NCBI GenBank assembly: GCA_919901555.1
Contig: CAKKPG010000010.1
Coordinates: forward strand, 1 to 64,000
Direction: 5' to 3'
Length of the DNA: 64,000 nt
DNA from: Nitrospiria bacterium
Lineage (GTDB): Bacteria > Nitrospirota > UBA9217
Part shown: in pieces, positions 1-64,000 of the stretch
Position numbering within the stretch: the first letter of the stretch is position 1
Layout: the number at the start of each line of letters is the position of its first letter
Notes under the pieces: generated by a model
The model's input: the letters and a program-made list of their open reading frames with translations, nothing else
What the model was told of the DNA's origin: nothing
The model's database searches: none
Program-made: the position numbers and the translations under genes

Positions 1-536
1 CGTCCAGGGGCGTTACTGCGGCCGATCTTGTAGTTCTTGCCAGATTTGAGCAGGTAGACGTAGCCCACAGGTGTCGCCGCTTCATCTTTGACTGGTGCTT
101 CGTCAACTTCGTCAGACATGGCCAATGGGGCACAGATAGCCTGCACGTCTTCCCAGCCAGATGATACTTCGCACCAACTTAGGAGCGAAGAAGCGACTTG
201 AGCCTTCCCTCCGAATCGAGAGAATGTATTGTGGCTTGGGAAGTCTGGATCGGATCGCGCTTTCATGCGCAACTCCGCTGCGACCGGATAGTGGCCAAGC
301 TCCCGGACCAAACTCGCGAGTTTCTCAAGAAGCCTTTTACTATCGAACGCGGTCTGTTTTGCGTTCGGTTCGTAGCCTGCCTCGCGAACAGCGTCGCTCC
401 ACTTGGTCCAAAATCGACCGCTCCAATCGGACTCTCGAATTCCGGTCTCTGTCAGAAACCGCTGCTTACCCAGAGGCAGGCCGCCGTTGGCTTCGGCGGT
501 ACGCTTGATTTCTTCGAGTATGTGATGCTTGTTCAT
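1..536 (-). CDS. GIY-YIG (MUG113-type) protein with two HNR repeats, C-terminus outside window
   Basis: An open frame runs from ATG at 536 to the window edge (178 codons, no stop), preceded by GAGG six bases upstream. Residues about 5-55 (GGLPLGKQRFL...WTKWSDAVREAGYEPN) and 65-115 match the homing-endonuclease-associated HNR repeat, a helix-turn-helix-like DNA-binding module. An acidic linker follows, then GYVYLLKSGKNYKIGRS, the start of a GIY-YIG/MUG113 nuclease core with Tyr-Val-Tyr and the KIGR motif. Family knowledge suggests a DNA-binding nuclease of mobile or defence origin; the catalytic Glu lies beyond the window, so activity cannot be judged. It sits beside a toxin-antitoxin pair, consistent with an accessory patch. 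Confidence 0.8.
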   Translation of the reverse strand, partial: MNKHHILEEIKRTAEANGGLPLGKQRFLTETGIRESDWSGRFWTKWSDAVREAGYEPNAKQTAFDSKRLLEKLASLVRELGHYPVAAELRMKARSDPDFPSHNTFSRFGGKAQVASSLLSWCEVSSGWEDVQAICAPLAMSDEVDEAPVKDEAATPVGYVYLLKSGKNYKIGRSNAPG

Positions 537-689
537 TCAGTCCTCAAAGGCGCCTAACCATGTAATTAAGCGCCAGATAGCAGTGTAGCAAAAAGACGTT
601 TTTTTGTAAAATAAAATGAACATAACTACTTGATATTGTTACAGCCGTTTGTCGGCTAACATCCCAAATGGAATAAATATTCCCAACGA

Positions 690-893
690 TCAGCCCACCC
701 TCTTGAAGTCGATATATCCGCGCTCCACGTCCGTGCTGATGAGCTGCACGCGCAGCCGGTGACCGACATCCATCCCTTCAAAACCGCCCGCAAGCCTTCC
801 TTCGATCAAGGGATGCAGAAGACGAACCAGGTGCGCAATGCCGACAGTTTGCTCTTCTCGTAACGTACTATCGCTAGTAAATTTTGAAATCAA
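690..893 (-). pseudogene. C-terminal remnant of an RNB-domain (RNase II family) protein
   Basis: The frame encodes GIAHLVRLLHPLIEGRL, GFEGMDVGHRLRVQLIST and DVERGYIDFKRV. This looks like the last 50 or so residues of RNB-family ribonucleases, where an S1-like tail ends in VERGFIDF. The catalytic RNB domain is absent. The similarity begins near 850, and upstream the frame runs into the end of the VapC-like gene (874). I read it as the tail of a gene whose front was lost when the toxin-antitoxin segment arrived. The remnant assignment is by recognition of the motif only. The 150 bases between it and the GIY-YIG gene show nothing else. Confidence 0.55.
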
Positions 894-1308
894 TATATTC
901 CTGTATTCTGAGAAAATCTTTTTGATTATTTGTTACAACGACGGCGCCGATTTTGCGAGCCGTGGCAGCTATGAGAATATCGTTTGTTATCCTTGATAGA
1001 AACATTTCCTCGAAACCGTATTTTCGGCCGAGTTGGGCCACGACTTTTCCGGTCTTCCGCCAGTCCATCGCATCTGGAATAATGAGCCTGTTCATGCCGG
1101 AGAAAGTATCATGCATTTTATCAAGAAGTTTTACAGATGAAACATCAAATGCGCCGGCGTAGAGTTCTTCCATCACAACGACACTCATGTAGATCAGCGG
1201 GCGGCCCTGATGGATTTCGATGGTGGGATGAGCAATGCCCTGGTTTATGAATGGGATGTAGATTGACGTGTCGAGAATCAGCTTAACCGGATGTTCTGCC
1301 ATAGACAT
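874..1308 (-). CDS. VapC-like PIN-domain toxin
   Basis: This 144-residue protein has PIN-fold acidic residues in order: D13 in LILDTSIY, E47/E48 in VVMEELY, D110 in ITNDILIAATA and D131 in TNNQKDF. PIN toxins are Mg-dependent ribonucleases, often cutting tRNA or rRNA, and are held inactive by a bound antitoxin. The start (ATG 1308) overlaps the end of the preceding antitoxin frame by 26 bases, as expected for translational coupling of a VapBC pair. An internal ATG at 1302 is an alternative start. The target RNA cannot be told from the sequence. Confidence 0.82.
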   Translation of the reverse strand: MSMAEHPVKLILDTSIYIPFINQGIAHPTIEIHQGRPLIYMSVVVMEELYAGAFDVSSVKLLDKMHDTFSGMNRLIIPDAMDWRKTGKVVAQLGRKYGFEEMFLSRITNDILIAATARKIGAVVVTNNQKDFLRIQEYIDFKIY

Positions 1309-1492
1309 CCTGTATCGTTCCTTTGCCTTTGATCGATCTCAGCATCGTTTCTATTTTGGTGTTTTCTATGATGATGTCCAATGCCATCGTAATTGCCTCG
1401 GTGTCGGTTTTAGCATTTACAATCTTTCTGACCCGCCTGATTTTATCTTGATCGAGAATAAACTGTTTTCTGATTTTTTCTACTGTACTCAT
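1283..1492 (-). CDS. VapB-like antitoxin with ribbon-helix-helix character
   Basis: This 69-residue protein begins at the second of two adjacent ATGs (1495 and 1492); 1492 gives the better spacing from AGAGG. It is charged and helical, with RRVRKIVNAKTDTEAITMALDIII, which resembles the RHH DNA-binding segment of VapB antitoxins. The C-terminal tail (KGKGTIQDVYGRTSG) would bind the PIN toxin. It precedes and overlaps the toxin gene. Antitoxins of this kind repress their own promoter, and a palindrome overlaps the promoter just upstream. Confidence 0.72.
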   Translation of the reverse strand: MSTVEKIRKQFILDQDKIRRVRKIVNAKTDTEAITMALDIIIENTKIETMLRSIKGKGTIQDVYGRTSG

Positions 1493-1504
1493 CATTTCAC
1501 CTCT

Positions 1505-1539
1505 ATGTGTATTGTATATAATTTGATACACATTGTCAA
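1505..1539 (-). promoter_or_regulatory. Promoter and probable operator of the vapBC-like pair
   Basis: On the minus strand TTGACA (1534-1539) and TACAAT (1511-1516) are separated by exactly 17 bases. A perfect 8-base inverted repeat, ATGTGTAT/ATACACAT (1505-1512 and 1526-1533), covers the spacer and the -10 box. The start codon follows about 15 bases downstream. A site placed this way fits autorepression by the antitoxin; the operator role is inferred. Confidence 0.7.
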
Positions 1540-1731
1540 TAAAAAAGGCGCCAGGGCAGGCATAGGTAACGTGAAGCGGTATTCTAAGAGATCGAATGGC
1601 TTGTCTCCGGCCGGCTTTATTGCAGGCCACTTCGGCATTGACAGTTTTTGCAAAGGAGCATAGAATGTTCCTTGTAGAGCCGCATATTGATGATCTGTGT
1701 TCAGGCAACATACTCAGTTCAACCAATAGTT

Positions 1732-1900
1732 AGTTACAAATAAAATTCTTCTCAAAATGGGTTGAAAATGTCATCTAAAGTCATAAAAACCTCATAAATA
1801 AAGGTCAATATAACGATTTTTTAAGTGTCATTTTTAATAAATTTGCACTTTTCAATTTACAATTTCCAATTTTCAATTCCGCTTTATGCGGGTTAGGAGG
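1732..1900 (+). repeat. AT-rich dispersed repeat ending in a Shine-Dalgarno sequence
   Basis: The segment opens with AGTTACAAATAAAATTCTTC, contains runs of CAATTTACAATTT type, and ends TATGCGGGTTAGGAGG. Related copies lie at 25150-25272 (+) and 37786-37867 (-), with a shorter relative at 57139-57205. The AGGAGG at its end serves as the ribosome-binding site of the flavoredoxin-like gene. The rest of the gap, 1540-1731, shows no convincing gene. Confidence 0.7.
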
Positions 1901-1906
1901 AGTCTC

Positions 1907-2473
1907 ATGAAAAAATCATTGGGCGCCAAAACCCTCATTTGCCCGACTCCGGTATGGGCTGTGGGTTCTTATGACAAACAGGGAAAGCCGAATGTCATGA
2001 CGATCGCATGGGGAGGTATCTGCTGCTCTGCACCGCCGTGCGTTACGGTTTCTCTGCGAAAGGCCACTTACACATACGAAAGCATGATGGAGCGGAAGGC
2101 CTTCACGATCAACGTTCCGAATGAAAAACATGCCAGGCAAATTGATTATTTTGGTCTCGTCTCCGGAAAGAACGAGGACAAGTTCAAGGAATCGGGCCTT
2201 ACGCCGATAAAAAGCGACCTGGTAGATGCGCCGTACATCAAGGAGTTTCCTCTTGTCCTGGAGTGCAAACTGATAAAGACCGTGGAGCTCGGATTACACA
2301 CCCAGTTCATCGGTGAGATCATGGACGTCAAGGCTGACGAATCTGTTTTGGACGACGGAGGTCTTCTCGACCTGAAGAAGGTCTTGCCCCTCATTTACAG
2401 CATCGGAACGGCGTCGTATTACGGAATCGGGCAGTATATCGGCAAGGCCCATTCCATGGGGAAAAAGAAGTAG
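1907..2473 (+). CDS. Flavoredoxin-like flavin reductase (FMN-binding split barrel)
   Basis: This 188-residue protein begins at ATG 1907 after GGAGG; a frame extension upstream lies inside the dispersed repeat and is not credible. It carries the flavin-reductase features PTPVWAVGSYDKQGKPNVMTIAWGG near the N-terminus, SLRKATYTYE, and FTINVPNEK. The late segment YYGIGQYIGKAHSMGK is like flavoredoxins of anaerobes. Such proteins bind FMN and pass electrons between ferredoxin or NAD(P)H and acceptors. It converges on a polyferredoxin gene on the other strand, so a redox role fits. The electron partner is unknown. Confidence 0.85.
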   Translation: MKKSLGAKTLICPTPVWAVGSYDKQGKPNVMTIAWGGICCSAPPCVTVSLRKATYTYESMMERKAFTINVPNEKHARQIDYFGLVSGKNEDKFKESGLTPIKSDLVDAPYIKEFPLVLECKLIKTVELGLHTQFIGEIMDVKADESVLDDGGLLDLKKVLPLIYSIGTASYYGIGQYIGKAHSMGKKK

Positions 2474-2490
2474 ACAGCCGAAGTTCAATT

Positions 2491-4092
2491 TTACAAGAGC
2501 AGTTGATTTTCCTTCGATCTGCTCTCCCCTACATTCGAAACGTAGATCGCCGGACGACCGAGCACCGGGCACTTTGCCTCGCAGATGCCGCAGCCAATGC
2601 AGAGTTCGAGATCAACGCGGGGCTGCTTTACTCTAATCGACCTTCCCTTCCGGTCCCGCACCGTGACATCCTCGAACCATATCGCCTTCTTCGGTGTGGG
2701 ACAGACCTCCTCGCACACAATGCAGGGCCTGGCATGGGCCCAGGGCAGGCACCTGCCTTTGTCGATCATGGCCAGCCCGATCTTCGTCTTCGCCTTCTCC
2801 GGAAGCGTAAGCCGCTTGATGGCGCCCGTGGGGCAGACCTGTCCGCAGAGCGTGCAACGATACTCGCAATACCCGATCCTCGGTACGAGCGTGGGAGACC
2901 ATATTCCTTCAAGGCCGGCTTCAAAAAGCGTGGGCTGGAGACCGTTCGTGATGCAAACCTTCATGCACTCGCCGCACTTCACGCACCGTTTCAGGAATTC
3001 CTTTTCCTCAAGCGATCCCGGCGGACGAAGGAGGACCGGGTTCTTTGCGTTTGCGGTCGTGAGCGGGTTGAGCCTCAACAGCGGCACCGCAACCATACCC
3101 GACAGCGCCGCCGTGACCACCCGCCTCCTGCCGAGGTCCATGGCAGCAGCGGCCTTTTTACCACGGAATCCGAAGCTCACCGCGTTCGCGGGACAGACAT
3201 CATCGCAGTTCCAGCAGTAGAGGCATTCCGTATCTTTCCATTTTTCTTTCTCGTCCGGCGCGGCATTGCCCTGACAGACCGAAGAGCATGCCCCACATTC
3301 CGTACAGCCCTCGCTCACCGTCCGCTTCAAGAATGAAAACCGGGAAAGGATACCGAGGAACGCGCCGAGGGGGCAGAGATATTTGCACCAGAACCGCTTC
3401 TCAACAAGGTTTAAACCGAGGACCGTGAGGAACAGGACCCCGATGAACACGCCCTGGTTGTAGAAGGGCTGATTGAAGGAGAGGACGGTTTTCTTGAGGA
3501 TGGAATAGACCGGTTCTGACGCAACCGAAATGCCCGACGGACTGACGCTGTAGAGCGTATCGAAGGCCGCCCGGACGCCGTAATTGAACAAGGGATAGAC
3601 GCTCACCGAGAGCGACCTGATGAGGAGCGAGATGGGGTCCATGAGCCCCACGGGCTGAAGCGTGAACAGGGCCGACGCCAGAATGCCGGTGAGAAGGTAA
3701 TACTTCACGCGGTGCCAGTTCCTGCCCGGCCCATCCTGACCCTTCTTCCTGAAAGACCCGACGATGTTGTTCAGGGTCCCCAGGGGGCAGACCCAGCCGC
3801 AGAACACCCTGCCGAGGAGTATCGACAAGACGATGACAACGAGGGAGAGCAGGAAGGCCTTGGCAACGGCATGGGCCGACAGGAGCGTAGTTAAGAGAAT
3901 GAGCGGATCGAAATCCAGAAAAAGCCGCACGGGATATCCCAGTTCGTCGTTTCCCTTCGATTCCGTCTGGATGAAGAGGAAGAGGAACAACAGCAGGAAG
4001 AGGCCCTGAATTATTCTTCGCAGGTTCTGCATATCCACCAATTGTCGCTTCACCGGGGCCAGCCCGGCATCAGGCGTTTTCGGCTGTTTCAC
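2491..4092 (-). CDS. Membrane polyferredoxin, NapH-NapG-like fusion
   Basis: This 533-residue protein has a NapH/MauN-type membrane half: helices near 30-42, 65-95, 133-150 and 213-232, the motif CGWVCPLG at 98-105 and CKYLCP at 236-241. Two 4Fe-4S cysteine sets follow at C263-C273 and C290-C300. After an internal twin-arginine-like stretch (GRRRVVTAAL, about 321-330), a NapG-like half contains four further clusters, starting at C370/C373/C376/C380 and ending CIGCGICEAKCP. NapH/NapG proteins carry electrons from quinol to periplasmic acceptors. The fused layout, with the old Tat motif left inside, is what I see. It lies upstream of nothing obvious on its strand but follows the DUF362 gene. 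The terminal acceptor is unknown. Confidence 0.85.
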   Translation of the reverse strand: MKQPKTPDAGLAPVKRQLVDMQNLRRIIQGLFLLLFLFLFIQTESKGNDELGYPVRLFLDFDPLILLTTLLSAHAVAKAFLLSLVVIVLSILLGRVFCGWVCPLGTLNNIVGSFRKKGQDGPGRNWHRVKYYLLTGILASALFTLQPVGLMDPISLLIRSLSVSVYPLFNYGVRAAFDTLYSVSPSGISVASEPVYSILKKTVLSFNQPFYNQGVFIGVLFLTVLGLNLVEKRFWCKYLCPLGAFLGILSRFSFLKRTVSEGCTECGACSSVCQGNAAPDEKEKWKDTECLYCWNCDDVCPANAVSFGFRGKKAAAAMDLGRRRVVTAALSGMVAVPLLRLNPLTTANAKNPVLLRPPGSLEEKEFLKRCVKCGECMKVCITNGLQPTLFEAGLEGIWSPTLVPRIGYCEYRCTLCGQVCPTGAIKRLTLPEKAKTKIGLAMIDKGRCLPWAHARPCIVCEEVCPTPKKAIWFEDVTVRDRKGRSIRVKQPRVDLELCIGCGICEAKCPVLGRPAIYVSNVGESRSKENQLLL

Positions 4093-4098
4093 TGCCTG

Positions 4099-4543
4099 CT
4101 ACTTCTCGCCTCCCCTCGATGGCAGGTTTCCGTAAAGCGTTACATAGCACTCGGGGCAAATGCCGTGAGAGAAGGTAACATCCGTCCTTTTACTCATATA
4201 GACTTCGACGGGATACCAGGCGTTGTCGGAGCCCCGTATCTTCTTGCAGTGGCTGCAGATGGGCAGCATCCCCTTCAGAGACCTGATCTCGCGCACGGCA
4301 TTCTCGAGGCGCTGCGTGTAGAGCAACAGGACGCCGAACAGCACGGCGGTCGTCACGGCAGTTACTATCCCGACGATCACATGTTCCTCGTCAAAATATG
4401 AAATATCGGGATGAAAGAGCAGGTCGACCAACCAGGGCGTTGAGATTCGCCATGAAAAGGACGACGAGAAGAAAAAGAGCGACGCGGAGGGCGGGACGTT
4501 GCGGCCCTATCGTCGGTTCAGTATTCGATGCATCCTGGTCCAT
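4099..4543 (-). pseudogene. Membrane protein with ICSHCKKIR C-terminal domain, frameshifted
   Basis: Two overlapping frames join into one plausible protein. The first, from ATG 4543 (MDQDASNTEP), has a membrane helix VALFLLVVLFMANLNALV. The second continues DLLFHPDISYFDEEHVIVGIVTAV, a second helix, then LKGMLPICSHCKKIR and FSHGICPEC. That C-terminal module is common at the end of PAS/sensor proteins and probably binds metal. The frames meet at about 4427-4434, where TGGT is present twice in tandem. Removing one copy restores ALVDLL in a single frame. It follows the DUF362 gene, 46 bases downstream. It may be a real mutation, slippage or a sequencing error. Confidence 0.6.
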
Positions 4544-4589
4544 GACTCCTCGATCTCCGCACAGCGGCGCAGGGCGGCCGTCCCCACGG

Positions 4590-5492
4590 TTAAAGCTGCA
4601 GTTTTTTGATTTTAAGCTTCGCAAGATCCATCGTGCCGAAACCGATCTGATGACCGAGCTTCACATATCCCAGGTCGCTCCCCTTCATGCCGAAGAGCGT
4701 TGCGCCGTAGGAGTCGACGGCGACCTGATCAACGCCGGCAATGACCGTGTCGAGCTTCTTCACGTCCTCGAGGCTTCCGCCCTGGGGGCCGTTGGCGGTA
4801 AGAATGCGGACGGCGTCGAGTACCGTGAGCGTCGGCTTGATCTTCATGGCGAGGTCCACAAGGCTTTCGTCGAGCCTCTGGTGGATCATCCGCCTCGACC
4901 CGCCCATCACGCCCATCCAGTTCTTCATGGACATCGTGAGCTTTGCAAGGCCGTGGTGTTTGGCGATGGGTATGTTGATCACCTTGTCCGCCTCGAAGAC
5001 CTCGGTATAGAGCGGCCAGGTCTTGAGCACCCGGCCGTTCACGGCCATGTCCTTGAACTTCCGCTCGTCCACGTGATCCATGTCGGCCCCCAGGGCGCGC
5101 ACGGCGTCGTAAATGCCGCTCTGGACATAACACCGCCGGGGGTCGTTCACCGGCCGGTCAAAAACCTTCACTTTCTTCGCGCCCGCCTCGAAACAAAGCT
5201 TCACTACGGCGGCGACCACCTCGGGGTTGGTGTTCCCCGCCTGCTCCGGCAGCCTGTCCCACGCGATGTTCGGCTTCACCACCACAATATCGCCGCGGGA
5301 GATGAACTTTTTTATCCCGCCGAGGGCGTCGATGGCGGCTTTGGTGATCGCCGCCGCGGACGGGCCGTGCGCAACGGCGAGGTCGATCTTTTCCGCGGCA
5401 TCGGCGGCGGCGAAATAGGAATTAAAGCCCTGCGGCAGGGCAAGACCGACACCGCCCACTGCTGCGGTCTTCAGGAAGGTTCTGCGGTCCAT
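4590..5492 (-). CDS. DUF362 family protein with Tat signal
   Basis: This 300-residue protein begins MDRRTFLKTAAVGGVGLALP, a twin-arginine signal, so it is probably folded in the cytoplasm and exported with a cofactor. The body carries DUF362 features: VVVKPNIAWD, NPEVVAAVVKLCFEAGAKKVKVFDRP, INIPIAKHHGLAKLTMSMKNWMG, and a C-terminal DTVIAGVDQVAVDSYGA. The usual C-terminal ferredoxin domain of some family members is absent. It is followed on the same strand by the membrane protein and then the polyferredoxin, suggesting one redox unit. The biochemical function of DUF362 in this setting is not established. Confidence 0.85.
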   Translation of the reverse strand: MDRRTFLKTAAVGGVGLALPQGFNSYFAAADAAEKIDLAVAHGPSAAAITKAAIDALGGIKKFISRGDIVVVKPNIAWDRLPEQAGNTNPEVVAAVVKLCFEAGAKKVKVFDRPVNDPRRCYVQSGIYDAVRALGADMDHVDERKFKDMAVNGRVLKTWPLYTEVFEADKVINIPIAKHHGLAKLTMSMKNWMGVMGGSRRMIHQRLDESLVDLAMKIKPTLTVLDAVRILTANGPQGGSLEDVKKLDTVIAGVDQVAVDSYGATLFGMKGSDLGYVKLGHQIGFGTMDLAKLKIKKLQL

Positions 5493-5770
5493 GGGCCACC
5501 TCGATGAGGGAATGGAAATGCCGGGAATACTAATTTAGAATGACTAAACTATATCCGTTTCGACCGGAAGTGTCAAGCCGTTTTCAGATGGATGAGCGCG
5601 TAACCCGGCGAAGAATTGCGAATAAAACGCCTTGCAGACTCCCCGCCCTCAGCATCACTCCAGGAAAATGTAATCAGTGTCCGCGATCGTTATCTTCCCT
5701 TTTTCGACACGGTATGGGATTTCAGGGAGCCCGGATTGACAATACCATCCAAACACGCTATATTTTTTAA

Positions 5771-5958
5771 TAACTACTCAGGCCTGCCGCTGAGCACAGG
5801 CGCAAAAAAGCGCGCCGTGACCGTCATGGCAGCGCCACTTCAGCCAAAACAGCGCGTGCGCAGCGAAAGCGCTGCGGGTACGGGCGCCGACAGCGTGAAG
5901 GGCAAGAGCACGCCGGCGCGCCTTGCGCCGAAGCGAAGTGGCTGACCTGAGTAGTTAC
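5771..5958. mobile_element. MITE-like element, family A, copy 1 (188 bp)
   Basis: The termini are TAACTACTCAGG and CCTGAGTAGTTAC (inverted). A perfect 9-bp direct repeat, ATTTTTTAA, flanks the element (5762-5770 and 5959-5967), as left by transposition. No open frame of note lies inside, so it is non-autonomous. It is nearly identical to the copy at 7993-8180. It fills most of the 5493-6043 gap; the remainder shows nothing else. Confidence 0.85.
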
Positions 5959-6043
5959 ATTTTTTAATAAGAAGACCTGTTCATTGACCTCATCCCAAAG
6001 TAGCAGAACGCGAACACAAAACGAATCTAAAAGGAGGAACACT

Positions 6044-6328
6044 ATGCCTTACTATCTTGTCTTGAGCAATCTCACCGACGACGGCCGCAAGACCATCAAG
6101 GAGAAGCCGGAGAGGATCCAGGAAGTGAACAGGGAAATTGAGAAGATGGGCGTAAAGGTCCATAAGCAGTATGCCCTGCTCGGCATGTATGATTTCGTCA
6201 GCATTGTCGAGGCGTCCGACAACGAGACGGTGATGCGGATGTCCGTGGAACTCGGCTCCCGGGGATCGGTCCAGCTCACGACCCTCCCCGCCGTGCCCGT
6301 GGAAGAGTTCATCAAAAAAATAAAATAG
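6044..6328 (+). CDS. GYD domain protein
   Basis: This 94-residue protein starts at ATG 6044 after AAAAGGAGG. It matches the GYD family: MPYYLVLSNLTDDGRKTIKEKPERI, then VKVHKQYALLGMYDFVSIVEASDNETVMRMS and a C-terminal VEEFIKKIK. GYD proteins are small ferredoxin-like-fold dimers of unknown function, often near redox or regulatory genes. The start is fixed by the ribosome-binding site; an upstream extension is poor. It stands alone, followed by a hairpin. Confidence 0.88.
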   Translation: MPYYLVLSNLTDDGRKTIKEKPERIQEVNREIEKMGVKVHKQYALLGMYDFVSIVEASDNETVMRMSVELGSRGSVQLTTLPAVPVEEFIKKIK

Positions 6329-6348
6329 CCTGACGGCAGCCGACCATA

Positions 6349-6373
6349 GGTGCCCTCTCGCGGGAGGGGGCAC
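6349..6373 (+). terminator. Possible terminator after the GYD gene
   Basis: An inverted repeat GTGCCCTCTC/GGAGGGGGCAC forms a GC-rich hairpin about 20 bases after the stop. The following T-tract is weak (GTTCATTTCTC), so efficiency is uncertain. Confidence 0.4.
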
Positions 6374-6451
6374 GTTCATTTCTCGCTGTCTTCTTCATCA
6401 ATATTCGTCATTTCTCCCGAAGCCTCTGCGGTAGATTTAATTCTCCCCGAG

Positions 6452-6480
6452 TTTACATCACGCCGAAAATCTGCTACACT
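6452..6480 (+). promoter_or_regulatory. Sigma-70-type promoter for the DUF1189 gene
   Basis: TTTACA (6452-6457) and TACACT (6475-6480) are 17 bases apart, with the start codon 34 bases further on. Confidence 0.5.
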
Positions 6481-6513
6481 TTCCTTTGAATTAAAAAAAG
6501 AACGGAGGCGCTG

Positions 6514-7302
6514 ATGAGACATTATTCAATGTTCCACCCGCTGTACCTGGCATTCTACTCGAAGTCCCTTTACAAAGACGTCGCAAAAAGCTGGAAAGGA
6601 ACGGGCCTGGCCTATCTCCTGCTCCTTCTGGCGCTGGCATGGATACCCGTCATGATCGCGTTCCACTTCGACCTTTCCCGCGAGATCGCCCGGGAGGCGC
6701 CGCCCATCGTCAACCAGGTGCCGAAGGTCACTATCACCAAGGGCGAGGTTTCCGTGGATGCGCCTGTCCCCTACATTATCATAGAGCCGAAGACCGGCGC
6801 GCAGCTCATGGTCATCGACACCTCGGGCCGGATCGCTTCGCCGAACCAGACCCAGGCGCTCGTGCTCCTGACCAAAAAACAGATCTTCGTGAAAAAAGAA
6901 CGGCAAGCCGAGACCCGCATCTACGACCTTTCGCAGATCGAGAGCCTGTCCATCGACCGCGAGCGGGTAAACGGATGGGTGGAAGCCTTCCGGAAGTGGT
7001 TCGCCTTTTCGGCCTATCCCTTCACGGTGATCGGCCTGTTCATCTACCGGCTGGTCCAGATGCTCATCTATGCCCTCGTCGGCATGATCTTCGCCAATAT
7101 CGTGAAGGCAAACCTGGAGTACGTCACACTCGTACGCCTCGCGGCCGTCTCGATCACGCCGGTCATTATTCTGAACGCCGTCCGGCGGATGCTGGACATA
7201 TCCGTTCCCTACATCGGCCTGCTCAGCTTCCTTATCGCCATGGGCTATCTGTTTTTCGCTGTCAAGGCAAGCGCGGAGCAGGAGGCCGGACAGGCGATGT
7301 AA
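6514..7302 (+). CDS. DUF1189 family membrane protein
   Basis: This 262-residue protein has the DUF1189 layout. A cytoplasmic N-terminus (FHPLYLAFYSKSLYKDVAKSWKGTG) precedes a first helix at about 32-51, then a loop of roughly 110 residues (VPKVTITKGEVSVDAPVPYII, MVIDTSGRIA). Three or four helices follow near the C-terminus (about 170-195, 205-220, 232-252). GGAGG precedes ATG 6514. DUF1189 proteins are distantly Yip1-like; their function is unknown. A membrane role is all that can be said. Confidence 0.8.
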   Translation: MRHYSMFHPLYLAFYSKSLYKDVAKSWKGTGLAYLLLLLALAWIPVMIAFHFDLSREIAREAPPIVNQVPKVTITKGEVSVDAPVPYIIIEPKTGAQLMVIDTSGRIASPNQTQALVLLTKKQIFVKKERQAETRIYDLSQIESLSIDRERVNGWVEAFRKWFAFSAYPFTVIGLFIYRLVQMLIYALVGMIFANIVKANLEYVTLVRLAAVSITPVIILNAVRRMLDISVPYIGLLSFLIAMGYLFFAVKASAEQEAGQAM

Positions 7303-7334
7303 GAAACAGACAGGGGCAGCAAAAAAGCCCTTTC

Positions 7335-7360
7335 AGCCGTCGTGCGCGCGCACGGCGGCT
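7335..7360. repeat. GC-rich hairpin between two genes
   Basis: AGCCGTCGTGC and GCACGGCGGCT form an 11-bp stem with one mismatch and a GCGC loop. It could terminate the DUF1189 transcript. A TATAAT (7360-7365) directly after it may belong to a promoter for the next gene, although no -35 box is evident. Confidence 0.4.
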
Positions 7361-7383
7361 ATAATTTGCCCCGATAATCCTGT

Positions 7384-7815
7384 ATGACGCTGAAATCCAA
7401 AATACCGCTGTTCCTGATCGCCGTGCTCGTGCTCATCGGGATCGCCTGGATCCACAGGCCCATGAAGCTTCTGGTCCCCACGTCCACGGTGAAGGTGATC
7501 TATGCCGAGGGCGAGGACTTCAAGAACAACGGCGCGGCCTACCGCCGCGGTTTCAGGGGCGGCATATTCTATCTGCATCTTCCCGATGTGCGGCCGCCCT
7601 TCCGCTGGTGGGTGGTGGATTTCAATACTATGATGATCTATTCGGCCCCCCGGCCCCATTCCTTCCTCTCGCTGCGGTATATCTTCCGCAAGGACCCCCA
7701 CGGCGTTCAGATCGACGACCGCATTAAAATGGCTGAATGGAGCTGGCAATTCAGCGAAAGAGGGGCGTCGTTTACAGGACGCAGCATTACATGCAGTGTA
7801 AAAAGATCGAGATAA
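7384..7815 (+). CDS. Hypothetical single-pass membrane protein
   Basis: This 143-residue protein has one N-terminal helix (IPLFLIAVLVLIGIAWI) followed by a hydrophilic, probably periplasmic domain rich in aromatic residues (PPFRWWVVDFNTMMIYSAPRP, SLRYIFRKDPHGVQ). No ribosome-binding site precedes ATG 7384. The TATAAT at 7360 would place the transcript start close to the codon, so a short leader is possible. I do not recognise the family. Confidence 0.6.
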   Translation: MTLKSKIPLFLIAVLVLIGIAWIHRPMKLLVPTSTVKVIYAEGEDFKNNGAAYRRGFRGGIFYLHLPDVRPPFRWWVVDFNTMMIYSAPRPHSFLSLRYIFRKDPHGVQIDDRIKMAEWSWQFSERGASFTGRSITCSVKRSR

Positions 7816-7992
7816 TCGCTCACGGACGATCGCCTTTTTTACTCCCCGCCTTGATGGCCGTCTCCATCGAATTCCTCGAAATCTGATCCGAACTGAGCAT
7901 GACGCCTAAAGTAGTATGCGCATATCCCCGGGGTATGAGCGAATAAGAACACTTCATTATTTTCACCTGAAGAGGTAAAATAAACATATTCG

Positions 7993-8180
7993 TAACTACT
8001 CAGGTCTGCCGCTGAGCACAGGCGCAAAAAAGCGCGCCGCGACAGTCATGGCAGCGCCGCTTCAGCCAAAACAGCGCGTGCGCAGCGAAAGCGCTGCGGG
8101 TACGGGTACCGACAGCGTGAAGGGCAAGAGCACGCTGGCGCGCCTTGCGCCGAAGCGAAGTGGCTGACCTGAGTAGTTAC
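7993..8180. mobile_element. MITE-like element, family A, copy 2 (188 bp)
   Basis: It has the same termini as copy 1 and nearly the same interior. The flanking 9-mers ACATATTCG and AAATATTCA agree at 7 of 9 bases, a decayed target duplication. It occupies most of the gap between 7815 and the next gene. The rest of that gap contains no gene I can support. Confidence 0.82.
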
Positions 8181-8445
8181 AAATATTCATCTGTTGTTTT
8201 CATGCGGCCTGACGTGCGAGGAAAATCATGGAGCAAAAACCGCGGCCGCAACCCGCGGTGCAGCCGCGGAAAAAACCCTTCAAGACAAGAGGGACGGATC
8301 CCTTAAACATGACCGTGAATGAAAGGAGAGTGCCATGCCGTACGATACTGTCATAAACACACGCATTGATGAGAGGCAAAAAGCAGCGGGGCAAACGCCG
8401 GCGAGGACAGCCGTGAAAAACAAACCACAGGGAGGCGTGGTAAAC

Positions 8446-8736
8446 ATGAACAGGCTGCTGACGCTCTGTCTTACGGCGATTATTGTGCTTTCGTTCAGCA
8501 TAGACGCTGCCGCCCAGGAGGAAATCAGGCTCAGAGGGACGGTTACCAGGATCGACGAAGCGGCAAAAAGCGTGACCATCAAGGCTAAAGACGGGGCCGA
8601 GGTCACCGTGGTAATGGATGACGCCGGTATGCTTTCGCGGGTGAAGAAAGACGAGAAGGCCGAGGCAACGTATCGGGTAAAAAACGGCGTGAATGCCGGC
8701 ATCAGGCTTCGCAAGCTCGTCGAGGGCTGCAACTAG
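8446..8736 (+). CDS. Small secreted hypothetical protein
   Basis: From ATG 8446 the 96-residue product opens with a signal peptide (MNRLLTLCLTAIIVLSFSIDAAAQE). An OB-like beta-rich domain follows: IRLRGTVTRIDEAAKSVTIKAKDGAEVTVVMDD, then VKKDEKAEATYRVKNG. This resembles small periplasmic proteins of unknown function. An in-frame ATG at 8335 has a better ribosome-binding site (AAAGGAG) but would bury the signal peptide 37 residues in, so I prefer 8446. A leader peptide or alternative start remains possible. Confidence 0.65.
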   Translation: MNRLLTLCLTAIIVLSFSIDAAAQEEIRLRGTVTRIDEAAKSVTIKAKDGAEVTVVMDDAGMLSRVKKDEKAEATYRVKNGVNAGIRLRKLVEGCN

Positions 8737-8869
8737 ACCGTCGCAGAATTTCATCGGTGCTCGGCGAGTCCCTGGGGATATCAAAGCAGACGCTCTTCAC
8801 GACGCTCGATAACTCGCCGGGGGCCGCTCCTTTTCCGGCTTTCAAGAAATCGAAGGCGGTAAGTTTTTT

Positions 8870-9625
8870 TCATGCAATCACCCTCTTCCGCATGAGCCTG
8901 AACGGAAAGGGGGCGAGGAGCAGCGCGACAACAACGATCCAGACGGCGCTTCCGGCTGCGCCGTCGAACGTTCCCGCCGAAAGCGCGCGGCATACCTTCA
9001 CGAGATGGTACAAGGGCGTAAAGAACGCGATGCCTGAGACGGCGCGCGGGAGGCTTTCGAGGGGAAAGAAAATTCCTGAGAACAGGAACAGGGGCGTCAT
9101 GAAAAGCGTGTAGAAATAGCTGAAGGAGTCTATCCCCGGCACCACGGCCGAGAACATGAGGGAAAGCTCGGCAAAGATCACGCCGCAGAGGAAAATGAAG
9201 GGAAGGGCAAGTACGATAAGGGGGGAATCAACGAGGCCGAAGAGGGCGATGACGATTATGATCGTTGCCCCGTAGATCACGCTCTTGATGGCGCCCCAGG
9301 CCAGCTCCGCGGCCGTAAGATCGTCGATGTTCACGGGCGTGGCGAGGATGGCGTCGAAGGTCTTCTGGAACGTCATCCTGATGTAGGTGCCGTAGGTGCA
9401 CTCGTACACCGCCGCGAACATGGACGAGGAGGCGACGATCCCCGGAGCAATATATTTTATATAGGGCTGGCCGTTGATCTCGCTTACGAAGGCGCCGAGA
9501 CCGAGACCCATGGCCACGAGGTACAGGACCGGCTCTGCAAAGTTCAGCGCGAAGCTCGTTTTGTAGAGCTTGGTGTACACGGTCCAGTGCCGCTGGAGAA
9601 CCCTGTAGGCCCGTCTAATCTGCAA
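8870..9625 (-). CDS. ABC-2 type exporter permease, NodJ-like
   Basis: The product has about 251 residues and six predicted membrane helices. It carries the NodJ/ABC-2 motifs TSFALNFAEPVLYLVAMGLGLG, YIKYIAPGIVASSSMFAAVYECTY, RMTFQKTFDAILATP and LFLFSGIFFPLESLP. It is the membrane half of an exporter powered by the ATPase just upstream, with which it overlaps. A TTG at 9625 after GGGGAGG aligns with the family's usual N-terminus (QIRRAYRVLQRHW). A longer start at 9661 would overlap the ATPase by 47 bases and seems less likely. The substrate is unknown. Confidence 0.82.
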   Translation of the reverse strand: MQIRRAYRVLQRHWTVYTKLYKTSFALNFAEPVLYLVAMGLGLGAFVSEINGQPYIKYIAPGIVASSSMFAAVYECTYGTYIRMTFQKTFDAILATPVNIDDLTAAELAWGAIKSVIYGATIIIVIALFGLVDSPLIVLALPFIFLCGVIFAELSLMFSAVVPGIDSFSYFYTLFMTPLFLFSGIFFPLESLPRAVSGIAFFTPLYHLVKVCRALSAGTFDGAAGSAVWIVVVALLLAPFPFRLMRKRVIA

Positions 9626-10349
9626 GGCTCCTCCCCGTAAGTTTGAGATACACTTCCTCAAGGTTCCTGCCGCCGTGCTTCTTCATGAGTTGTTCCGGCG
9701 TATCGATCGTCACGATCTTCCCGGAGTCCATGATCGCCACCCGGTCGCAGAGCCGTTCGGCCTCCTCCATGTAATGGGTGGTGAGGATAAGGGTGGTATT
9801 TTTCGATTTCAGGTAGTTCAGCTTGTCCCACACGGCATGCCTGCTGTGGGGATCGAGGCCGGTGGTGGGTTCGTCGAGAATAAGGATCTCGGGAGTGTTC
9901 ACGAGCGCCCGCGCGAGAAGCAGCCTCCGCTTCATACCGCCTGAGAGCTGCTTGATGTTTACGCCCGCCTTCTCTTTGAGCTCCACAAAATCAAGAAGCT
10001 CATTCGCCCGTGCAACAGCTTCTTTCCTGGGGATGTCAAAATACCGGGCGTAGACAATAAGGTTTTCAACGACGCTGAGGTCGGGGTCCAGATTATCATC
10101 CTGGGGCATGACGCCGATGCGGGCCTTGATCCGGCCCGGGTCCGCAACCACGGGGATGCCGAACACCCGCACATCCCCCGCCGTGGGCGGCATAAAGCAG
10201 GAGATGATGCGCATCACCGTGGTCTTGCCTGCGCCGTTCGGGCCGAGGAAACCGAAGCACACTCCCTGCATGATTTCAACGTCGATGCCGTCCACGGCAC
10301 GGAGGCCGTTATAGTCCTTGACCAGTTTTTGCGCTGTGACGATGTTCAA
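9615..10349 (-). CDS. ABC transporter ATP-binding protein
   Basis: This 244-residue ATPase has Walker A GPNGAGKTT (about 36-44), Q-loop VMPQDD, signature LSGGMKRR, Walker B LILDEPTTGLDP and H-loop LTTHYMEE. The C-terminal ARNLEEVYLKLTG-type tail is typical of NodI/CcmA-like exporters. The next gene on the strand is its permease, overlapping by about 11 bases, so the two make one exporter. A drug, polysaccharide or lipid cargo is possible; none can be chosen. Confidence 0.88.
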   Translation of the reverse strand: MNIVTAQKLVKDYNGLRAVDGIDVEIMQGVCFGFLGPNGAGKTTVMRIISCFMPPTAGDVRVFGIPVVADPGRIKARIGVMPQDDNLDPDLSVVENLIVYARYFDIPRKEAVARANELLDFVELKEKAGVNIKQLSGGMKRRLLLARALVNTPEILILDEPTTGLDPHSRHAVWDKLNYLKSKNTTLILTTHYMEEAERLCDRVAIMDSGKIVTIDTPEQLMKKHGGRNLEEVYLKLTGRSLAD

Positions 10350-10518
10350 AGGGTGATCCTTTTACGGCAGGCCCGATCACGCGATTCGCGCACGGTATGC
10401 GGAGCTTTCTTAACCGGGGAGGACGGCAAATCCATCTATTCTCTGCGTTCCCGGCGTCCTGGCGGCGGTCCGTTTTCAGGAACAGAATGGATTCATCATT
10501 ACCAGGAACAGCATGGGC

Positions 10519-10743
10519 TTATTCTTTTCTCTCCGCAGCCTCAAGAGCGCTCAGGATCCGCTCCACCTTTTCCCTGATGTGCATCCTCTTGCCGCGGAAG
10601 TGCTGCATCTCCAGCGCTTCGCGCCGGGCCAGCACCAGCTCCTGTTCCAGCTCACGGACGCGGCCCGCCAGCGCCTTCTTTTCGGCCGCGAGGGCCCTGA
10701 CCCGTTTTTCGATTTCCGCGAACCGCGACTCAAGGTCTTTCAA
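10519..10743 (-). CDS. Small coiled-coil protein (ZapB-like in shape)
   Basis: The 74-residue product is an almost continuous coiled coil (LESRFAEIEKRVRALAAEKKAL, RVRELEQELVLARREAL), then FRGKRMHIREKVERILSALEAAE. I place the start at TTG 10743, preceded by GAGGGCAGG. A longer reading to 10863 would translate an intergenic palindromic repeat (TPSPQPSPPRGEG), a well-known false extension. Similar short coiled-coil proteins are often encoded near zapA in related bacteria; no zapA is seen here. The function is inferred only from shape. Confidence 0.6.
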   Translation of the reverse strand: MKDLESRFAEIEKRVRALAAEKKALAGRVRELEQELVLARREALEMQHFRGKRMHIREKVERILSALEAAERKE

Positions 10744-10802
10744 ATCGCCCTGCCCTCTTTTATTGTAACGAACGCAAAGGCATTCACATTTGTTACCTGT
10801 AC

Positions 10803-10856
10803 GCCCCTCACCCCAGCCCTCTCCCCTCGGGGGAGAGGGCTGGGGTGAGGGGGTTC
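10803..10856. repeat. Palindromic intergenic repeat
   Basis: CCCTCACCCCAGCCCTCTCC and its complement form a long hairpin around a CCTCGGGGG centre. This is the widespread bacterial repeat that is often mistranslated as PSPQPSPPRGEG. A second CT-rich segment, CTCCCCCTCGATGGGGGAGG, lies at 10908-10930. Nothing else is visible before 11041. Confidence 0.75.
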
Positions 10857-11041
10857 GAGCCAAGATACAACAATTGTTATTTCACCTGAAAATGCCTTTC
10901 TCCAAAGCTCCTCCCCCTCGATGGGGGAGGAATTGAAGGTGGGGGTGATGGTCGAGAAGCCGACAACCTTCGCTTTTCAACCCTCTTTGTGAACGCAGTT
11001 CATGAATGTTTCATTTGTATTAGTTCGGAACGATTAAATTC

Positions 11042-13456
11042 TTACGGTGCTTTCGGCTGCTCTTCCCGGACCGCCTGCTCCGCACCCTCGCCGTTCCGCG
11101 GCGGCGCGGGCATGCTCGTCACGCCCGCCCTGCCGTAGATCCGCTTGTACTCGGCATAGTTCCGGAGCACCTTTTTCACGTATCCCCTGGTCTCGGAAAA
11201 GGGGATGTTCTCTACAAACTCGTCCCGAACCGCGCCGCTCCCGTTTTTCCCGAGCCATCCCGAGACCGCTTCGGGTCCGGCGTTGTAGGACGCAGCCACA
11301 AGAATGGGATCTCCCTTAAAGCGTTTCATGAGGTAGCTGAGATACCATGACCCGATGCTGACGCTCGTGTCGTACTCGAACAGCCTGGACCGGTCAAACC
11401 CCCGCATCTTGATGGCCTGGGCCACCCATTCGCCCGTAGACGGCATCACCTGCATCACCCCCCGGGCGCCTGCCGGGGACAGGGCCTCGGCATGAAACTG
11501 GCTCTCTTCCCGTATGATGGCCGTGACAAAATAGGGGTCGAGGCCGTATTTTTTGGAGTACGTAAGAATGCTCTCCCAGTATCCCTGGGGATACGCAAGG
11601 AGCCAGAGGTCCTCGGGCTTGTCCCTGGCCGGGCCCTCGAGATACCGCTCGTAGTTGCGGAGAATAATGATGAGAGAACGGTAGTAATCGCCCAGTTCGA
11701 AAAATGTCTTGCTCAACCCCAGGAGCGCACCGTGTTTCCGGGGCGTCTTCTCCTGGAGGGACCATAGTTCCGCCGCGGCCTCCTTCTTCATATCAAGCTG
11801 CATGAGCTCAAGGCTCTTCTTGAACGACGGGTTCGCCGATAGTGCCTCTACCGCCGCGTCGGTCCACACCGGCGGGCCGTCGGCGTCAAAGGGCTCCTCG
11901 GAGATCGCCGCATCGAGAACCGCCGCATCGGGTATCTCGTTGATCGTGATGTTCGCCTTTGACGCCGCGGGGACATCGATGGCAGCGAGCCGTTCCGCCG
12001 CGCGATACCCGTAATAGGTGTAGGGCGCCCGGATGGCCACGTTCCGGTAATATGCGGCGGCCTTCGTGTTATTTCCGGCCTTCTCGACAGACCTCCCCTG
12101 CCAGTAGAGCGCCTGGCTCACGAGAAACGACCGGGGATATTTTGCGATAAGTACGCTGAGGGTCTGCTCGGTCTTCTTGTAATCACCGGCGGTATAGTAT
12201 GCCCAGGCCTTCCACCAGATTGCGCTGTCGGCAAAACTGCTGTCGGGGAAGGTCGTTGCCAGCCGATCGTAGAATTTGAGGGCGTTCCTCGTGTCGTTCG
12301 CCTCGCGGTAGATATTCCCGATGAGGTAGAGGGCGTCGTCCGCCCACTCGCTGCCGGGGTACGCCGAGACGATCTTGAGGAACGAGTTCACTGCCCGGTC
12401 GCGATCGCCGATTCTGTTGTAGGCGCGGCCGAGCCAGTTCAACGCTTCGGCGCCGCGCTGTTCAGCGGGATGCTCTTTCACCATGCGCTCAAGGGTTTGT
12501 ATCGCTTCCGATCGCCGCCCCAGATACAGCAGGGAAACGCCCGTCCGGAGGAGAACGTCCGGCTTCTGGGGCAGGCGCGGTTCGTCCTCTAAGAGACTGA
12601 TAAAGGCCGCGGCCGCCTTATCGTATTGGCTCGTCTTGAAAAGGTTCTTTGCCCGTTCATACCGCTCTTCCGGAGTCGGCTCGGGGATATCCGCCCCCAG
12701 GAGCTTGAGCTCTCCCAGCGCCTTTTCCACGTCCTGGTCCGACGAAGTCCCCGGATACCTGATGCAGACATCACGGTAGGCCCGCGCGGCGCGATCGAGT
12801 TTGCCGTCCCCCGTAAGCGCCCTGCCGAAACCCAGCCCCGCTTCCTGTCCGTACTCTGAACGGGAATAATCCTTCAGAAATTTATCGAACGACTCGGCAG
12901 CCGGGGAGTAGGAGCCGGCCTCCAGAAGCGCCTGCGATTTCCGCAGGGAGGAACGGATTACCCAGAAGCTTTTGGGATGGCGGTCCATAAGCCGCTGATA
13001 GAACTTCGCGGCGTCAAGATACCGCGCCTTGGAGAAATGGTATTCTGCAAGCAGGTAAAGGGCATAATCCGAGAGCTCCGGATATTCAACAGGGACCCGG
13101 AGCATGGCCTCTTCAGCCTCGGCAGCCCTGTCCAGGGCAATGAACGCCTTGCCCGTAAGAAAGAGAGCGCGCCTGGCCCAGGGCGTGTTCGGATACTGCT
13201 CCCCCACCTGCTGCGCCAGCAAAAGGGCCGTCTGTGGGTCGCCCTTTTTGTATGAGTCCATTGCCAGCCGGAACCCTTCCTCGGGGCCCGCAATGGATGG
13301 TGGCGCGACGGAAGCGACTGTCTCCACCGGTCCCGGCATCTTGTGCCCGGCGCAACCCGCAGCGGCAGCGAGAACGGCGAGTATGACCATTCTCATAATT
13401 ATGAGAATGGTCCGGTTATGATCCTTCTTCATCATGACTGTATGATTCGCCCTCAT
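11042..13456 (-). CDS. Soluble lytic murein transglycosylase lipoprotein with TPR repeats
   Basis: This 804-residue protein carries a lipobox LAAAAGC near residues 29-35, so it is probably anchored to the outer membrane. About 500 residues of tetratricopeptide-like helical pairs follow, many with the pattern YPxSxWA-DDALYLIG-Y. A C-terminal GH23 SLT domain contains AIIREESQFHAEALSPAGARGVMQVMP, where the Glu of REES is the catalytic acid, and AASYNAGP. It cleaves peptidoglycan to 1,6-anhydro sugars during wall turnover. ATGs at 13456, 13435 and 13432 are all possible starts. A 28-bp perfect palindrome lies in the signal-peptide coding region. Confidence 0.88.
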   Translation of the reverse strand: MRANHTVMMKKDHNRTILIIMRMVILAVLAAAAGCAGHKMPGPVETVASVAPPSIAGPEEGFRLAMDSYKKGDPQTALLLAQQVGEQYPNTPWARRALFLTGKAFIALDRAAEAEEAMLRVPVEYPELSDYALYLLAEYHFSKARYLDAAKFYQRLMDRHPKSFWVIRSSLRKSQALLEAGSYSPAAESFDKFLKDYSRSEYGQEAGLGFGRALTGDGKLDRAARAYRDVCIRYPGTSSDQDVEKALGELKLLGADIPEPTPEERYERAKNLFKTSQYDKAAAAFISLLEDEPRLPQKPDVLLRTGVSLLYLGRRSEAIQTLERMVKEHPAEQRGAEALNWLGRAYNRIGDRDRAVNSFLKIVSAYPGSEWADDALYLIGNIYREANDTRNALKFYDRLATTFPDSSFADSAIWWKAWAYYTAGDYKKTEQTLSVLIAKYPRSFLVSQALYWQGRSVEKAGNNTKAAAYYRNVAIRAPYTYYGYRAAERLAAIDVPAASKANITINEIPDAAVLDAAISEEPFDADGPPVWTDAAVEALSANPSFKKSLELMQLDMKKEAAAELWSLQEKTPRKHGALLGLSKTFFELGDYYRSLIIILRNYERYLEGPARDKPEDLWLLAYPQGYWESILTYSKKYGLDPYFVTAIIREESQFHAEALSPAGARGVMQVMPSTGEWVAQAIKMRGFDRSRLFEYDTSVSIGSWYLSYLMKRFKGDPILVAASYNAGPEAVSGWLGKNGSGAVRDEFVENIPFSETRGYVKKVLRNYAEYKRIYGRAGVTSMPAPPRNGEGAEQAVREEQPKAP
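13385..13412. repeat. Perfect 28-bp palindrome in the 5' coding end of the SLT gene
   Basis: GACCATTCTCATAA is followed directly by its exact reverse complement. In mRNA it would be a hairpin about 45-70 bases after the start codon. It could be a protein site or an RNA control element, or chance; its role is unknown. Confidence 0.6.
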
Positions 13457-13509
13457 AATTCTCTATAATATAGAGTCCGCGGAAGGCCATGTCAATAGAG
13501 GTTATCAAT

Positions 13510-13539
13510 AAAAAAGACGCACGAATAAAGCCGTGCGCC
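13510..13539 (-). terminator. Rho-independent terminator for the gene at 13581
   Basis: On the minus strand GGCGCACGG, a loop, then CGTGCGTC is followed by TTTTTT. It lies about 40 bases after the stop of the two-helix membrane protein. Confidence 0.75.
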
Positions 13540-13580
13540 TCTTAAAATTCGTTTCCCGATTCCCCATGCCCTTGCCGCTG

Positions 13581-13916
13581 TTACCGCTTCTTCTGCATGA
13601 TGCCTGCAATGATCAGCGCGACCCCTGCCACGAACGCGATTCCATAGCCCTTCATCTCATAGGTAATGGTCACGTAGCTGTGGCCCTTCCGCGTAAAGCT
13701 CCGGAACCACGTCGCATCCGTAACGATCAGAATCAGGCTGACCACCACTGCCAGCACGCCGAAAAGCGCCATGAGCCTGGCGTTCTTGGACGGCAGCCCT
13801 GTAATCTTTCTGCCGAGGGGGCCGAGCCACCGGATCATGTAGCGCTCCGCTATACCGCCCACGGCCTCCACGCCCTTCTTCAATTCCCGGACCTGCATCC
13901 TTGTTTCGTCACCCAT
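13581..13916 (-). CDS. Hypothetical two-helix membrane protein
   Basis: This 111-residue protein starts after GGAGG. Its N-terminal amphipathic stretch (VRELKKGVEAVGGIAERYMIRWL) precedes two hydrophobic segments, ALFGVLAVVVSLILIVT and GIAFVAGVALIIAGIM. A conserved-looking loop, WFRSFTRKGHSYVTITYEMKGYG, lies between them. I do not recognise the family. It stands alone between a terminator and the YkgJ-type gene. Confidence 0.65.
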   Translation of the reverse strand: MGDETRMQVRELKKGVEAVGGIAERYMIRWLGPLGRKITGLPSKNARLMALFGVLAVVVSLILIVTDATWFRSFTRKGHSYVTITYEMKGYGIAFVAGVALIIAGIMQKKR

Positions 13917-14109
13917 TCCGAATCCTCCTTCGCTCTCCGTTATTTATCACCAATGACGGTGGAGAAGAACACCGATCGATAGGGCGCCCTATCGTCTCCA
14001 TACTTTTGCCGGCAGCGGAACAGCGTCCTATGCGATGAGCGGCATCACGCAGCCCCCCGCCACTCCCGGCCCTGGTCATTATGGACTAAATATAGCAGAA
14101 AAAATCCGT

Positions 14110-14793
14110 TTATGCACGCCCCAGATAGCGCGGCAAGTTTTTTTGTGCAGTAACAAGACGAACCAGAAAGCGTTCTTCCAGGGAGGCTCCGGGGTACCGG
14201 TTTCCGGCCTCAGGGGGGGTATCGGGGCTGTACACGAGCAGGTGGAACGCCACGGACGTGACAGGCTTGTCCGGAAGGCCCGTGCGCTCCATCTCGGAGA
14301 CGAACTCGATCCATCGGTCGGCCATTTCCCTATGGAGCGGAGTTTTCTGGATGATCAGATAGTCCCCGACAGACCCGGAACGTGTCGGGACGAGGCCTCC
14401 GCAGGTATTCCGCTCAGGCAGCACAAGATGAGAACGGCCGCCGTCAAACACCCTGCCCAGAGGGAACAGCCTGCACGCCAGGGGCCGCGCCCGGTAGATG
14501 CGGCATCCCTCTTCCGTCCAGAAATGACAGGCAGGGTCGCGGGGCAGCATTACGAGGGGAAAGCCTTCCGCGCGGCCGGTCTCAACGATGTCGAGCAGGT
14601 CCTCGTATGACAGGCCGCCCTCGCTGCAGATCAGGGATATTTCATAAGGGTTCAACACAATGGGCGGGCCGTTCTTGCAGCACGTGGCACTGCAGCCTGC
14701 CGGCCCGCACATGAGCTGGAGCGGGTCTGCTTCTGAAAGAGGAACGACGTCCGCACCGGCGACGGTAATGCACGTGATAGGTTTGTTTGACAT
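14110..14793 (-). CDS. YkgJ-type cysteine cluster protein
   Basis: The product has about 227 residues. The cysteines follow the CxxxCC pattern of the UPF0153/YkgJ family: CGPAGCSATCCKNG near the start, then CHFWTEEGCRIYRARPLACRLFP. The family probably binds an Fe-S cluster or zinc; its reaction is unknown. ATG 14793 is chosen; an upstream GTG at 14817 is equally in frame, and neither has a good ribosome-binding site. The C-terminal half (WIEFVSEMERTG and onward) is family-specific. Confidence 0.78.
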   Translation of the reverse strand: MSNKPITCITVAGADVVPLSEADPLQLMCGPAGCSATCCKNGPPIVLNPYEISLICSEGGLSYEDLLDIVETGRAEGFPLVMLPRDPACHFWTEEGCRIYRARPLACRLFPLGRVFDGGRSHLVLPERNTCGGLVPTRSGSVGDYLIIQKTPLHREMADRWIEFVSEMERTGLPDKPVTSVAFHLLVYSPDTPPEAGNRYPGASLEERFLVRLVTAQKNLPRYLGRA

Positions 14794-14939
14794 GAGTTCG
14801 TTAAAAATGTTGGGCACAGATTTGCGCAGAGGAGAACAGATAAACCTGATGTAACTGGCTATAACTGACCTCTTTGCATTGGATTTTAATCCGCATTTTC
14901 TGCGAACATCTACATCCAGATGGTTTTCTGCTTTTTCCC

Positions 14940-15845
14940 TTACTTCGTAATCAGCCTCCCGCCCGTCCTCACGTGCCAGACGACAAGGATGGGGCTGGCA
15001 ACGAACACCGACGAATAGGTCCCCACGATCACGCCGATGAGGAGCGCGAGGGAAAAATCGTGCAGCACCTCGCCGCCGAAGAGGACCAGCGGGATGAGCA
15101 CGAGGACCACCGTGAGCGAGGTGATGATGGTCCGGGAGAGCACTTCATTGATGCTGCTGTTTACCAGATTGGGCAGCGGCTCGCGCTTGCCGCGCTTGAG
15201 GTTCTCCCTGATCCGGTCGAAGACCACAACGGTGTCCGTTAGCGAGTACCCGGCGAGGGTGAGCAGCGCGGTGATGGTGAGGAGGTTGATCTCTTTGTTC
15301 AGGATGGTGAACGCACCCAGCACCGCCAGCACGTCGTGCATCGTGGCGATGGCCGCTGCCACGCCGAACTTGAATTCGAAACGCATGGCGATATAGATGA
15401 TGATCGCGATGATCGAGACGGTGATCGCAATGAGCGCATCGCGCTGGAGCGCCTTACCGATCACGGGGCCGATTTCCATGATGCTGTCGACCTCGAAGGA
15501 GTTACCCGGGAACTCCTGCTTGAACGCGGCCTGGATCTTGTCGGCGGTCCCTTCGGACTCCCGCGCCCGGATCAGGATCTTGTTGCCTTCCCCGACCTGC
15601 TGGATCGTTGCCCCTTGAAAACCGCCCTTCTCAAGGGCGATGCGCGCCATGTCGATGGGCAGGCGCTCCTTGAAACTGAGCTGCACCGTGGTGCCGCCCA
15701 CGAAGTCTATGCCGAGATTCGCCTTGCCCCTGCCGATCTGCACCAGGGCGATAAGCCCCAGGGCGATGAGCGCGGCGGATACGGTGAACGAAACGTTTTT
15801 CCAGCCCATGAAATCGATATTCGTTTTATGCAGGATTTGAAGCAT
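14940..15845 (-). CDS. secF: Protein translocase subunit SecF
   Basis: This 301-residue protein has six membrane helices. SecF signatures are FVGGTTVQLSF in the first periplasmic domain, and ALLTLAGYSLTDTVVVFDRIRENLKRG with NEVLSRTIITSLTVVLVLIPL in the membrane core. With SecD it uses the proton gradient to pull proteins across the inner membrane. GGAGG precedes ATG 15845; a longer reading to 15872 enters a repeat and is rejected. It follows secD in the order tgt-yajC-secD-secF. Confidence 0.95.
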   Translation of the reverse strand: MLQILHKTNIDFMGWKNVSFTVSAALIALGLIALVQIGRGKANLGIDFVGGTTVQLSFKERLPIDMARIALEKGGFQGATIQQVGEGNKILIRARESEGTADKIQAAFKQEFPGNSFEVDSIMEIGPVIGKALQRDALIAITVSIIAIIIYIAMRFEFKFGVAAAIATMHDVLAVLGAFTILNKEINLLTITALLTLAGYSLTDTVVVFDRIRENLKRGKREPLPNLVNSSINEVLSRTIITSLTVVLVLIPLVLFGGEVLHDFSLALLIGVIVGTYSSVFVASPILVVWHVRTGGRLITK

Positions 15846-15872
15846 TATGGCCTCCGAGAACTTGATTGTCAT

Positions 15873-15955
15873 TCCCGCGAAAGCGGGAATCCAGTTTTTC
15901 GGTTACCGATCCGGATAGACACTGCCTGGATGCCCGTTTCCACGGGCATGACGAA
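15873..15955. repeat. Intergenic repeat of the ATTCCCGCGAAAGCGGGAAT type
   Basis: GTCATTCCCGCGAAAGCGGG opens the segment and CGTTTCCACGGGCATGACG closes it, an imperfect inverted repeat found widely in bacterial genomes. It separates secD from secF by about 115 bases. Confidence 0.7.
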
Positions 15956-15961
15956 ATATAT

Positions 15962-17536
15962 TTAGATGCTTAATTTTTCCAGCTTCCATTTCGAGTTGAT
16001 GATGTCGAAAATCACCTTGGTGCCGACGAGGGCGGAATACAGGTTGATGATGATGCCGAGGCTGAGCGTCACGGCGAACCCCTTGATCGTACCGGTGCCG
16101 AACAGGAAAAGCGCGGCCGCCGTGATCAGCGTGGTCACATGCGAGTCGAGAATGGTGAGAAACGCCTTGTCATACCCTGCGTCGATTGCAGGCCTCGGCT
16201 GTTTACCGGAGCGGATCTCCTCGCGGATGCGCTCGAACATAAGCACGTTGGAGTCCACACCCATGCCGATGGTCAGGATGATGCCGGCGATGCCCGGCAG
16301 GGTCAGCGTGGCGTTCATGAGCGCCATCGCGCCCAGCAGCAGGATAAGGTTCACCACGATGGCATAATCGGCGATAAGGCCCGAAAGCCGGTAGTAGAAG
16401 ACCATGAACACGACCACGAAGAGGCCGCCGATGAGCGCGGCACGGACGCCCATATCAATGGAATCCTGGCCCAGCGACGGTCCCACGGTCACGTTCTGCA
16501 CCACCTTCATGGGCGCCGGAAGCGACTCGCGCAGCACGATGGAGATTCTCGCCGCCTCGTCATGAGTAAAATTTCCGGTGATCTGGGCGCTGCCGCCCGC
16601 GATCCGCTCCTGGATCCGCGGCGCCGAGTGCACCACGCCGTCGAGCACGATGGCCATCTGCTTGCCCACGCTCTCGGCGGTGATCCGCTCGAAGATCCGC
16701 GCCCCCTCGCCGTCGAAGGCGATGGAAACCGCGGGTTTGCCGAACTGGTCCATGCCGACCTTTGCCTCGGTGAGCCGGTCGCCCGTCAGGAGCGTTTGCT
16801 TGAACACCAGATTGGGCCTTCTCACGATTCTGCCGGTCTCGTCCACGTCCTCCTCATAGAGAAGCTCCCGGCCCTCGGGCACCTTGCCGGCGAGGGCCTG
16901 CTGGAGACGGGAGGGCTCGGAATCGACGAGTTTGAACTCCAGTTTGCCCGTGGTCTTGATGAAGGAGATGGCCTCCTGCGGGTTCTTTACGCCGGGAAGC
17001 TGGAGCGCAATCTGGTCCTGCTCCTGCTTGTAGATGGACGGCTCCGCCACGCCGAACTTGTCCACTCTCCGGCGGGTGCGTTCCAGCGCCTGGGTCACGG
17101 CCCATTCCTTCAGCCGCTTGACCTCGTTCTTGCTGAGGTTGTACAGGAACTCGCCCTTCGCCCGCGATTTAAACTCGAGAACGGCATAGTTCTTCTTGAT
17201 GAACTCCGTCACTTTCTCCTCGAGGGGCTCGGCGAACTTCGCCGCGATGTCCTGGCCGGCGCGGCTGAACGTAACGGCAAGTCCCTCCGACGCCGCAGCG
17301 GTCTGCAGGCTGGCCGCGATGTTGTCCACGGACGACTCCACGGCCTTGTCCGTCTCCACCTGCATGACAAGGTGGCTGCCGCCGCGCAGGTCGAGCCCCA
17401 GGGCGATCCGGGGCACGCTTTGCTTCCACCATTCAGGCAATTTTGCCGACACCGGCGTAGAAGGCAGAAAGAGGAACAGAGCGATCAAAACAGAGCAGAG
17501 GATCAGCGCCAGTCTCCAGCGGATGCTCTTTTTCAT
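15962..17536 (-). CDS. secD: Protein translocase subunit SecD
   Basis: This 524-residue protein starts at ATG 17536 after GGAGG. It has an N-terminal helix, then ALGLDLRGGSHLVMQVE, the large P1 periplasmic domain with ERTRRRVDKFGVAEPSIYKQ and IALQLPGVK. Membrane helices with ALTLPGIAGIILTIGMGVDSNVLMFERIREEI follow; this Asp is important for proton coupling in the family. It forms the accessory translocase with SecF and YajC. The gene lies between yajC and secF on one strand. Confidence 0.96.
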   Translation of the reverse strand: MKKSIRWRLALILCSVLIALFLFLPSTPVSAKLPEWWKQSVPRIALGLDLRGGSHLVMQVETDKAVESSVDNIAASLQTAAASEGLAVTFSRAGQDIAAKFAEPLEEKVTEFIKKNYAVLEFKSRAKGEFLYNLSKNEVKRLKEWAVTQALERTRRRVDKFGVAEPSIYKQEQDQIALQLPGVKNPQEAISFIKTTGKLEFKLVDSEPSRLQQALAGKVPEGRELLYEEDVDETGRIVRRPNLVFKQTLLTGDRLTEAKVGMDQFGKPAVSIAFDGEGARIFERITAESVGKQMAIVLDGVVHSAPRIQERIAGGSAQITGNFTHDEAARISIVLRESLPAPMKVVQNVTVGPSLGQDSIDMGVRAALIGGLFVVVFMVFYYRLSGLIADYAIVVNLILLLGAMALMNATLTLPGIAGIILTIGMGVDSNVLMFERIREEIRSGKQPRPAIDAGYDKAFLTILDSHVTTLITAAALFLFGTGTIKGFAVTLSLGIIINLYSALVGTKVIFDIINSKWKLEKLSI

Positions 17537-17647
17537 TGCACAACCTCCTGATAGCTGATTTATTGCAAAATGCAAAAGTTAAATTGCAAAACTCAGAATG
17601 AAACTGCCGTCATTTTTCACTCTGCATTTTTCATTTTGCATTTTGAA

Positions 17648-17980
17648 TTATTCTTTACCCGCCTCTTCTTCCGTGAGCACCGTGCCCACCGAACCGCGCG
17701 TAACCTTCACCTTGACGCCTTCGGCGATCTTGACGGTGAGAGTGTTCTGGGAAGCTCCCTCGACGGTCCCGTAGATGCCTCCGGCGGTGATGATCCGGTC
17801 GCCTTTCTTCAGTTCCTCCACCATCTTTTTGTGTTCTTTCATCTTTTTCTGCTGGGGGCGGATGAGAATAAAGTAAAAGATGGCGAAGATGGCGAGCATC
17901 ATAACAAGGCTGGACATCCCGCCCCCCTGCGCCCCTGCATCTCCCGGCGCTCCCATTGCATATGCTGTTTCGATGAACAT
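17648..17980 (-). CDS. yajC: Preprotein translocase subunit YajC
   Basis: This 110-residue protein has one helix (SLVMMLAIFAIFYFILIRPQQKK) followed by MVEELKKGDRIITAGGIYGTV and VKVKVTRGSV, the usual YajC layout. ATG 17980 follows GGAGG. It heads the secD-secF group and lies after tgt. The extension to 18034 is not supported by any ribosome-binding site. Confidence 0.94.
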   Translation of the reverse strand: MFIETAYAMGAPGDAGAQGGGMSSLVMMLAIFAIFYFILIRPQQKKMKEHKKMVEELKKGDRIITAGGIYGTVEGASQNTLTVKIAEGVKVKVTRGSVGTVLTEEEAGKE

Positions 17981-18096
17981 GGTATTACCTCCTGGAAAGT
18001 AAATTTCAAAGCTCAAAATCCAAAGTTCAAACAAATATCAAACAGCCGAATCCAAATGACAGCCGTTTGAACTTTGAGCTTTGATATTTGATGGTC

Positions 18097-18225
18097 TCGT
18101 AAGAAGTCCCCAGTGCTGCCATTGCGAGGAGCGGAGCGACGCGGCAATCTCGTTTTTTCAGACAGTTACAAACTACGAGATTGCTTCGCTACGCTCGCAA
18201 AGACGGCTTTATCGACTTTTTACGA
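18097..18225. mobile_element. Palindromic repeat, family B, copy 1
   Basis: TCGTAAGAAGTC at the left end and GACTTTTTACGA at the right are inverted repeats. Inside, CATTGCGAGGAGCGGAGCGA and CGAGATTGCTTCGCTACGCT form a second nested pair. The copy at 38551-38678 is almost identical, including flanking TTTGATGG. There is no open frame, so it is MITE- or REP-like. Confidence 0.8.
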
Positions 18226-18247
18226 ATGCATCATATTTGAGTTTCTG

Positions 18248-19482
<1,235 letters not shown>

Positions 19483-21147
19483 CTACATCCTTTCCGGCGC
19501 ATTCACACCCAAAATCTTCAGCGCTCCCTGGATCACGGTCTTCACCTGCTTCATCAGAAAGAGCTTTGCGCCGGTGCGCGCCGCGTCTTCGGTGATGACC
19601 CGGTGCTTGAAATAATAATTATGGAGCAGGCCTGCAAGGTCCTGGAGATAGTACGTGATCCGGTGCGGCTCATAGGCCAGCGCCGCTTCTTCGATCATCT
19701 CGGGATATTTTGCCAAGGCCTTGATGATGTTCTGCTCTTCTTCGAGCTCGAGGAGCGTAACATCCACTGCGTCCCGGGCCGGAACTTTTATGTTCCGCGA
19801 TTCCGCCTCGCGGGACAGGCTCGCGAGCCTGGCGTGGGCGTATTGGACGTAGTACACGGGATTTTCCCGCGACTGCTCCTTGGCGACATCGAGGTCGAAA
19901 TCCAGGTGGCTGTCGGAGCGGCGCGTGAGAAATATGTACCGGGCCGCGTCGCTTCCCACTTCCTGCACCACGTCCCTGAGCGTCACGAACGTCCCTGCCC
20001 GCTTGGACATGGGCACGGGCTGTCCGTGCCGCAGGATCGACACGAGCTGAACAAGCAGAACATGGAGCGAATCCTTCGGATGGCCGAAGGCCTGGATCAC
20101 GGCCTGCACCCGCGGGATGTACCCGTGGTGGTCGGCGCCCCAGATGTTCACGAGCGACGTGAACCCGCGGCCGAGCTTGTTCCGGTGGTAGGCGATGTCC
20201 GTGGCAAGATAGGTGTAGCCGCCGTCCTTCTTCACCACCACCCGGTCCTTGTCGTCGCCGAAGGCCGTGGACTTGAGCCACAGCGCCCCGTCCTGTTCGT
20301 ACAGATGGCCGCGCTCTTTCAGTTCTGCGATGGACTTCTGAACAGAGCCATCCGATAAAAGGCCCTTCTCGCTGAACCATGAGTCGAACCGCACGCCGAA
20401 GGCATCGAGATCGATCCTGATGTCCGCGAGCATGGCCTCCTTGCCGAAGTCTCCAAACGCGCCAGCGCACTCGTCAAAGGGGACTTTCAGAAATTTCTTG
20501 TTGTGGAGCTTGATAAAGTTCCGGACGATCTCTTCCACGTAGCTGCCGTGGTACCCATCCTCGGGAAACGGCACGTCATGACCGAGCGCCTGCTGGTAGC
20601 GCGCATGGAGCGATTGGGCGAGGAGCCGTATCTGCCTGCCCGCGTCGTTGATATAGAACTCGCGCTGGACATCATACCCGACGGAGGACAGCAGGTTTGA
20701 GAGGGCGTCCCCGACCGCCGCGCCCCGTCCATGGCCCACGTGGAGCGGGCCCGTGGGATTGGCGCTCACGAACTCCACCTGCACCTTCTCTCCCTTGCCG
20801 ATATCGGGGAACCCGTATTGTCCGCCTTCGTTTTCGATGTCAAAGAGCGTCTGGCGCCATTGGTCCTGTTTCAGAAAAAAATTGATGAAGCCCGGTCCCG
20901 CGATCTCGGTCTTTTCGAGGAGCCCGCCCCCGTCCCGGAGATGTTTCACGATGATCTCGGCGATCTTCCGGGGAGGCTTGCCCTCGGACTTCGCCATGGT
21001 CAGGGCAAGGGTCGTTGCCAGGTCGCCGTGGGTCTTTTCCTTCGGGGTCTCAAGGGCGATCGACGGCAACGTCTCGAGTTTCAGTTCGCCTTGTTCTTTG
21101 GCCCGGACAAGAGCCTGGAGCAGGATGTCGGTTACGGTTTGTTTCAT
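19483..21147 (-). CDS. argS: Arginyl-tRNA synthetase
   Basis: This 554-residue class I synthetase has the HIGH-like motif ANPTGPLHVGHGRGA near 130, MSKRAGTFVTLRDVV as the KMSKS counterpart, and a C-terminal DALR-type helical domain. The last of these includes YAHARLASLSREAE and HRITYYLQDLAGLLHNYYFKHRV. It charges tRNA-Arg. It precedes tgt on the strand and has its own promoter. The start lacks a strong ribosome-binding site. Confidence 0.95.
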   Translation of the reverse strand: MKQTVTDILLQALVRAKEQGELKLETLPSIALETPKEKTHGDLATTLALTMAKSEGKPPRKIAEIIVKHLRDGGGLLEKTEIAGPGFINFFLKQDQWRQTLFDIENEGGQYGFPDIGKGEKVQVEFVSANPTGPLHVGHGRGAAVGDALSNLLSSVGYDVQREFYINDAGRQIRLLAQSLHARYQQALGHDVPFPEDGYHGSYVEEIVRNFIKLHNKKFLKVPFDECAGAFGDFGKEAMLADIRIDLDAFGVRFDSWFSEKGLLSDGSVQKSIAELKERGHLYEQDGALWLKSTAFGDDKDRVVVKKDGGYTYLATDIAYHRNKLGRGFTSLVNIWGADHHGYIPRVQAVIQAFGHPKDSLHVLLVQLVSILRHGQPVPMSKRAGTFVTLRDVVQEVGSDAARYIFLTRRSDSHLDFDLDVAKEQSRENPVYYVQYAHARLASLSREAESRNIKVPARDAVDVTLLELEEEQNIIKALAKYPEMIEEAALAYEPHRITYYLQDLAGLLHNYYFKHRVITEDAARTGAKLFLMKQVKTVIQGALKILGVNAPERM

Positions 21148-21196
21148 TGATTCTGAGCGGGCTGCCCATGATTCCTTTGCGGTTTACAGACGTGCA

Positions 21197-21224
21197 AGTA
21201 TATCGTATCTCTTGAAAATGTCAA
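21197..21224 (-). promoter_or_regulatory. Promoter of argS
   Basis: On the minus strand TTGACA (21219-21224) and TATACT (21197-21202) are 16 bases apart, about 50 bases upstream of the start codon. Confidence 0.7.
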
Positions 21225-21412
21225 CAAAATAATCCCTTTTCGAGACCGCCGGCGCCCTTCGCGAGAGGCCCGGCAGCGCGAACAAAGCGCAAGCGCCGCC
21301 GGGCTGCCGAAACAGTGCAGGATACGTCGCAGTTCATAGCCCGGCATGCTGCGTGACGGAGCGAGGGGGCTGCCGGTGAGCTTAGTGTCTTTTTTTCGGT
21401 GCAACAATCCGG

Positions 21413-21442
21413 TTGACAAAGCCTGCCGTCATGTTCTATACT
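21413..21442 (+). promoter_or_regulatory. Promoter of the lytic transglycosylase gene
   Basis: TTGACA (21413-21418) and TATACT (21437-21442) are 18 bases apart, ending 53 bases before the start. Between the two divergent promoters (21225-21412) lies GC-rich DNA with CCCGGCAGC/GCCGGG-type inverted segments and no gene. Confidence 0.65.
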
Positions 21443-21495
21443 TACTTTAAAAGTTGCTGGCACCACATATTTTAGGGCGTTTCGGGGTGCGAGTG

Positions 21496-22248
21496 GTGAA
21501 AAATAAAACGACTTTTATACTGACCGCCGTGCTGCTTTCCCTGCCGGTGCAGACCGTGGATGCCGACATCTACAAATACACCGACGAGAGCGGGGTGATC
21601 CATTTCACCAACGTGAGCGGCGGCAGGAGCCACAAGCGAGTGAAGTCGGAACCGGTCGCCGCCCCGGCGCGGATACCGGTCATTGGTGACGCCGCTCCCG
21701 GTGCCGCCAAAAATTCATCCCCACGTCCATCAGCCGGCATTCCGAGCGTCTACCTGGACATCATCAATTCCGCCTGCGACAAACACGGGGTGGATCCGTC
21801 CCTCGTCCACGCAATCGTAAAAGTGGAGTCCGACTTCAATCCTTTCGCCCTCTCCCGCAAAGGCGCCATGGGCCTCATGCAGCTCATGCCCCAGACCGCC
21901 GTGGAAATGAACGTAAAGAACTCTTTCAGCCCTCACGAGAACATCGACGGCGGGGTGAAGTACCTGCGCTATCTGCTGGACCGCTACGAGGGAAACCTGT
22001 CGCTTGCGCTTGCGGCCTATAATTCAGGGGAGACCGCGGTGAAGCGGTGGGGCACCATACCGCCCTTCCGGGAAACGCAGAAGTACGTGCAGAAGATAAT
22101 GCGGATCTACAACGGGAGAGGAAAGACCTTCACGCCGCGGTACACCATTTACATCGGCTACGGTGAGGATGGGGCGCTCCTGCTCACCGACAATCCTTCC
22201 AGCCACGAGGGCAAAGCCCTCAGGCGGGCGTCGAGCAAGAACCTGTAG
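21496..22248 (+). CDS. Lytic transglycosylase with DUF4124 domain
   Basis: From GTG 21496 the 250-residue protein has a signal peptide (KNKTTFILTAVLLSLPVQTVDA), then a DUF4124 segment DIYKYTDESGVIHFTN. A GH23 domain follows: VHAIVKVESDFNPFALSRKGAMGLMQLMP, where Glu111 is the catalytic acid, then LALAAYNSGETAVKRWGTIPPFRETQKYV. It cuts peptidoglycan in the periplasm. GTGs at 21487 and 21493 are alternative starts. It converges with yedF, one base apart, without overlap. Confidence 0.9.
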   Translation: MKNKTTFILTAVLLSLPVQTVDADIYKYTDESGVIHFTNVSGGRSHKRVKSEPVAAPARIPVIGDAAPGAAKNSSPRPSAGIPSVYLDIINSACDKHGVDPSLVHAIVKVESDFNPFALSRKGAMGLMQLMPQTAVEMNVKNSFSPHENIDGGVKYLRYLLDRYEGNLSLALAAYNSGETAVKRWGTIPPFRETQKYVQKIMRIYNGRGKTFTPRYTIYIGYGEDGALLLTDNPSSHEGKALRRASSKNL

Positions 22249-22249
22249 C

Positions 22250-22876
22250 TTAGATCCAGACCACCTTTTCGAAATCCTGCATTCCTTCAATCACGAGATT
22301 CATCGTCCCTCTACGACCCACCTTGAGCTTTGATTCGAGATTATACTGCGTCAGACAGGTGCCGCAGGAATAGATTTCGACGCCCATGGTTTCCATGTCT
22401 TTCAGCAGCGGCGCGATTTCGGGATCCATTGTCGTCAGATGCACCCCCGTGTTCAGGAAAAACATGGTGTGCGGGAGCTGCTGGTAAACCTTCATGGTTT
22501 CGAAGAACGCCTTCATGAGGGTCTTGCCCAGTTTCTCCTCCCTGCCCATGACCTCGGTCCCGATGACGAGGAGGAGGCTTTTTTTTGGTTCTTTCGATTC
22601 CGCACTCCGCACGGAGCCTGTCCCCGAATGACGCTGTCGGGGAAACTCCGCACTCGTTTCGCACGTATAGCCCTTGACGATCTTTACCTTCCAGTCCTTG
22701 CCCTCCCGCAGGGTCTCGGCAAACATGCCGCTCTGCGCCGCAAACCCCGAAACGTTGAGGGAAGATTCCTCGTTGTCGACGAGGACCTCGACGATCCCTT
22801 CTCCGATCTTCGCCAACGCCTCCTCGGCCATCATCACCGGCCGGGGGCACGCCTGGCCGCGCGCATCGATCAGCAT
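22250..22876 (-). CDS. yedF: Selenium metabolism protein YedF (TusA-like plus DsrE-like)
   Basis: This 208-residue protein starts at ATG 22876 after GGAGG. Its N-terminal TusA/SirA-like domain holds MLIDARGQACPRPVMM, with Cys10 in the CPxP motif. After a linker (about 80-100), a DsrE-like domain runs LLLVIGTEVMGR to SCGTCLTQYN. The family is found with selD in selenium-using bacteria and is thought to help deliver selenium, though its exact reaction is not established. It lies directly downstream of selD, 92 bases away, probably in one transcript. Confidence 0.88.
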   Translation of the reverse strand: MLIDARGQACPRPVMMAEEALAKIGEGIVEVLVDNEESSLNVSGFAAQSGMFAETLREGKDWKVKIVKGYTCETSAEFPRQRHSGTGSVRSAESKEPKKSLLLVIGTEVMGREEKLGKTLMKAFFETMKVYQQLPHTMFFLNTGVHLTTMDPEIAPLLKDMETMGVEIYSCGTCLTQYNLESKLKVGRRGTMNLVIEGMQDFEKVVWI

Positions 22877-22968
22877 AAAAACCTCCCTCATTTTAGACAG
22901 GATTACCGGGTAAAATCTGATTTAAAAAAATCCTCACTCTTGTCAATCCTGTTATCCTGCCAAAAAAG

Positions 22969-24018
22969 CTATCGCTCTACAAATATCTTCCCGCCATCCC
23001 CCTCGACAACGCGTCCTATCACCGCCCGCGTTTCCACGCCCCGGGAGGCAAGTCCGGACAGGAGCATATGGAGCTTTTCCGGAGCTATGGCGATCAAAAG
23101 CCCGCCCGAGGTCTGGGCATCGGCGAGCATAAGCTTCTCATCCTCGCTGATCCCCTTGCCCCATCCCACCTTGTCCTCGACGTACCTGAGGTTCGCCCGC
23201 GTGCCGCCGGGAACGCTGCTTCCGGCCAGCTCCCGCACGCCGTTGATGAACGGTATATCGGAGAGCGCCAGGCGGGCGCTGATACCGCCGGCGTGGAGCA
23301 TTTCATGAAGATGGCCGAGGAGCCCGAACCCGGTTATGTCCGTGGCGCTCTTTACGCCGGCCTCCACCATGGCCTCAGACGCCGCCTTGTTCAGCGTCTT
23401 CATGTTCCGGACAGCCGCGGCAATCATGTCATCCGGCGCCCTCCCTGCCTTGATCGCCGTGGAGATAATGCCGGTGCCGAGCGGTTTGGTCAGCACGAGA
23501 GCATCACCCGGCCTCGCGCCTGCCTTCAAAATGATCCTGTCGGGATGCACAATGCCGGTGACCGCCATCCCGTACTTCGGCTCCCGGTCATCGATGGAGT
23601 GTCCGCCGATGATGCTCACCCCTGCTTCGATCGCCTTGTCGGCCCCGCCGCGCATGATCTTCGCCAGCACGTCCATGGGCCCGTCCTTGGGAAAGGCGAC
23701 CAGGTTGAGCGCCGTGAGCGGCCTGGCCCCCATGGCGTACACGTCGCTCAGGGCATTGGCCGCGGCGATGGCGCCGAAATCGTAGGGATCGTCCACGATG
23801 GGCGTGAAAAAATCCACGGTCTGGACAATGGCCGTATCGTCGCTGATCTTGTAGACGCCGGCGTCGTCCTCGGTCCCCACGAGCACCCGGGGGTCCGAGA
23901 TAACCGGGAGCGCCTCAAGTATGCGGGCCAGAACCTTTGGCCCCAGCTTGCATGCTCAGCCGGCGCCGTGGCTCAAAGAGGTCAGTTTCATTTTTTCCGG
24001 CATATCGGTACCGCCCAC
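22969..24018 (-). CDS. selD: Selenide, water dikinase (selenophosphate synthetase), UGA-encoded selenocysteine
   Basis: The gene makes selenophosphate from selenide and ATP. It starts at GTG 24018, eight bases after CGAGGAGG, and spans 350 codons. It reads LTSLSHGAG-Sec-ACK, where TGA (23956-23958) is codon 21, at the position of the catalytic Cys or Sec in the SelD family. The rest fits: LVGTEDDAGVYKISDDTAIVQTVDFFTPIVDDPYDFGAIAAANALSDVYAMGA-type AIR-synthase fold and GGHSIDD. Reading only from 23886 would lose the catalytic loop. A SECIS-like hairpin follows the UGA. yedF is downstream. The protein can make its own supply of selenium donor, so some selenocysteine machinery must exist elsewhere in the genome. 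Confidence 0.93.
23925..23958 (-). promoter_or_regulatory. In-frame selenocysteine UGA and SECIS element of selD
   Basis: After UGA (23956-23958) the mRNA has 12 bases, then GGGCCA-AAGGUUC-UGGCCC, a perfect 6-bp stem whose loop carries GGU. This is the form and spacing of bacterial SECIS elements bound by SelB. The stem-loop occupies 23925-23943. Confidence 0.85.
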
Positions 24019-24065
24019 GGTGTTCGTCCTCCTCGTTTGAGTTGTCTCGTCTCGCACGCGGTTAA

Positions 24066-24095
24066 AGAATAGCATCGCGCGGGACGAGGAGTCAA
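24066..24095 (-). promoter_or_regulatory. Possible selD promoter
   Basis: On the minus strand TTGACT (24090-24095) and TATTCT (24066-24071) are 18 bases apart, about 48 bases upstream of the GTG start. Confidence 0.5.
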
Positions 24096-24214
24096 ATTGC
24101 TAATAGCAATGAAAGTGCGGGAAATGCATTGGAATATCCTATGGAGTGCCGCACGGCGTCGGGGAATCTCATCCCGACCTGCCCCGAGAGGCTTTTCTCT
24201 TCGTGATAATCCCT

Positions 24215-25120
24215 TCAAAAGATACTGAACTTGAAATATTTCTTCGGATGTTCCCTGATGTCCTTCACGAGGCCGTTCAGCTCCTTGATGGTTGCCCGGA
24301 GTTCCTCCTTGAGCTCCCGGTCGCCCACGAGGCTTCCCAGCGGCCCATCTCCCTTGTCGATTTTGCCGAGCACGGCGTCCAGTTTCACCGCAGCGGCGTT
24401 CACGTTCTCGTAAAGGCTCTGGTCCTCGATGAGCCTGCTCACCGTGCCCTTCGACGAGGCGAGCCTATGGGCAAAGGCCTCGAGGGACTGAGATGCCTTT
24501 ACGAACCTCTCGTAGAGCGCCGGATCTTTAATGAATTTATTGATGCTCCCCTCGGAGGCCTTGAGAGTATTGGCGAACAACCGGATATCCCTCGCCGATG
24601 ATGAAAGATCACGGTACAGGGTGTCATCTTCCAACAGCCTGCCGAGAGAACCTTTCTTGCCCTCAACGCCGCCGACCAGTCGTGACAATTCTTCATTGAG
24701 CTCCGGCCGTGTCGACCCTATGATGGTATCTTTTGACTTGAGGCCCTCCGATCCTTTCGAGCCGGGACTCATCTCAATATATTTATCGCCGAGGAGTCCG
24801 AGGGTCAGGATGCTCGCCTCGGAGTCCTTCTTGAGGTAGGCAAGGGCATCGCGGTCGATCTTGATTGTCGCCGTGATCCTGTCTCCGGTAAAATTGATGG
24901 ACTTAACCGACCCTATCTGGACCCCCGCAAACCACACCGGCGCCCCGGACCGCAGTCCCTTCACGTCACGGAAGGTGGCAAGGACCGTCGCCTGCGGCGC
25001 GAACAGGTTCTGGATATTTCCGGCAAAAAGGACAGCGAACAGGAGAATGATGAGAGCGCCGGTGATGACAATGCCGACCTTCAGCTTTGACCACGCGAGC
25101 TGTTTTCGATAATCGTACAT
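24215..25120 (-). CDS. mlaD: MCE-domain protein MlaD-like
   Basis: This 301-residue protein has an N-terminal membrane anchor (VGIVITGALIILLFAVLFAG) and one MCE domain (TVLATFRDVKGLRSGAPVWFAGVQIGSVKSI ... ILTLGLLGDKYIEMSPGS). A long helical tail follows, with repeated SSSARDIRLFANTLKAS-type segments. MCE proteins form periplasmic rings that carry phospholipids or other hydrophobic molecules. It is the third gene after mlaE and mlaF on the strand, with a 180-base gap containing a dispersed repeat. It is somewhat longer than E. coli MlaD (183 aa), as is usual for the mlaD of this wider family. Confidence 0.88.
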   Translation of the reverse strand: MYDYRKQLAWSKLKVGIVITGALIILLFAVLFAGNIQNLFAPQATVLATFRDVKGLRSGAPVWFAGVQIGSVKSINFTGDRITATIKIDRDALAYLKKDSEASILTLGLLGDKYIEMSPGSKGSEGLKSKDTIIGSTRPELNEELSRLVGGVEGKKGSLGRLLEDDTLYRDLSSSARDIRLFANTLKASEGSINKFIKDPALYERFVKASQSLEAFAHRLASSKGTVSRLIEDQSLYENVNAAAVKLDAVLGKIDKGDGPLGSLVGDRELKEELRATIKELNGLVKDIREHPKKYFKFSIF

Positions 25121-25149
25121 TCGACCTCCCCATCGGAACGTTTTATTCA

Positions 25150-25272
25150 GTTACAAATCAAATTCTTCTCAAAATGGGAAGAATATTTCTTTAATGTCTT
25201 GATTTTTACCGCAATTTTACAATTTTCAATTTGCAATTTGCATTTTACAATTCCGGCTTGTCCGGGTTAGGG
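25150..25272 (+). repeat. AT-rich dispersed repeat, second copy
   Basis: It shares AGTTACAAATCAAATTCTTC and the CAATTTGCAATTTGCATTT run with the repeat at 1732-1900, and ends CCGGGTTAGGG. It lies between mlaF and mlaD in the opposite orientation, so here it cannot supply a ribosome-binding site for mlaD. Confidence 0.65.
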
Positions 25273-25299
25273 TAAACCCCGTGACCCCGTCGGATCCGT

Positions 25300-26043
25300 C
25301 TAACGGGGTAAAAGTCCTTTGATGAACTTCCGCAGGCCGGGATCGCCGGCATGGGTGAGCGCATCGAGGCTGCCGTCGAAGACGATCTTCCCGTCCTTCA
25401 GATACAGGAACCGCTCGGCCACCCGCACGGCCGCCTCTACGTCATGCGTTACGATGATGAGCCCTCTCCTCCCGGGCGGGGTCCCGGCCGAGAGCTCGTT
25501 TATCAAATTGCAGATATTGTCCGCGGTGATCGGATCGAGTCCCGAGGTCGGCTCGTCATAGAGCATCATCTCCGGCTCGCATGCGGCAAGCGAGCGGGCG
25601 ATCGCCGCCCTCCTCTGCATTCCACCGCTCAGTTCATCGGGCATGAGATGGATTGCCTCCTCAATGCCGACCCTCCGCAGGAACTCCCGTGTCCTGTTCT
25701 CGATCTCGTCTTCCGAAAGCGTTGAGAACTCCCGCATGCAGAAGGCCACGTTTTCCTTCACATCGAGGGAATCAAAGAGAGCGCCGTCCTGGAACACGAT
25801 GCTGAATTTCTTCCGGCTATCCAGGAGCTCGGATTCGCGAAGAAAGGTGATGTCCCGCCCGTCTATGATGATCCTGCCGCCGTCGGGACGAGCCAGACAG
25901 AGCAGGAGCTTGAGGATCGTCGTCTTCCCCTCGCCGCTTTCGCCGAGAATGGCGATCTTTTCGTAAAAGTGCGCTTTGAAATTGATCCCATCGAGCACCC
26001 GGTGATGGTTATAAGAAAGCCTGAGATCCTGCAGCTCGATCAT
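25300..26043 (-). CDS. mlaF: ABC transporter ATPase MlaF-like
   Basis: This 247-residue ATPase carries Walker A GESGEGKTT (position 5 is Glu rather than the usual Gly or Ser), SIVFQDGALFDSLDVKENVAF, signature LSGGMQRRAAIARSL, Walker B MMLYDEPTSGLDP and H-loop VTHDVEAA. These motifs match the MlaF/Mkl branch of ATPases for lipid transport. It overlaps mlaE by four bases, so the two are translationally coupled. It energises movement of phospholipid between membranes. Confidence 0.9.
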   Translation of the reverse strand: MIELQDLRLSYNHHRVLDGINFKAHFYEKIAILGESGEGKTTILKLLLCLARPDGGRIIIDGRDITFLRESELLDSRKKFSIVFQDGALFDSLDVKENVAFCMREFSTLSEDEIENRTREFLRRVGIEEAIHLMPDELSGGMQRRAAIARSLAACEPEMMLYDEPTSGLDPITADNICNLINELSAGTPPGRRGLIIVTHDVEAAVRVAERFLYLKDGKIVFDGSLDALTHAGDPGLRKFIKGLLPR

Positions 26044-26804
26044 GCCTGCATCCCCAGAACAAAGAACAGTATCCGCGTCAACAAAAAGTCCGTTATGATG
26101 ATCATGATGGTGGAGAGCACGACCGCCGTGGTCGTCGCCTGCCGGAGACCCCGCGCCCCTCCCCGGGTCGCAAGCCCCATATAGCAGCTGATGCAGGCGA
26201 TCACAAACCCGAAGATGAACGGTTTTGCAATCCCTGAAAAAATGTTCTGAAACCCCATGATGGCCCTGATCTGGCTCCAGTAGAAAGAACCGCTCTGATG
26301 GCTCACAAAGACCGAAATGTAATATCCGCCGAAGAGGGAAACGGCATCGCCGATGATCGTGAGGAGCGGCAGCATGATCGTGGAGCTGAGCACCCTCGGG
26401 ATGACCAGTTTCTTGATCGGGTCGATCCCGAACACCCGCAGCATATCCACCTGATGGCCGAGGACCATGGAACCGATCTCGGAGGCCATCCCCGATCCCA
26501 CCCGCCCGGCAAAACTGAGCGCGATGGCAACCGGACCGATCTCCCTGATGATCGAGATCCCAACGATCTTCCCGGTGTACATCTTGAGCCCCAGGGAAGA
26601 CAGCTCTGTGGATATCTGGAGAGAGAGGGCCATGCCGATAAAGAGCGAAACGAGAAATACGATAAAAAAGGAGCCGGCTCCCGCGTAATCCATCTGCTCT
26701 ATAATATCTCTGACGTAAAAAGGCCTCCGAAAAACCCCGAGGAAGGACCTCTGGGACAGTTCATAAAAGTTTTGCAATTCTATAACAAGCCTTTGTGGTC
26801 TCAT
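26040..26804 (-). CDS. mlaE: ABC transporter permease MlaE-like
   Basis: This 254-residue protein has five or six helices and the MlaE/YrbE signatures FFIVFLVSLFIGMALSLQ, SIIREIGPVAIALSFAGRVGSGMASEIGSM, LVIPRVLSSTIMLPLLTI and CYMGLATRGGARGLRQATTTAVV. It is the membrane channel of the Mla-type lipid transporter. It is the first gene of the mlaE-mlaF-mlaD group with a promoter about 50 bases upstream. Confidence 0.92.
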   Translation of the reverse strand: MRPQRLVIELQNFYELSQRSFLGVFRRPFYVRDIIEQMDYAGAGSFFIVFLVSLFIGMALSLQISTELSSLGLKMYTGKIVGISIIREIGPVAIALSFAGRVGSGMASEIGSMVLGHQVDMLRVFGIDPIKKLVIPRVLSSTIMLPLLTIIGDAVSLFGGYYISVFVSHQSGSFYWSQIRAIMGFQNIFSGIAKPFIFGFVIACISCYMGLATRGGARGLRQATTTAVVLSTIMIIITDFLLTRILFFVLGMQA

Positions 26805-26850
26805 AATGAAATACCGGAGAAAAGGACCTAGCTGGATTTTTAATGTTTAT

Positions 26851-26879
26851 ATATTAGCATCTATCGCACGGCCTTTCAA
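26851..26879 (-). promoter_or_regulatory. Promoter of mlaEFD
   Basis: On the minus strand TTGAAA (26874-26879) and TAATAT (26851-26856) are 17 bases apart, 47 bases before the mlaE start. Confidence 0.6.
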
Positions 26880-26909
26880 CCGGACTCTGACAATAATCTC
26901 TGGAAACCC

Positions 26910-27107
26910 AAAATAGACATTCATGCTCACCGGCAGCCTTTTTGCGCTGTCGCGCGGCTTGCCGGGAAACGGATATTCTTCCGCTGCGATGCTTCGGCTA
27001 TCTGCAAACGCTTCATCAGCATCACCATGTCTGTGCAGCTCGCCTGGACGCGCCGGGCGCTCAGGTGCTGCCGGATCGCGCTATTCGATATCTGCAATGT
27101 CTATTTT
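26910..27107. mobile_element. MITE-like element, family C (198 bp)
   Basis: A perfect 12-bp inverted repeat bounds it: AAAATAGACATT (26910-26921) and AATGTCTATTTT (27096-27107). The interior is GC-rich and encodes nothing convincing. Only one copy is seen in the window and no clear target duplication, so the mobile reading rests on the termini and size. It fills the gap between mlaE and the FGGY kinase. Confidence 0.55.
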
Positions 27108-27124
27108 AGGGCGGAAGGAACCCG

Positions 27125-27153
27125 TTGACCTGATTCATTTAAATGTATAGACT
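27125..27153 (+). promoter_or_regulatory. Promoter of the FGGY kinase gene
   Basis: TTGACC (27125-27130) and TAGACT (27148-27153) are 17 bases apart. TATAGT lies a few bases beyond and could also serve. Confidence 0.45.
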
Positions 27154-27213
27154 ATAGTAAAGGTCGTGGATAGATCTTTTTGCATTTAATACTAAAGACT
27201 GAAAGGAGTTTTT

Positions 27214-28668
27214 ATGCCTCAAGGCTGTTTTATCGGCATAGACCAGGGGAGCAGTTCCACCAAAGCGCTCGTTGTCGGTACGGAGGGCCAAATCGTCTTT
27301 CAGGCCCGAAAGAACTTGCAGCCTCCTTTCAGAGAGGGCCTCCGCATAGAACAGGACCCCCTCGAAATACTGACGACGGCGCAGGACGTGCTGAAGGAGT
27401 CCGTCCAGGCGGCGAAATCGTCAGGGCTTGAAATCCTGGGGATCGGCCTGTCCTGCCAGCGGTCGTCGTGCATGATCTGGAATGAAGAGACGGGAGAACC
27501 GCTCTCGCCGCTCCTGAGTTGGAGGGACACGCGGGGGGCGGATCTCGTGGAAAGCCTGGCCAAGAGCGAGAACATTATCTTCGAGACCACGGGCCTGCCA
27601 TTGACCCCATACTACTCGGCATCCAAATTCCGTTGGCTGAAGGACAATCTGCCCGCTTCCCGCCAGGACACGACGATCTTCGGGACCCTCAGCAGCTTTC
27701 TCGTTCAACGCCTTACGGTCGAAAAAAAGGCGGCGATAGACCACACCAATGCGGCACGCACCCAGCTCATGAACATCCGCACCATTGACTGGGACCCGGA
27801 GCTCATGAAGCTTTTCGGACTCGAGGGCATCCGCCTGCCGATGATCCGGCCGACCGCCCACCGGTTCGGCATGGTGCAGATGCCGGCCGGCGCGGCGCCG
27901 CTCCTCGCCTGCATCGGGGACCAGCAGTCGGCCATGCTCGGCCTCGGCGTCATGGAAAAGGGCGACGGCGGCATCAACTACGGCACCGGCGGCTTTCTCA
28001 TGGTGAATACCGGGGCCGGCCTGGTCCCGGCCAAAGGATTAATGGCCTCAGTCCACTATTCTACGGATAAAGAACGTTACTACCTGCTCGAAGGAAGCGT
28101 GAACGCCGTGGGGGAAGCGCTGGAATGGCTCCGTGTCCGTCTCGGCATGTTCAAGGAGTACGCCGAAGTGGACGACCTCTGCTGGAAGGCGTCCGGTGAC
28201 GTCGTGGTCTTCACGGGGTTGAACGGCACGGGCGCCCCGCACTGGGAGAGCGCCGTCTCGACGTCCGTCCACGGCCTCTCCATCGACAGCACACCGGCGG
28301 ACATTGTCCGGGGAACCGTGGAGGGCATCGCCTTCTTTATGAAGGATATCGCCGAAGAAATAAAGTCGGCCGGCATTGAACCCGCGTCGTTCACACTCTC
28401 GGGCGGGCTCGCGTCGCTGAGCTACCTGGTCCAGGTGCAGTGCGACCTGCTCCAGAAGAACGCCGTCGTGAGTACGGTGCAGGAGGTCTCGGCCCTCGGC
28501 GCCGCCCTTCTGGCGGGGCTCAAACAGGGCCAGTGGACCGCCGGTGAAGTGAAAACAATGGTCTCCCGGGGAGACGTGGTGAACGGCGAAGCCAACCCCG
28601 GCGCGGAGCGGCGCTACCGGCGCTGGAGAGAGCTGCACCGCATGACAAGGGAACTGGACAGTGTGTGA
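27214..28668 (+). CDS. FGGY-family carbohydrate kinase
   Basis: This 484-residue sugar or polyol kinase starts after AAAGGAG. It has the ASKHA phosphate motif FIGIDQGSSSTKALVVG (about 7-23), QRSSCMIWN, WRDTRGAD, and the catalytic region IGDQQSAMLGLGVMEKGDGGINYGTGGFLMVNTG. The second nucleotide-binding motif FTLSGGLASLSYLVQVQCDLL is near 390. The family includes xylulokinase and glycerol kinase; it resembles glycerol kinase in layout but I would not name a substrate. It stands as a single transcription unit. Confidence 0.88.
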   Translation: MPQGCFIGIDQGSSSTKALVVGTEGQIVFQARKNLQPPFREGLRIEQDPLEILTTAQDVLKESVQAAKSSGLEILGIGLSCQRSSCMIWNEETGEPLSPLLSWRDTRGADLVESLAKSENIIFETTGLPLTPYYSASKFRWLKDNLPASRQDTTIFGTLSSFLVQRLTVEKKAAIDHTNAARTQLMNIRTIDWDPELMKLFGLEGIRLPMIRPTAHRFGMVQMPAGAAPLLACIGDQQSAMLGLGVMEKGDGGINYGTGGFLMVNTGAGLVPAKGLMASVHYSTDKERYYLLEGSVNAVGEALEWLRVRLGMFKEYAEVDDLCWKASGDVVVFTGLNGTGAPHWESAVSTSVHGLSIDSTPADIVRGTVEGIAFFMKDIAEEIKSAGIEPASFTLSGGLASLSYLVQVQCDLLQKNAVVSTVQEVSALGAALLAGLKQGQWTAGEVKTMVSRGDVVNGEANPGAERRYRRWRELHRMTRELDSV

Positions 28669-28703
28669 CATCTCTGTGCCCCATCACCCCTCTTTATAAA
28701 TCA

Positions 28704-28745
28704 AGAGCCGCCCACTATAACGTGAGCGGCTCTCTCTGTTTCTTG
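28704..28745 (+). terminator. Terminator after the FGGY kinase
   Basis: AGAGCCGC and GCGGCTCT form a strong hairpin about 35 bases after the stop, followed by CTCTGTTTCTT. Because genes converge here it may act on both strands. Confidence 0.6.
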
Positions 28746-28751
28746 CCGATT

Positions 28752-28955
28752 CTACTGCTTTTTCATTGTCGAAATCCCGAACGGCGCGTACAGCGGGCAG
28801 AAGCCCACGGCGCTCGTGAGCAGGAAAATGACCGCCAGGATGCCCAGAATGACGGCGGCCGTGCCGCTGATCTGGCCGGCGAAGTACAGGATGGCGACGA
28901 CGACGGCCAGGACAGTCCGGAGAATCCGGTCAGCCGTTCCCATGTTTTTCTTCAT
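28752..28955 (-). CDS. DUF2892 (YgaP-type) inner membrane protein
   Basis: This 67-residue protein starts at ATG 28955 after GAGGAGG. It has the family pattern MGTADRILRTVLAVVVAILYFAG, a second hydrophobic helix and CPLYAPFGISTMKKQ, with the usual GFCPLY motif. DUF2892 proteins are two-helix membrane proteins, sometimes fused to rhodaneses. It is followed by no further gene on the strand; a 29-residue peptide gene lies just upstream. Confidence 0.85.
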   Translation of the reverse strand: MKKNMGTADRILRTVLAVVVAILYFAGQISGTAAVILGILAVIFLLTSAVGFCPLYAPFGISTMKKQ

Positions 28956-28997
28956 GATGTTCACCTCCTCTCGCAGAAGCCTGGAATACCATCATTA

Positions 28998-29087
28998 TCA
29001 AAAAAGCTGCTTGATAAGGTAAACGATGCCGGTAATGATCCCGACGCAGAGAACGCAGACCACTATGAGTTTGACCGCCTTCGGCAT
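28998..29087 (-). CDS. Possible 29-residue single-helix membrane peptide
   Basis: ATG 29087 is preceded by GGGGAG at six bases. The product MPKAVKLIVVVCVLCVG-type peptide (MPKAVKLIVVCVLCVGII to the end ...VYLIKQLF) is one transmembrane segment flanked by lysines. It lies directly upstream of the DUF2892 gene. The size makes it easy to miss; coding is supported by the ribosome-binding site and hydrophobic pattern only. Confidence 0.45.
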   Translation of the reverse strand: MPKAVKLIVVCVLCVGIITGIVYLIKQLF

Positions 29088-29197
29088 GACCGGCTCCCCT
29101 TCCCGCCCTTATGCATTGTCGCATCGCTCTACTTTTAATTATACCACCAAACCGGAACGATCAGGAAAGGGGACCCGGTCTCATCGGTGATAGAGCG

Positions 29198-29240
29198 TAA
29201 CTACTCAGGTCTGCCGCTGTGCACAGGCGCAACAAAAAGG
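29198..29240. mobile_element. Fragment of MITE family A, left end only
   Basis: TAACTACTCAGGTCTGCCGC followed by CACAGGCGCAAC matches the left end of the family A elements; similarity stops at about 29235. The right end is missing. Confidence 0.75.
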
Positions 29241-29264
29241 CGGTCTGCCTTCAGACGGAATGCG

Positions 29265-30365
29265 TCAATTTTCGGCGGAAAAATCTCTCACCAGAGAGGC
29301 CATCTTCTCCGCCGCATGTTCAATGCTCTCGAGAAGACGGAGCTGCACGCGGGCGCGATGGAGGTTGTGGGCGGGATAGTTGATCTTGAAATACCGGTCG
29401 CCCTGGAGATAATCGGTGAGGAACCGGATGCCGAGCTCGAAGGTGATGACGTTGACCGATGCCGGAAGCATTTCCTTCTCCGTTTGCGTGAGGAACGGGC
29501 CCGCTTCGCTGAGGTAGCCCCTCGCCAATGCTTCATAGAGCCGCAGGTCGAGGCTCACCTTCGAGAGGTCTGCCGCATCTTCCCCGGACGGGTTGGCCGT
29601 TGAACGCACGCAGTCGCCGAAGTCGAAATGAACAATGCCGGGCTTCACCGTGTCCAGGTCTATCATGCAGACGGCCTTTCCCGTCGTTGCATGGATAAGG
29701 ACATTGTTCACCTTGGGATCGTTATGCACCACGCGCAGGGGTATCCGGCCGGAGTTCATGAGGTCCATGAGCAGAGGGGCGCGGGACCTTCTCGCATTGA
29801 TAAATTCGGCCTCCGCAACGACGTCCCGGGCCCTGCCCTTCGCATCGGACCGCAGAGCGTCATCGAACGCCTTGAGATAGAGCGGCGTATAATGGAAACC
29901 GGGGAGCGTATCCGACAGCTGACCCGGCGACAGGTCGGACAGGAGGGCTTGGAATTTCCCCAGGGCGCGACCGACCTCGTGGGCGTGATCAGGGCCGGTG
30001 ACGGTATCGAAGACGGCGCCGGATTCTATGAAGTGGAAGACCCGCCAGTATTCCCCGGTGCCATCGATATGGAACAACGGTCCCTTCCGCGCCGCGATGA
30101 GCGCCGGCGTGACGCCCTCGGGGTCGTCGACACCCTGCGCCCTGAGCCTGTGCACGATATGCGCGGTCACGATTGCCACGTTTTTCATGACGAGTTCGGG
30201 GTGCTTGAAGACCGACTTGTTGATGTGCTGAAGCACGTACTTGCGCACCCTGCCGTCTTCAAGGAACTCGCAAAGAAAGGTGTCGTTGATCAGACCGGAG
30301 CTGAACTTCTCGGTCTTTCCAGGAACTCCGGGGATGGAAAATTGGGAGAGAATGGCCTCAAGCAT
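29265..30365 (-). CDS. Aminoglycoside phosphotransferase-fold kinase (APH family)
   Basis: This 366-residue protein has FSSGLINDTFLCEF near residue 20 as nucleotide loop, VLQHINKSVFKHPELVMKN, the catalytic Brenner-type motif VVHNDPKVNNVL (HxDxxxxN) near 214, and metal motif AVCMIDLDTVKPG. This matches kinases of the N-acetylhexosamine-1-kinase or homoserine kinase type. The substrate is probably a small sugar or alcohol, not an antibiotic. It overlaps lgt by 8 bases and shares its transcript. Confidence 0.85.
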   Translation of the reverse strand: MLEAILSQFSIPGVPGKTEKFSSGLINDTFLCEFLEDGRVRKYVLQHINKSVFKHPELVMKNVAIVTAHIVHRLRAQGVDDPEGVTPALIAARKGPLFHIDGTGEYWRVFHFIESGAVFDTVTGPDHAHEVGRALGKFQALLSDLSPGQLSDTLPGFHYTPLYLKAFDDALRSDAKGRARDVVAEAEFINARRSRAPLLMDLMNSGRIPLRVVHNDPKVNNVLIHATTGKAVCMIDLDTVKPGIVHFDFGDCVRSTANPSGEDAADLSKVSLDLRLYEALARGYLSEAGPFLTQTEKEMLPASVNVITFELGIRFLTDYLQGDRYFKINYPAHNLHRARVQLRLLESIEHAAEKMASLVRDFSAEN

Positions 30366-31140
30366 GTAATCGCTCTCTTCTCAGATAATAAATCACCACT
30401 CCCGCGGCCGCCATGGAGGCGCTCAGGAGCTGGCCCATGGTAAAAGGGCCTGCAATAAAACCGAGCTGTGGATCGGGCTCCCTGAAGAATTCCACAATGA
30501 ACCGCGCGATTCCGTAAAGGAGTATAAACAGTGATGTGAGAACACCGGATCTGAGCCCCCGGTCCTTCAGTATCCAGAGGACCGAAAAGAGCACGACTCC
30601 CTCAAGAAAGAATTCATATAACTGTGAAGGATGACGCGGGAGCGGACCGCCTGTCGGAAACACCATGGCCCAGGGCACATTCGAAACCCTGCCGAAGAGC
30701 TCGCCGTTGATGAAATTTCCTATCCTGCCGAATCCAAGACCGATGGGAGCGGTGGCAATCACGAGGTCCGAAACCTGCCAGGCCTCTGCCCTGAATTTTC
30801 TGCAACACCATACCCCGGCAATGATGCTTCCGATAAAGCCTCCGTGAAAGGACAACCCGCCTGCCATGACATCAACGATTTCCAGCGGATGCTGAATATA
30901 GTAAGAGGGGTTGTAAAAGATCACATAGCCGAGACGGGCGCCGATGATAAGGCCGAGAATAGCATGCGTATAGAGAGAATCCAGGAAATCCCTGTTGAGC
31001 GAAAGTCTCTTTTTCTCTATCTGATGCTTCACAAGGAGATAGGACGACGCGAACCCGATGAGGTACATCAGCCCGTACCACCTGATTGCAAGGGGTCCGA
31101 CGCGGATGATTTCAGGGTTGATGTGAGGATAGGGGATCAT
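30358..31140 (-). CDS. lgt: Prolipoprotein diacylglyceryl transferase
   Basis: This 260-residue integral membrane enzyme adds diacylglycerol to the lipobox Cys of prelipoproteins. It has PHINPEIIRVGPLAIRWYGLMYLIGF near the start, HGGFIGSIIAG, and the Lgt signature GRIGNFINGELFGRVSNVPWAM. An RHPSQLYEFFLEG motif, with His and Tyr, follows. It is the first of two overlapping genes with the APH kinase. Several lipoproteins in the window are its likely substrates. Confidence 0.95.
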   Translation of the reverse strand: MIPYPHINPEIIRVGPLAIRWYGLMYLIGFASSYLLVKHQIEKKRLSLNRDFLDSLYTHAILGLIIGARLGYVIFYNPSYYIQHPLEIVDVMAGGLSFHGGFIGSIIAGVWCCRKFRAEAWQVSDLVIATAPIGLGFGRIGNFINGELFGRVSNVPWAMVFPTGGPLPRHPSQLYEFFLEGVVLFSVLWILKDRGLRSGVLTSLFILLYGIARFIVEFFREPDPQLGFIAGPFTMGQLLSASMAAAGVVIYYLRRERLHA

Positions 31141-31170
31141 TCGTGGTTCCCCAATAAAGCTCCTGTATGA

Positions 31171-31196
31171 AAAGGAAGCCGGGAGACAGCCCGGCG
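31171..31196 (-). terminator. Terminator after dnaJ
   Basis: On the minus strand GCCGGG-CTGTCT-CCCGGC is followed by TTCCTTTTC, about 7 bases after the dnaJ stop. Confidence 0.6.
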
Positions 31197-31202
31197 ATAG
31201 TG

Positions 31203-32321
31203 CTACTTCTTCGCCTTCTCTCCGAACACTTCCTTCACCTTGTCAAAAAACCCCCTGGTGATCGGAGCAGCATCCGCGCCGCTCAGAGCTTCGAACTCCT
31301 GAAGCAATTCCCGCTGCTTGGACGTAAGCTTTGAGGGGACCTCGACGACTATCCTGCAGAGCTGGTCGCCGGAACCCGAGCCTTGGAGACGGTGGAACCC
31401 TTTGCCCTTGAGTCTGAAGACGTGGCCCGGCTGCGTGCCCGGAGGGACTTTTAATTTTGCGGGACCGGTGAGCGTGGGCGCCTCGAACTCTGCGCCCAGA
31501 GCGGCCTGCATAAAACTGACGGGCACGTCCAGGATGATATCCTGCCCCTCCCGCTTGAACAGGGGGTGCTCCTCCACCATGAGATAGATGTAGAGGTCTC
31601 CGGGCGGGCCGCCGTAGGAGCCCAGCTCTCCCTCTCCGGCGAGGCGGATGGTATTGCCTGTCTCAACACCGGCGGGAATCTTCACCGAAAGGGTGCGTTC
31701 CCGCTCCACCCGCTTGCGGCCCTTGCAGCCGGGACAGGGCTCGGTGATCGTCCTGCCCTCGCCGCCGCAGCGGGAGCAGGTGCGGCTGATGCTGAAAAAA
31801 CCCTGTTGCATGCGGACCTGGCCCGTCCCGTTGCAGTTCGTGCAGGTGATGATACCATCCTTGGACCTGGCGCCGCTGCCGTCGCAGTCGGGGCAGCGCT
31901 CCCATCGGGGAACGAGAATCTTCGTCGAGGCGCCGAAAGCGGCGTCCTCGAAGGAGATCCTGAGGTTATAGCGGAGGTCTTCTCCCGCGGCAGCCCTGGA
32001 TCTGCCGCCGCGGGCGCCGAAAAATTCACTGAAGATATCGCCGAAGATATCACCCATGCCCATGCCGGCGCCGTATCCGCCGAAGCCGCCTTGGCCCTGG
32101 GCGCCCGGGGCGGCGCCGTACTGATCGTAGTACGCCCGCTTCTCCGGATCGGAGAGCACCTCATAGGCCGCGTTGATCTCCTTGAATTTGTCTTCGGAGG
32201 CCTTGCTCCCGGGGTTCTTGTCGGGATGATGCTCGTGCGCCAGCCGCCGGTAGGCGCGCTTGAGATCAGCTTCAGTTGCGTTCCGATGGACGCCGAGCAG
32301 CTCGTAATAGTCCTTCGCCAT
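31203..32321 (-). CDS. dnaJ: Chaperone protein DnaJ
   Basis: This 372-residue protein has the J domain with HPD ([11 protein letters not shown]), a Gly-rich linker ([17 protein letters not shown]), four zinc-finger CxxCxGxG repeats ([32 protein letters not shown]) and the C-terminal substrate-binding domain. It stimulates the DnaK ATPase and delivers clients. It is the last gene of hrcA-grpE-dnaK-dnaJ. Confidence 0.96.
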
Positions 32322-32439
32322 ATTGAATTCTCAAAATCCTTATTCTCGCGGAGACGCAAAGGCCGCAAAGAAAATCCATGCTTCGGTAATCTTTACCTTT
32401 GCGAGCTTAGCGCCGTTGCGAGACGCTGTTTATTTTCAT

Positions 32440-32492
32440 AAAAAGAGGATAGCAGGCAACCGGGCATCTTTTGCCCGGCATCCGCTATCCTC
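32440..32492 (-). terminator. Strong terminator between dnaK and dnaJ
   Basis: On the minus strand GAGGATAGC...GCTATCCTC enclosing CCGGGCAAAAGATGCCCGG is followed by TTTTTATG. It follows dnaK by about 20 bases and would attenuate read-through to dnaJ. The interval 32335-32430 also carries a common GCAAAG/CTTTGCG repeat. Confidence 0.7.
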
Positions 32493-32512
32493 TCGGTATG
32501 GTCTTTCAAAGG

Positions 32513-34435
<1,923 letters not shown>

Positions 34436-34552
34436 ATGAGCCTCCTTGACTTATCTCTGCTGGATAAAGATGTGAAGCGAAGAATGGGAAAAACGGGAAC
34501 GGCCCGTTAACAAAGCCGCTTCTCCGGCTCGCCCTTTCGCCGATTCCTTAGT

Positions 34553-35155
34553 TTAATTTTCCGCCTCGGCCTTTTCACCTTGCGGCTTCCCGGCCACGCT
34601 CACCTTTGCGTGACGGAGCACCTTGTCATAATACAGATACCCGTCCTGCAGGACCTGCACCACCGTATTCTCGGGAACCTTGTCCGTCATCTCCTGCATC
34701 ACGGCGTCATGTTTTGCCGGATCAAACTGCTCTCCCTCGGCCGCGAAGGCTTTGATGCCGAATTTCTCAAGCACATCCCGGAGCTGCTTGTACACCAGCT
34801 CGATGCCTTCGCGCAGTCCCTTCGTGGATTCCTCTGCTGCGCCCGCGTGTTTGAGCGCAAGCCCCAGATGATCTACCACGGACAAGATCTCCAACGCGAG
34901 CTGTTCATTCGCGTATTTACGGAACTCCCCCAGATCGCGCTGCATCCGTTTGCGGTAGTTCTCGAAGTCCGCGGAGGTCCGCAGATACCGGTCCTGTGCC
35001 TCAGCGGCCTCGCGGGCTTTTTGTTCAAGCGCCTGGGTGAGTTGCTGGACGTTCGTTCCCTTCTCTTCGAACGCCGGCGCTTCCTCCGCCTCGTTCACCG
35101 GGGGCTTCCATGCTACAGCCTCCTGTTCGAGGTCCTCAGCCTCATTTTGCTTCAT
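34553..35155 (-). CDS. grpE: Nucleotide exchange factor GrpE
   Basis: This 200-residue protein begins with an acidic stretch (MKQNEAEDLEQEAV), then a long coiled coil and the GrpE core RYLRTSADFENYRKRMQRDLGEFRKYANEQLALEILSVVDHL, with a C-terminal beta-wing (GEQFDPAKHDAVMQE). It releases ADP from DnaK. It overlaps hrcA by 14 bases and precedes dnaK. Confidence 0.95.
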   Translation of the reverse strand: MKQNEAEDLEQEAVAWKPPVNEAEEAPAFEEKGTNVQQLTQALEQKAREAAEAQDRYLRTSADFENYRKRMQRDLGEFRKYANEQLALEILSVVDHLGLALKHAGAAEESTKGLREGIELVYKQLRDVLEKFGIKAFAAEGEQFDPAKHDAVMQEMTDKVPENTVVQVLQDGYLYYDKVLRHAKVSVAGKPQGEKAEAEN

Positions 35156-36197
35156 GCGCGATGCCTCTCTGAAGTCGTTCGTCCAGTATACGGGAAAGCA
35201 GCTTCGACGTGTAATCCACCACGTGGATCACCTGCCGGTAGTCCATTCGCACCGGGCCGATCACCCCCAGGCTGCCGATAACGTTCGCACCGGCATGGTA
35301 GTTGCCAACGATCAGGCTGCACTCCTGCATCTCAAAAAACGGATTTTCCGCCCCGATAAAGACCTTGATGCCTTCCGCTGCCACGCTTTTGTCGAGGAGC
35401 TTCAGCAGCCTGTATTTGTCCTCAAAAGCGTTGAGCAGCGCCTTCATCTTATCCACGTCGGCAAACTCAAGGGTATCGAGTATCTGCGACGCCCCTCCGA
35501 TATACACCTTATCGGTGTCGCGTTCCTGGACCGCCCGGCTCGCCCGGTACGTCTCATCCATGAGCCGCGCAAAGAGCTGCTTCTCTTCCCGCATCTTATC
35601 GAGCAAACGGTCGCGAACCTCGTTCAGAGACCCGTGCTCAAGCTCTCCGTCGATATAGCTGCTGAAGGCATTCAGCTCGTGCTGCGATATCCGTTCGTCA
35701 AGCTCGATGAGCTTATTCTGCACCGAGCCGGTGCTCGTCACGAAAATGATAAGAACCTGCCGGCTTCGCAGGCGGATAAATTCAATATGCTTATACTTGC
35801 CCTCCGGCTCGGAGGGCGCAATCACGACCCCCGTATACCGGGAAAGCGTGGCAAGAAACTGGCTCGCCTCCTCCATCAGCACGTGCAGGTTGCCGCTGTG
35901 AAGAGCAGGAGCATCCTTCAGCCGGTCTTCAATACTATCGGCGTCGTCGTCAAGGCTGATCAGGCTGTCAATATAATACCGATACCCCTTGTCCGTGGGG
36001 ATCCTTCCGGCCGACGTATGAGGATGGGTCAAAAAACCCGATTCCTCAAGCTCTGCCATAATATTTCGCAGCGTGGCGGAACTCAGGCCGAAGTCATACT
36101 TCTTCACCAGCACATTCGAGCCTATCGGCGCCCCGGTAGCAATATAGCTGTCTATGACAGCCTGGAGGACTTTTTTATTTCTGTCTTCTAACTCCAT
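35142..36197 (-). CDS. hrcA: Heat-inducible repressor HrcA
   Basis: This 351-residue protein has an N-terminal winged-helix (LQAVIDSYIATGAPIGSNVL, LSSATLRNIMAELEESGFLTHPHTSAGRIPTDKGYRYY), an inserted dimerisation domain and a GAF-like core. HrcA binds CIRCE to repress heat-shock genes. A CIRCE site 247 bases upstream shows autoregulation. No ribosome-binding site precedes ATG 36197; a MITE inserted just upstream has put GTTACGG-type sequence there instead. Confidence 0.95.
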   Translation of the reverse strand: MELEDRNKKVLQAVIDSYIATGAPIGSNVLVKKYDFGLSSATLRNIMAELEESGFLTHPHTSAGRIPTDKGYRYYIDSLISLDDDADSIEDRLKDAPALHSGNLHVLMEEASQFLATLSRYTGVVIAPSEPEGKYKHIEFIRLRSRQVLIIFVTSTGSVQNKLIELDERISQHELNAFSSYIDGELEHGSLNEVRDRLLDKMREEKQLFARLMDETYRASRAVQERDTDKVYIGGASQILDTLEFADVDKMKALLNAFEDKYRLLKLLDKSVAAEGIKVFIGAENPFFEMQECSLIVGNYHAGANVIGSLGVIGPVRMDYRQVIHVVDYTSKLLSRILDERLQRGIAHEAK

Positions 36198-36208
36198 AAG
36201 AAAAACCG

Positions 36209-36400
36209 TAACTACTCAGGTCTGCCGCTGAGCACAGGCGCAACAAAGCGCGACAGGGATCCACAACGAAACGCCGCTACCCCCCATACAACGCGTGCGA
36301 AGCGAAAGCGTTGCGGGTGCCTGTGCAACGGCACGGTAAACGTCTCAAAGCAAACTGGCGCGCCTTGCGCCGAAGCGAAGCGGCTGACCTGAGTAGCCAC
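36209..36400. mobile_element. MITE-like element, family A, copy 3 (192 bp)
   Basis: The left end is TAACTACTCAGG, the right end CCTGAGTAGCCAC. A perfect 9-bp direct repeat GAAAAACCG (36200-36208, 36401-36409) flanks it. Its centre diverges from the other copies while both ends are conserved. It lies between the CIRCE promoter and hrcA, so it is transcribed as part of the operon leader. Together with the promoter elements it fills the 36198-36717 gap. Confidence 0.88.
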
Positions 36401-36443
36401 GAAAAACCGGGAAAATCGCTTTGCCGACTCGTCAGGTCAGTGC

Positions 36444-36470
36444 TTAGCACTCTTTCTATTAGAGTGCTAA
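36444..36470. promoter_or_regulatory. CIRCE operator
   Basis: TTAGCACTC (36444-36452), 9 bases, then GAGTGCTAA (36462-36470) match the CIRCE consensus exactly. It is the binding site for HrcA. Confidence 0.97.
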
Positions 36471-36472
36471 TA

Positions 36473-36501
36473 ATCTAACATATCGCGCCCCAGGGTGTCA
36501 A
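36473..36501 (-). promoter_or_regulatory. Promoter of the hrcA-grpE-dnaK-dnaJ operon
   Basis: On the minus strand TTGACA (36496-36501) and TTAGAT (36473-36478) are 17 bases apart. The CIRCE site starts right after the -10 box. Confidence 0.8.
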
Positions 36502-36554
36502 GCCCTTATTGCCTTCACAACGATCAGATCGGATACCGCTGATACTGCCGGCAC

Positions 36555-36593
36555 AAAAAAGCCATCCCGCCTTCAATGGAAGCACGGGATGGC
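36555..36593 (-). terminator. Terminator of the upstream gene at 36718
   Basis: On the minus strand GCCATCCCG and CGGGATGGC form a 9-bp stem followed by TTTTTT. It ends the transcript before the heat-shock promoter. Confidence 0.75.
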
Positions 36594-36717
36594 ATCGACT
36601 CCATGCACGCAGCGCAATATCCGGCTGTTTTTTTCATCTCCCCGTAGTTATGCGGCTTTCTATGATTATATTGAATTTTAAACACTGAATTCCACGATTC
36701 AGGGACTGCAGGGCTGT

Positions 36718-36996
36718 TTATTTCCTGAGCTTTTTGGCCGGTCCGCCGGGGATGACGAACCGTTCACGCACGATCCTGCGGAACCGGGGGGCATACAAAA
36801 GCTCATATACCGCTTCCTTGTCCGGAAAAAGAAGGAGCGCCGCTTTTTTGGTATTTCCGAGGAGGTCGAAAGCCTCCCTCATGGTGAGGTCTGACTGCAT
36901 CAGGATTGCCTGGGTGAGGTCCACAATGAACCGCAGTCTTCTCATTTTTTTCTCTTCTTCAAGCAGTTCCTCTTTTTTAACATCTTTGCATTCCAT
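36718..36996 (-). CDS. Conserved-looking hypothetical protein
   Basis: This 92-residue protein starts at ATG 36996 with GAGG upstream; an extension to 37116 lacks support. It is charged: MECKDVKKEELLEEEKKMRRLRFIVDLTQAILMQS, then FDLLGNTKKAALLLFPDKEAVYELLYAPRFRRIVRERF. I do not recognise the family; the wording is typical of proteins conserved in related bacteria but unnamed. It follows the 37046 gene by 49 bases on the strand. Confidence 0.65.
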   Translation of the reverse strand: MECKDVKKEELLEEEKKMRRLRFIVDLTQAILMQSDLTMREAFDLLGNTKKAALLLFPDKEAVYELLYAPRFRRIVRERFVIPGGPAKKLRK

Positions 36997-37045
36997 ATTT
37001 TGCCTCAACGAAAAGGGCGGGGACTGACGGCCCCCGCCCTCGTGG

Positions 37046-37777
37046 CTAATCTTCCCTTTTGTGCTTCTTCCACGCCTTTCCCTTTCCGGAGTATTCATCG
37101 TCATCGTCGAAGCCATGCTTTTTCCGATGTTTCTTTTCCTGCTTCAGTTCCTGCTTCTGCTCTTTTGTCAGGCGGGCTTTCCCGTGTTTTTTCTCATACT
37201 CGACCCGGATCATACCGCCGAAGTCCTCACCCCGCTCGCGGCGGCCCATGACATCCTCGGCGCGATGCCCGTAATAATCCGAGACGAGCCTCAGTTGGAC
37301 AAGATTCCTTATGTCGCTATCGTCAAAATCGGGCTGTTCCTGTTTCTGGAGCGCCTCGCGCAGAGACGTCTTGCCTCCGCCCCGCGGGTGCTTCCGATAA
37401 TAGCCGTATGCCTTGCCGTAAGGCGGTCCCGGCCGCACGTGATCGGGTACCGGAACATAATACACCGTGGGCTCGAGCCGGAGCCGCTGCGTAATTGCCC
37501 ACCAGTTCTCTCCGGCAAGCCGCCATTGCAGGACCACCTCCGGAGACACACGGGACTGCCGGGACAGGAACAGGAGAACGCTGATGTCATCAGCGGGCAG
37601 ACGGCGCTTCTCCAGTTCAAGAACGACCGTCGGCTGGACCTCGTAGTACTCGCTGTACACAACGCGAATATCAGAGGAATCTCCCACTGCGGCCCTGAGA
37701 CCAAGTTCCACACTCTGGGCGCCGGCGATGCCGGCGAAGAGCATGCCGAACGCAAGTACAAAAAACATTTTTCTCAA
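37046..37777 (-). CDS. Secreted hypothetical protein with highly basic C-terminus
   Basis: This 243-residue protein has a signal peptide MRKMFFVLAFGMLFAGIAGAQS. A central domain carries SEYYEVQPTVVLELEKRRLPADDISVLLFLSRQSRVSPEVV and YYVPVPDHVRPGPPYGKAYGYY. A Lys-rich tail (EQKQELKQEKKHRKKHG) ends it. I favour a TTG start at 37777, six bases after AGGAGG. The repeat at 37786-37867 supplies that ribosome-binding site. Function unknown; probably envelope-located. Confidence 0.65.
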   Translation of the reverse strand: MRKMFFVLAFGMLFAGIAGAQSVELGLRAAVGDSSDIRVVYSEYYEVQPTVVLELEKRRLPADDISVLLFLSRQSRVSPEVVLQWRLAGENWWAITQRLRLEPTVYYVPVPDHVRPGPPYGKAYGYYRKHPRGGGKTSLREALQKQEQPDFDDSDIRNLVQLRLVSDYYGHRAEDVMGRRERGEDFGGMIRVEYEKKHGKARLTKEQKQELKQEKKHRKKHGFDDDDEYSGKGKAWKKHKRED

Positions 37778-37785
37778 TATATCCC

Positions 37786-37867
37786 TCCTAACCCGCATAA
37801 AGGAATTGTAAATTGTAAATTGAAAATTGAAAAGTGCAAATTTATTAAAAACGACGCTTAAAAATCG
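37786..37867 (-). repeat. AT-rich dispersed repeat, third copy, ending in the ribosome-binding site
   Basis: In minus orientation it reads TTTATGCGGGTTAGGAGGG at its end, matching the repeat at 1732-1900 closely through TTTAATAAATTTGCACTTTT. It is directly upstream of the 37046 gene. Confidence 0.7.
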
Positions 37868-37940
37868 GTCCTGCCGCTGAGCACTGGCGCAAAAAAGCGC
37901 GCCTTTGCGCCGAAGCGAAGTGGCTGACCTGAGCAGTTAC
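37867..37940. mobile_element. Internally deleted MITE family A remnant
   Basis: CTGCCGCTGAGCACTGGCGC and TGGCTGACCTGAGCAGTTAC are the two conserved ends of family A, with the central 110 bases gone. The left terminal repeat is truncated. Confidence 0.7.
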
Positions 37941-37975
37941 AAGTTTTCATTATGGATCATGGATCGGACATCGTC

Positions 37976-38452
37976 CTATGTTCTCTCAAACGCTCCGCTC
38001 TTTCCCCCGGTCTTGCGGACCAGACGGATGTCCGTCACCGTCATGTTCCTGTCCACGGCCTTGCACATATCGTAGATCGTGAGCCCTGCTACGGCAACGG
38101 CGGCCAGCGCTTCCATCTCCACGCCGGTCCTGCCCGTGGTCCTGACAACGGCCTCTATTTCCACAGAGGACGCTCCCTCGTCGGGTTTGAATGAAATTTC
38201 CACGGACGTCAGATTGAGGCCGTGGCACAGGGGGATGAGGCCGTCGGTCTTTTTTGCGGCCATGATCCCGGCCACCCTGGCGACGCCGAAGACGTCCCCC
38301 TTGGACATCTTGCGGTCCATGATGAGGCGCAGCGTCTCCGGCAGCATGGTGACGCGTCCGGCGGCAACGGCCTCGCGGTCCGTTTCATCCTTGGTGGAAA
38401 CGTCCACCATGCGGGCGGCTCCCTGCTCGTCGAAATGGGTAAGTTTTGACAT
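37976..38452 (-). CDS. moaC: Cyclic pyranopterin monophosphate synthase
   Basis: This 158-residue enzyme converts the MoaA product to cyclic pyranopterin monophosphate, the first part of molybdopterin synthesis. It shows [47 protein letters not shown] (with the conserved His) and [28 protein letters not shown] 38452 follows AAGGGG. moaA is the upstream gene on the strand, separated by a 290-base repeat-bearing gap. Confidence 0.95.
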
Positions 38453-38550
38453 GCCCCTTAAAAGAGAAATTCCAAATCTCAATTTACAAATCACAAATAA
38501 AATTCAAATCTTCAAATATCAAACTGTTTGATTATTGAAATTTGATGGTC

Positions 38551-38678
38551 TCGTAAGAAGTCCCCAGTGCTGTCATTGCGAGGAGCGGAGCGACGCGGCA
38601 ATCTCGTTTTTTCAGACAGTTACAAACTACGAGATTGCTTCGCTACGCTCGCAAAGACGGCTTTTAGGACTTTTACGA
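38551..38678. mobile_element. Palindromic repeat, family B, copy 2
   Basis: Nearly identical to 18097-18225, with TCGTAAGAAGTC at the left end and GACTTTTACGA at the right. It lies between moaA and moaC. Confidence 0.8.
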
Positions 38679-38742
38679 ATGAATCAAATTTGGTTGTTCA
38701 TGTATTTGGGATTTGGCGCTTGTGATTTGGAATTTATATCTC

Positions 38743-39732
38743 TTATCCTCCGATCTTCGACATCGTTCTCTGGTAGCATCCTGACGGTGTCTCGTGCAGG
38801 TAGTGCCGCTCGGGCTTGACCTGGAGCGCAAGCCTGAGCAACCGTTCCAGTTCTCCGCTTTCACACCCGCCCCGCATGGGGGCTTTGACGTCTATCTCCG
38901 TGTCCGAAAGGAGGCACGGCCGTATTTTCCCGTCAGCCGTGAGCCTGAGGCGGCGGCAGGACGCGCAGAAGTGCTTGCTGATCGGGCTGATGAACCCGAT
39001 CACGCCGGTCCCCCCGGTAATCTGATAGTTGTCGGATGGGCCGGCCGACTTCTTCGCGGCAAAGGGCACGAGGACGCCGACCTCGCGCTCGATGATCTCC
39101 CGCACGCGGTCCGCGGTCACGCATGCATCGGTGTGCCAGCGGTCGTGAGCGCCGATCGGCATGAACTCGATGAACCGGACGTGGATGCGCCGGGCGACGG
39201 TGAGCCGGGCGAAGGCGGCGATCTCGTCGTCATTCACGCCGCGCACCGGCACCATGTTGATTTTGATCGGTGAAAATCCGAGGGCCTCGGCCCGACTGAT
39301 CCCGCGCCAGACGCGGTCCCAGCTGTCACTGCCCGTGATCTCGCGGAACCGCCGCGCGTCAAGCGAATCGAGGCTGATATTGAGGCGTGAAATCCCGGCC
39401 GCGAGCAGCCCCGGGGCCATCTCTTCGAGCAGTACGCCGTTCGTGGTGAGGCTTATGTCCTCGATGCCGTCCAGGGCATGAAGCGATGAGATAAAGTCGA
39501 GGATCCCGCGACGGATCAGCGGCTCGCCTCCCGTGATGCGCAACCGGGAAATTCCGAGCGGTACGGCCACGGACGCCAGCCGAAGGATCTCTTCGTACGT
39601 GAGGAGTTCGTCATGCGGAAGGACCTTCATGCGCTCCCTGGGCTTGCAGTAGACGCAGGAGAGGTTGCAGCGATCGGTCACGGATATCCGCAGGTAGTCG
39701 ATGCAACGGTTGAGCGGGTCGTAGAGCGGCAT
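38743..39732 (-). CDS. moaA: GTP 3',8-cyclase (MoaA)
   Basis: This 329-residue radical SAM enzyme starts the molybdenum cofactor pathway from GTP. It has ISVTDRCNLSCVYCKP (CxxxCxxC) near the start, RITGGEPLIRRG, and a C-terminal cluster CASCRRLRLTADGKIRPCL. The end carries RTMSKIGG, with the GG motif. ATG 39732 is chosen; a TTG two codons earlier is possible. With moaC downstream it gives cyclic pyranopterin monophosphate. Confidence 0.95.
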   Translation of the reverse strand: MPLYDPLNRCIDYLRISVTDRCNLSCVYCKPRERMKVLPHDELLTYEEILRLASVAVPLGISRLRITGGEPLIRRGILDFISSLHALDGIEDISLTTNGVLLEEMAPGLLAAGISRLNISLDSLDARRFREITGSDSWDRVWRGISRAEALGFSPIKINMVPVRGVNDDEIAAFARLTVARRIHVRFIEFMPIGAHDRWHTDACVTADRVREIIEREVGVLVPFAAKKSAGPSDNYQITGGTGVIGFISPISKHFCASCRRLRLTADGKIRPCLLSDTEIDVKAPMRGGCESGELERLLRLALQVKPERHYLHETPSGCYQRTMSKIGG

Positions 39733-39782
39733 GAACAAACTCTACCACAGGGGGCGCTCCAGTTCAAGCCAAAATTATGACC

Positions 39783-39811
39783 TTGACCAAACATCGTTTT
39801 GCCGGTATAAT
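39783..39811 (+). promoter_or_regulatory. Promoter upstream of the 39884 gene
   Basis: TTGACC (39783-39788) and TATAAT (39806-39811) are 17 bases apart, reading away from moaA. Confidence 0.65.
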
Positions 39812-39883
39812 TACCTGCAATGCCGCTTCGGCGCGCTTTTTCTCACCGCCGGCATGCTCCCGAACCGAGGGTACCGACACTCT

Positions 39884-40435
39884 ATGACCACGAGAAAAAG
39901 GCAGCTGATCTCCAAAGGCAAGGGGTACCTGAGCGCGGCGGGACCGCAGGCCCGATTCATCATATTTCTCATCTTTACTCTCATCGCCTACACGGTCCTG
40001 CTCCGGGTATTCCAGAAGCTGGCTGAGATTCTCCAACTTCCCCTTTTTCTCCCGATAGCCCTTGTCGTCCTCCTTGTCTTCATCGGCATCATAGGCGTCC
40101 TTTACTCCCACAAGTTCCTCGGGCCCCTCACGAGGATACGGCACGCTATCGATATGATGGCGGAAGGTGAAACGGCATTAAACCTGCGCCTCAGGGATGC
40201 CGACGATCCCCTGCTGAAGGAACTGGCCCGTTCCGTCTCTCTCCTGTGCGAGCACAGCAGGAACGCCCAGACGCTCACCGACGATTCGGCGCGCGATCTT
40301 TTCCAGGAAATCGACGCGCTTTCAAAGGCCGTGCAGGCGGACGCGGACAGAAGCTCGCTCCGAAAGCACCTGGAAAGCGTACGGAAAAAACAGGAACTCC
40401 TTGAAAAGGCCATCAAGGCATTCCGGAAGGCATAG
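39884..40435 (+). CDS. Two-helix membrane protein with HAMP-like segment
   Basis: From ATG 39884 the 183-residue product has two membrane helices (ARFIIFLIFTLIAYTVLLRVF, FLPIALVVLLVFIGIIGVLY). A HAMP-like linker (LGPLTRIRHAIDMMAEGETALNLRLRDADDPLLKELARSVSLL) follows, then a coiled coil (ALSKAVQADADRSSLRKHLESVRKKQELLEKA). There is no kinase or methyl-accepting domain, so it may be a stripped sensor or scaffold. It sits 9 bases before the next gene. The start is uncertain; ATG 39854 is an alternative. Confidence 0.6.
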   Translation: MTTRKRQLISKGKGYLSAAGPQARFIIFLIFTLIAYTVLLRVFQKLAEILQLPLFLPIALVVLLVFIGIIGVLYSHKFLGPLTRIRHAIDMMAEGETALNLRLRDADDPLLKELARSVSLLCEHSRNAQTLTDDSARDLFQEIDALSKAVQADADRSSLRKHLESVRKKQELLEKAIKAFRKA

Positions 40436-40444
40436 GATCACACT

Positions 40445-40726
40445 ATGGCGGAGAGCGGATTCAAGGGAAAGAGCATGAAGGCGGTCGCCTCCGACGTGGC
40501 CGAAGGGCTGGTCACGGTGAACCCGCTCTTTCTGAAAAAATTCGACAAGGATATGATCACCGGGCTGAACGAACACCTGAGCAAGGGTCTCATAGCCATC
40601 CGGAACGAGCAGGTTGCCTTCCACGACCCCGTTGCCCTGAGGAAGAGAAACCTCAGACTCCAGCGGCTCCACAACGCGCTCATCATCCTCAAAAACATCG
40701 CACGCGAGAAAAAAATCCGTTTCTAA
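40445..40726 (+). CDS. Hypothetical protein, helical
   Basis: This 93-residue protein begins MAESGFKGKSMKAVASDVAEGLVTVNPLFLKKFDKDMITGLNEHLSKGL and ends ALIILKNIAREKKIRF. No family is recognised. It lies nine bases after the HAMP-like membrane gene and before a strong hairpin, so the two probably form an operon. Confidence 0.6.
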   Translation: MAESGFKGKSMKAVASDVAEGLVTVNPLFLKKFDKDMITGLNEHLSKGLIAIRNEQVAFHDPVALRKRNLRLQRLHNALIILKNIAREKKIRF

Positions 40727-40730
40727 CCAG

Positions 40731-40768
40731 GGACGGGGAACAGCGGTCGTACCCGCTGTTCCCCGTCC
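40731..40768. terminator. Bidirectional terminator between convergent genes
   Basis: GGACGGGGAACAGCGG and CCGCTGTTCCCCGTCC form a 16-bp perfect stem with a short loop; each flank has A- or T-rich bases (GCTTATTC on the plus side). Confidence 0.7.
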
Positions 40769-40779
40769 GCCGGCTTATT

Positions 40780-42015
40780 CTATTCGACGGCAAGAGAAAA
40801 TCGCTTCTTGAACTCTTCGGGTCCCATCTTCGCCGTTGCCGCGATCGTCTTGAGCGCCTCCCCTTCCATGTCCTCCTTCTCGAGCCGGATCATGTACCGC
40901 CTGGCCATGTGGTAATCGTCGGAGTTCGTGTCCACCGTGCGGATGCGGGTCTTGCCCGTCTTGGGATCGAGGAGGTCGGCAAACTTGATGGGCAGGCTTT
41001 TGCCTTCCTTGAGCATGATCATGGCGCCGGAGCCGCCGGAGACGAGGAATTTAACGGCGCTGTAGCCCAGGTACCGCGTGTATTCCCGGTCGTAGGAAAT
41101 AGGCGGCTGGCAGCGCAGTTCATAGCCGATGTCTTTTGCGATGACCGTGGTCTTGATCCCCATGGCCTCGAGGTCCTCAACGACCTTCTGTTTCAGCATA
41201 TCGCCAAGGGGGATCTCGGCCAGGCGGATATTGCCGTGATCGTCACGGGGCACGTTCTTGAGGATAGCAAGCTCGTCGGGATTGAGCCTGGTCGCCACGC
41301 CTTCGGCGATAACGGCAACGCCGTGGTTTTTACCGTAGGAAAGGCGTTTGATGATCGCGCCTTCGAGGATGGATACGACCTTATTCAGGGATATCTTCTC
41401 TCCCAGCTCCTCCGGGATAAGGGTGAGTGTGGCGCCGGCGCCCATGCCCATGCCCAGGGCCAGATGTCCCGCCGAACGGCCCATGGCGATCACGAAGTAC
41501 CATCTGCCCGCGGTGCGCGCGTCCTCCATAATGTTCTCCACGAGCTGCGTACCGAGCTGGCGCGCGGTCTCGAACCCGAAGGTGGGAACGCCGTGCGGAA
41601 GCGGCAGATCGTTGTCGATGGTCTTGGGCACATGGCAAACTGCAATTTTTCCGCCCGCCTCCTTCTCCACGCGGGTCGCCGTAAAAGCAGTATCATCGCC
41701 GCCGATGGTAACGAGGTAGCGGATACCGAGACTCGTCAATGCCTTGATTACGTTGGCCATTTTCTCAGGGCTTTTCGTGGGGTTATCGCGGGACGTCCTG
41801 ATGATGGAACCTCCCCGCAGGTGAATGCGCGAGATTTCGTCGTTCTTGAGCGCCATCACGTGACTCGTATCGCCCTTGGACAGCCATTTGAAGCCGTCAT
41901 AGATGCCCACAACGTGAAGACCATGCTTGATCGCTTCGAAGGTAACGGCGCTGACCACTCCGTTAATCCCCGGCGCCGGCCCGCCTCCGACAACAATTGC
42001 CAATTTTTCCGCCAT
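40780..42015 (-). CDS. 6-phosphofructokinase (PfkA family)
   Basis: This 411-residue enzyme starts at ATG 42015 after GGGAGG. It has GGGPAPGINGVVSAV, GGSIIRTSR, the effector/substrate motif TIGGDDTAFTATRVE, PKTIDNDLPL (catalytic Asp loop), and MGRSAGHLALGMG. The GGDD (not GGDG) at the phosphoryl-donor pocket suggests the pyrophosphate-dependent or long-chain branch; donor choice is inference. It phosphorylates fructose-6-phosphate in glycolysis. A fine promoter lies about 130 bases upstream. Confidence 0.9.
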   Translation of the reverse strand: MAEKLAIVVGGGPAPGINGVVSAVTFEAIKHGLHVVGIYDGFKWLSKGDTSHVMALKNDEISRIHLRGGSIIRTSRDNPTKSPEKMANVIKALTSLGIRYLVTIGGDDTAFTATRVEKEAGGKIAVCHVPKTIDNDLPLPHGVPTFGFETARQLGTQLVENIMEDARTAGRWYFVIAMGRSAGHLALGMGMGAGATLTLIPEELGEKISLNKVVSILEGAIIKRLSYGKNHGVAVIAEGVATRLNPDELAILKNVPRDDHGNIRLAEIPLGDMLKQKVVEDLEAMGIKTTVIAKDIGYELRCQPPISYDREYTRYLGYSAVKFLVSGGSGAMIMLKEGKSLPIKFADLLDPKTGKTRIRTVDTNSDDYHMARRYMIRLEKEDMEGEALKTIAATAKMGPEEFKKRFSLAVE

Positions 42016-42147
42016 TCCAGCCTCCCTCTTCATTCTGAATTCTTTAGAACACAACCACAGCCGCATCGAATGCCGGGACGTCACTGAAACCCCGGTCATC
42101 ATCTCCCGCTGGTTCCGTGCCGCATTACCTTTGCCGTGACAGCCGCA

Positions 42148-42176
42148 ACTGTAACAAAACAGGGAATCCTTGTCAA
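42148..42176 (-). promoter_or_regulatory. Promoter of phosphofructokinase
   Basis: On the minus strand TTGACA (42171-42176) and TACAGT (42148-42153) are 17 bases apart. Confidence 0.6.
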
Positions 42177-42265
42177 TATGAAAAGCCCCTGGCGGCAATC
42201 CCGGTGTTGCCATCCCCGGCGTGACCATTTGCTTTCCCTCCGCCGGTATGTTAATCTAAGCCACT

Positions 42266-44227
42266 ATGCAGATCGCGAAGATTCTGGGAAAAATGGGGTC
42301 CGTCGACCGGGCCATGAAGTCTGCATATGAGCACCGTCCCCAGCAGCTGGAGATGGCCGAGGCTGTGGAGACGGCGCTCCGGACGAAAACACACCTCGTC
42401 GTCGAAGCAGGAACCGGCGTGGGAAAGAGCCTGGCCTATCTTGTGCCCGTGATCCTCCGGGCACGCGAGGAAAATTGCCGCGTTGTGGTGTCCACTTACA
42501 CCAAGGCCCTCCAGCAGCAGATCGTACAGAAGGACCTGCCCTTCCTCAAAATGGTCCTGGGCGATTTCCGCTTCGCCCTGTGCGTTGGTGGAGAAAACTA
42601 CCTGTGTCTCCGGCGGTTCGATCAACTGCGGATGCATGACCTCTACGATCATGCCGAGCGGGATCCTCTCAACCGCCTGTTCGAATGGTCCACCGCTACG
42701 CGCACGGGCCTTCGGAGCGAACTGGAGGCCGAGCCCCCGCCGGGCCTCTGGACAAAGGCGTGCCGGCAGTCGGACCTCTGTTTCGGCAGAGACTGTTCTT
42801 ACTACAAGGACTGCTTCTACCAGAAGGCGAAGGCCCGGGAGCAGCAGGCGCAGGTCCTCGTGGCGAACCACCACCTGTTCTTTGCGGACATGGCAACGGG
42901 CGGCAACGTGCTCCCCGCGTACCGTACCGTCATCTTTGACGAGGCGCATCAGATCGAGGACGTGGCCACGGACTACCTCGGCATTGAAGTTTCGAATTTT
43001 GCCGTCCGTTACCTTCTCGATTCCCTCTTGAGTCAGCGAACCCGCAAGGGCATGCTTACCCGTCTTACGGCGCACACTCATGAGGGAGAAGTCGTCAAGG
43101 GGCTGGTCGAGGAGCTGAGGCACCGGTCGGAGCTGTTCTTCCTGGACCTCCGCGATGTCCTCAAGAAAGAGCCGGTCATGAGACTCCGCCGGACGCGCAT
43201 CGTTTCGGATTCCCTGAGTGAAGAACTCCTGGAGCTCAAGGATGCGATGCTCAAGCTCAACGTGGAAACACACGAAGAAGAACAGGAAGTGAAGGCCTTC
43301 GCAGCGAGAGCGCAGGGGCTTGCCATGGCAATAAGGCACAATCTGGAACAGGACCTTGATGGATTCGTGTACTGGGCGGAGCGCGAGAACAAGAGGATCA
43401 GGCTGGTGGCGTCTCCCATCGACCTGGCGGCAACACTGCGTGAAAACCTCTTTGGAAAGACAGACACCGTGGTGCTCACCTCGGCCACGCTTTCGGCCGC
43501 CGGCGCCTTTTCGTACATTAAAAGCCGCCTCGGCCTGGACGCGCCGACGGAAGTGCTCCTCGACTCCCCCTTCGATTTCGAGAAACAGGCCGTACTCTAC
43601 ATCTCTTCCGGCCTTGATGATCAGCAGGCGCCGGACTACCAGCAGAAGTTCGATAGCGAGCTGAAGGACATCCTCTCCGTCACGCAGGGAAGGACCCTCG
43701 TGCTCTTCACGAGCTACAGCCAGCTCAAGAAAACTGCAGAAGCCCTGAGAAGCGGCCTCCCGCATTTGGCCATCCTCTGCCAGGGTGAGATGCCCGCATA
43801 CCGGCTGGTCGAGCGGTTCAAGGAAATTCCCAATGCCGTTCTCCTGGGAACGGCGTCGTTCTGGCAGGGTATCGATATCCCCGGCGACGCGCTGCAGTGC
43901 GTCGTCATCGCAAAACTGCCCTTCGCCGTGCCCGACGATCCTATCATCGAGGCGAGGATGGAGCGCCTCAAAAACCCCTTTCTGGAATATCAGGTGCCGC
44001 AGGCCACGCTCCTCTTCCGCCAGGGCTTCGGCAGGCTCATCCGCACCCGCTCGGACAGGGGCGCCGTGGCAGTGCTCGACTCGCGCATCAAAACAAAAAA
44101 CTACGGCAAGTGGTTCCTGCGGTCCCTCCCGAAGTGCGCGATAACCGACGACCGGGAGGAGTTCAAAAAGCTCTTCGAAAGACTAAGAGCGCAAAAGGAT
44201 TCAGAGATGAGGAATCCTGAAGGCTGA
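42266..44227 (+). CDS. dinG: DinG-type ATP-dependent DNA helicase
   Basis: This 653-residue superfamily 2 helicase has Walker A AGTGVGKS (48-55), VVVSTYTKALQQQIV, the DEAH box VIFDEAHQIED, LTSATLS (motif III-like) and QGFGRLIRTRSDRG near the C-terminus. Four cysteines (C113 in ENYLCLRR, then ACRQSDLCFGRDCSYYKDC) suit the XPD/DinG 4Fe-4S cluster. It unwinds DNA with 5'-3' polarity and helps resolve R-loops and damage. ATG 42266 is preceded by no strong ribosome-binding site. Confidence 0.92.
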   Translation: MQIAKILGKMGSVDRAMKSAYEHRPQQLEMAEAVETALRTKTHLVVEAGTGVGKSLAYLVPVILRAREENCRVVVSTYTKALQQQIVQKDLPFLKMVLGDFRFALCVGGENYLCLRRFDQLRMHDLYDHAERDPLNRLFEWSTATRTGLRSELEAEPPPGLWTKACRQSDLCFGRDCSYYKDCFYQKAKAREQQAQVLVANHHLFFADMATGGNVLPAYRTVIFDEAHQIEDVATDYLGIEVSNFAVRYLLDSLLSQRTRKGMLTRLTAHTHEGEVVKGLVEELRHRSELFFLDLRDVLKKEPVMRLRRTRIVSDSLSEELLELKDAMLKLNVETHEEEQEVKAFAARAQGLAMAIRHNLEQDLDGFVYWAERENKRIRLVASPIDLAATLRENLFGKTDTVVLTSATLSAAGAFSYIKSRLGLDAPTEVLLDSPFDFEKQAVLYISSGLDDQQAPDYQQKFDSELKDILSVTQGRTLVLFTSYSQLKKTAEALRSGLPHLAILCQGEMPAYRLVERFKEIPNAVLLGTASFWQGIDIPGDALQCVVIAKLPFAVPDDPIIEARMERLKNPFLEYQVPQATLLFRQGFGRLIRTRSDRGAVAVLDSRIKTKNYGKWFLRSLPKCAITDDREEFKKLFERLRAQKDSEMRNPEG

Positions 44228-44293
44228 AGACGCCGTCGCAGGCGTGGTATCCATTGCGTCCTGACAGCCAACCCCGGACATAAAAACAAAAGT

Positions 44294-44315
44294 CGGTGAT
44301 TGCTCACCGCCTTTT
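44294..44315 (+). terminator. Weak terminator after dinG
   Basis: CGGTGA-TTGC-TCACCG followed by CCTTTTC lies about 65 bases after the stop. Confidence 0.5.
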
Positions 44316-44445
44316 CACGAGTTCCGTACCCTGTCTCCTGCATGCTGTCTACTATCCTACGCCTTCGCCCGGGCGGCTTTCCTCTGGCACAGCGTCTGGG
44401 GGAGCGATACAACCGATGCCAAGGCTGCAAAGTATACAGCCCCCC

Positions 44446-44473
44446 TTGCCATTTGAAAAAATGCTGCTATACT
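44446..44473 (+). promoter_or_regulatory. Promoter of the Cys-rich secreted protein
   Basis: TTGCCA (44446-44451) and TATACT (44468-44473) are 16 bases apart, about 155 bases before the start at 44628. Between them, from ATG 44526, an in-frame reading has CNHQCTECTLIHEAHCGNC. It could be a short leader peptide or an upstream extension, but its ribosome-binding site is badly spaced. The rest of 44228-44627 shows no gene. Confidence 0.5.
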
Positions 44474-44627
44474 TTTAACGTGTTGCCGCTGTGTGAATGC
44501 AGGCAATTCTTCCACTTTGGGGAGCATGCCGATCTGCAATCATCAGTGCACAGAGTGCACTCTAATTCATGAAGCCCACTGCGGTAACTGTTTTGACGAT
44601 ACGGAACCACGGATAAAGGAGGCGAAT

Positions 44628-44981
44628 ATGAGAAATATTGTCCAGCAGGTTGTAATGGCAGGGATTGTCATTTTCGCGGCAACAGGGACGGGCTTCGCCG
44701 GGGAATGCACGGACAACGGATGGCAGCCGACGTTTGTGAGGCACGATTCCGTTGCGCCGACGGTGTATTACTACACCGGCCACAGTTTCATCCCCATGTC
44801 CACCCCCGCCGAGGCGCAGCGGACGTGCGAAACGCAGGGGGTCCGCATGACGATCAACGGAGACACGTGCGCCCAACGGCCGTGGGGTCACTTCGGGTGC
44901 GGATGCAACATCACGCCCTCACCGAACACGACATGCGCCGCATTTCAGAATTTCCTGCGCAATACTCTGCAAAAGAAGTAG
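44628..44981 (+). CDS. Secreted Cys-rich hypothetical protein
   Basis: This 117-residue protein starts after AAAGGAGG. It has a signal peptide (MRNIVQQVVMAGIVIFAATGTGFAGE), then six Cys in a 90-residue mature part (ECTDNG, RTCETQ, GDTCAQ, HFGCGCN, TTCAAF). The cysteines could form disulfides or bind metal. I do not recognise the family. Confidence 0.65.
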   Translation: MRNIVQQVVMAGIVIFAATGTGFAGECTDNGWQPTFVRHDSVAPTVYYYTGHSFIPMSTPAEAQRTCETQGVRMTINGDTCAQRPWGHFGCGCNITPSPNTTCAAFQNFLRNTLQKK

Positions 44982-45057
44982 GGGCCGGAAGGGAGCGGGT
45001 CCTTGCGGGGAGATGGCCCGTCTTCGCGAACGTCCGGTTCACGGGTGCGGCCGGTTG

Positions 45058-45285
45058 TCACTTGCACCCCGCGCAGGAAGACGACGAGCAGCCGCCGCAG
45101 CTGGAGCCCCCGCCGGAGCTGCCAGGGGATGCATCACCTGAGGACCTGCCCATGCCGAAACGGGACATGCGCTTCGCTGTTTCCTTCGCTCCGCACTGTG
45201 GGCAGAGGACCTCGGGGCTGGAGCCGAAGACCAGCTTTTCGAAGCAGCAGGAGCACTTGTTGCATTGATACTCGTAGATAGGCAT
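45058..45285 (-). CDS. FmdB-family zinc ribbon protein
   Basis: This 75-residue protein begins MPIYEYQCNKCSCCFEKLVFG and continues CPQCGAKETAKRMSRFG, the CxxC...CxxC ribbon of FmdB-type putative regulators. The tail is Gly/Ser/Cys-rich (SSGGGSSCGGCSSSSCAGCK), common in this family. The role is unknown. It lies downstream of fsa and converges on the Cys-rich gene. Confidence 0.88.
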   Translation of the reverse strand: MPIYEYQCNKCSCCFEKLVFGSSPEVLCPQCGAKETAKRMSRFGMGRSSGDASPGSSGGGSSCGGCSSSSCAGCK

Positions 45286-45399
45286 CGTTTCAACCGTAAA
45301 GGAGTATTTTATGAATCGGGGAAACGGTGAACCGGAGAAACGGGGACGTCTTTCGCTGTGCTCCCCGATTCCCCCATTCTCCGGTTCATCTTACGCAAT

Positions 45400-46047
45400 T
45401 TATTTCTTCTCCAGCTTCTTCCAGTCCGCCAGGAACTTCTCGATGCCGATGTCCGTGAGCGGGTGCTTCGCAAGCTGGTCGATCACGGAAAAGGGGATCG
45501 TAGCAATGTGAGCGCCGGCCATGGCGGCGTCCACCACGTGAAGGGGATTGCGCACGCTCGCCACGATCACCTCCGTGGGATAGCCGTAGTTCTCGTAGAT
45601 CGCGATGATCTGGCGCACGAGGTCCATGCCGTAGTGGCTGATATCATCGAGCCTGCCGACAAAGGGGCTCACATAGGCGGCCCCCACCTTCGCGGCGAGA
45701 AGGGCCTGCATGGGAGAGAACACAAGCGTCATATTTACGCGGATGCCTTTCTCAGCAAGTATCTTCGTCGCCTTGAGGCCTTCTTTGGTCATGGGGAGCT
45801 TGACCACGATGTTCTTGTGGATTTTCGCGAGGTCCGTGCCTTCGGCAACCATCTTCTCCGCCTCAAGGCTCACCGCCTCGGCGCTGATGGGGCCGTCCAC
45901 GATGGAACAGATCTCTGCGATCACCTGCTTGAAATCCCTGCCTTCTTTTGCGATGAGCGAGGGGTTGGTCGTGACGCCGTCAACCACCCCAAGGCTCGCG
46001 GCCTCCCGTATCTCTTTCACATTAGCCGTGTCGATGAAAAACTTCAT
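45400..46047 (-). CDS. fsa: Fructose-6-phosphate aldolase / transaldolase-like
   Basis: This 215-residue enzyme of the small transaldolase family has [28 protein letters not shown], and the Schiff-base lysine K83 in [36 protein letters not shown] follows. The short length suits FSA or class-3 transaldolases in sugar phosphate metabolism; which reaction dominates is not decidable here. It is the only pentose-phosphate-type gene in the window. Confidence 0.9.
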
Positions 46048-46208
46048 CCGGTTGTCCCCTTTCCCTCGTTAAATATTTCGGTACATACGGAATCCACAGC
46101 GCACGATTCATGATGCATGATCAAAGATGCATGATTCTTGTTTTCCTGCAGCCTGCATCGCCCATCGTATATCCTGTGAAAGTGCTTTTTCCAGCACCTG
46201 CACGGTGT

Positions 46209-46275
46209 GAAGCACCGGTGCGCCGGAGCCTGCGCGCCGGAGCGCATGCAGCGGGAGATTTCGCTCCGGTGCTTC
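46209..46275. repeat. GC-rich inverted repeat
   Basis: GAAGCACCGG (46209-46218) and CCGGTGCTTC (46266-46275) are exact inverted repeats around CGCCGGAGC-type arms. It lies between fsa and the L,D-transpeptidase gene; the remaining 46048-46318 is not coding. Confidence 0.5.
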
Positions 46276-46318
46276 TCCAGCGAGGGCGGGTGGGCCGCAG
46301 GGAGCGGAAGGACGGTCT

Positions 46319-46948
46319 TCATGGTACGATAATTACCGGCGTACCGACGGACACAACGCTGTAGATCTCATCGACATCTTCATTATTGAGGGCGATGCAG
46401 CCGTCGGTCCAGTTCAACGGATCGGGGAGCCGCCGCACGGCGGCATCGGCGATCCGCCCGTGGATGCCGACAGCGCCGCCGAGCCCCGTTTCCCACGGCG
46501 GCTGGCGTCGCTCCTCGTTGGCTTTTTTTATTGCATCGTATTCCCGTGGAGTGATAATGCCGCTCTCCAGGGCGTCATTCGCATGGGGTACGCCGGGATA
46601 GCTGAGGCCCATGAACTTGTAAAACCGCTTGCTGTGGTTGATGGTACAGATATAAAATTCTCCCTCGGGCGTCCGCTTGTCGCCTTTCCTCCGTTTGTCA
46701 CCCCCCCGATACCCCTTGCCGAATGCGGCCCAGTAGCTCTTCACGGGCGTCACGCCCTTGTACAGGGTCAGCACGTACCGCGATTTCTGGATGACGATCC
46801 TGAGGTCCCCGCTGAGAGCGGCAACGTTTGCGGCGAGAGCGCTGATGTGCGCCGAGCGGAATTCAGGGCCGGGAGAGAGCGCGGCAAACAGCACCAGCAC
46901 GCCGGCGAGCCTGAAGATCCGGAAAATATTTCCGCCGATCCGTTCCAT
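46319..46948 (-). CDS. L,D-transpeptidase (YkuD domain)
   Basis: The 209-residue protein has an N-terminal hydrophobic anchor (GNIFRIFRLAGVLVLFAAL), then SGDLRIVIQKSRYVLTLYKG, and the catalytic core GGAVGIHGRIADAA followed by WTDGCIALNNEDVDEIY. The Cys of the DGC motif is the nucleophile. It makes 3-3 crosslinks or attaches proteins to peptidoglycan. ATG 46948 or a GTG at 46960 with GGAAG may be the start; the latter lies right after the stop of the upstream gene. Confidence 0.88.
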   Translation of the reverse strand: MERIGGNIFRIFRLAGVLVLFAALSPGPEFRSAHISALAANVAALSGDLRIVIQKSRYVLTLYKGVTPVKSYWAAFGKGYRGGDKRRKGDKRTPEGEFYICTINHSKRFYKFMGLSYPGVPHANDALESGIITPREYDAIKKANEERRQPPWETGLGGAVGIHGRIADAAVRRLPDPLNWTDGCIALNNEDVDEIYSVVSVGTPVIIVP

Positions 46949-46962
46949 CCGCGGGTCCACAA

Positions 46963-47220
46963 TCACTTCCGGTTCCGGTCCTCGTAGGTGCGCGCACAGG
47001 TGTCGCTGCAAAAATAGGTGAGCGTCCCATGGATACGCCGGGACAGGGCCCGCCCTTTCGGCACGTAGGTGCGGCAGTTGGGGTCAAGGACCATTTCTTC
47101 CCCCTGGACTTTCGGCCGTTCCTCCACGTTCCGGTAGGCCTGCATGGCCGAACGGAACACGGTTCTCAGGGCGGAGTACAACAGAATGAACACGATGAAA
47201 ATCAAAACACTGCGGATCAT
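46963..47220 (-). CDS. YHS-like small membrane protein
   Basis: This 85-residue protein has an N-terminal helix (SVLIFIVFILLYSALRTV) and a soluble part EMVLDPNCRTYVPKGRAL ... TYFCSDTCARTYEDR, matching the YHS metal-binding motif. Such proteins may bind Cu or Zn. It overlaps the TPR lipoprotein gene by four bases and precedes the L,D-transpeptidase, so the three form one unit. Confidence 0.75.
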   Translation of the reverse strand: MIRSVLIFIVFILLYSALRTVFRSAMQAYRNVEERPKVQGEEMVLDPNCRTYVPKGRALSRRIHGTLTYFCSDTCARTYEDRNRK

Positions 47221-47786
47221 GGCCTGTCCTTTTTAAGCGCTTTTTTAAAGGTCACGATGCACGACCTCATGTGCTCCGATTGCGGGTGGTGCGGCGAGAG
47301 CTGGAGCAGATTCTCCCAGACATGCACGGCAGCGGCGTAATCTTTCTTATCATAGGCATAGACGACGCCGATATTATACCGGGCGTTGAGGTGACCGGAC
47401 TCGTATTCCAGCGCTTTCCGGTATTCCGTAAGGGCACGGTCGGGCCTTCCGATACTCCGGTAGCTTGTACCCATGTCCGCGCGCACATCGGCGTTCCGCG
47501 GGTCGATCCTGAGGGCACGGTCGTAGATGGTAATCGCCTCTTTCCACTGCCCGCTGTCATAGTAGGCGTTGCCGAGGGCGATCATGGCTGCAAGGTTATG
47601 GGGATCCTGCGCAAGAATCATCCGGTACTCTTCGATGAGCCCGTAGTAATACGGCGCCTGCACTTCCTCTGCTTTTTCAGTCCTGCCCGGCGCTCCCGAA
47701 ACAGCGGCAGGGTTCTCTCCCTCGGTCTTGCTGCACCCGGCAAGGAACAGAACAAATGCAACGGCCGCTGTAAGTACCTTTTTCAT
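47217..47786 (-). CDS. TPR-containing lipoprotein
   Basis: This 189-residue protein has lipobox VLFLAGC, then four TPR-type helix pairs: MIALGNAYYDSGQWKEAITIYDRALRIDPRN, ADMGTSYRSIGRPDRALTEYRKALEYE, and so on. It is an envelope scaffold, probably assisting the peptidoglycan genes following it. M8 at 47786 is preferred over M1 at 47807 because the signal sequence starts there. Confidence 0.8.
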   Translation of the reverse strand: MKKVLTAAVAFVLFLAGCSKTEGENPAAVSGAPGRTEKAEEVQAPYYYGLIEEYRMILAQDPHNLAAMIALGNAYYDSGQWKEAITIYDRALRIDPRNADVRADMGTSYRSIGRPDRALTEYRKALEYESGHLNARYNIGVVYAYDKKDYAAAVHVWENLLQLSPHHPQSEHMRSCIVTFKKALKKDRP

Positions 47787-47862
47787 TTCCATATGCGAGG
47801 AAGCCATTCCATCAAAATATCAGCCCAACGGTTCGTGCCGCGATGGGTGCTGCCGGTGAGCA

Positions 47863-49422
47863 TCAATGCCTGAAATGCCTCATCTTCGTCATCACCATGG
47901 CAATACCATGCTCATCGGCTGCTTGGATAACCTCTTCGTCCTTGAGCGACCCTCCCGGCTGGATCACGGCCGTCGCGCCGGCCTTTGCGGCCTCATCAAG
48001 ACCGTCGCGGAACGGGAAGAACGCGTCCGACGCAAGCACGGTCCCCTTGAGCGGGAACTGGGCCTTCATCACGGCAATGCGCACGGAGTCGAGACGGCTC
48101 ATCTGGCCCGCACCGATGCCGATGGTCTGGTCTTTTTTCGAGAATATGATGGCGTTGGACTTCACCTGTTTGCAAACCTTCCAGGCAAACGCGAGCGCTT
48201 CATACTCTTCATCAGTAGGCCTTCTCTTTGTCGCCACGGTCAGCGCCTTGACATCGGCGATCCTGCCGAGGTCGCGATCCTGGTAGATAAGTCCGCCGGT
48301 TATTTTTTTCATGTCCATGCCCTCGGGAGCGCCCGTGGTCTTCGGTCCGATGTCGAGCAGCCGCAGGTCTTTTTTCTTCCTAAGTTCCGCCAGTGCGTCG
48401 GGAGCGAACTCCGGCGCCACGACCACCTCGACGAAGGTGGCGGTGAGCTCCTGGGCGGTCTCGAAGTCCACCATGCGGTTGAAGGCGATCACGCCGCCGA
48501 AAGCGGAGACGGGGTCGCAGTCCCGCGCCTTGCGGTATGCCTCTGCGAGGTCCCCGGCCGTTGCCACGCCGCAGGGATTGTTGTGCTTCACGATCACCGC
48601 CGCGGTCCGGTCGTACTCTTTCGCGAGCTCAAGCGCGCTGTTTGCGTCGAGAAAGTTATTGAACGACATCTCTTTGCCCTGGAGCTGCTTTGCGTTCGAT
48701 ACGGACGGCTCTTTTCGCCCGAATTCCCGGTAGAACGCGCCCTGTTGATGGGGGTTCTCGCCATACCGGAGGTTCTGGACCTTTTCGAACTGGAGCGTGA
48801 GGATGTTGGGGAAGCGCGTCTTCTCGTCCGCCGGGACCTGGCTGTCGAGCCAGGCCGAGATGGCGCTGTCGTAGCGCGCCGTGTGGAGGAATACCGTGCG
48901 GCAGAGCTCAAAGCGGGTCTTGGCGGAGACCTGGCCGGTCTTCTGGATCTCCTCAAGCACGCGGCCGTAATCGCGGGGGGAGACCACCACGGCAACGTCG
49001 GTGTAGTTCTTTGCCGCCGAGCGCAGCATGGTCGGCCCGCCGATGTCGATGTTCTCGATGGCCTCATCGAGCGTACAACCCGGCTTTGCCACGGTCTGCT
49101 CGAAGGGATAGAGGTTCACCACCACAAGGTCGATGGGCTCGATGCCGTGCTGCTTCATCTGTTTGACGTGCTCGGGGTTGTTCCGTCTGCCCAGGAGCCC
49201 GCCGTGGACCTTCGGGTGCAGTGTCTTCACTCTGCCGTCGAGCATTTCGGGAAAGCCCGTGAACTCCGACACGTCCTTGACCGTCACGCCGCCGTCGCGC
49301 AGCAGCTTGGCCGTGCCGCCCGTGGACAGGATCTCAATTCCGAGTTTCGAAAGTCCTTTGGCGAAATCGAGCATGCCTTCCTTGTGCGAGACGCTGATAA
49401 GCGCGCGCGTAATTTTGCCCAC
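47863..49422 (-). CDS. purH: Bifunctional AICAR formyltransferase / IMP cyclohydrolase
   Basis: This 519-residue enzyme carries out the last two steps of IMP synthesis. The N-terminal MGS-like cyclohydrolase has LISVSHKEGMLDFAKGL, STGGTAKLLRDGGV, VKTLHPKVHGGLLG and IDIGGPTMLRSAAKN; the C-terminal half has ALELAKEYDRTAAVIVKHNNPCGVATAG and DAFFPFRDGLDEAAKAGATAVIQPGGS. It stands alone, upstream of the TPR lipoprotein. Confidence 0.97.
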   Translation of the reverse strand: MGKITRALISVSHKEGMLDFAKGLSKLGIEILSTGGTAKLLRDGGVTVKDVSEFTGFPEMLDGRVKTLHPKVHGGLLGRRNNPEHVKQMKQHGIEPIDLVVVNLYPFEQTVAKPGCTLDEAIENIDIGGPTMLRSAAKNYTDVAVVVSPRDYGRVLEEIQKTGQVSAKTRFELCRTVFLHTARYDSAISAWLDSQVPADEKTRFPNILTLQFEKVQNLRYGENPHQQGAFYREFGRKEPSVSNAKQLQGKEMSFNNFLDANSALELAKEYDRTAAVIVKHNNPCGVATAGDLAEAYRKARDCDPVSAFGGVIAFNRMVDFETAQELTATFVEVVVAPEFAPDALAELRKKKDLRLLDIGPKTTGAPEGMDMKKITGGLIYQDRDLGRIADVKALTVATKRRPTDEEYEALAFAWKVCKQVKSNAIIFSKKDQTIGIGAGQMSRLDSVRIAVMKAQFPLKGTVLASDAFFPFRDGLDEAAKAGATAVIQPGGSLKDEEVIQAADEHGIAMVMTKMRHFRH

Positions 49423-49588
49423 GGCGGACCTCCGGAAAGAGAATTTAGTAACGAAGAATTTTAACCGAAACGTTATGTAAAGTCAACGCAAGAGATGGCC
49501 GCAAGAGATGAGCGGAGCAACGGGATGGGTGAAACGAAGTGTCGTTTCTATAGAACCGGACGGAGGAACGGTGGCCGCACCGTGCTGC

Positions 49589-51181
49589 TTACCCGGCCCG
49601 AACGGCTGCCTTCGGCTCCTCCTGCGGGACGCCGAGAATCTTGAGGAACGCCGCGACAACGTCCGCGTCGTACTGGGCGCCGGCGCAGCGCCGAAGCTCG
49701 CTGATGGCGTAGTCCCTGCCCGGGGCCTTGCGATAGATCCGGTCTGAGGTCATAGCATCGTAGGAATCGAGCACTGACACGATCCTGGATTCGATGGGAA
49801 TGTCCCGGCCCTGTAATCCGTCCGGATAGCCGGTCCCATCCCAGCGTTCGTGGTGATTGCGGATCAAGGGCGCTATGCGCTCGAGAAAGCGGATTTTCGA
49901 AAGGATATTCGCCCCTTTCTCCGGATGGGTCTTCATAAGGCCGTACTCTTCGGGTGTCAGTTTTCCCGGTTTGTTCAAAATATCGTCGGGTATCCCGATT
50001 TTGCCGATGTCATGGAGGATCGCCGCATACCTGAGCCGATCGGTCTGTTCCGGCGTGAGCCCCAGCTCGTGGGCGATGGCCTGAGCGTATTCCACGGCCC
50101 GATCGCCGTGGCCGCGGGTATAGGCATCGCGCGTCTCAAGGGCCTCGGCAAGCCCCATGATGGTCTCGAGGTGCTCTTTCTGAAGCACCTGGTAATGATG
50201 CGCGTTCTTGATCGCTATTCCTGCATGCTGGATGAGGGCCATGGCGAGACCCGATTTCTCCGGCGTAAAGGGACTCCGCTCCCAATGCCTCCGCTCGCCC
50301 AGGACCACAACGCCGAGACACTCGTTCATCATGATCACGGGCATGATAAGGAGCGACTGGATCTGTTCGAGATTGCCGAGAAGGCCGCGCTGCACCGCAG
50401 GGGCGGCGTTCAGTTCCTGGATATGAGCGGTATTGAGAATGAGGGGCGCCTGGTCGAAGATCACGGAAAAAACCGGGGACCCCGCCTTCACTTCGAACAG
50501 GTGCCCCAGGGCCGGGTCCCACTCAAGGTCCTGCACCGGGTGCACAGCCTTTACCACAAGACCGCGGTTGTCCTCGGTCATGAGGAGGATCTTTACAAAG
50601 GTGCAGCCGACCGCGTTTCCGATGCGCTCGGCAAGAATGTTGAGGACGCTGTCGAGGTCGAGCTGGGATGAGACGGCGGTGGTGGCATCGAGAAGGATCG
50701 AGAGCTCCTGGTTTCGTCTGACCAACTCCTCTTTTGACTGGTCGAGCTGCGTCCTGAGGGACTGCTGGGCAAGCGTTCGCGCTACTACGTTGACGAGATG
50801 CTCCAGAAACTCCGGGGTCTTGATGACATAATCCGAAGCGCCTTGCCGCATGGCCTCCCGGATGATCCGCTCATCCCCCTGCCCCGTGACCATGATGACC
50901 GGAACGGAGCTGTACCTCCGACGAAGGAGAGCGAGGATCTCGAGTCCGTTGGTGTCCGGGAGAGTATAGTCGAGCAGCACGAGATCGAACCTCCCGGCTG
51001 CCATCCTTGCGAGACAATCCCCGCCGGTCTCTACCTCCTCTATGACGACCGTCTGAATTCCACGGCGAAGGTTCCTTACGATCAACATGCGGTGTTCCGG
51101 GTTATCGTCCACGACGAGGATACGAACCTCTCGGTGCAGGGGCTCCCCGGCTGTGATCGCCTCATGCGGAGACAAGTCCAT
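49589..51181 (-). CDS. Response regulator with GAF and HD-GYP domains
   Basis: This 530-residue protein has a receiver domain (VVDDNPEHR, phosphoryl Asp in VLLDYTLPDTNG, Lys in YVIKTPE), a coiled link, a GAF domain (about 165-330), and an HD-GYP domain. The last carries ILHDIGKIGIPDDILNKPGKLTPEEYGLMKTHPEKG and HHERWDGTGYPDGL. HD-GYP domains with this full motif cut cyclic di-GMP. A sensor kinase partner is not seen in the window. TATACT lies six bases before the chosen ATG 51181, so a near-leaderless transcript is possible; no -35 box is evident. Confidence 0.92.
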   Translation of the reverse strand: MDLSPHEAITAGEPLHREVRILVVDDNPEHRMLIVRNLRRGIQTVVIEEVETGGDCLARMAAGRFDLVLLDYTLPDTNGLEILALLRRRYSSVPVIMVTGQGDERIIREAMRQGASDYVIKTPEFLEHLVNVVARTLAQQSLRTQLDQSKEELVRRNQELSILLDATTAVSSQLDLDSVLNILAERIGNAVGCTFVKILLMTEDNRGLVVKAVHPVQDLEWDPALGHLFEVKAGSPVFSVIFDQAPLILNTAHIQELNAAPAVQRGLLGNLEQIQSLLIMPVIMMNECLGVVVLGERRHWERSPFTPEKSGLAMALIQHAGIAIKNAHHYQVLQKEHLETIMGLAEALETRDAYTRGHGDRAVEYAQAIAHELGLTPEQTDRLRYAAILHDIGKIGIPDDILNKPGKLTPEEYGLMKTHPEKGANILSKIRFLERIAPLIRNHHERWDGTGYPDGLQGRDIPIESRIVSVLDSYDAMTSDRIYRKAPGRDYAISELRRCAGAQYDADVVAAFLKILGVPQEEPKAAVRAG

Positions 51182-51289
51182 AGCGTGAGTATAGCACAAA
51201 AAGAGGACTACTCGCTATTTTTTTTGTCCAAAACTAATAAAGTTGGCGGAGGGGGGGACTGCGCCAAGGGAGGGTGCGAAAGAGCATGC

Positions 51290-52660
51290 TCAACCGACAA
51301 CATTATACTCGCGCACACGGAACGCGGCGCCCCGTTCCTCGGCGATCTTCCGGCAGGCCTCGATGTCCACTTCGGGAAGCGACACGACCGTGGCTGTTAC
51401 CTCGGGAATATATTTCCCTGCCTTGCCGATAAATTCCTTGACGGCCTCGTAGGTGCCCGGGCCGAAGCGCGGCTGGGAAATTTTTTCGTAAACCTCTGCG
51501 TTCTGGGCGTTCAGACTCACGCTCACCGAGTCCACAAGACCGGCGAGTTCCGGCAGGATGTTCCGCTTGTAGATGAGATTGGCATGGCCGTTGGTATCGA
51601 TGCGCACCTTTCCGCCTCTTCGTTTGACCTCGGCGGCCACGGCCTTGACCACATCGAGCCTCAGGAGCGGCTCGCCGTAGCCGCAGAACACGATCTCGTC
51701 GTATCGCGCGGGGTCCCCGATCTGGGCGATCACCGCTTCCGCTGTGGGTTCTTCCCCCAGCCGGAGATTGTGGCCCTTCACGAAGTCCGTATGGTAGCGT
51801 ACGCAGAAGGTGCAGGCGGCGGTACAGCGGTTCGTGATATTGAGGTAGAGGGAGTTCCGAATGGGGTAGGCTATCTTCCCGTGGGCGGAAATCTTGTCGA
51901 TGCCGAAAAGCTGCATGGCATTGAAGCTCGTGATCCTGGCCACGTCCTCGAAGCTCAACCCCTTCACCCGGGCGATCATCTCCGCCGTGTGTCTTACATA
52001 GGCCGGTTCGTTCCGCTTGCCGCGAAACGCCTGGGGCGCCAGGTACGGCGCGTCCGTCTCGATGAGCATCTGCTCGATGGGAATCCGGCGCACCACCTCC
52101 CGCAGGGCGTCCGCCTTGGGGAAGGTGACGGGCCCGGCGATGGAGACGTAAAATCCCCGCTCCATGACCTTGCGGGCGAACTCAATATCCCCGGAGAAGC
52201 AGTGCATGACCCCGCCGAGCTCAGGGGGCCATTCCTCGGACAGGATACGGAGCGTATCCTCGTGGGCATCGCGGTCGTGGACGATGACGGGAAGGCCCAG
52301 CTCCCGCGCCTCCCGCAGCATGTCCCGGAACTTCCGCTGCTGAATGGCGCGTCCGGAGCGTTCGTAGTAATAATCGAGCCCCACTTCTCCGTAGGCAACG
52401 ACCTTTTTGTGCTTGGCAAGATGGCGCAGAAGCTCGTAGGCCGGATGGAGGATGTCCTTGGTCTCGTGCGGATGGATGCCGACTGCCGCATAGATGAAAT
52501 CGTACTTATCGGCGAGCACGACCGCGTCACGGCTCGATTCCACCGTGGTCCCGATGGTGATGATATATTCGACGCCCGCCTCGCGCGCCCGTCTGATCAC
52601 GTCGTCGCGGTCGTCGTTGAACTCGCGCATCTCGAGATGCGCGTGGGTGTCGATCAGCAT
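51290..52660 (-). CDS. TatD-family hydrolase fused to a radical SAM domain
   Basis: The 456-residue protein has an N-terminal TatD metal-dependent hydrolase (about 1-255) with MLIDTHAHLEM, AVGIHPHE, YGEVGLDYYY, VIVHDRDAHEDT, GVMHCFSGD and LIETDAPYLAP. A radical SAM domain follows (about 265-456) with NITNRCTAACTFCVRYH (CxxxCxxC), VFCGYGEPLLRLD and VSVSLNAQN. Radical SAM proteins linked to TatD are a named family; here the two are one chain. metG lies immediately upstream, as tatD often does. The joint reaction is unknown. Confidence 0.9.
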   Translation of the reverse strand: MLIDTHAHLEMREFNDDRDDVIRRAREAGVEYIITIGTTVESSRDAVVLADKYDFIYAAVGIHPHETKDILHPAYELLRHLAKHKKVVAYGEVGLDYYYERSGRAIQQRKFRDMLREARELGLPVIVHDRDAHEDTLRILSEEWPPELGGVMHCFSGDIEFARKVMERGFYVSIAGPVTFPKADALREVVRRIPIEQMLIETDAPYLAPQAFRGKRNEPAYVRHTAEMIARVKGLSFEDVARITSFNAMQLFGIDKISAHGKIAYPIRNSLYLNITNRCTAACTFCVRYHTDFVKGHNLRLGEEPTAEAVIAQIGDPARYDEIVFCGYGEPLLRLDVVKAVAAEVKRRGGKVRIDTNGHANLIYKRNILPELAGLVDSVSVSLNAQNAEVYEKISQPRFGPGTYEAVKEFIGKAGKYIPEVTATVVSLPEVDIEACRKIAEERGAAFRVREYNVVG

Positions 52661-52760
52661 CGCTTATCTCGCCGCAGAGATGGTCCGCTTGAACCCGAAT
52701 ACCGGCCGCACTCGGACCAGATTTTAATCCGTAATCCGCAATCCGCAATCCGCAATAGGT

Positions 52761-54773
52761 TCACTTTACTCTTGCCCCCGGTCTCATGTCCCGGTCGACG
52801 GTGATGACCGAAAGCGTGTCGCCGGTGCTCGCGGCCAGCAGCATGCCCTGGGACTCGATGCCCATGAGCTTTGCAGGCTTCAGATTCGCGACGATGACCA
52901 CGGCCTTTCCCGTCAGCTCTTCGGGGGCATAGCTTTTCCCGATCCCCGCCACCACCTGGCGCGTTTCCGTGCCGATGTCGACCGAGAGTTTCACGAGCTT
53001 CTCCGACTTCTCCACGCGCTCGGCAGCAATGATCTTGCCGACCCGGAGGTCGATTTTCATGAAATCATCGATGCCCATGAGCTCCGGTCCCGCGGGCTGC
53101 GGCGCCGGTTCTTGCGCCTCTTCTGCGGTCTTCTCCATGTTCTTCTCCCTGTTTTTTTTCCGCTTGACCTCATCGGAGTCAGTCCGCGCTGATCCGCGGC
53201 CGGCCTGATTTTTTCGCTCGATCCTCGGGAACAGCTGCTCGCCGGAGCGGACAGCGCTGCCGGGGCCCAGTCCGCCCCACCCCTGCTCTTCACTCAGCCG
53301 GCACCGGGTGAGCTGTTTGTCCATGCCGATGCCGTTCCATATTTTCTGGGCCGTTGAAGGCATCACCGGGTAGAGATATACTCCGATGAGCCTCAGGGAT
53401 TCAGCCAGGTTATAGAGCACGCTCCCCAGCCTGCCCATATCCTGTTTTTTCGCCAGTGTCCATGGCGCATTCTCTTCCACATAGCGGTTCGCACGGGTCA
53501 CGAGCGTCCAGGCATCCTGCAAATACCGGTTGAACGCAAGGAGCGAGAGATCGGCGTCGATCCGGCCGGGAATGCCGGCCGCGGCCTCGCGGAGCTCTCT
53601 GTCGCTCGCCTCCTCCGCGCCTGCCGGCGGGATCTTTCCGCCGAAATACCTGTTCACCATCGTGTTCACGCGCGAAAGCAGGTTCCCCAGGTCATTGGCA
53701 AGCTCCGTGTTGAACCGGGTGATGAACGCCTCAGGGGAGAAATCGCCGTCCAGGCCGAAGGGCACCTCGCGGAGCACGAAATACCGGAACGCGTCCGCGC
53801 CGTAGGAATCGACCACTTCATTCGGGTCGACGACGTTGCCCAGGGACTTGGACATCTTCCTTCCCTCCTGTGTCCACCAGCCGTGGGCGAAGATGTTGCC
53901 GGGAAGCGGGAGCTCCAACGCCATGAGCATGGTGGACCAGTACACGCTATGGGTGGTCAGGATGTCCTTGCCCACCAGATGATGGTCAGCGGGCCACCAA
54001 TACCGCTCCCGCGCCTTCGGGTCCGTCGATCCCTGTGCGGGCGGGCTCAGGTAGCGCGTCGCGGAGAGGTAATTGGTGAGAGCGTCGAACCAGACGTAGG
54101 TAACAAAGTCGCGGTCAAAGGGAATCTCGATGCCCCATGCAAGGCGCGACTTGGGCCGGGAAATGCAGAGGTCGCCGAGGACCTGGGTCTTGAGGAACCC
54201 GAGCACCTCGTTCCGCCTGCTTTCGGGCCTGATGTAGCCGGGATTGTCCTCGATGTGCCTGATGAGCCGGGCCTGATATCCGCTCATCAGGAAAAAATAG
54301 TTGTCTTCCGAGATGCGCTCCACGGGCCGTCCGCAATCGGGGCACCTGCCCCCGACGAGCTCCTTCTCGGTCCAGAATCGCTCGTCGGGCGTGCAGTACC
54401 AGCCCTCGTAGGTTCGCCGCTCGATCTGGCCTTTCTCGTAAAGCCGCTGCAACAGCTCCTGGACGACCACACGGTGTTCAGCATCGGTGGTGCGGATAAA
54501 AGCATCGTGGGAAATATGGAGCTTCTGCCACAGGCGCTGGAAATTCTGCGTCATGATGTCCGCGTGCGCCTTGGGCGCCAGGCCGCGGTCGACAGCGGCC
54601 TTTTCCACTTTCTGGCCGTGCTCGTCGGTGCCCGTGAGGAAGAACACAGCCTCTCCCTTGAGACGGTGATAGCGGGCGAGCGTGTCGGCGGCAATGGTGG
54701 TATAGGCATGGCCGATATGCGGCACGTCGTTCACGTAATAGATGGGAGTCGTAACGTAGAATTTTTTGGACAT
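52761..54773 (-). CDS. metG: Methionyl-tRNA synthetase
   Basis: This 670-residue class I synthetase has FYVTTPIYYVNDVPHIGHAYTT (HIGH), a zinc site in the insertion with CPDCGRPVE, and the GRKMSKSLGN (KMSKS) motif near 315. A helical anticodon domain follows. A C-terminal tRNA-binding domain (MGIDDFMKIDLRVGKIIAAERVE, about 560-670) is fused on. A K/R-rich linker lies before it (KRKKNREKNMEK). It charges tRNA-Met. ATG 54773 is preferred over 54791. Confidence 0.96.
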   Translation of the reverse strand: MSKKFYVTTPIYYVNDVPHIGHAYTTIAADTLARYHRLKGEAVFFLTGTDEHGQKVEKAAVDRGLAPKAHADIMTQNFQRLWQKLHISHDAFIRTTDAEHRVVVQELLQRLYEKGQIERRTYEGWYCTPDERFWTEKELVGGRCPDCGRPVERISEDNYFFLMSGYQARLIRHIEDNPGYIRPESRRNEVLGFLKTQVLGDLCISRPKSRLAWGIEIPFDRDFVTYVWFDALTNYLSATRYLSPPAQGSTDPKARERYWWPADHHLVGKDILTTHSVYWSTMLMALELPLPGNIFAHGWWTQEGRKMSKSLGNVVDPNEVVDSYGADAFRYFVLREVPFGLDGDFSPEAFITRFNTELANDLGNLLSRVNTMVNRYFGGKIPPAGAEEASDRELREAAAGIPGRIDADLSLLAFNRYLQDAWTLVTRANRYVEENAPWTLAKKQDMGRLGSVLYNLAESLRLIGVYLYPVMPSTAQKIWNGIGMDKQLTRCRLSEEQGWGGLGPGSAVRSGEQLFPRIERKNQAGRGSARTDSDEVKRKKNREKNMEKTAEEAQEPAPQPAGPELMGIDDFMKIDLRVGKIIAAERVEKSEKLVKLSVDIGTETRQVVAGIGKSYAPEELTGKAVVIVANLKPAKLMGIESQGMLLAASTGDTLSVITVDRDMRPGARVK

Positions 54774-54871
54774 AATTCCTGGTGAAGACATACACGGGTT
54801 GCCATGGCCATACCATGTGTAATGGGAATCCGCGCGTTCTCATTCCGCATTCCGAATTCCGCAATCCGCAT

Positions 54872-56026
54872 TCAGCTTTGCGCCGGCCCCTGCGGCTTGT
54901 TCTCCCGCTGCTTCTTTTTCTTATTTCGCCAGAACCGCCGCCGTCCCTTGCCCTGGCCGGCCTTTTCTCCCTGCTGTTCCGCCTTCTGCGGGGCCTGCTT
55001 TGCGTCCGGCTGCTGCTGCTGCTGCTGCTGCGGCGGCCGCGGCGGTTGATCGGGCTGCGCCTGCGGTCTCCGGTCCGGCGCGCCGCCTTCCTTCCGGTCC
55101 GGCCTCCTGCCGCCCCGAGGTTCGCCGCCTTTCTGTTTCTGCCGGGCTTCCTGCCTCTGCCGCTCCTCTTCCTGCCGCCTCTTCGCTTCGGCGATGCGCC
55201 GTTCTTCGGCTTCGCGCCGATCTTCGGCGATGCGGAGCTCTTCTTCTTCCTTCTTTCCCTTGTTCGCGGCCTCACGCATGTTCGCCACGTCTTTTTTTAT
55301 CTCGTCGTACATTTCGTACTCATAGGACAGACAGCACAGCAGCCTGCCGCACACGCCGGAGATCTTGGCAGGGTTCAGCACCATCTCCTGCTTCTTGGCC
55401 ATGCGGATCGACACGGGCTCGAAATTGCGGAGGAAGGAGGAGCAGCACAGCTCCCTGCCGCAGGAACCATAGCCTCCAATGAGCCGCGCCACATCCCGGA
55501 CGCCCACCTGGCGCATCTCTATCCGCGCCTTCAGCTTGTATGCCAGGTCCTTCACGAGTTCGCGGAAGTCCACCCGCGTTTCCGAGAAGAAGAAAAACGC
55601 CGCCCGCGATGCGTCAAAGGAATACTCCACCCTGATCAGCTTCATGAGCAGTTCCCGCTCGCCGATCATCTCCTGGCACAGGGTGAAGCCCTCGGCCTCA
55701 CGCTGACTGTTCTTCTCGTCCTTCCGGATGTCCTCGTCCGTGGCCTTCCGGATGATCTTTCTCAGTCCTTTGGCTGCGGGTCCGGCAGCGGGCGCTGTGT
55801 CCCCGGAACCGTTCCCTTCCTGGCGTCCTGGCCCTGACTCCTGAGGATTCTGCTCCGTCGGAGCCGCCGGCGGTTCCTGCGACTGTTTCAGCCGCACTAC
55901 CCGCGCGAACCCCGGGCCCCGGTCCGAATCGACGATGACTATATCGCCCACGGAGACATCAAAGTCGGTGGCGTCGAAGTCATAGACCTTCCAGTTCTCT
56001 CTGAATCGTATGCCTGCTATCTTCAT
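54872..56026 (-). CDS. PSP1-domain protein RicT-like
   Basis: This 384-residue protein starts at ATG 56026. It has an N-terminal segment (MKIAGIRFRENWKVYDFDATDFDVSVGDIVIVDSDRGPGFARVVRL) and the PSP1 core: EVEYSFDASRAAFFFFSETRVDFRELVKDLA, CGRELCCSSFL and CGRLLCCLSYEYEMY. Cys pairs fit the known 4Fe-4S or zinc use in the Ric complex that promotes RNA processing. A long disordered tail (270-384) is rich in Glu, Arg, Lys and Gln with a polyglutamine run. It lies between metG and holB. Confidence 0.85.
   Translation of the reverse strand: MKIAGIRFRENWKVYDFDATDFDVSVGDIVIVDSDRGPGFARVVRLKQSQEPPAAPTEQNPQESGPGRQEGNGSGDTAPAAGPAAKGLRKIIRKATDEDIRKDEKNSQREAEGFTLCQEMIGERELLMKLIRVEYSFDASRAAFFFFSETRVDFRELVKDLAYKLKARIEMRQVGVRDVARLIGGYGSCGRELCCSSFLRNFEPVSIRMAKKQEMVLNPAKISGVCGRLLCCLSYEYEMYDEIKKDVANMREAANKGKKEEEELRIAEDRREAEERRIAEAKRRQEEERQRQEARQKQKGGEPRGGRRPDRKEGGAPDRRPQAQPDQPPRPPQQQQQQQPDAKQAPQKAEQQGEKAGQGKGRRRFWRNKKKKQRENKPQGPAQS
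55008..55034. repeat. CTG/CAG triplet repeat within ricT
   Basis: About seven or eight CTG units in a row encode a polyglutamine run in the C-terminal tail (about residues 325-332). Triplet runs of this kind vary in length by slippage. Confidence 0.7.
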
Positions 56027-56140
56027 AATACGAATGCGGAATGCCGAATGCGGAATTCGGAATAAAATAATAAGAAAAGCATGTCCTGAGGACATCTCTT
56101 CTTTTCACTCCGCATTCCGCATTCCGAATTCCGCATTATC

Positions 56141-57121
56141 TCATCTCCTTCCTATCTTCAGCAGCAGGTTCTCCGCCACAAGCTGGGCGCTCACGCGGCG
56201 ACCAAGCAGGCTCCTGCTCGCACTAAAGAGATCTATGTCCAGCAGCATCCTCTCCAGGGAGACTCCTTCGTAACGCTCCTTCAGTGCGTCTCCGCCGTGG
56301 GCATAAACAAGGAGCTTCTCATCGCCGGTCTCGTGAAAGACCACGGCGTCCCGGAGCCACTGAACGCCCCTGTCGAGCAGCCGATCGAACCGCTCCCGGT
56401 CCTTGGCGAGAGCGTCGGCATGTGCGAGCGCTTCATCGGCGCCCATGTCGCCCAGCCGCGACCAGAGGCCGAGGAATTCCTCGCGCTCCGCTTTTTCCCG
56501 CTCCACGTCCATATCGAGGCCGCGGCCCATGCTTCCCTGGGCAAGCGCCGCGATGAACCACGCGTCCGCCTCGCTGAAGCCCCGCCTGAGCACAAGCGCC
56601 TGCGCGAGCGTGCGCCGGGAAAGCGGATGGAACCTTATCTCCTGGCACCGGGAGCGGATGGTGGGCAGCAGGCCCTGGGGCAGGGAACTGATCAGGACGA
56701 TCAGGGTGTCACCCGGGGGCTCTTCGAGGGTCTTCAGAAAGGCATTGGCCGACGCCGGGTTCATGTCTTCGGCGCCGTCCACGATGAGGACCTTTTTTTC
56801 TCCCTGGAACGGTTTGAGCGCCAGGTCTGCCTGGACCTGCCTGATCTGATCGATCTTGATCTCGCCGCCGTCCCCGGTCACCACATGCACGTCCGGATGG
56901 TTGAGCGTTGCCGCCGCGCGGCACGAGGGACAGACGCCGCACCCGCTGTTCTCACGGAGATCGCCGCAATGTGCCGCGGCCGCGAGGGCAAGGGCCGTCG
57001 TTTTTTTGCCGATGCCCGCCTCGCCGGAAAAGAGATAGGCGTGCGCCAGCGTATCGTGCGCAAGGGCCCGCTTGAGTATGGCAACAGGCCGGTCGTGGCC
57101 AAGGATATCATGAAAAGTCAT
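56141..57121 (-). CDS. holB: DNA polymerase III delta-prime subunit
   Basis: This 326-residue AAA+ clamp-loader subunit has FHDILGHDRPVAILKRAL, Walker A GEAGIGKKT, zinc CGDLRENSGCGVCPSCRAA, Walker B VLIVDGAEDMNPASANAFLKTLEEPPG and LISSLPQGLLPTIRSRCQ. It opens and loads the sliding clamp. ATG 57121 is chosen; the longer reading to 57175 enters the repeat. tmk is upstream on the strand, as usual. Confidence 0.93.
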   Translation of the reverse strand: MTFHDILGHDRPVAILKRALAHDTLAHAYLFSGEAGIGKKTTALALAAAAHCGDLRENSGCGVCPSCRAAATLNHPDVHVVTGDGGEIKIDQIRQVQADLALKPFQGEKKVLIVDGAEDMNPASANAFLKTLEEPPGDTLIVLISSLPQGLLPTIRSRCQEIRFHPLSRRTLAQALVLRRGFSEADAWFIAALAQGSMGRGLDMDVEREKAEREEFLGLWSRLGDMGADEALAHADALAKDRERFDRLLDRGVQWLRDAVVFHETGDEKLLVYAHGGDALKERYEGVSLERMLLDIDLFSASRSLLGRRVSAQLVAENLLLKIGRR

Positions 57122-57199
57122 AAGGCAACAGGGAAATAGCAATTTGTAAAATTGAGAGCTTGTCCAAATTTGCACTCTTCAATTTACATTTTTCAATTT

Positions 57200-57847
57200 T
57201 CAATTCGACATGCGCAGCATGTCGTCTACAATCTCCCGTATCTCCCGCCCCACTTCGTCGGGCGATCGTGAAGCGTCCACGACGCGAAACCGTTCCGGCT
57301 GTTCCTTCGCCAGTGCAAGGTATCCCTCGCGCACCCGGTGGTGGAAAGCGGTCTCCTCGTTCTCGAACCTGCCCTCGTGCTCGAGCTCGCGGCTGCTGTT
57401 CCTGCCCCGGGCACGGGCCAGCCCTGCGGCCGCGCCGATATCGAGGAGAATGGTCAGGTCCGGACGCCGGCCGCCCGTTACGATCCGGTCCAGGGCGCGG
57501 ATCATGTCAATGTCCAGTCCCCGTCCATGTCCCTGATAGGCGAGCGTCGCATCGGAAAACCGGTCGCACAGAACGACCCTTCCTTTTTCGAGCGCCGGGA
57601 GAATGACCTCCCGGAGATGCTGCGCCCTGCTCGCTGCGTAGAGGAGAAGTTCTGCGACCGGATCGAGGCCCTTGCTTGCCGGGTCGAGAAGTATCTTTCT
57701 CACCTGGTCGCCGATAGGCGTGCCGCCCGGCTCACGAGTAAGCGTCACGGGCCTCCCCGAAGCCGTCAGGTAATCCGCGAGAAGGCCGATCTGCGTTGAT
57801 TTTCCCGAGCCCTCGATCCCTTCGAAGGTGACAAAGACCCCCTTCAT
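57200..57847 (-). CDS. tmk: Thymidylate kinase
   Basis: This 215-residue kinase turns dTMP to dTDP. It carries FVTFEGIEGSGKSTQIGLLADYL (P-loop), TREPGGTPIGDQVR, VVLCDRFSDATLAYQGHGRGLD (DRY-type) and the lid region RARGRNSSRELEHEGRFENEE. It lies one base after the ATPase stop and before holB, sharing the transcript. The AT-rich segment 57139-57205 between it and holB is a relative of the dispersed repeat. Confidence 0.95.
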   Translation of the reverse strand: MKGVFVTFEGIEGSGKSTQIGLLADYLTASGRPVTLTREPGGTPIGDQVRKILLDPASKGLDPVAELLLYAASRAQHLREVILPALEKGRVVLCDRFSDATLAYQGHGRGLDIDMIRALDRIVTGGRRPDLTILLDIGAAAGLARARGRNSSRELEHEGRFENEETAFHHRVREGYLALAKEQPERFRVVDASRSPDEVGREIREIVDDMLRMSN

Positions 57848-59755
57848 CTATTTCAGCTCCGCCGCGGCGTCGCTCCCGGTCCGAAGGGCCGGATTCGAGG
57901 TAAAGAGGATCACCTGGGTCTTTGCGCCAAGGGCGCGCAGCACCTGGCACGCCGCCTGCTGCCGTGCGGGATCAAAACCCGCCAGCGCGTCGTCGAGGAC
58001 GAAGGGGAGCCGGAGCTTCCCCGCAAGCGCTTCCACAAGACCCGTCCTGAGGCAGAAATAAAGCAGGTCCTTGGTGCCGTGGCTCAACGCCGACATGGCC
58101 ACCTCAGCGTCGTTCCGGTCATGCACCACGGGCTCGCTCCCGTGCCCCACCTCGACTTTGACGTATTTCCCCATGCTCACGGCCGCGAGGTTTCGCTGGG
58201 CCGCGGCTTCCACCGCGGGGATAAGCGTCTCCATCTCGATGCCGCCGATGCGGCTTGCGATCTCAAGCTGGGGCAGGAACACGCCACCCTGCGCCTGTTC
58301 ACCGACTTCCGGCGAAGCCGCGCCAAAGCCGGGAAACGCCGCGTCCTCGGGCGAGCCGAAATCCCAGGAAGCGCCGCCCGGGGACGCGGACTCGAAGCGC
58401 TCGATCTCCTGCCGGAGGCTGTAGGTGTCCACCGCGTTCTGGGCAACGGCCCGTGCGGCCCGCTCCAGCTCGATGACCTCCTGCTGCTGTTTTGCAAACT
58501 CTCCCTGGAGCGCCTGGACCGTCACGCCGCCGAGGATGTGCTGGCGCTGTTCCAGCAGTTCCCGCCGGAGCGAAGCGAAGTGGCGATAGTTGTCCGCCTT
58601 CTCCCTCAGCTCGGCCGCGGCGGCGGAACTCGTGGCACGCATGTATTCCATGATAGCCGTGCCGCCCTCTTCGAAGCTTTTTTCGACCTCTTCCCGGTCC
58701 GCCTCGAACGCCTCTATTTCCCGCTGTACGATCTTCCGCTGCGCGTTCCTGCGGGAAGTCCGGTACCACCCGGCGGAGACCAGGATGAGCGCGAGCAGAA
58801 CGCCGATGGGAAAGTAGTCAGCCTGTTCCGCCGTGAGGATGAAAAGGCCGGCAATGAGCGATGCCGCGCCCACGACGACGCCGGCGATGAACAGCATGTC
58901 CTTCCAGAGCGGCGCCTTCCGGATGACTTCGAGCTGCATGCGCAGGCCCTCGATATCCTGCTGGAGCTCATCGGACCTGGCCATCTTCTGGCCCTGCCGC
59001 TGCTCGTGGGCGTCGAGGAGCTCGTCGAGGTTTTCCGGCAGCGTCTCGCAGCCCTTGAGCGACGCAAGGTTCGAGTCCATTTCCGCAAAACGGGCGTTCA
59101 TGTCCTCGAGTTCATCTATTTTTTTTGCAATATCATTAAGCCCGATTTTCGCCGAGTCCAAACGGTATTCGGCGTCACCCGCCTCCTCCGCCTTCCTGAG
59201 CGTTTCCTTGAGTTCGGCGAGCCTGGCCTCCTGCCCCGGCGCGGCGCCTGCCCGGGGGACCGGATTGTTCCGCCGCGGCGTCTGCATTGCGGCCCGTGCG
59301 ACGCCGGGGAAAGGCGCGCGGTTCGCATAGTGGTCGCGCCTGAGCACGAAGAGATTCGCAAATTCCTCTTCCGCTAAGCCGGCCGTGAGCCCTGCCATGA
59401 ACCGCTCGGCGCTGTCCCAGTCCTTATGGATAAGGGCAAAGTCCTTCGTGGACGCATTATATTGAGACAGGTTCACCGCCTGCTTCGAAAAATCCTGGAT
59501 CACCCGGTAGTACGCCCGGTCATCGGAAAAAACCACGACCGCCGCCCGTGAAGCGTCGGGCGTCGTCTTCGACACAAGGGGAATGATGCGTCCCGGGATC
59601 CCGCTCGGAAAGAGCAACCGGACCACGGCGTCAACCGCCGTTGTTTTGCCGGCCTCGTTCCCTGCCGTGACGATGTTGAATCCGCTCTGAAACCTGAGAC
59701 GGACCAGTTCCCGAAACCCCCGCACCCCCTGCAAGACGAGTTCCACCAGGAACAT
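57848..59755 (-). CDS. SMC/YhaN-like AAA ATPase with membrane helices
   Basis: This 635-residue protein starts at MFLVELVLQGVRGFRELVRLRF; Walker A AGNEAGKTTAVDAVVRLL lies at 31-48. A coiled-coil region runs to about 500, interrupted by two hydrophobic segments (MLFIAGVVVGAASLIAGLFIL, FPIGVLLALILVSAGW). The C-terminal ABC-type core has LSHGTKDLLYFCLRTGLVEAL (signature), LPFVLDDALAGFD (Walker B) and VILFTSNPAL. YhaN and RecF/SMC proteins work in DNA or replication; the membrane segments are unusual for SMC-like proteins and suggest anchoring. It precedes tmk with no gap. Function unknown. Confidence 0.8.
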   Translation of the reverse strand: MFLVELVLQGVRGFRELVRLRFQSGFNIVTAGNEAGKTTAVDAVVRLLFPSGIPGRIIPLVSKTTPDASRAAVVVFSDDRAYYRVIQDFSKQAVNLSQYNASTKDFALIHKDWDSAERFMAGLTAGLAEEEFANLFVLRRDHYANRAPFPGVARAAMQTPRRNNPVPRAGAAPGQEARLAELKETLRKAEEAGDAEYRLDSAKIGLNDIAKKIDELEDMNARFAEMDSNLASLKGCETLPENLDELLDAHEQRQGQKMARSDELQQDIEGLRMQLEVIRKAPLWKDMLFIAGVVVGAASLIAGLFILTAEQADYFPIGVLLALILVSAGWYRTSRRNAQRKIVQREIEAFEADREEVEKSFEEGGTAIMEYMRATSSAAAAELREKADNYRHFASLRRELLEQRQHILGGVTVQALQGEFAKQQQEVIELERAARAVAQNAVDTYSLRQEIERFESASPGGASWDFGSPEDAAFPGFGAASPEVGEQAQGGVFLPQLEIASRIGGIEMETLIPAVEAAAQRNLAAVSMGKYVKVEVGHGSEPVVHDRNDAEVAMSALSHGTKDLLYFCLRTGLVEALAGKLRLPFVLDDALAGFDPARQQAACQVLRALGAKTQVILFTSNPALRTGSDAAAELK

Positions 59756-59851
59756 AAAAAACACTCCTCCCTTTGTTTTTTTTAACTAGCTTGTAACTAT
59801 AACGCAAGTTGAACAAAGTTGCAACTGGGAAAAAGGAAGGACAACGACCTT

Positions 59852-61378
59852 CTATAGCCGCTCCAATGCCCTCCGCAGCGCCTCGGCCTTGTGGAGCGTT
59901 TCGGCATATTCCCGCTCCGCGTCGGAGTCCGCCACGATCCCCGCGCCGACCTGGACGTAGGCGGTGCCGCCCTTGATCACAAAGGTCCGTATGATGATGT
60001 TCAGGTCAGCGTCTCCGGCATGGGAGATGTATCCGATGGAGCCCGTATAGGGGCCGCGGGCCACGGGTTCGAGCTCGTCGATGATCTCCATGCAGCGCAC
60101 CTTGGGCACGCCCGTGATCGTGCCGCCGGGAAAGACGGCGCGGATGAGATCGAAGCAGTCCCGGCCCGAAGCGAGCGTTCCCCGCACGTTCGAGACGATG
60201 TGGATCACGTGGGAGTAGTCCTCGACCACCATCATCTCGTCCACCTGCACCGTGCCGTAGTCGCAGACCTTGCCCAGATCGTTCCGCTCCAGATCGAGGA
60301 GCATGATGTGCTCGGCCCGCTCCTTTTCATTGGTCAGGAGCTCAGAGGAAAGGGTCCGGGTCTCCGTAACGTCCATCCCCCGCCTGCGGGTGCCGGCGAT
60401 CGGCCGGGTATCGGCCATGCCCTCGCGGAGCCTGATGAGCCGTTCCGGCGACGAGCTTACGAGCGCCAGATCGCCAAACTCGAGATAGGCCGCAAAGGGC
60501 GATGGATTGACGTCGCGAAGGATCCGGTACAGCCGCAGCGGGTCCGCATCTCCGATCGCCGCGGCGAAGCGCTGCGACAGGTTTGCCTGATAGACGTCCC
60601 CGGCCGCAATGTACTCTTTGCACTTCCGGACCATGGACTCGAACGCGGCTTGCGTCATGTTCGGCTCGAGGGGGATCTGCCTGCCGGTCCCCGTACCGGG
60701 GGCATCATCGGCAAAGGCGCTGCACGATGCAGCCAGCCTCTCGCGAAGTTTTGACAGTCTGGCAGTCGCTTCGTCATACAGCCTGTCCCAGTGGCCCGGC
60801 TCCGGTCTCCGGAAGCCCATCTCCTGCTCCCGGGCGCCGGGGTTCACGATCAGCCACGCCTTGTTCAGGACGTGGTCAAAGGCAATGACGGTGTCCACGA
60901 ACACGAAATATGCCTCGGGGATCGCAAGGTCGGGCTGCGCGCGCTTCGGCAGCTTCTCGAACTGATGCACAAAGTCGTACGAAAAGAACCCCACGGCGCC
61001 GCCGGTAAAAGGGGGAAGGCCGGCGATCCGCTCCGTCCGATAGTTGGCCATGAGCTCCCGCAGCTTCGCGAGCGGCTTCCGTTTCATGGACGCCCTGCTG
61101 CCGTATTTCCCGGCAGGAGGGGCGGGCAGGCTGAGCTCCACCGTGTCGCCTTTTGATTTGAAAATGAGATAAGGGTCCGCCGACACAAAGGAATACCTGC
61201 CGATCTTCTCGCTCACCCGGGCGCTTTCGAGCAGCACGGCATGGCCGTCGGCCCTGACGGACTCGAGCGCCGTTACGGGTGTGCATCCCGGGAAATCGAT
61301 CTCCACGGACAGCGGCAGGACCTTCCCCTGCAGCGCCTGGTCGAGAAACTCACGTTTTGTTGGTTTCATAGTATCCAT
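59852..61378 (-). CDS. trpE: Anthranilate synthase component I
   Basis: This 508-residue enzyme has the tryptophan-feedback motif LLES (49-52), GAVGFFSYDFVHQFE, the chorismate-binding core DVYQANLSQRF, and DTRPIAGTRRRG. The PIAGT residue pattern favours TrpE over PabB (PIKGT). LLDLERNDLGKVCDYGTV and the C-terminal AGAGIVADSD follow. It makes anthranilate with a glutamine amidotransferase subunit, which is not in the window. It stands apart from any other trp gene. Confidence 0.92.
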   Translation of the reverse strand: MDTMKPTKREFLDQALQGKVLPLSVEIDFPGCTPVTALESVRADGHAVLLESARVSEKIGRYSFVSADPYLIFKSKGDTVELSLPAPPAGKYGSRASMKRKPLAKLRELMANYRTERIAGLPPFTGGAVGFFSYDFVHQFEKLPKRAQPDLAIPEAYFVFVDTVIAFDHVLNKAWLIVNPGAREQEMGFRRPEPGHWDRLYDEATARLSKLRERLAASCSAFADDAPGTGTGRQIPLEPNMTQAAFESMVRKCKEYIAAGDVYQANLSQRFAAAIGDADPLRLYRILRDVNPSPFAAYLEFGDLALVSSSPERLIRLREGMADTRPIAGTRRRGMDVTETRTLSSELLTNEKERAEHIMLLDLERNDLGKVCDYGTVQVDEMMVVEDYSHVIHIVSNVRGTLASGRDCFDLIRAVFPGGTITGVPKVRCMEIIDELEPVARGPYTGSIGYISHAGDADLNIIIRTFVIKGGTAYVQVGAGIVADSDAEREYAETLHKAEALRRALERL

Positions 61379-61441
61379 GGAAAAGTGCGGGAATAGTAAA
61401 CATATTACACGGAAGGGTCAAGAGAAATTATTGTCCTTCTA

Positions 61442-61470
61442 TTTACCCCGGCGGCAAAGTGTGCTATAAT
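61442..61470 (+). promoter_or_regulatory. Promoter of a gene-free, structured region
   Basis: TTTACC (61442-61447) and TATAAT (61465-61470) are 17 bases apart. A transcript would begin near 61477 and run into the structured segment at 61528. Confidence 0.5.
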
Positions 61471-61476
61471 GAGCAT

Positions 61477-61845
61477 AAGGAAAAGGACATATTCGGTTCT
61501 TTGAAATAAAAGGAACGTCATGTTACAGGCGTTGCCGAACCAACACCGATAGGTGTACGTATTTTATCACCGTTATGAGGAGCATAAGGCAACGGCTTTG
61601 AAGTGGCGCCGGAACCGGTAAGCGGGCAGCAAGTTGAGCGGTCAGGCTCCCGGTTCGCAGGGTCACGAAAGGCCGGAAGAGCCGAAGGCTCCGAAGCCGC
61701 AGGAGAACGCGGGAAGCCGCAATAGACACCACGCTTCACAGGGTCCGCACGGCGGAGCCGCAGAAGCAGGAGTTCTTCCCGTCACTTATCCACGGCTCAG
61801 CGGAATGTTAAAAACACGGTTCAGGGGCAACGCCTTTTTATTTTG
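61477..61845 (+). ncRNA. Candidate structured RNA, possibly HEARO/omega-RNA-like
   Basis: The region between trpE and the PA2779-family gene has no supported open frame but strong paired arms. CGTTGCC (61530-61536) pairs with GGCAACG (61588-61594), enclosing ACACC-GATA-GGTGT (61543-61556) and TTATG-AGGAG-CATAA (61573-61587): a three-way junction. Then GAACCGG pairs with CCGGTTC (61612-61618, 61650-61656), and GAGCC-GAA-GGCTC forms a hairpin near 61680. A T-rich stretch (61834-61844) could end it. Family assignment is unknown; length and helix style resemble HEARO/omega-RNA, though no IscB frame follows. Other short ORFs here are unconvincing. Confidence 0.4.
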
Positions 61846-62012
61846 ATACCACTTTATCATGACGATCCTGTTTTTTCTCAGTACATCCACCCCTGACGCC
61901 GGGCCTTCGCGCACCTCCGCACGATAACTCAATAACGTAAGCCCGGCCCGCATTCCCCTGGTATAATTGAAGCAAATCCGGGTTGCCTGTTCACGAGGAG
62001 GAGGGAATTCCG

Positions 62013-62363
62013 ATGAAACGCAGACTCACTGCATTACCGCTCTCAATCTATTTCGTCGCTGTGCTGATCGCCATTACCGCCATGGCGGGCCCTGCTGAGG
62101 CGATGTTCCTGCCTGCCGCTCCCCAGACCCGTGCGGACGATCTGGCCACGATCCAGAAGGCCCTTGAATCCAGGACGATTCAGCAACGCCTTATGGATTA
62201 CGGGCTTTCCCCTGAGGAGGCATTGGCGAAAATGAGCGGCCTTTCGGACGAACAGGTCCACCGGCTTGCGGCAAACGTCGATGCCCTCCAGGCAGGCGGC
62301 CGCGGATCCGACGACATTATCATTATTTTGCTGCTGGTGCTGCTCATCGTTATTCTCATATAG
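62013..62363 (+). CDS. PA2779-family protein (DUF6627)
   Basis: This 116-residue protein starts at ATG 62013 after GGAGGAGGG. It has a signal-like helix (LTALPLSIYFVAVLIAITAMAGPAEA), the family segment MFLPAAPQTRADDLATIQKALESRTIQQRLMDYGLSPEEALAKMSGLSDEQVHRLA, and a C-terminal helix IIIILLLVLLIVILI. In other genomes it is paired with a PA2778-type cysteine peptidase, not seen here. It is followed by a strong terminator. Function unknown. Confidence 0.85.
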   Translation: MKRRLTALPLSIYFVAVLIAITAMAGPAEAMFLPAAPQTRADDLATIQKALESRTIQQRLMDYGLSPEEALAKMSGLSDEQVHRLAANVDALQAGGRGSDDIIIILLLVLLIVILI

Positions 62364-62410
62364 GGCGGCAGCGCGGTCTGGAGCGTTGACCATGCCCGAA
62401 AGAATGCAGC

Positions 62411-62448
62411 GGCCGTGAACGGGATGACGAACGTTCACGGCCTTTTTT
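62411..62448 (+). terminator. Rho-independent terminator of the PA2779-type gene
   Basis: GGCCGTGAAC and GTTCACGGCC form a perfect 10-bp stem followed by TTTTTT, about 48 bases after the stop. Confidence 0.9.
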
Positions 62449-62647
62449 GTTTGCACCCCTCACCGGTGAAGTCAATATCATACCATCTGATCTGATGCCT
62501 GTCCTTTCGTCGTCACCTAATCTGAACATGAAAGACCCGGCCCGGCCCCTCTTTTTCTCCGCTTGACTGTAAAGGGTCTATCAGATAATATGAATGCACT
62601 TTTTGTCCTTGACCATGGACCGGAAGTTGACACAGCGAGGTAATGCA

Positions 62648-63694
62648 ATGAAAGCTTGGGTAGTATCGATTTTCCCCATCATGGTCTCTGCGGTGTTCCT
62701 GACGCCCCTTGTCTGCCACGCCCAGGCAGCGCCGAAAAGGTGGGTAGAGCCGCCGCCTGCTGCTCCCCTGCCGCTGCCGGAGCAGGGCCCGCGTCAACCG
62801 CATCCGCAAAAGCGGCAGCAGCCGTCTCCACCCCAGGAAAAGCTCAAACTACTCAGACAGTACACGGAAAAACTCCGCCAAGAGCCTGCTGATCGGAACC
62901 TGCGCGAAAAGACCATAGCCCTCGCCCTCTCGATGAAGCCCTCCCCGCCGACCCCGGAGGAGGCGGAGCGCCACATCGTCCGCGGCATTGCATTCTTGAA
63001 AAAAGGATCTGACCCGGCGGAATATCGGAAGGCTATTCTTGAACTCGAGGAGGCAATATCCATCGCGCCCTGGAACGCCGCGGCCTATTACCGCCTCGGC
63101 GAGGCGCAGGAGAAGTCGGGCCTTTATGCCGAGGCGATCAAGAGCCTGAAGCTCTCTCTTCTCGCAGCGCCGAACGCGAAGAACGCACGGGCTGTGAAAA
63201 ACCGGATCTACGCGATCGAGGTGGACATGGAGGTGGCGACGTCCAAGCACGCCCGGCCCGGCGCCGAGAGCGCGTCGCCAACGCCGCCGCCTTTCACCGA
63301 GCACGAGAAGAAACTGCCGATCATCAAAGTTACCGCCCACAATAGGGCGCCGCTCTCCCTCTTTGAGGGCGCGTGGTACTACCAGGAGACGCTCCGCGGC
63401 GAGAGCTCTGCGATCCACGCCTTCACGATCGGAAAGACCCCTGACGGCGACCTCGTGGCCATGCCGCCCAGACGCGGCGCTGATTCCGTTGCCGCGGTCC
63501 CGGTCTTCGAGATCTCCGGGCGGAACCTCAAGATATATTTCCAGTGGAAGGTGACGAACGAGGCAGGGTATTGGAAAACCGAGCAGTACGACCTTGCATT
63601 CTCAGAGGACGGCAAGGCCCTCTCCGGGTCCTACAGCCTGAAGACCTCCAAAGGAAAGAACGCCTATCTCGATATGGTCCTGTTCCGGAAGTAG
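62648..63694 (+). CDS. Secreted TPR-containing protein
   Basis: From ATG 62648 the 348-residue product has a signal peptide (MKAWVVSIFPIMVSAVFLTPLVCHAQA), a Pro-rich linker (EPPPAAPLPLPEQGPRQ), and TPR-type helices (AERHIVRGIAFLKKGS, AAAYYRLGEAQEKSGLYAEAIKSL). A C-terminal beta domain of about 110 residues (APLSLFEGAWYYQETLRGESSAIHAF, YFQWKVTNEAGYWKTEQYDLAFSEDGKAL) follows. I do not recognise that last domain. Start follows GAGG. Role in the envelope is likely. Confidence 0.75.
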   Translation: MKAWVVSIFPIMVSAVFLTPLVCHAQAAPKRWVEPPPAAPLPLPEQGPRQPHPQKRQQPSPPQEKLKLLRQYTEKLRQEPADRNLREKTIALALSMKPSPPTPEEAERHIVRGIAFLKKGSDPAEYRKAILELEEAISIAPWNAAAYYRLGEAQEKSGLYAEAIKSLKLSLLAAPNAKNARAVKNRIYAIEVDMEVATSKHARPGAESASPTPPPFTEHEKKLPIIKVTAHNRAPLSLFEGAWYYQETLRGESSAIHAFTIGKTPDGDLVAMPPRRGADSVAAVPVFEISGRNLKIYFQWKVTNEAGYWKTEQYDLAFSEDGKALSGSYSLKTSKGKNAYLDMVLFRK

Positions 63695-63747
63695 GCGCCG
63701 TTACCTACAGTGCTCTCTGAAAGTGTTCGAAACGGCAGGCGGCAAGA

Positions 63748-63999
63748 TCATCTGTCCCGCCCCAGTTCGGCCAGGTCCGCCTGGTAACTGCCGATCTGCC
63801 CCCTGAGCCACTCGATGTGGCGTTCGTACCTTCTCTTCATATTCTCGTAATAGCGCGTGAGGGCCTCATGCAGGTCAAGGATCTTGAACGTCCCGGTCCG
63901 CGTCATGTTGGCGCGCTTCACATCGATCTCGCCGACCTTTCTTCTGAGCGTCGCCATATCGGATTCGTACGTCCTTATCGCGCCGCGGCAGGCTTCCAT
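63748..63999 (-). CDS. Coiled-coil protein fragment at window end
   Basis: The frame reads EACRGAIRTYESDMATLRRKVGEIDVKRANMTRTGTFKILDLHEALTRYYENMKRRYERHIEWLRGQIGSYQADLAELGRDR and is helical. An ATG falls at 63999, the very end of the window, so the true start may lie outside. No family is recognised. Confidence 0.5.
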   Translation of the reverse strand: MEACRGAIRTYESDMATLRRKVGEIDVKRANMTRTGTFKILDLHEALTRYYENMKRRYERHIEWLRGQIGSYQADLAELGRDR

Positions 64000-64000
64000 G

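What the first reader, a model, noticed from the sequence alone, without database searches (positions are those of the whole stretch)
61442..61845. Gene-free transcribed-looking region with a three-way junction and other strong helices
A promoter-like TATAAT feeds into about 300 bases without a credible frame. Several arms pair exactly (CGTTGCC/GGCAACG, ACACC/GGTGT, TTATG/CATAA, GAACCGG/CCGGTTC, GAGCC/GGCTC). The size and helix style recall HEARO or omega-RNAs of the IscB family, but no IscB frame follows, so it could be a stand-alone copy, a riboswitch or a new RNA. The family name is a guess to be tested.
Basis: inference. Interest (0 to 1): 0.7.

Follow-up and report, generated by a model that had tools for sequence, protein, structure and literature searches.

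The report
New folded RNA with ribosomal-style leader
Next to a chorismate-pathway gene, a little-known group of groundwater bacteria (Nitrospirota) carries a previously uncatalogued ~310-nucleotide folded RNA gene whose leader bears the same signal these bacteria use to transcribe and fold their ribosomal RNA, so it may be a non-ribosomal client of that machinery.

Summary
Window 61528-61839 (+) encodes a conserved structured RNA. Clear orthologues sit divergently beside the same pabB/trpE-like gene in 11 other genomes of the family (12 of 14 with the window; the other two, 83% and 74% complete, have only divergent copies). No credible match turned up in 382 other Nitrospirota genomes. A 78-bp consensus fold has strong compensatory change: 30 pairs changed on both sides versus 14.4±2.5 shuffled, and 10-15 when partners are slid. 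The architecture is a 14-bp closing helix ending in U5, a small hairpin, a connecting helix and two long arms. Divergent paralogues with the same ends and architecture occur in four genomes. Nothing matches Rfam, including HEARO. RNase P, tmRNA and 6S RNAs lie elsewhere. Downstream genes differ between genomes, so it is not a riboswitch. All 12 orthologues have an extended -10 promoter, and 11 of 12 have TCTTTGA 23-48 nt upstream of the fold. This is the boxA of the family's own 16S rRNA leaders, suggesting Nus-assisted transcription and folding. Two of its five helices are not conserved, and one pairs elsewhere. Transcription and function remain untested.

The parts
61442..61470 (+). promoter: -35-like TTTACC (61442-61447), 17 nt, extended -10 TGCTATAAT (61462-61470)
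   Evidence: extended -10 TGNTATANT present upstream of 12/12 orthologues and 4/5 paralogues tested; alignment
61495..61507 (+). boxA-like leader element GGTTCTTTGAAAT
   Evidence: TCTTTGA in 11/12 orthologues, chance 0.3-1.6% each; same sequence as boxA of 16S rRNA leaders of four relatives, CATGGTCTTTGAAAACTAAATAGG; absent from paralogues
61528..61839 (+). conserved structured RNA (core, 312 nt)
   Evidence: orthologues 304-340 nt; CM matches of orthologues 173-296 bits with R1 and 204-294 bits with R2; covariation
61528..61541 (+). P1 closing helix, 5' strand GGCGTTGCC-GAACC
   Evidence: mostly invariant in orthologues; double changes at two pairs, at four with paralogues
61818..61834 (+). 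P1 closing helix, 3' strand GGTTC-AGG-GGCAACGCC
61835..61839 (+). U-tract after P1 (intrinsic-terminator-like end)
   Evidence: TTTTT in 11 of 12 orthologues
61543..61556 (+). P2 hairpin ACACC-GATA-GGTGT
   Evidence: compensatory A-U/G-C
61563..61574 (+). P3 connecting helix 5' strand (TTTATC, CCGTT)
   Evidence: partner 61799-61812
61799..61812 (+). P3 connecting helix 3' strand
61579..61692 (+). arm A, with conserved terminal hairpin around loop AAGTTGA
   Evidence: helices 6-9; loop nearly invariant
61695..61797 (+). arm B, with terminal hairpin GCTTC..GGGTCC/GGAGCC..GAAGC
   Evidence: helices 10-14; inner hairpin 98-100% paired with 4 of 5 upper pairs compensated
59852..61378 (-). divergent neighbour, pabB/trpE-like gene, linked to the RNA in 12 genomes
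   Evidence: Chorismate_bind and Anth_synt_I_N; orthologues 64-74% identical beside each copy

Best explanation
This is a free-standing non-coding RNA gene of a new family. Its ~310-nt RNA is transcribed from its own sigma-70-type promoter. The leader carries a boxA, so NusB/S10 and partner Nus factors are expected to join RNA polymerase, as they do on rRNA. This would protect a long untranslated transcript from Rho and hold the 5' end close while the last nucleotides are made, so that the 14-bp closing helix P1 forms across ~285 nt, followed by U5 termination. The mature molecule is a closed, two-armed structure that most likely works in trans, probably as a scaffold or partner in an RNA-protein (or RNA-only) complex. 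Shown here by computation: conserved fold, promoter motif, boxA sequence identity, pabB linkage, paralogues, no Rfam class. Inferred: transcription, Nus binding, end processing. The trans/scaffold role is the weakest step.
For: Orthologues in 12 of 14 family genomes beside the same gene, and divergent copies only in the other two. Covariation: 53 double-change cells versus 19.1±3.7 shuffled and 12-19 slid; with four paralogues, 112 versus 33.9±4.7 (alignment fitted to the model). Sense-strand z-scores -3.5 to -9.6. Promoter 12/12 and boxA 11/12. Identical boxA in 16S leaders. Differing downstream genes. Paralogues with the same ends and architecture, most with their own promoter motif.
Against: No transcript data. 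The alignment has only 10 distinct orthologues, so arm details are less certain than P1, P2 and the arm tips; P3 pairs are broken in some sequences. Paralogues lack boxA, so boxA is not essential for the fold itself. No protein partner identified.
Confidence: 0.75

Rival explanations
1. A cis-acting leader (riboswitch or attenuator) in which P1 plus the U-run is a regulated terminator for the downstream gene.
For: U-run after P1; in L017, L021 and L024 a glgC-like gene lies downstream on the same strand.
Against: The downstream gene differs (DUF6627 protein, glgC-like, convergent genes) while the RNA is conserved; P1 is the constitutive closing helix with no conserved alternative partner; some paralogues are followed by separate terminator-like hairpins.
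Confidence: 0.07
2. A base-pairing or protein-sponge sRNA (for example CsrB-like) whose exposed loops act on mRNAs or a regulator.
For: Conserved loop AAGTTGA; free-standing transcript with terminator-like end.
Against: GGA motifs not enriched (8 observed, 7.8 expected in the window copy); most of the molecule is paired.
Confidence: 0.12
3. A non-autonomous mobile element (MITE-like) with terminal inverted repeats GGCGYTGCC/GGCAACGCC.
For: Inverted ends, dispersed divergent copies, one tandem pair.
Against: Same locus in 12 genomes with compensatory changes inside both arms; the closest two copies found within one genome are 75% identical; most copies have a promoter motif upstream.
Confidence: 0.04
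4. HEARO/omega-RNA of an IscB-type nuclease acting in trans.
For: Similar size; three-way junctions.
Against: No Rfam HEARO match; no RRXRR (IscB) domain found in 14 genomes, though the control set did not ring either; the 5' end is invariant, not a guide.
Confidence: 0.01

Closest known systems
rRNA leader / boxA-Nus antitermination system (rrn operons)
   Same: Same boxA sequence as the 16S leaders of the family; boxA lies just upstream of a helix that joins the two ends of the RNA, like the leader-trailer helix (PMC10250234).
   Different: Not ribosomal, ~310 nt, ends in a terminator-like U-run, no processing stalk shown; Nus binding untested. The boxA survey of PMC5725501 states that it did not consider non-coding RNAs.
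OLE, ROOL and GOLLD large ornate bacterial RNAs
   Same: Orphan RNAs with an extensive fold and function poorly understood (PMC12286853).
   Different: No Rfam match; roughly half the size or less; no prophage or tRNA-island setting; one vertically kept locus.
HEARO / omega-RNA (RF02033)
   Same: Comparable length and branched fold.
   Different: No sequence or structure match, no nuclease gene seen, conserved 5' end.
6S, tmRNA, RNase P RNA
   Same: Free-standing structured RNAs of similar size.
   Different: Found separately in these genomes.

Membership tests
HEARO / omega-RNA | match to Rfam covariance model | tested here: not met
HEARO / omega-RNA | adjacent IscB/IsrB (HNH or RRXRR) gene | tested here: not met
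   no such ORF recognised around the window and B copies; genome-wide RRXRR search negative but without a positive control
HEARO / omega-RNA | variable guide segment | tested here: not met
   first 14 nt nearly invariant
riboswitch / cis leader | conserved position upstream of a functionally related gene | tested here: not met
OLE/ROOL/GOLLD | match to Rfam covariance models | tested here: not met
CsrB-like sponge | excess of GGA motifs | tested here: not met
6S / tmRNA / RNase P RNA | is the genome's copy of that RNA | tested here: not met
boxA-dependent (Nus) transcript | boxA sequence in the leader equal to the organism's rRNA boxA | tested here: met
   (rRNA leaders from four relatives; no 16S was found in the window's own assembly)
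boxA-dependent (Nus) transcript | NusB/S10 binding and effect on transcription or folding | not testable with these tools
   needs biochemistry
structured non-coding RNA gene | compensatory base changes supporting a fold | tested here: met
structured non-coding RNA gene | transcript | not testable with these tools
   no RNA-seq available
MITE | near-identical dispersed copies with target-site duplications | tested here: not met
   closest within-genome pair 75% identical; no duplications seen at copy edges by eye

The most novel reading that the evidence does not exclude
A non-ribosomal structured RNA that has been recruited to the ribosomal boxA/Nus transcription-and-folding machinery as its dedicated biogenesis route, in a whole bacterial class, with paralogues that start at the fold itself and do without it; a natural test of whether Nus factors are general co-transcriptional RNA chaperones.
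Probability: 0.4. Interest if true: 0.8.

Novelty: new variant of a known kind. Interest (0 to 1): 0.62.

Why it matters
It adds a large structured RNA family that no Rfam model matches, conserved across a bacterial class (UBA9217, inferred from record names) known here only from environmental genomes. Its boxA leader makes a standing question directly testable: whether the Nus/boxA complex, thought to act on rRNA mainly by promoting folding (PMC5725501), also serves other structured RNAs. A ~310-nt client RNA is far easier to study than a 16S rRNA precursor, and the paralogues without boxA are a built-in comparison.

Tried and rejected
HEARO/omega-RNA, riboswitch, CsrB-like sponge, 6S/tmRNA/RNase P, MITE and protein-coding readings were tested and set aside (see membership tests). 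Weak CM hits outside the family (G025, G284, G082, G323 and others, 10-23 bits, mostly partial over one arm or collapsed on the ends) were treated as chance. Of 47 loci with the exact 20-nt 5' motif in GTDB r220 genomes, only the ten Nitrospirota ones carry the RNA. Of two viral contigs with the motif, neither does. A loop-to-P3 pseudoknot (AAGUUGAG with CUCAAC) fits some sequences by eye but fails in others and is not claimed. A Ro60/Y-RNA link, suggested by one copy beside archease-RtcB, was not tested further because other copies lack that context.

Full report
WHAT IS THERE. The stretch 61442-61845 lies between a minus-strand pabB/trpE-like gene (59852-61378; Chorismate_bind, Anth_synt_I_N) and a plus-strand DUF6627 gene (~62013-62363). 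It holds no credible frame: the short ORFs have no Pfam or PHROGs match, and relatives differ by indels that are not multiples of three. Rfam gives nothing at gathering threshold for the whole window and only chance-level matches at E<=10 for the element. The RNA folds at -144.6 kcal/mol for 371 nt, z = -5.3, 0 of 100 shuffles as good.

CONSERVATION. A blastn search of 99 genomes found the element, usually at 69-76% identity, in 10 of 13 other genomes of the same family and in none of 85 from other families. The matches stop at the same places, defining a core at 61528-61839. A covariance model (R1) and a better one with a curated structure (R2) then matched all 14 family genomes. Among 382 other Nitrospirota genomes they gave only weak hits (at most 23 bits), partial over one arm or collapsed on the ends. 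In 12 genomes the RNA lies divergently beside the same pabB/trpE-like gene. The two exceptions, G010 and G003, are 83% and 74% complete and show only divergent copies. No relative in the list falls between family and phylum in kinship, so the family is probably the whole class UBA9217 (an inference), an early-branching, mostly aquifer-derived Nitrospirota class (PMC11033732, PMC10203281).

STRUCTURE. RNAalifold on ten distinct orthologues gave a stable consensus, used as a 78-bp structure: P1 closing helix (14 bp), P2 hairpin, P3, then two long arms. In pair counts 89.1% of cells are paired. Thirty pairs change on both sides (shuffled 14.4±2.5, slid controls 10-15), with 53 such cells (shuffled 19.1±3.7, slid 12-19); no shuffle of 500 reached the observed values. 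Shuffling ignores relatedness, but the slid controls keep it. Arm tips are the best supported; the base of arm B and P3 are less regular. G-U pairs are frequent, which fits the plus strand.

PARALOGUES. Divergent copies ('B-type') with the same ends (GGCGYUGC ... CAACGCC), the hairpin next to P1, P3 and two arms occur in G010 (three), G005, G003 and G006. In G006 one lies tandemly 76 nt after the orthologue. Adding four of them to the alignment raises double-change cells to 112 versus 33.9±4.7 shuffled, with the caveat that this alignment was fitted to the model. Their z-scores are -4.8 to -8.9. Four of the five whose upstream DNA was tested have TGNTATANT 16-17 nt before the first base of P1, so their transcripts probably begin at P1.

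LEADER AND BOXA. All 12 orthologues have TGNTATANT 55-103 nt upstream of P1 and TCTTT 23-48 nt upstream, TCTTTGA in 11. The 16S rRNA leaders of four genomes of the family carry CATGGTCTTTGAAAACTAAATAGG about 130 nt before 16S, so the element leader's GGTCTTTGAAA-type sequence is the local boxA. No 16S was found in the window's own assembly for comparison. In rRNA, boxA loads NusB-S10 and partners. Their main role there is now thought to be RNA folding (PMC5725501, introduction), and the helix that joins leader and trailer is essential for active 30S formation in E. coli (PMC10250234). The layout here is analogous: boxA, then the 5' strand of a helix whose 3' strand comes ~285 nt later. By analogy, and not shown, the Nus complex would aid full-length synthesis and closure of P1.

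ALTERNATIVES. The family's 6S, RNase P and tmRNA genes are elsewhere. Downstream genes differ, against a riboswitch. GGA motifs are not enriched, against a CsrB-like sponge. Nine homologous loci also lack Rfam matches above gathering score. No IscB gene was recognised beside any copy, and an RRXRR search of the 14 genomes was negative although its control set was silent too. The closest within-genome pair of copies is 75% identical, against a recent mobile element.

LIMITS. No expression data; MAG-based genomes; shortened CM calibration; outside the phylum only an exact 20-nt motif scan was possible, so distant homologues could be missed. The function itself is inferred.

Noticed in passing
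L146, L147, L149, L150 (upstream of RNase P RNA in G000, G001, G005, G012): A boxA-like GTTCTTT (TCTTTGA in two) lies 10-20 nt before the RNase P RNA in 4 of 5 genomes checked; the 6S and tmRNA leaders checked have no TCTTTGA. Nus/boxA control may extend to several structured RNAs in this class.
   Followed up: partly
L092:2805-5226: In G003 a B-type copy lies just downstream of, and convergent with, an archease-RtcB RNA-repair gene pair.
   Followed up: partly
L093:13469-14060 and L138:8-300: In G006 the orthologue is followed 76 nt later by a divergent second copy, continuing on another contig with one mismatch in the overlap.
   Followed up: yes
window 61390-61425: Conserved GGTCAAG (alignment) reads on the minus strand as TTGACC, 17 nt from TACTAT: probable promoter of the divergent pabB-like gene (by eye).
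   Followed up: no
window upstream region 61440-61470 and relatives: Several orthologues carry TTGACA only 8 nt before the -10 hexamer, too close for a -35; possibly a regulator site.
   Followed up: no
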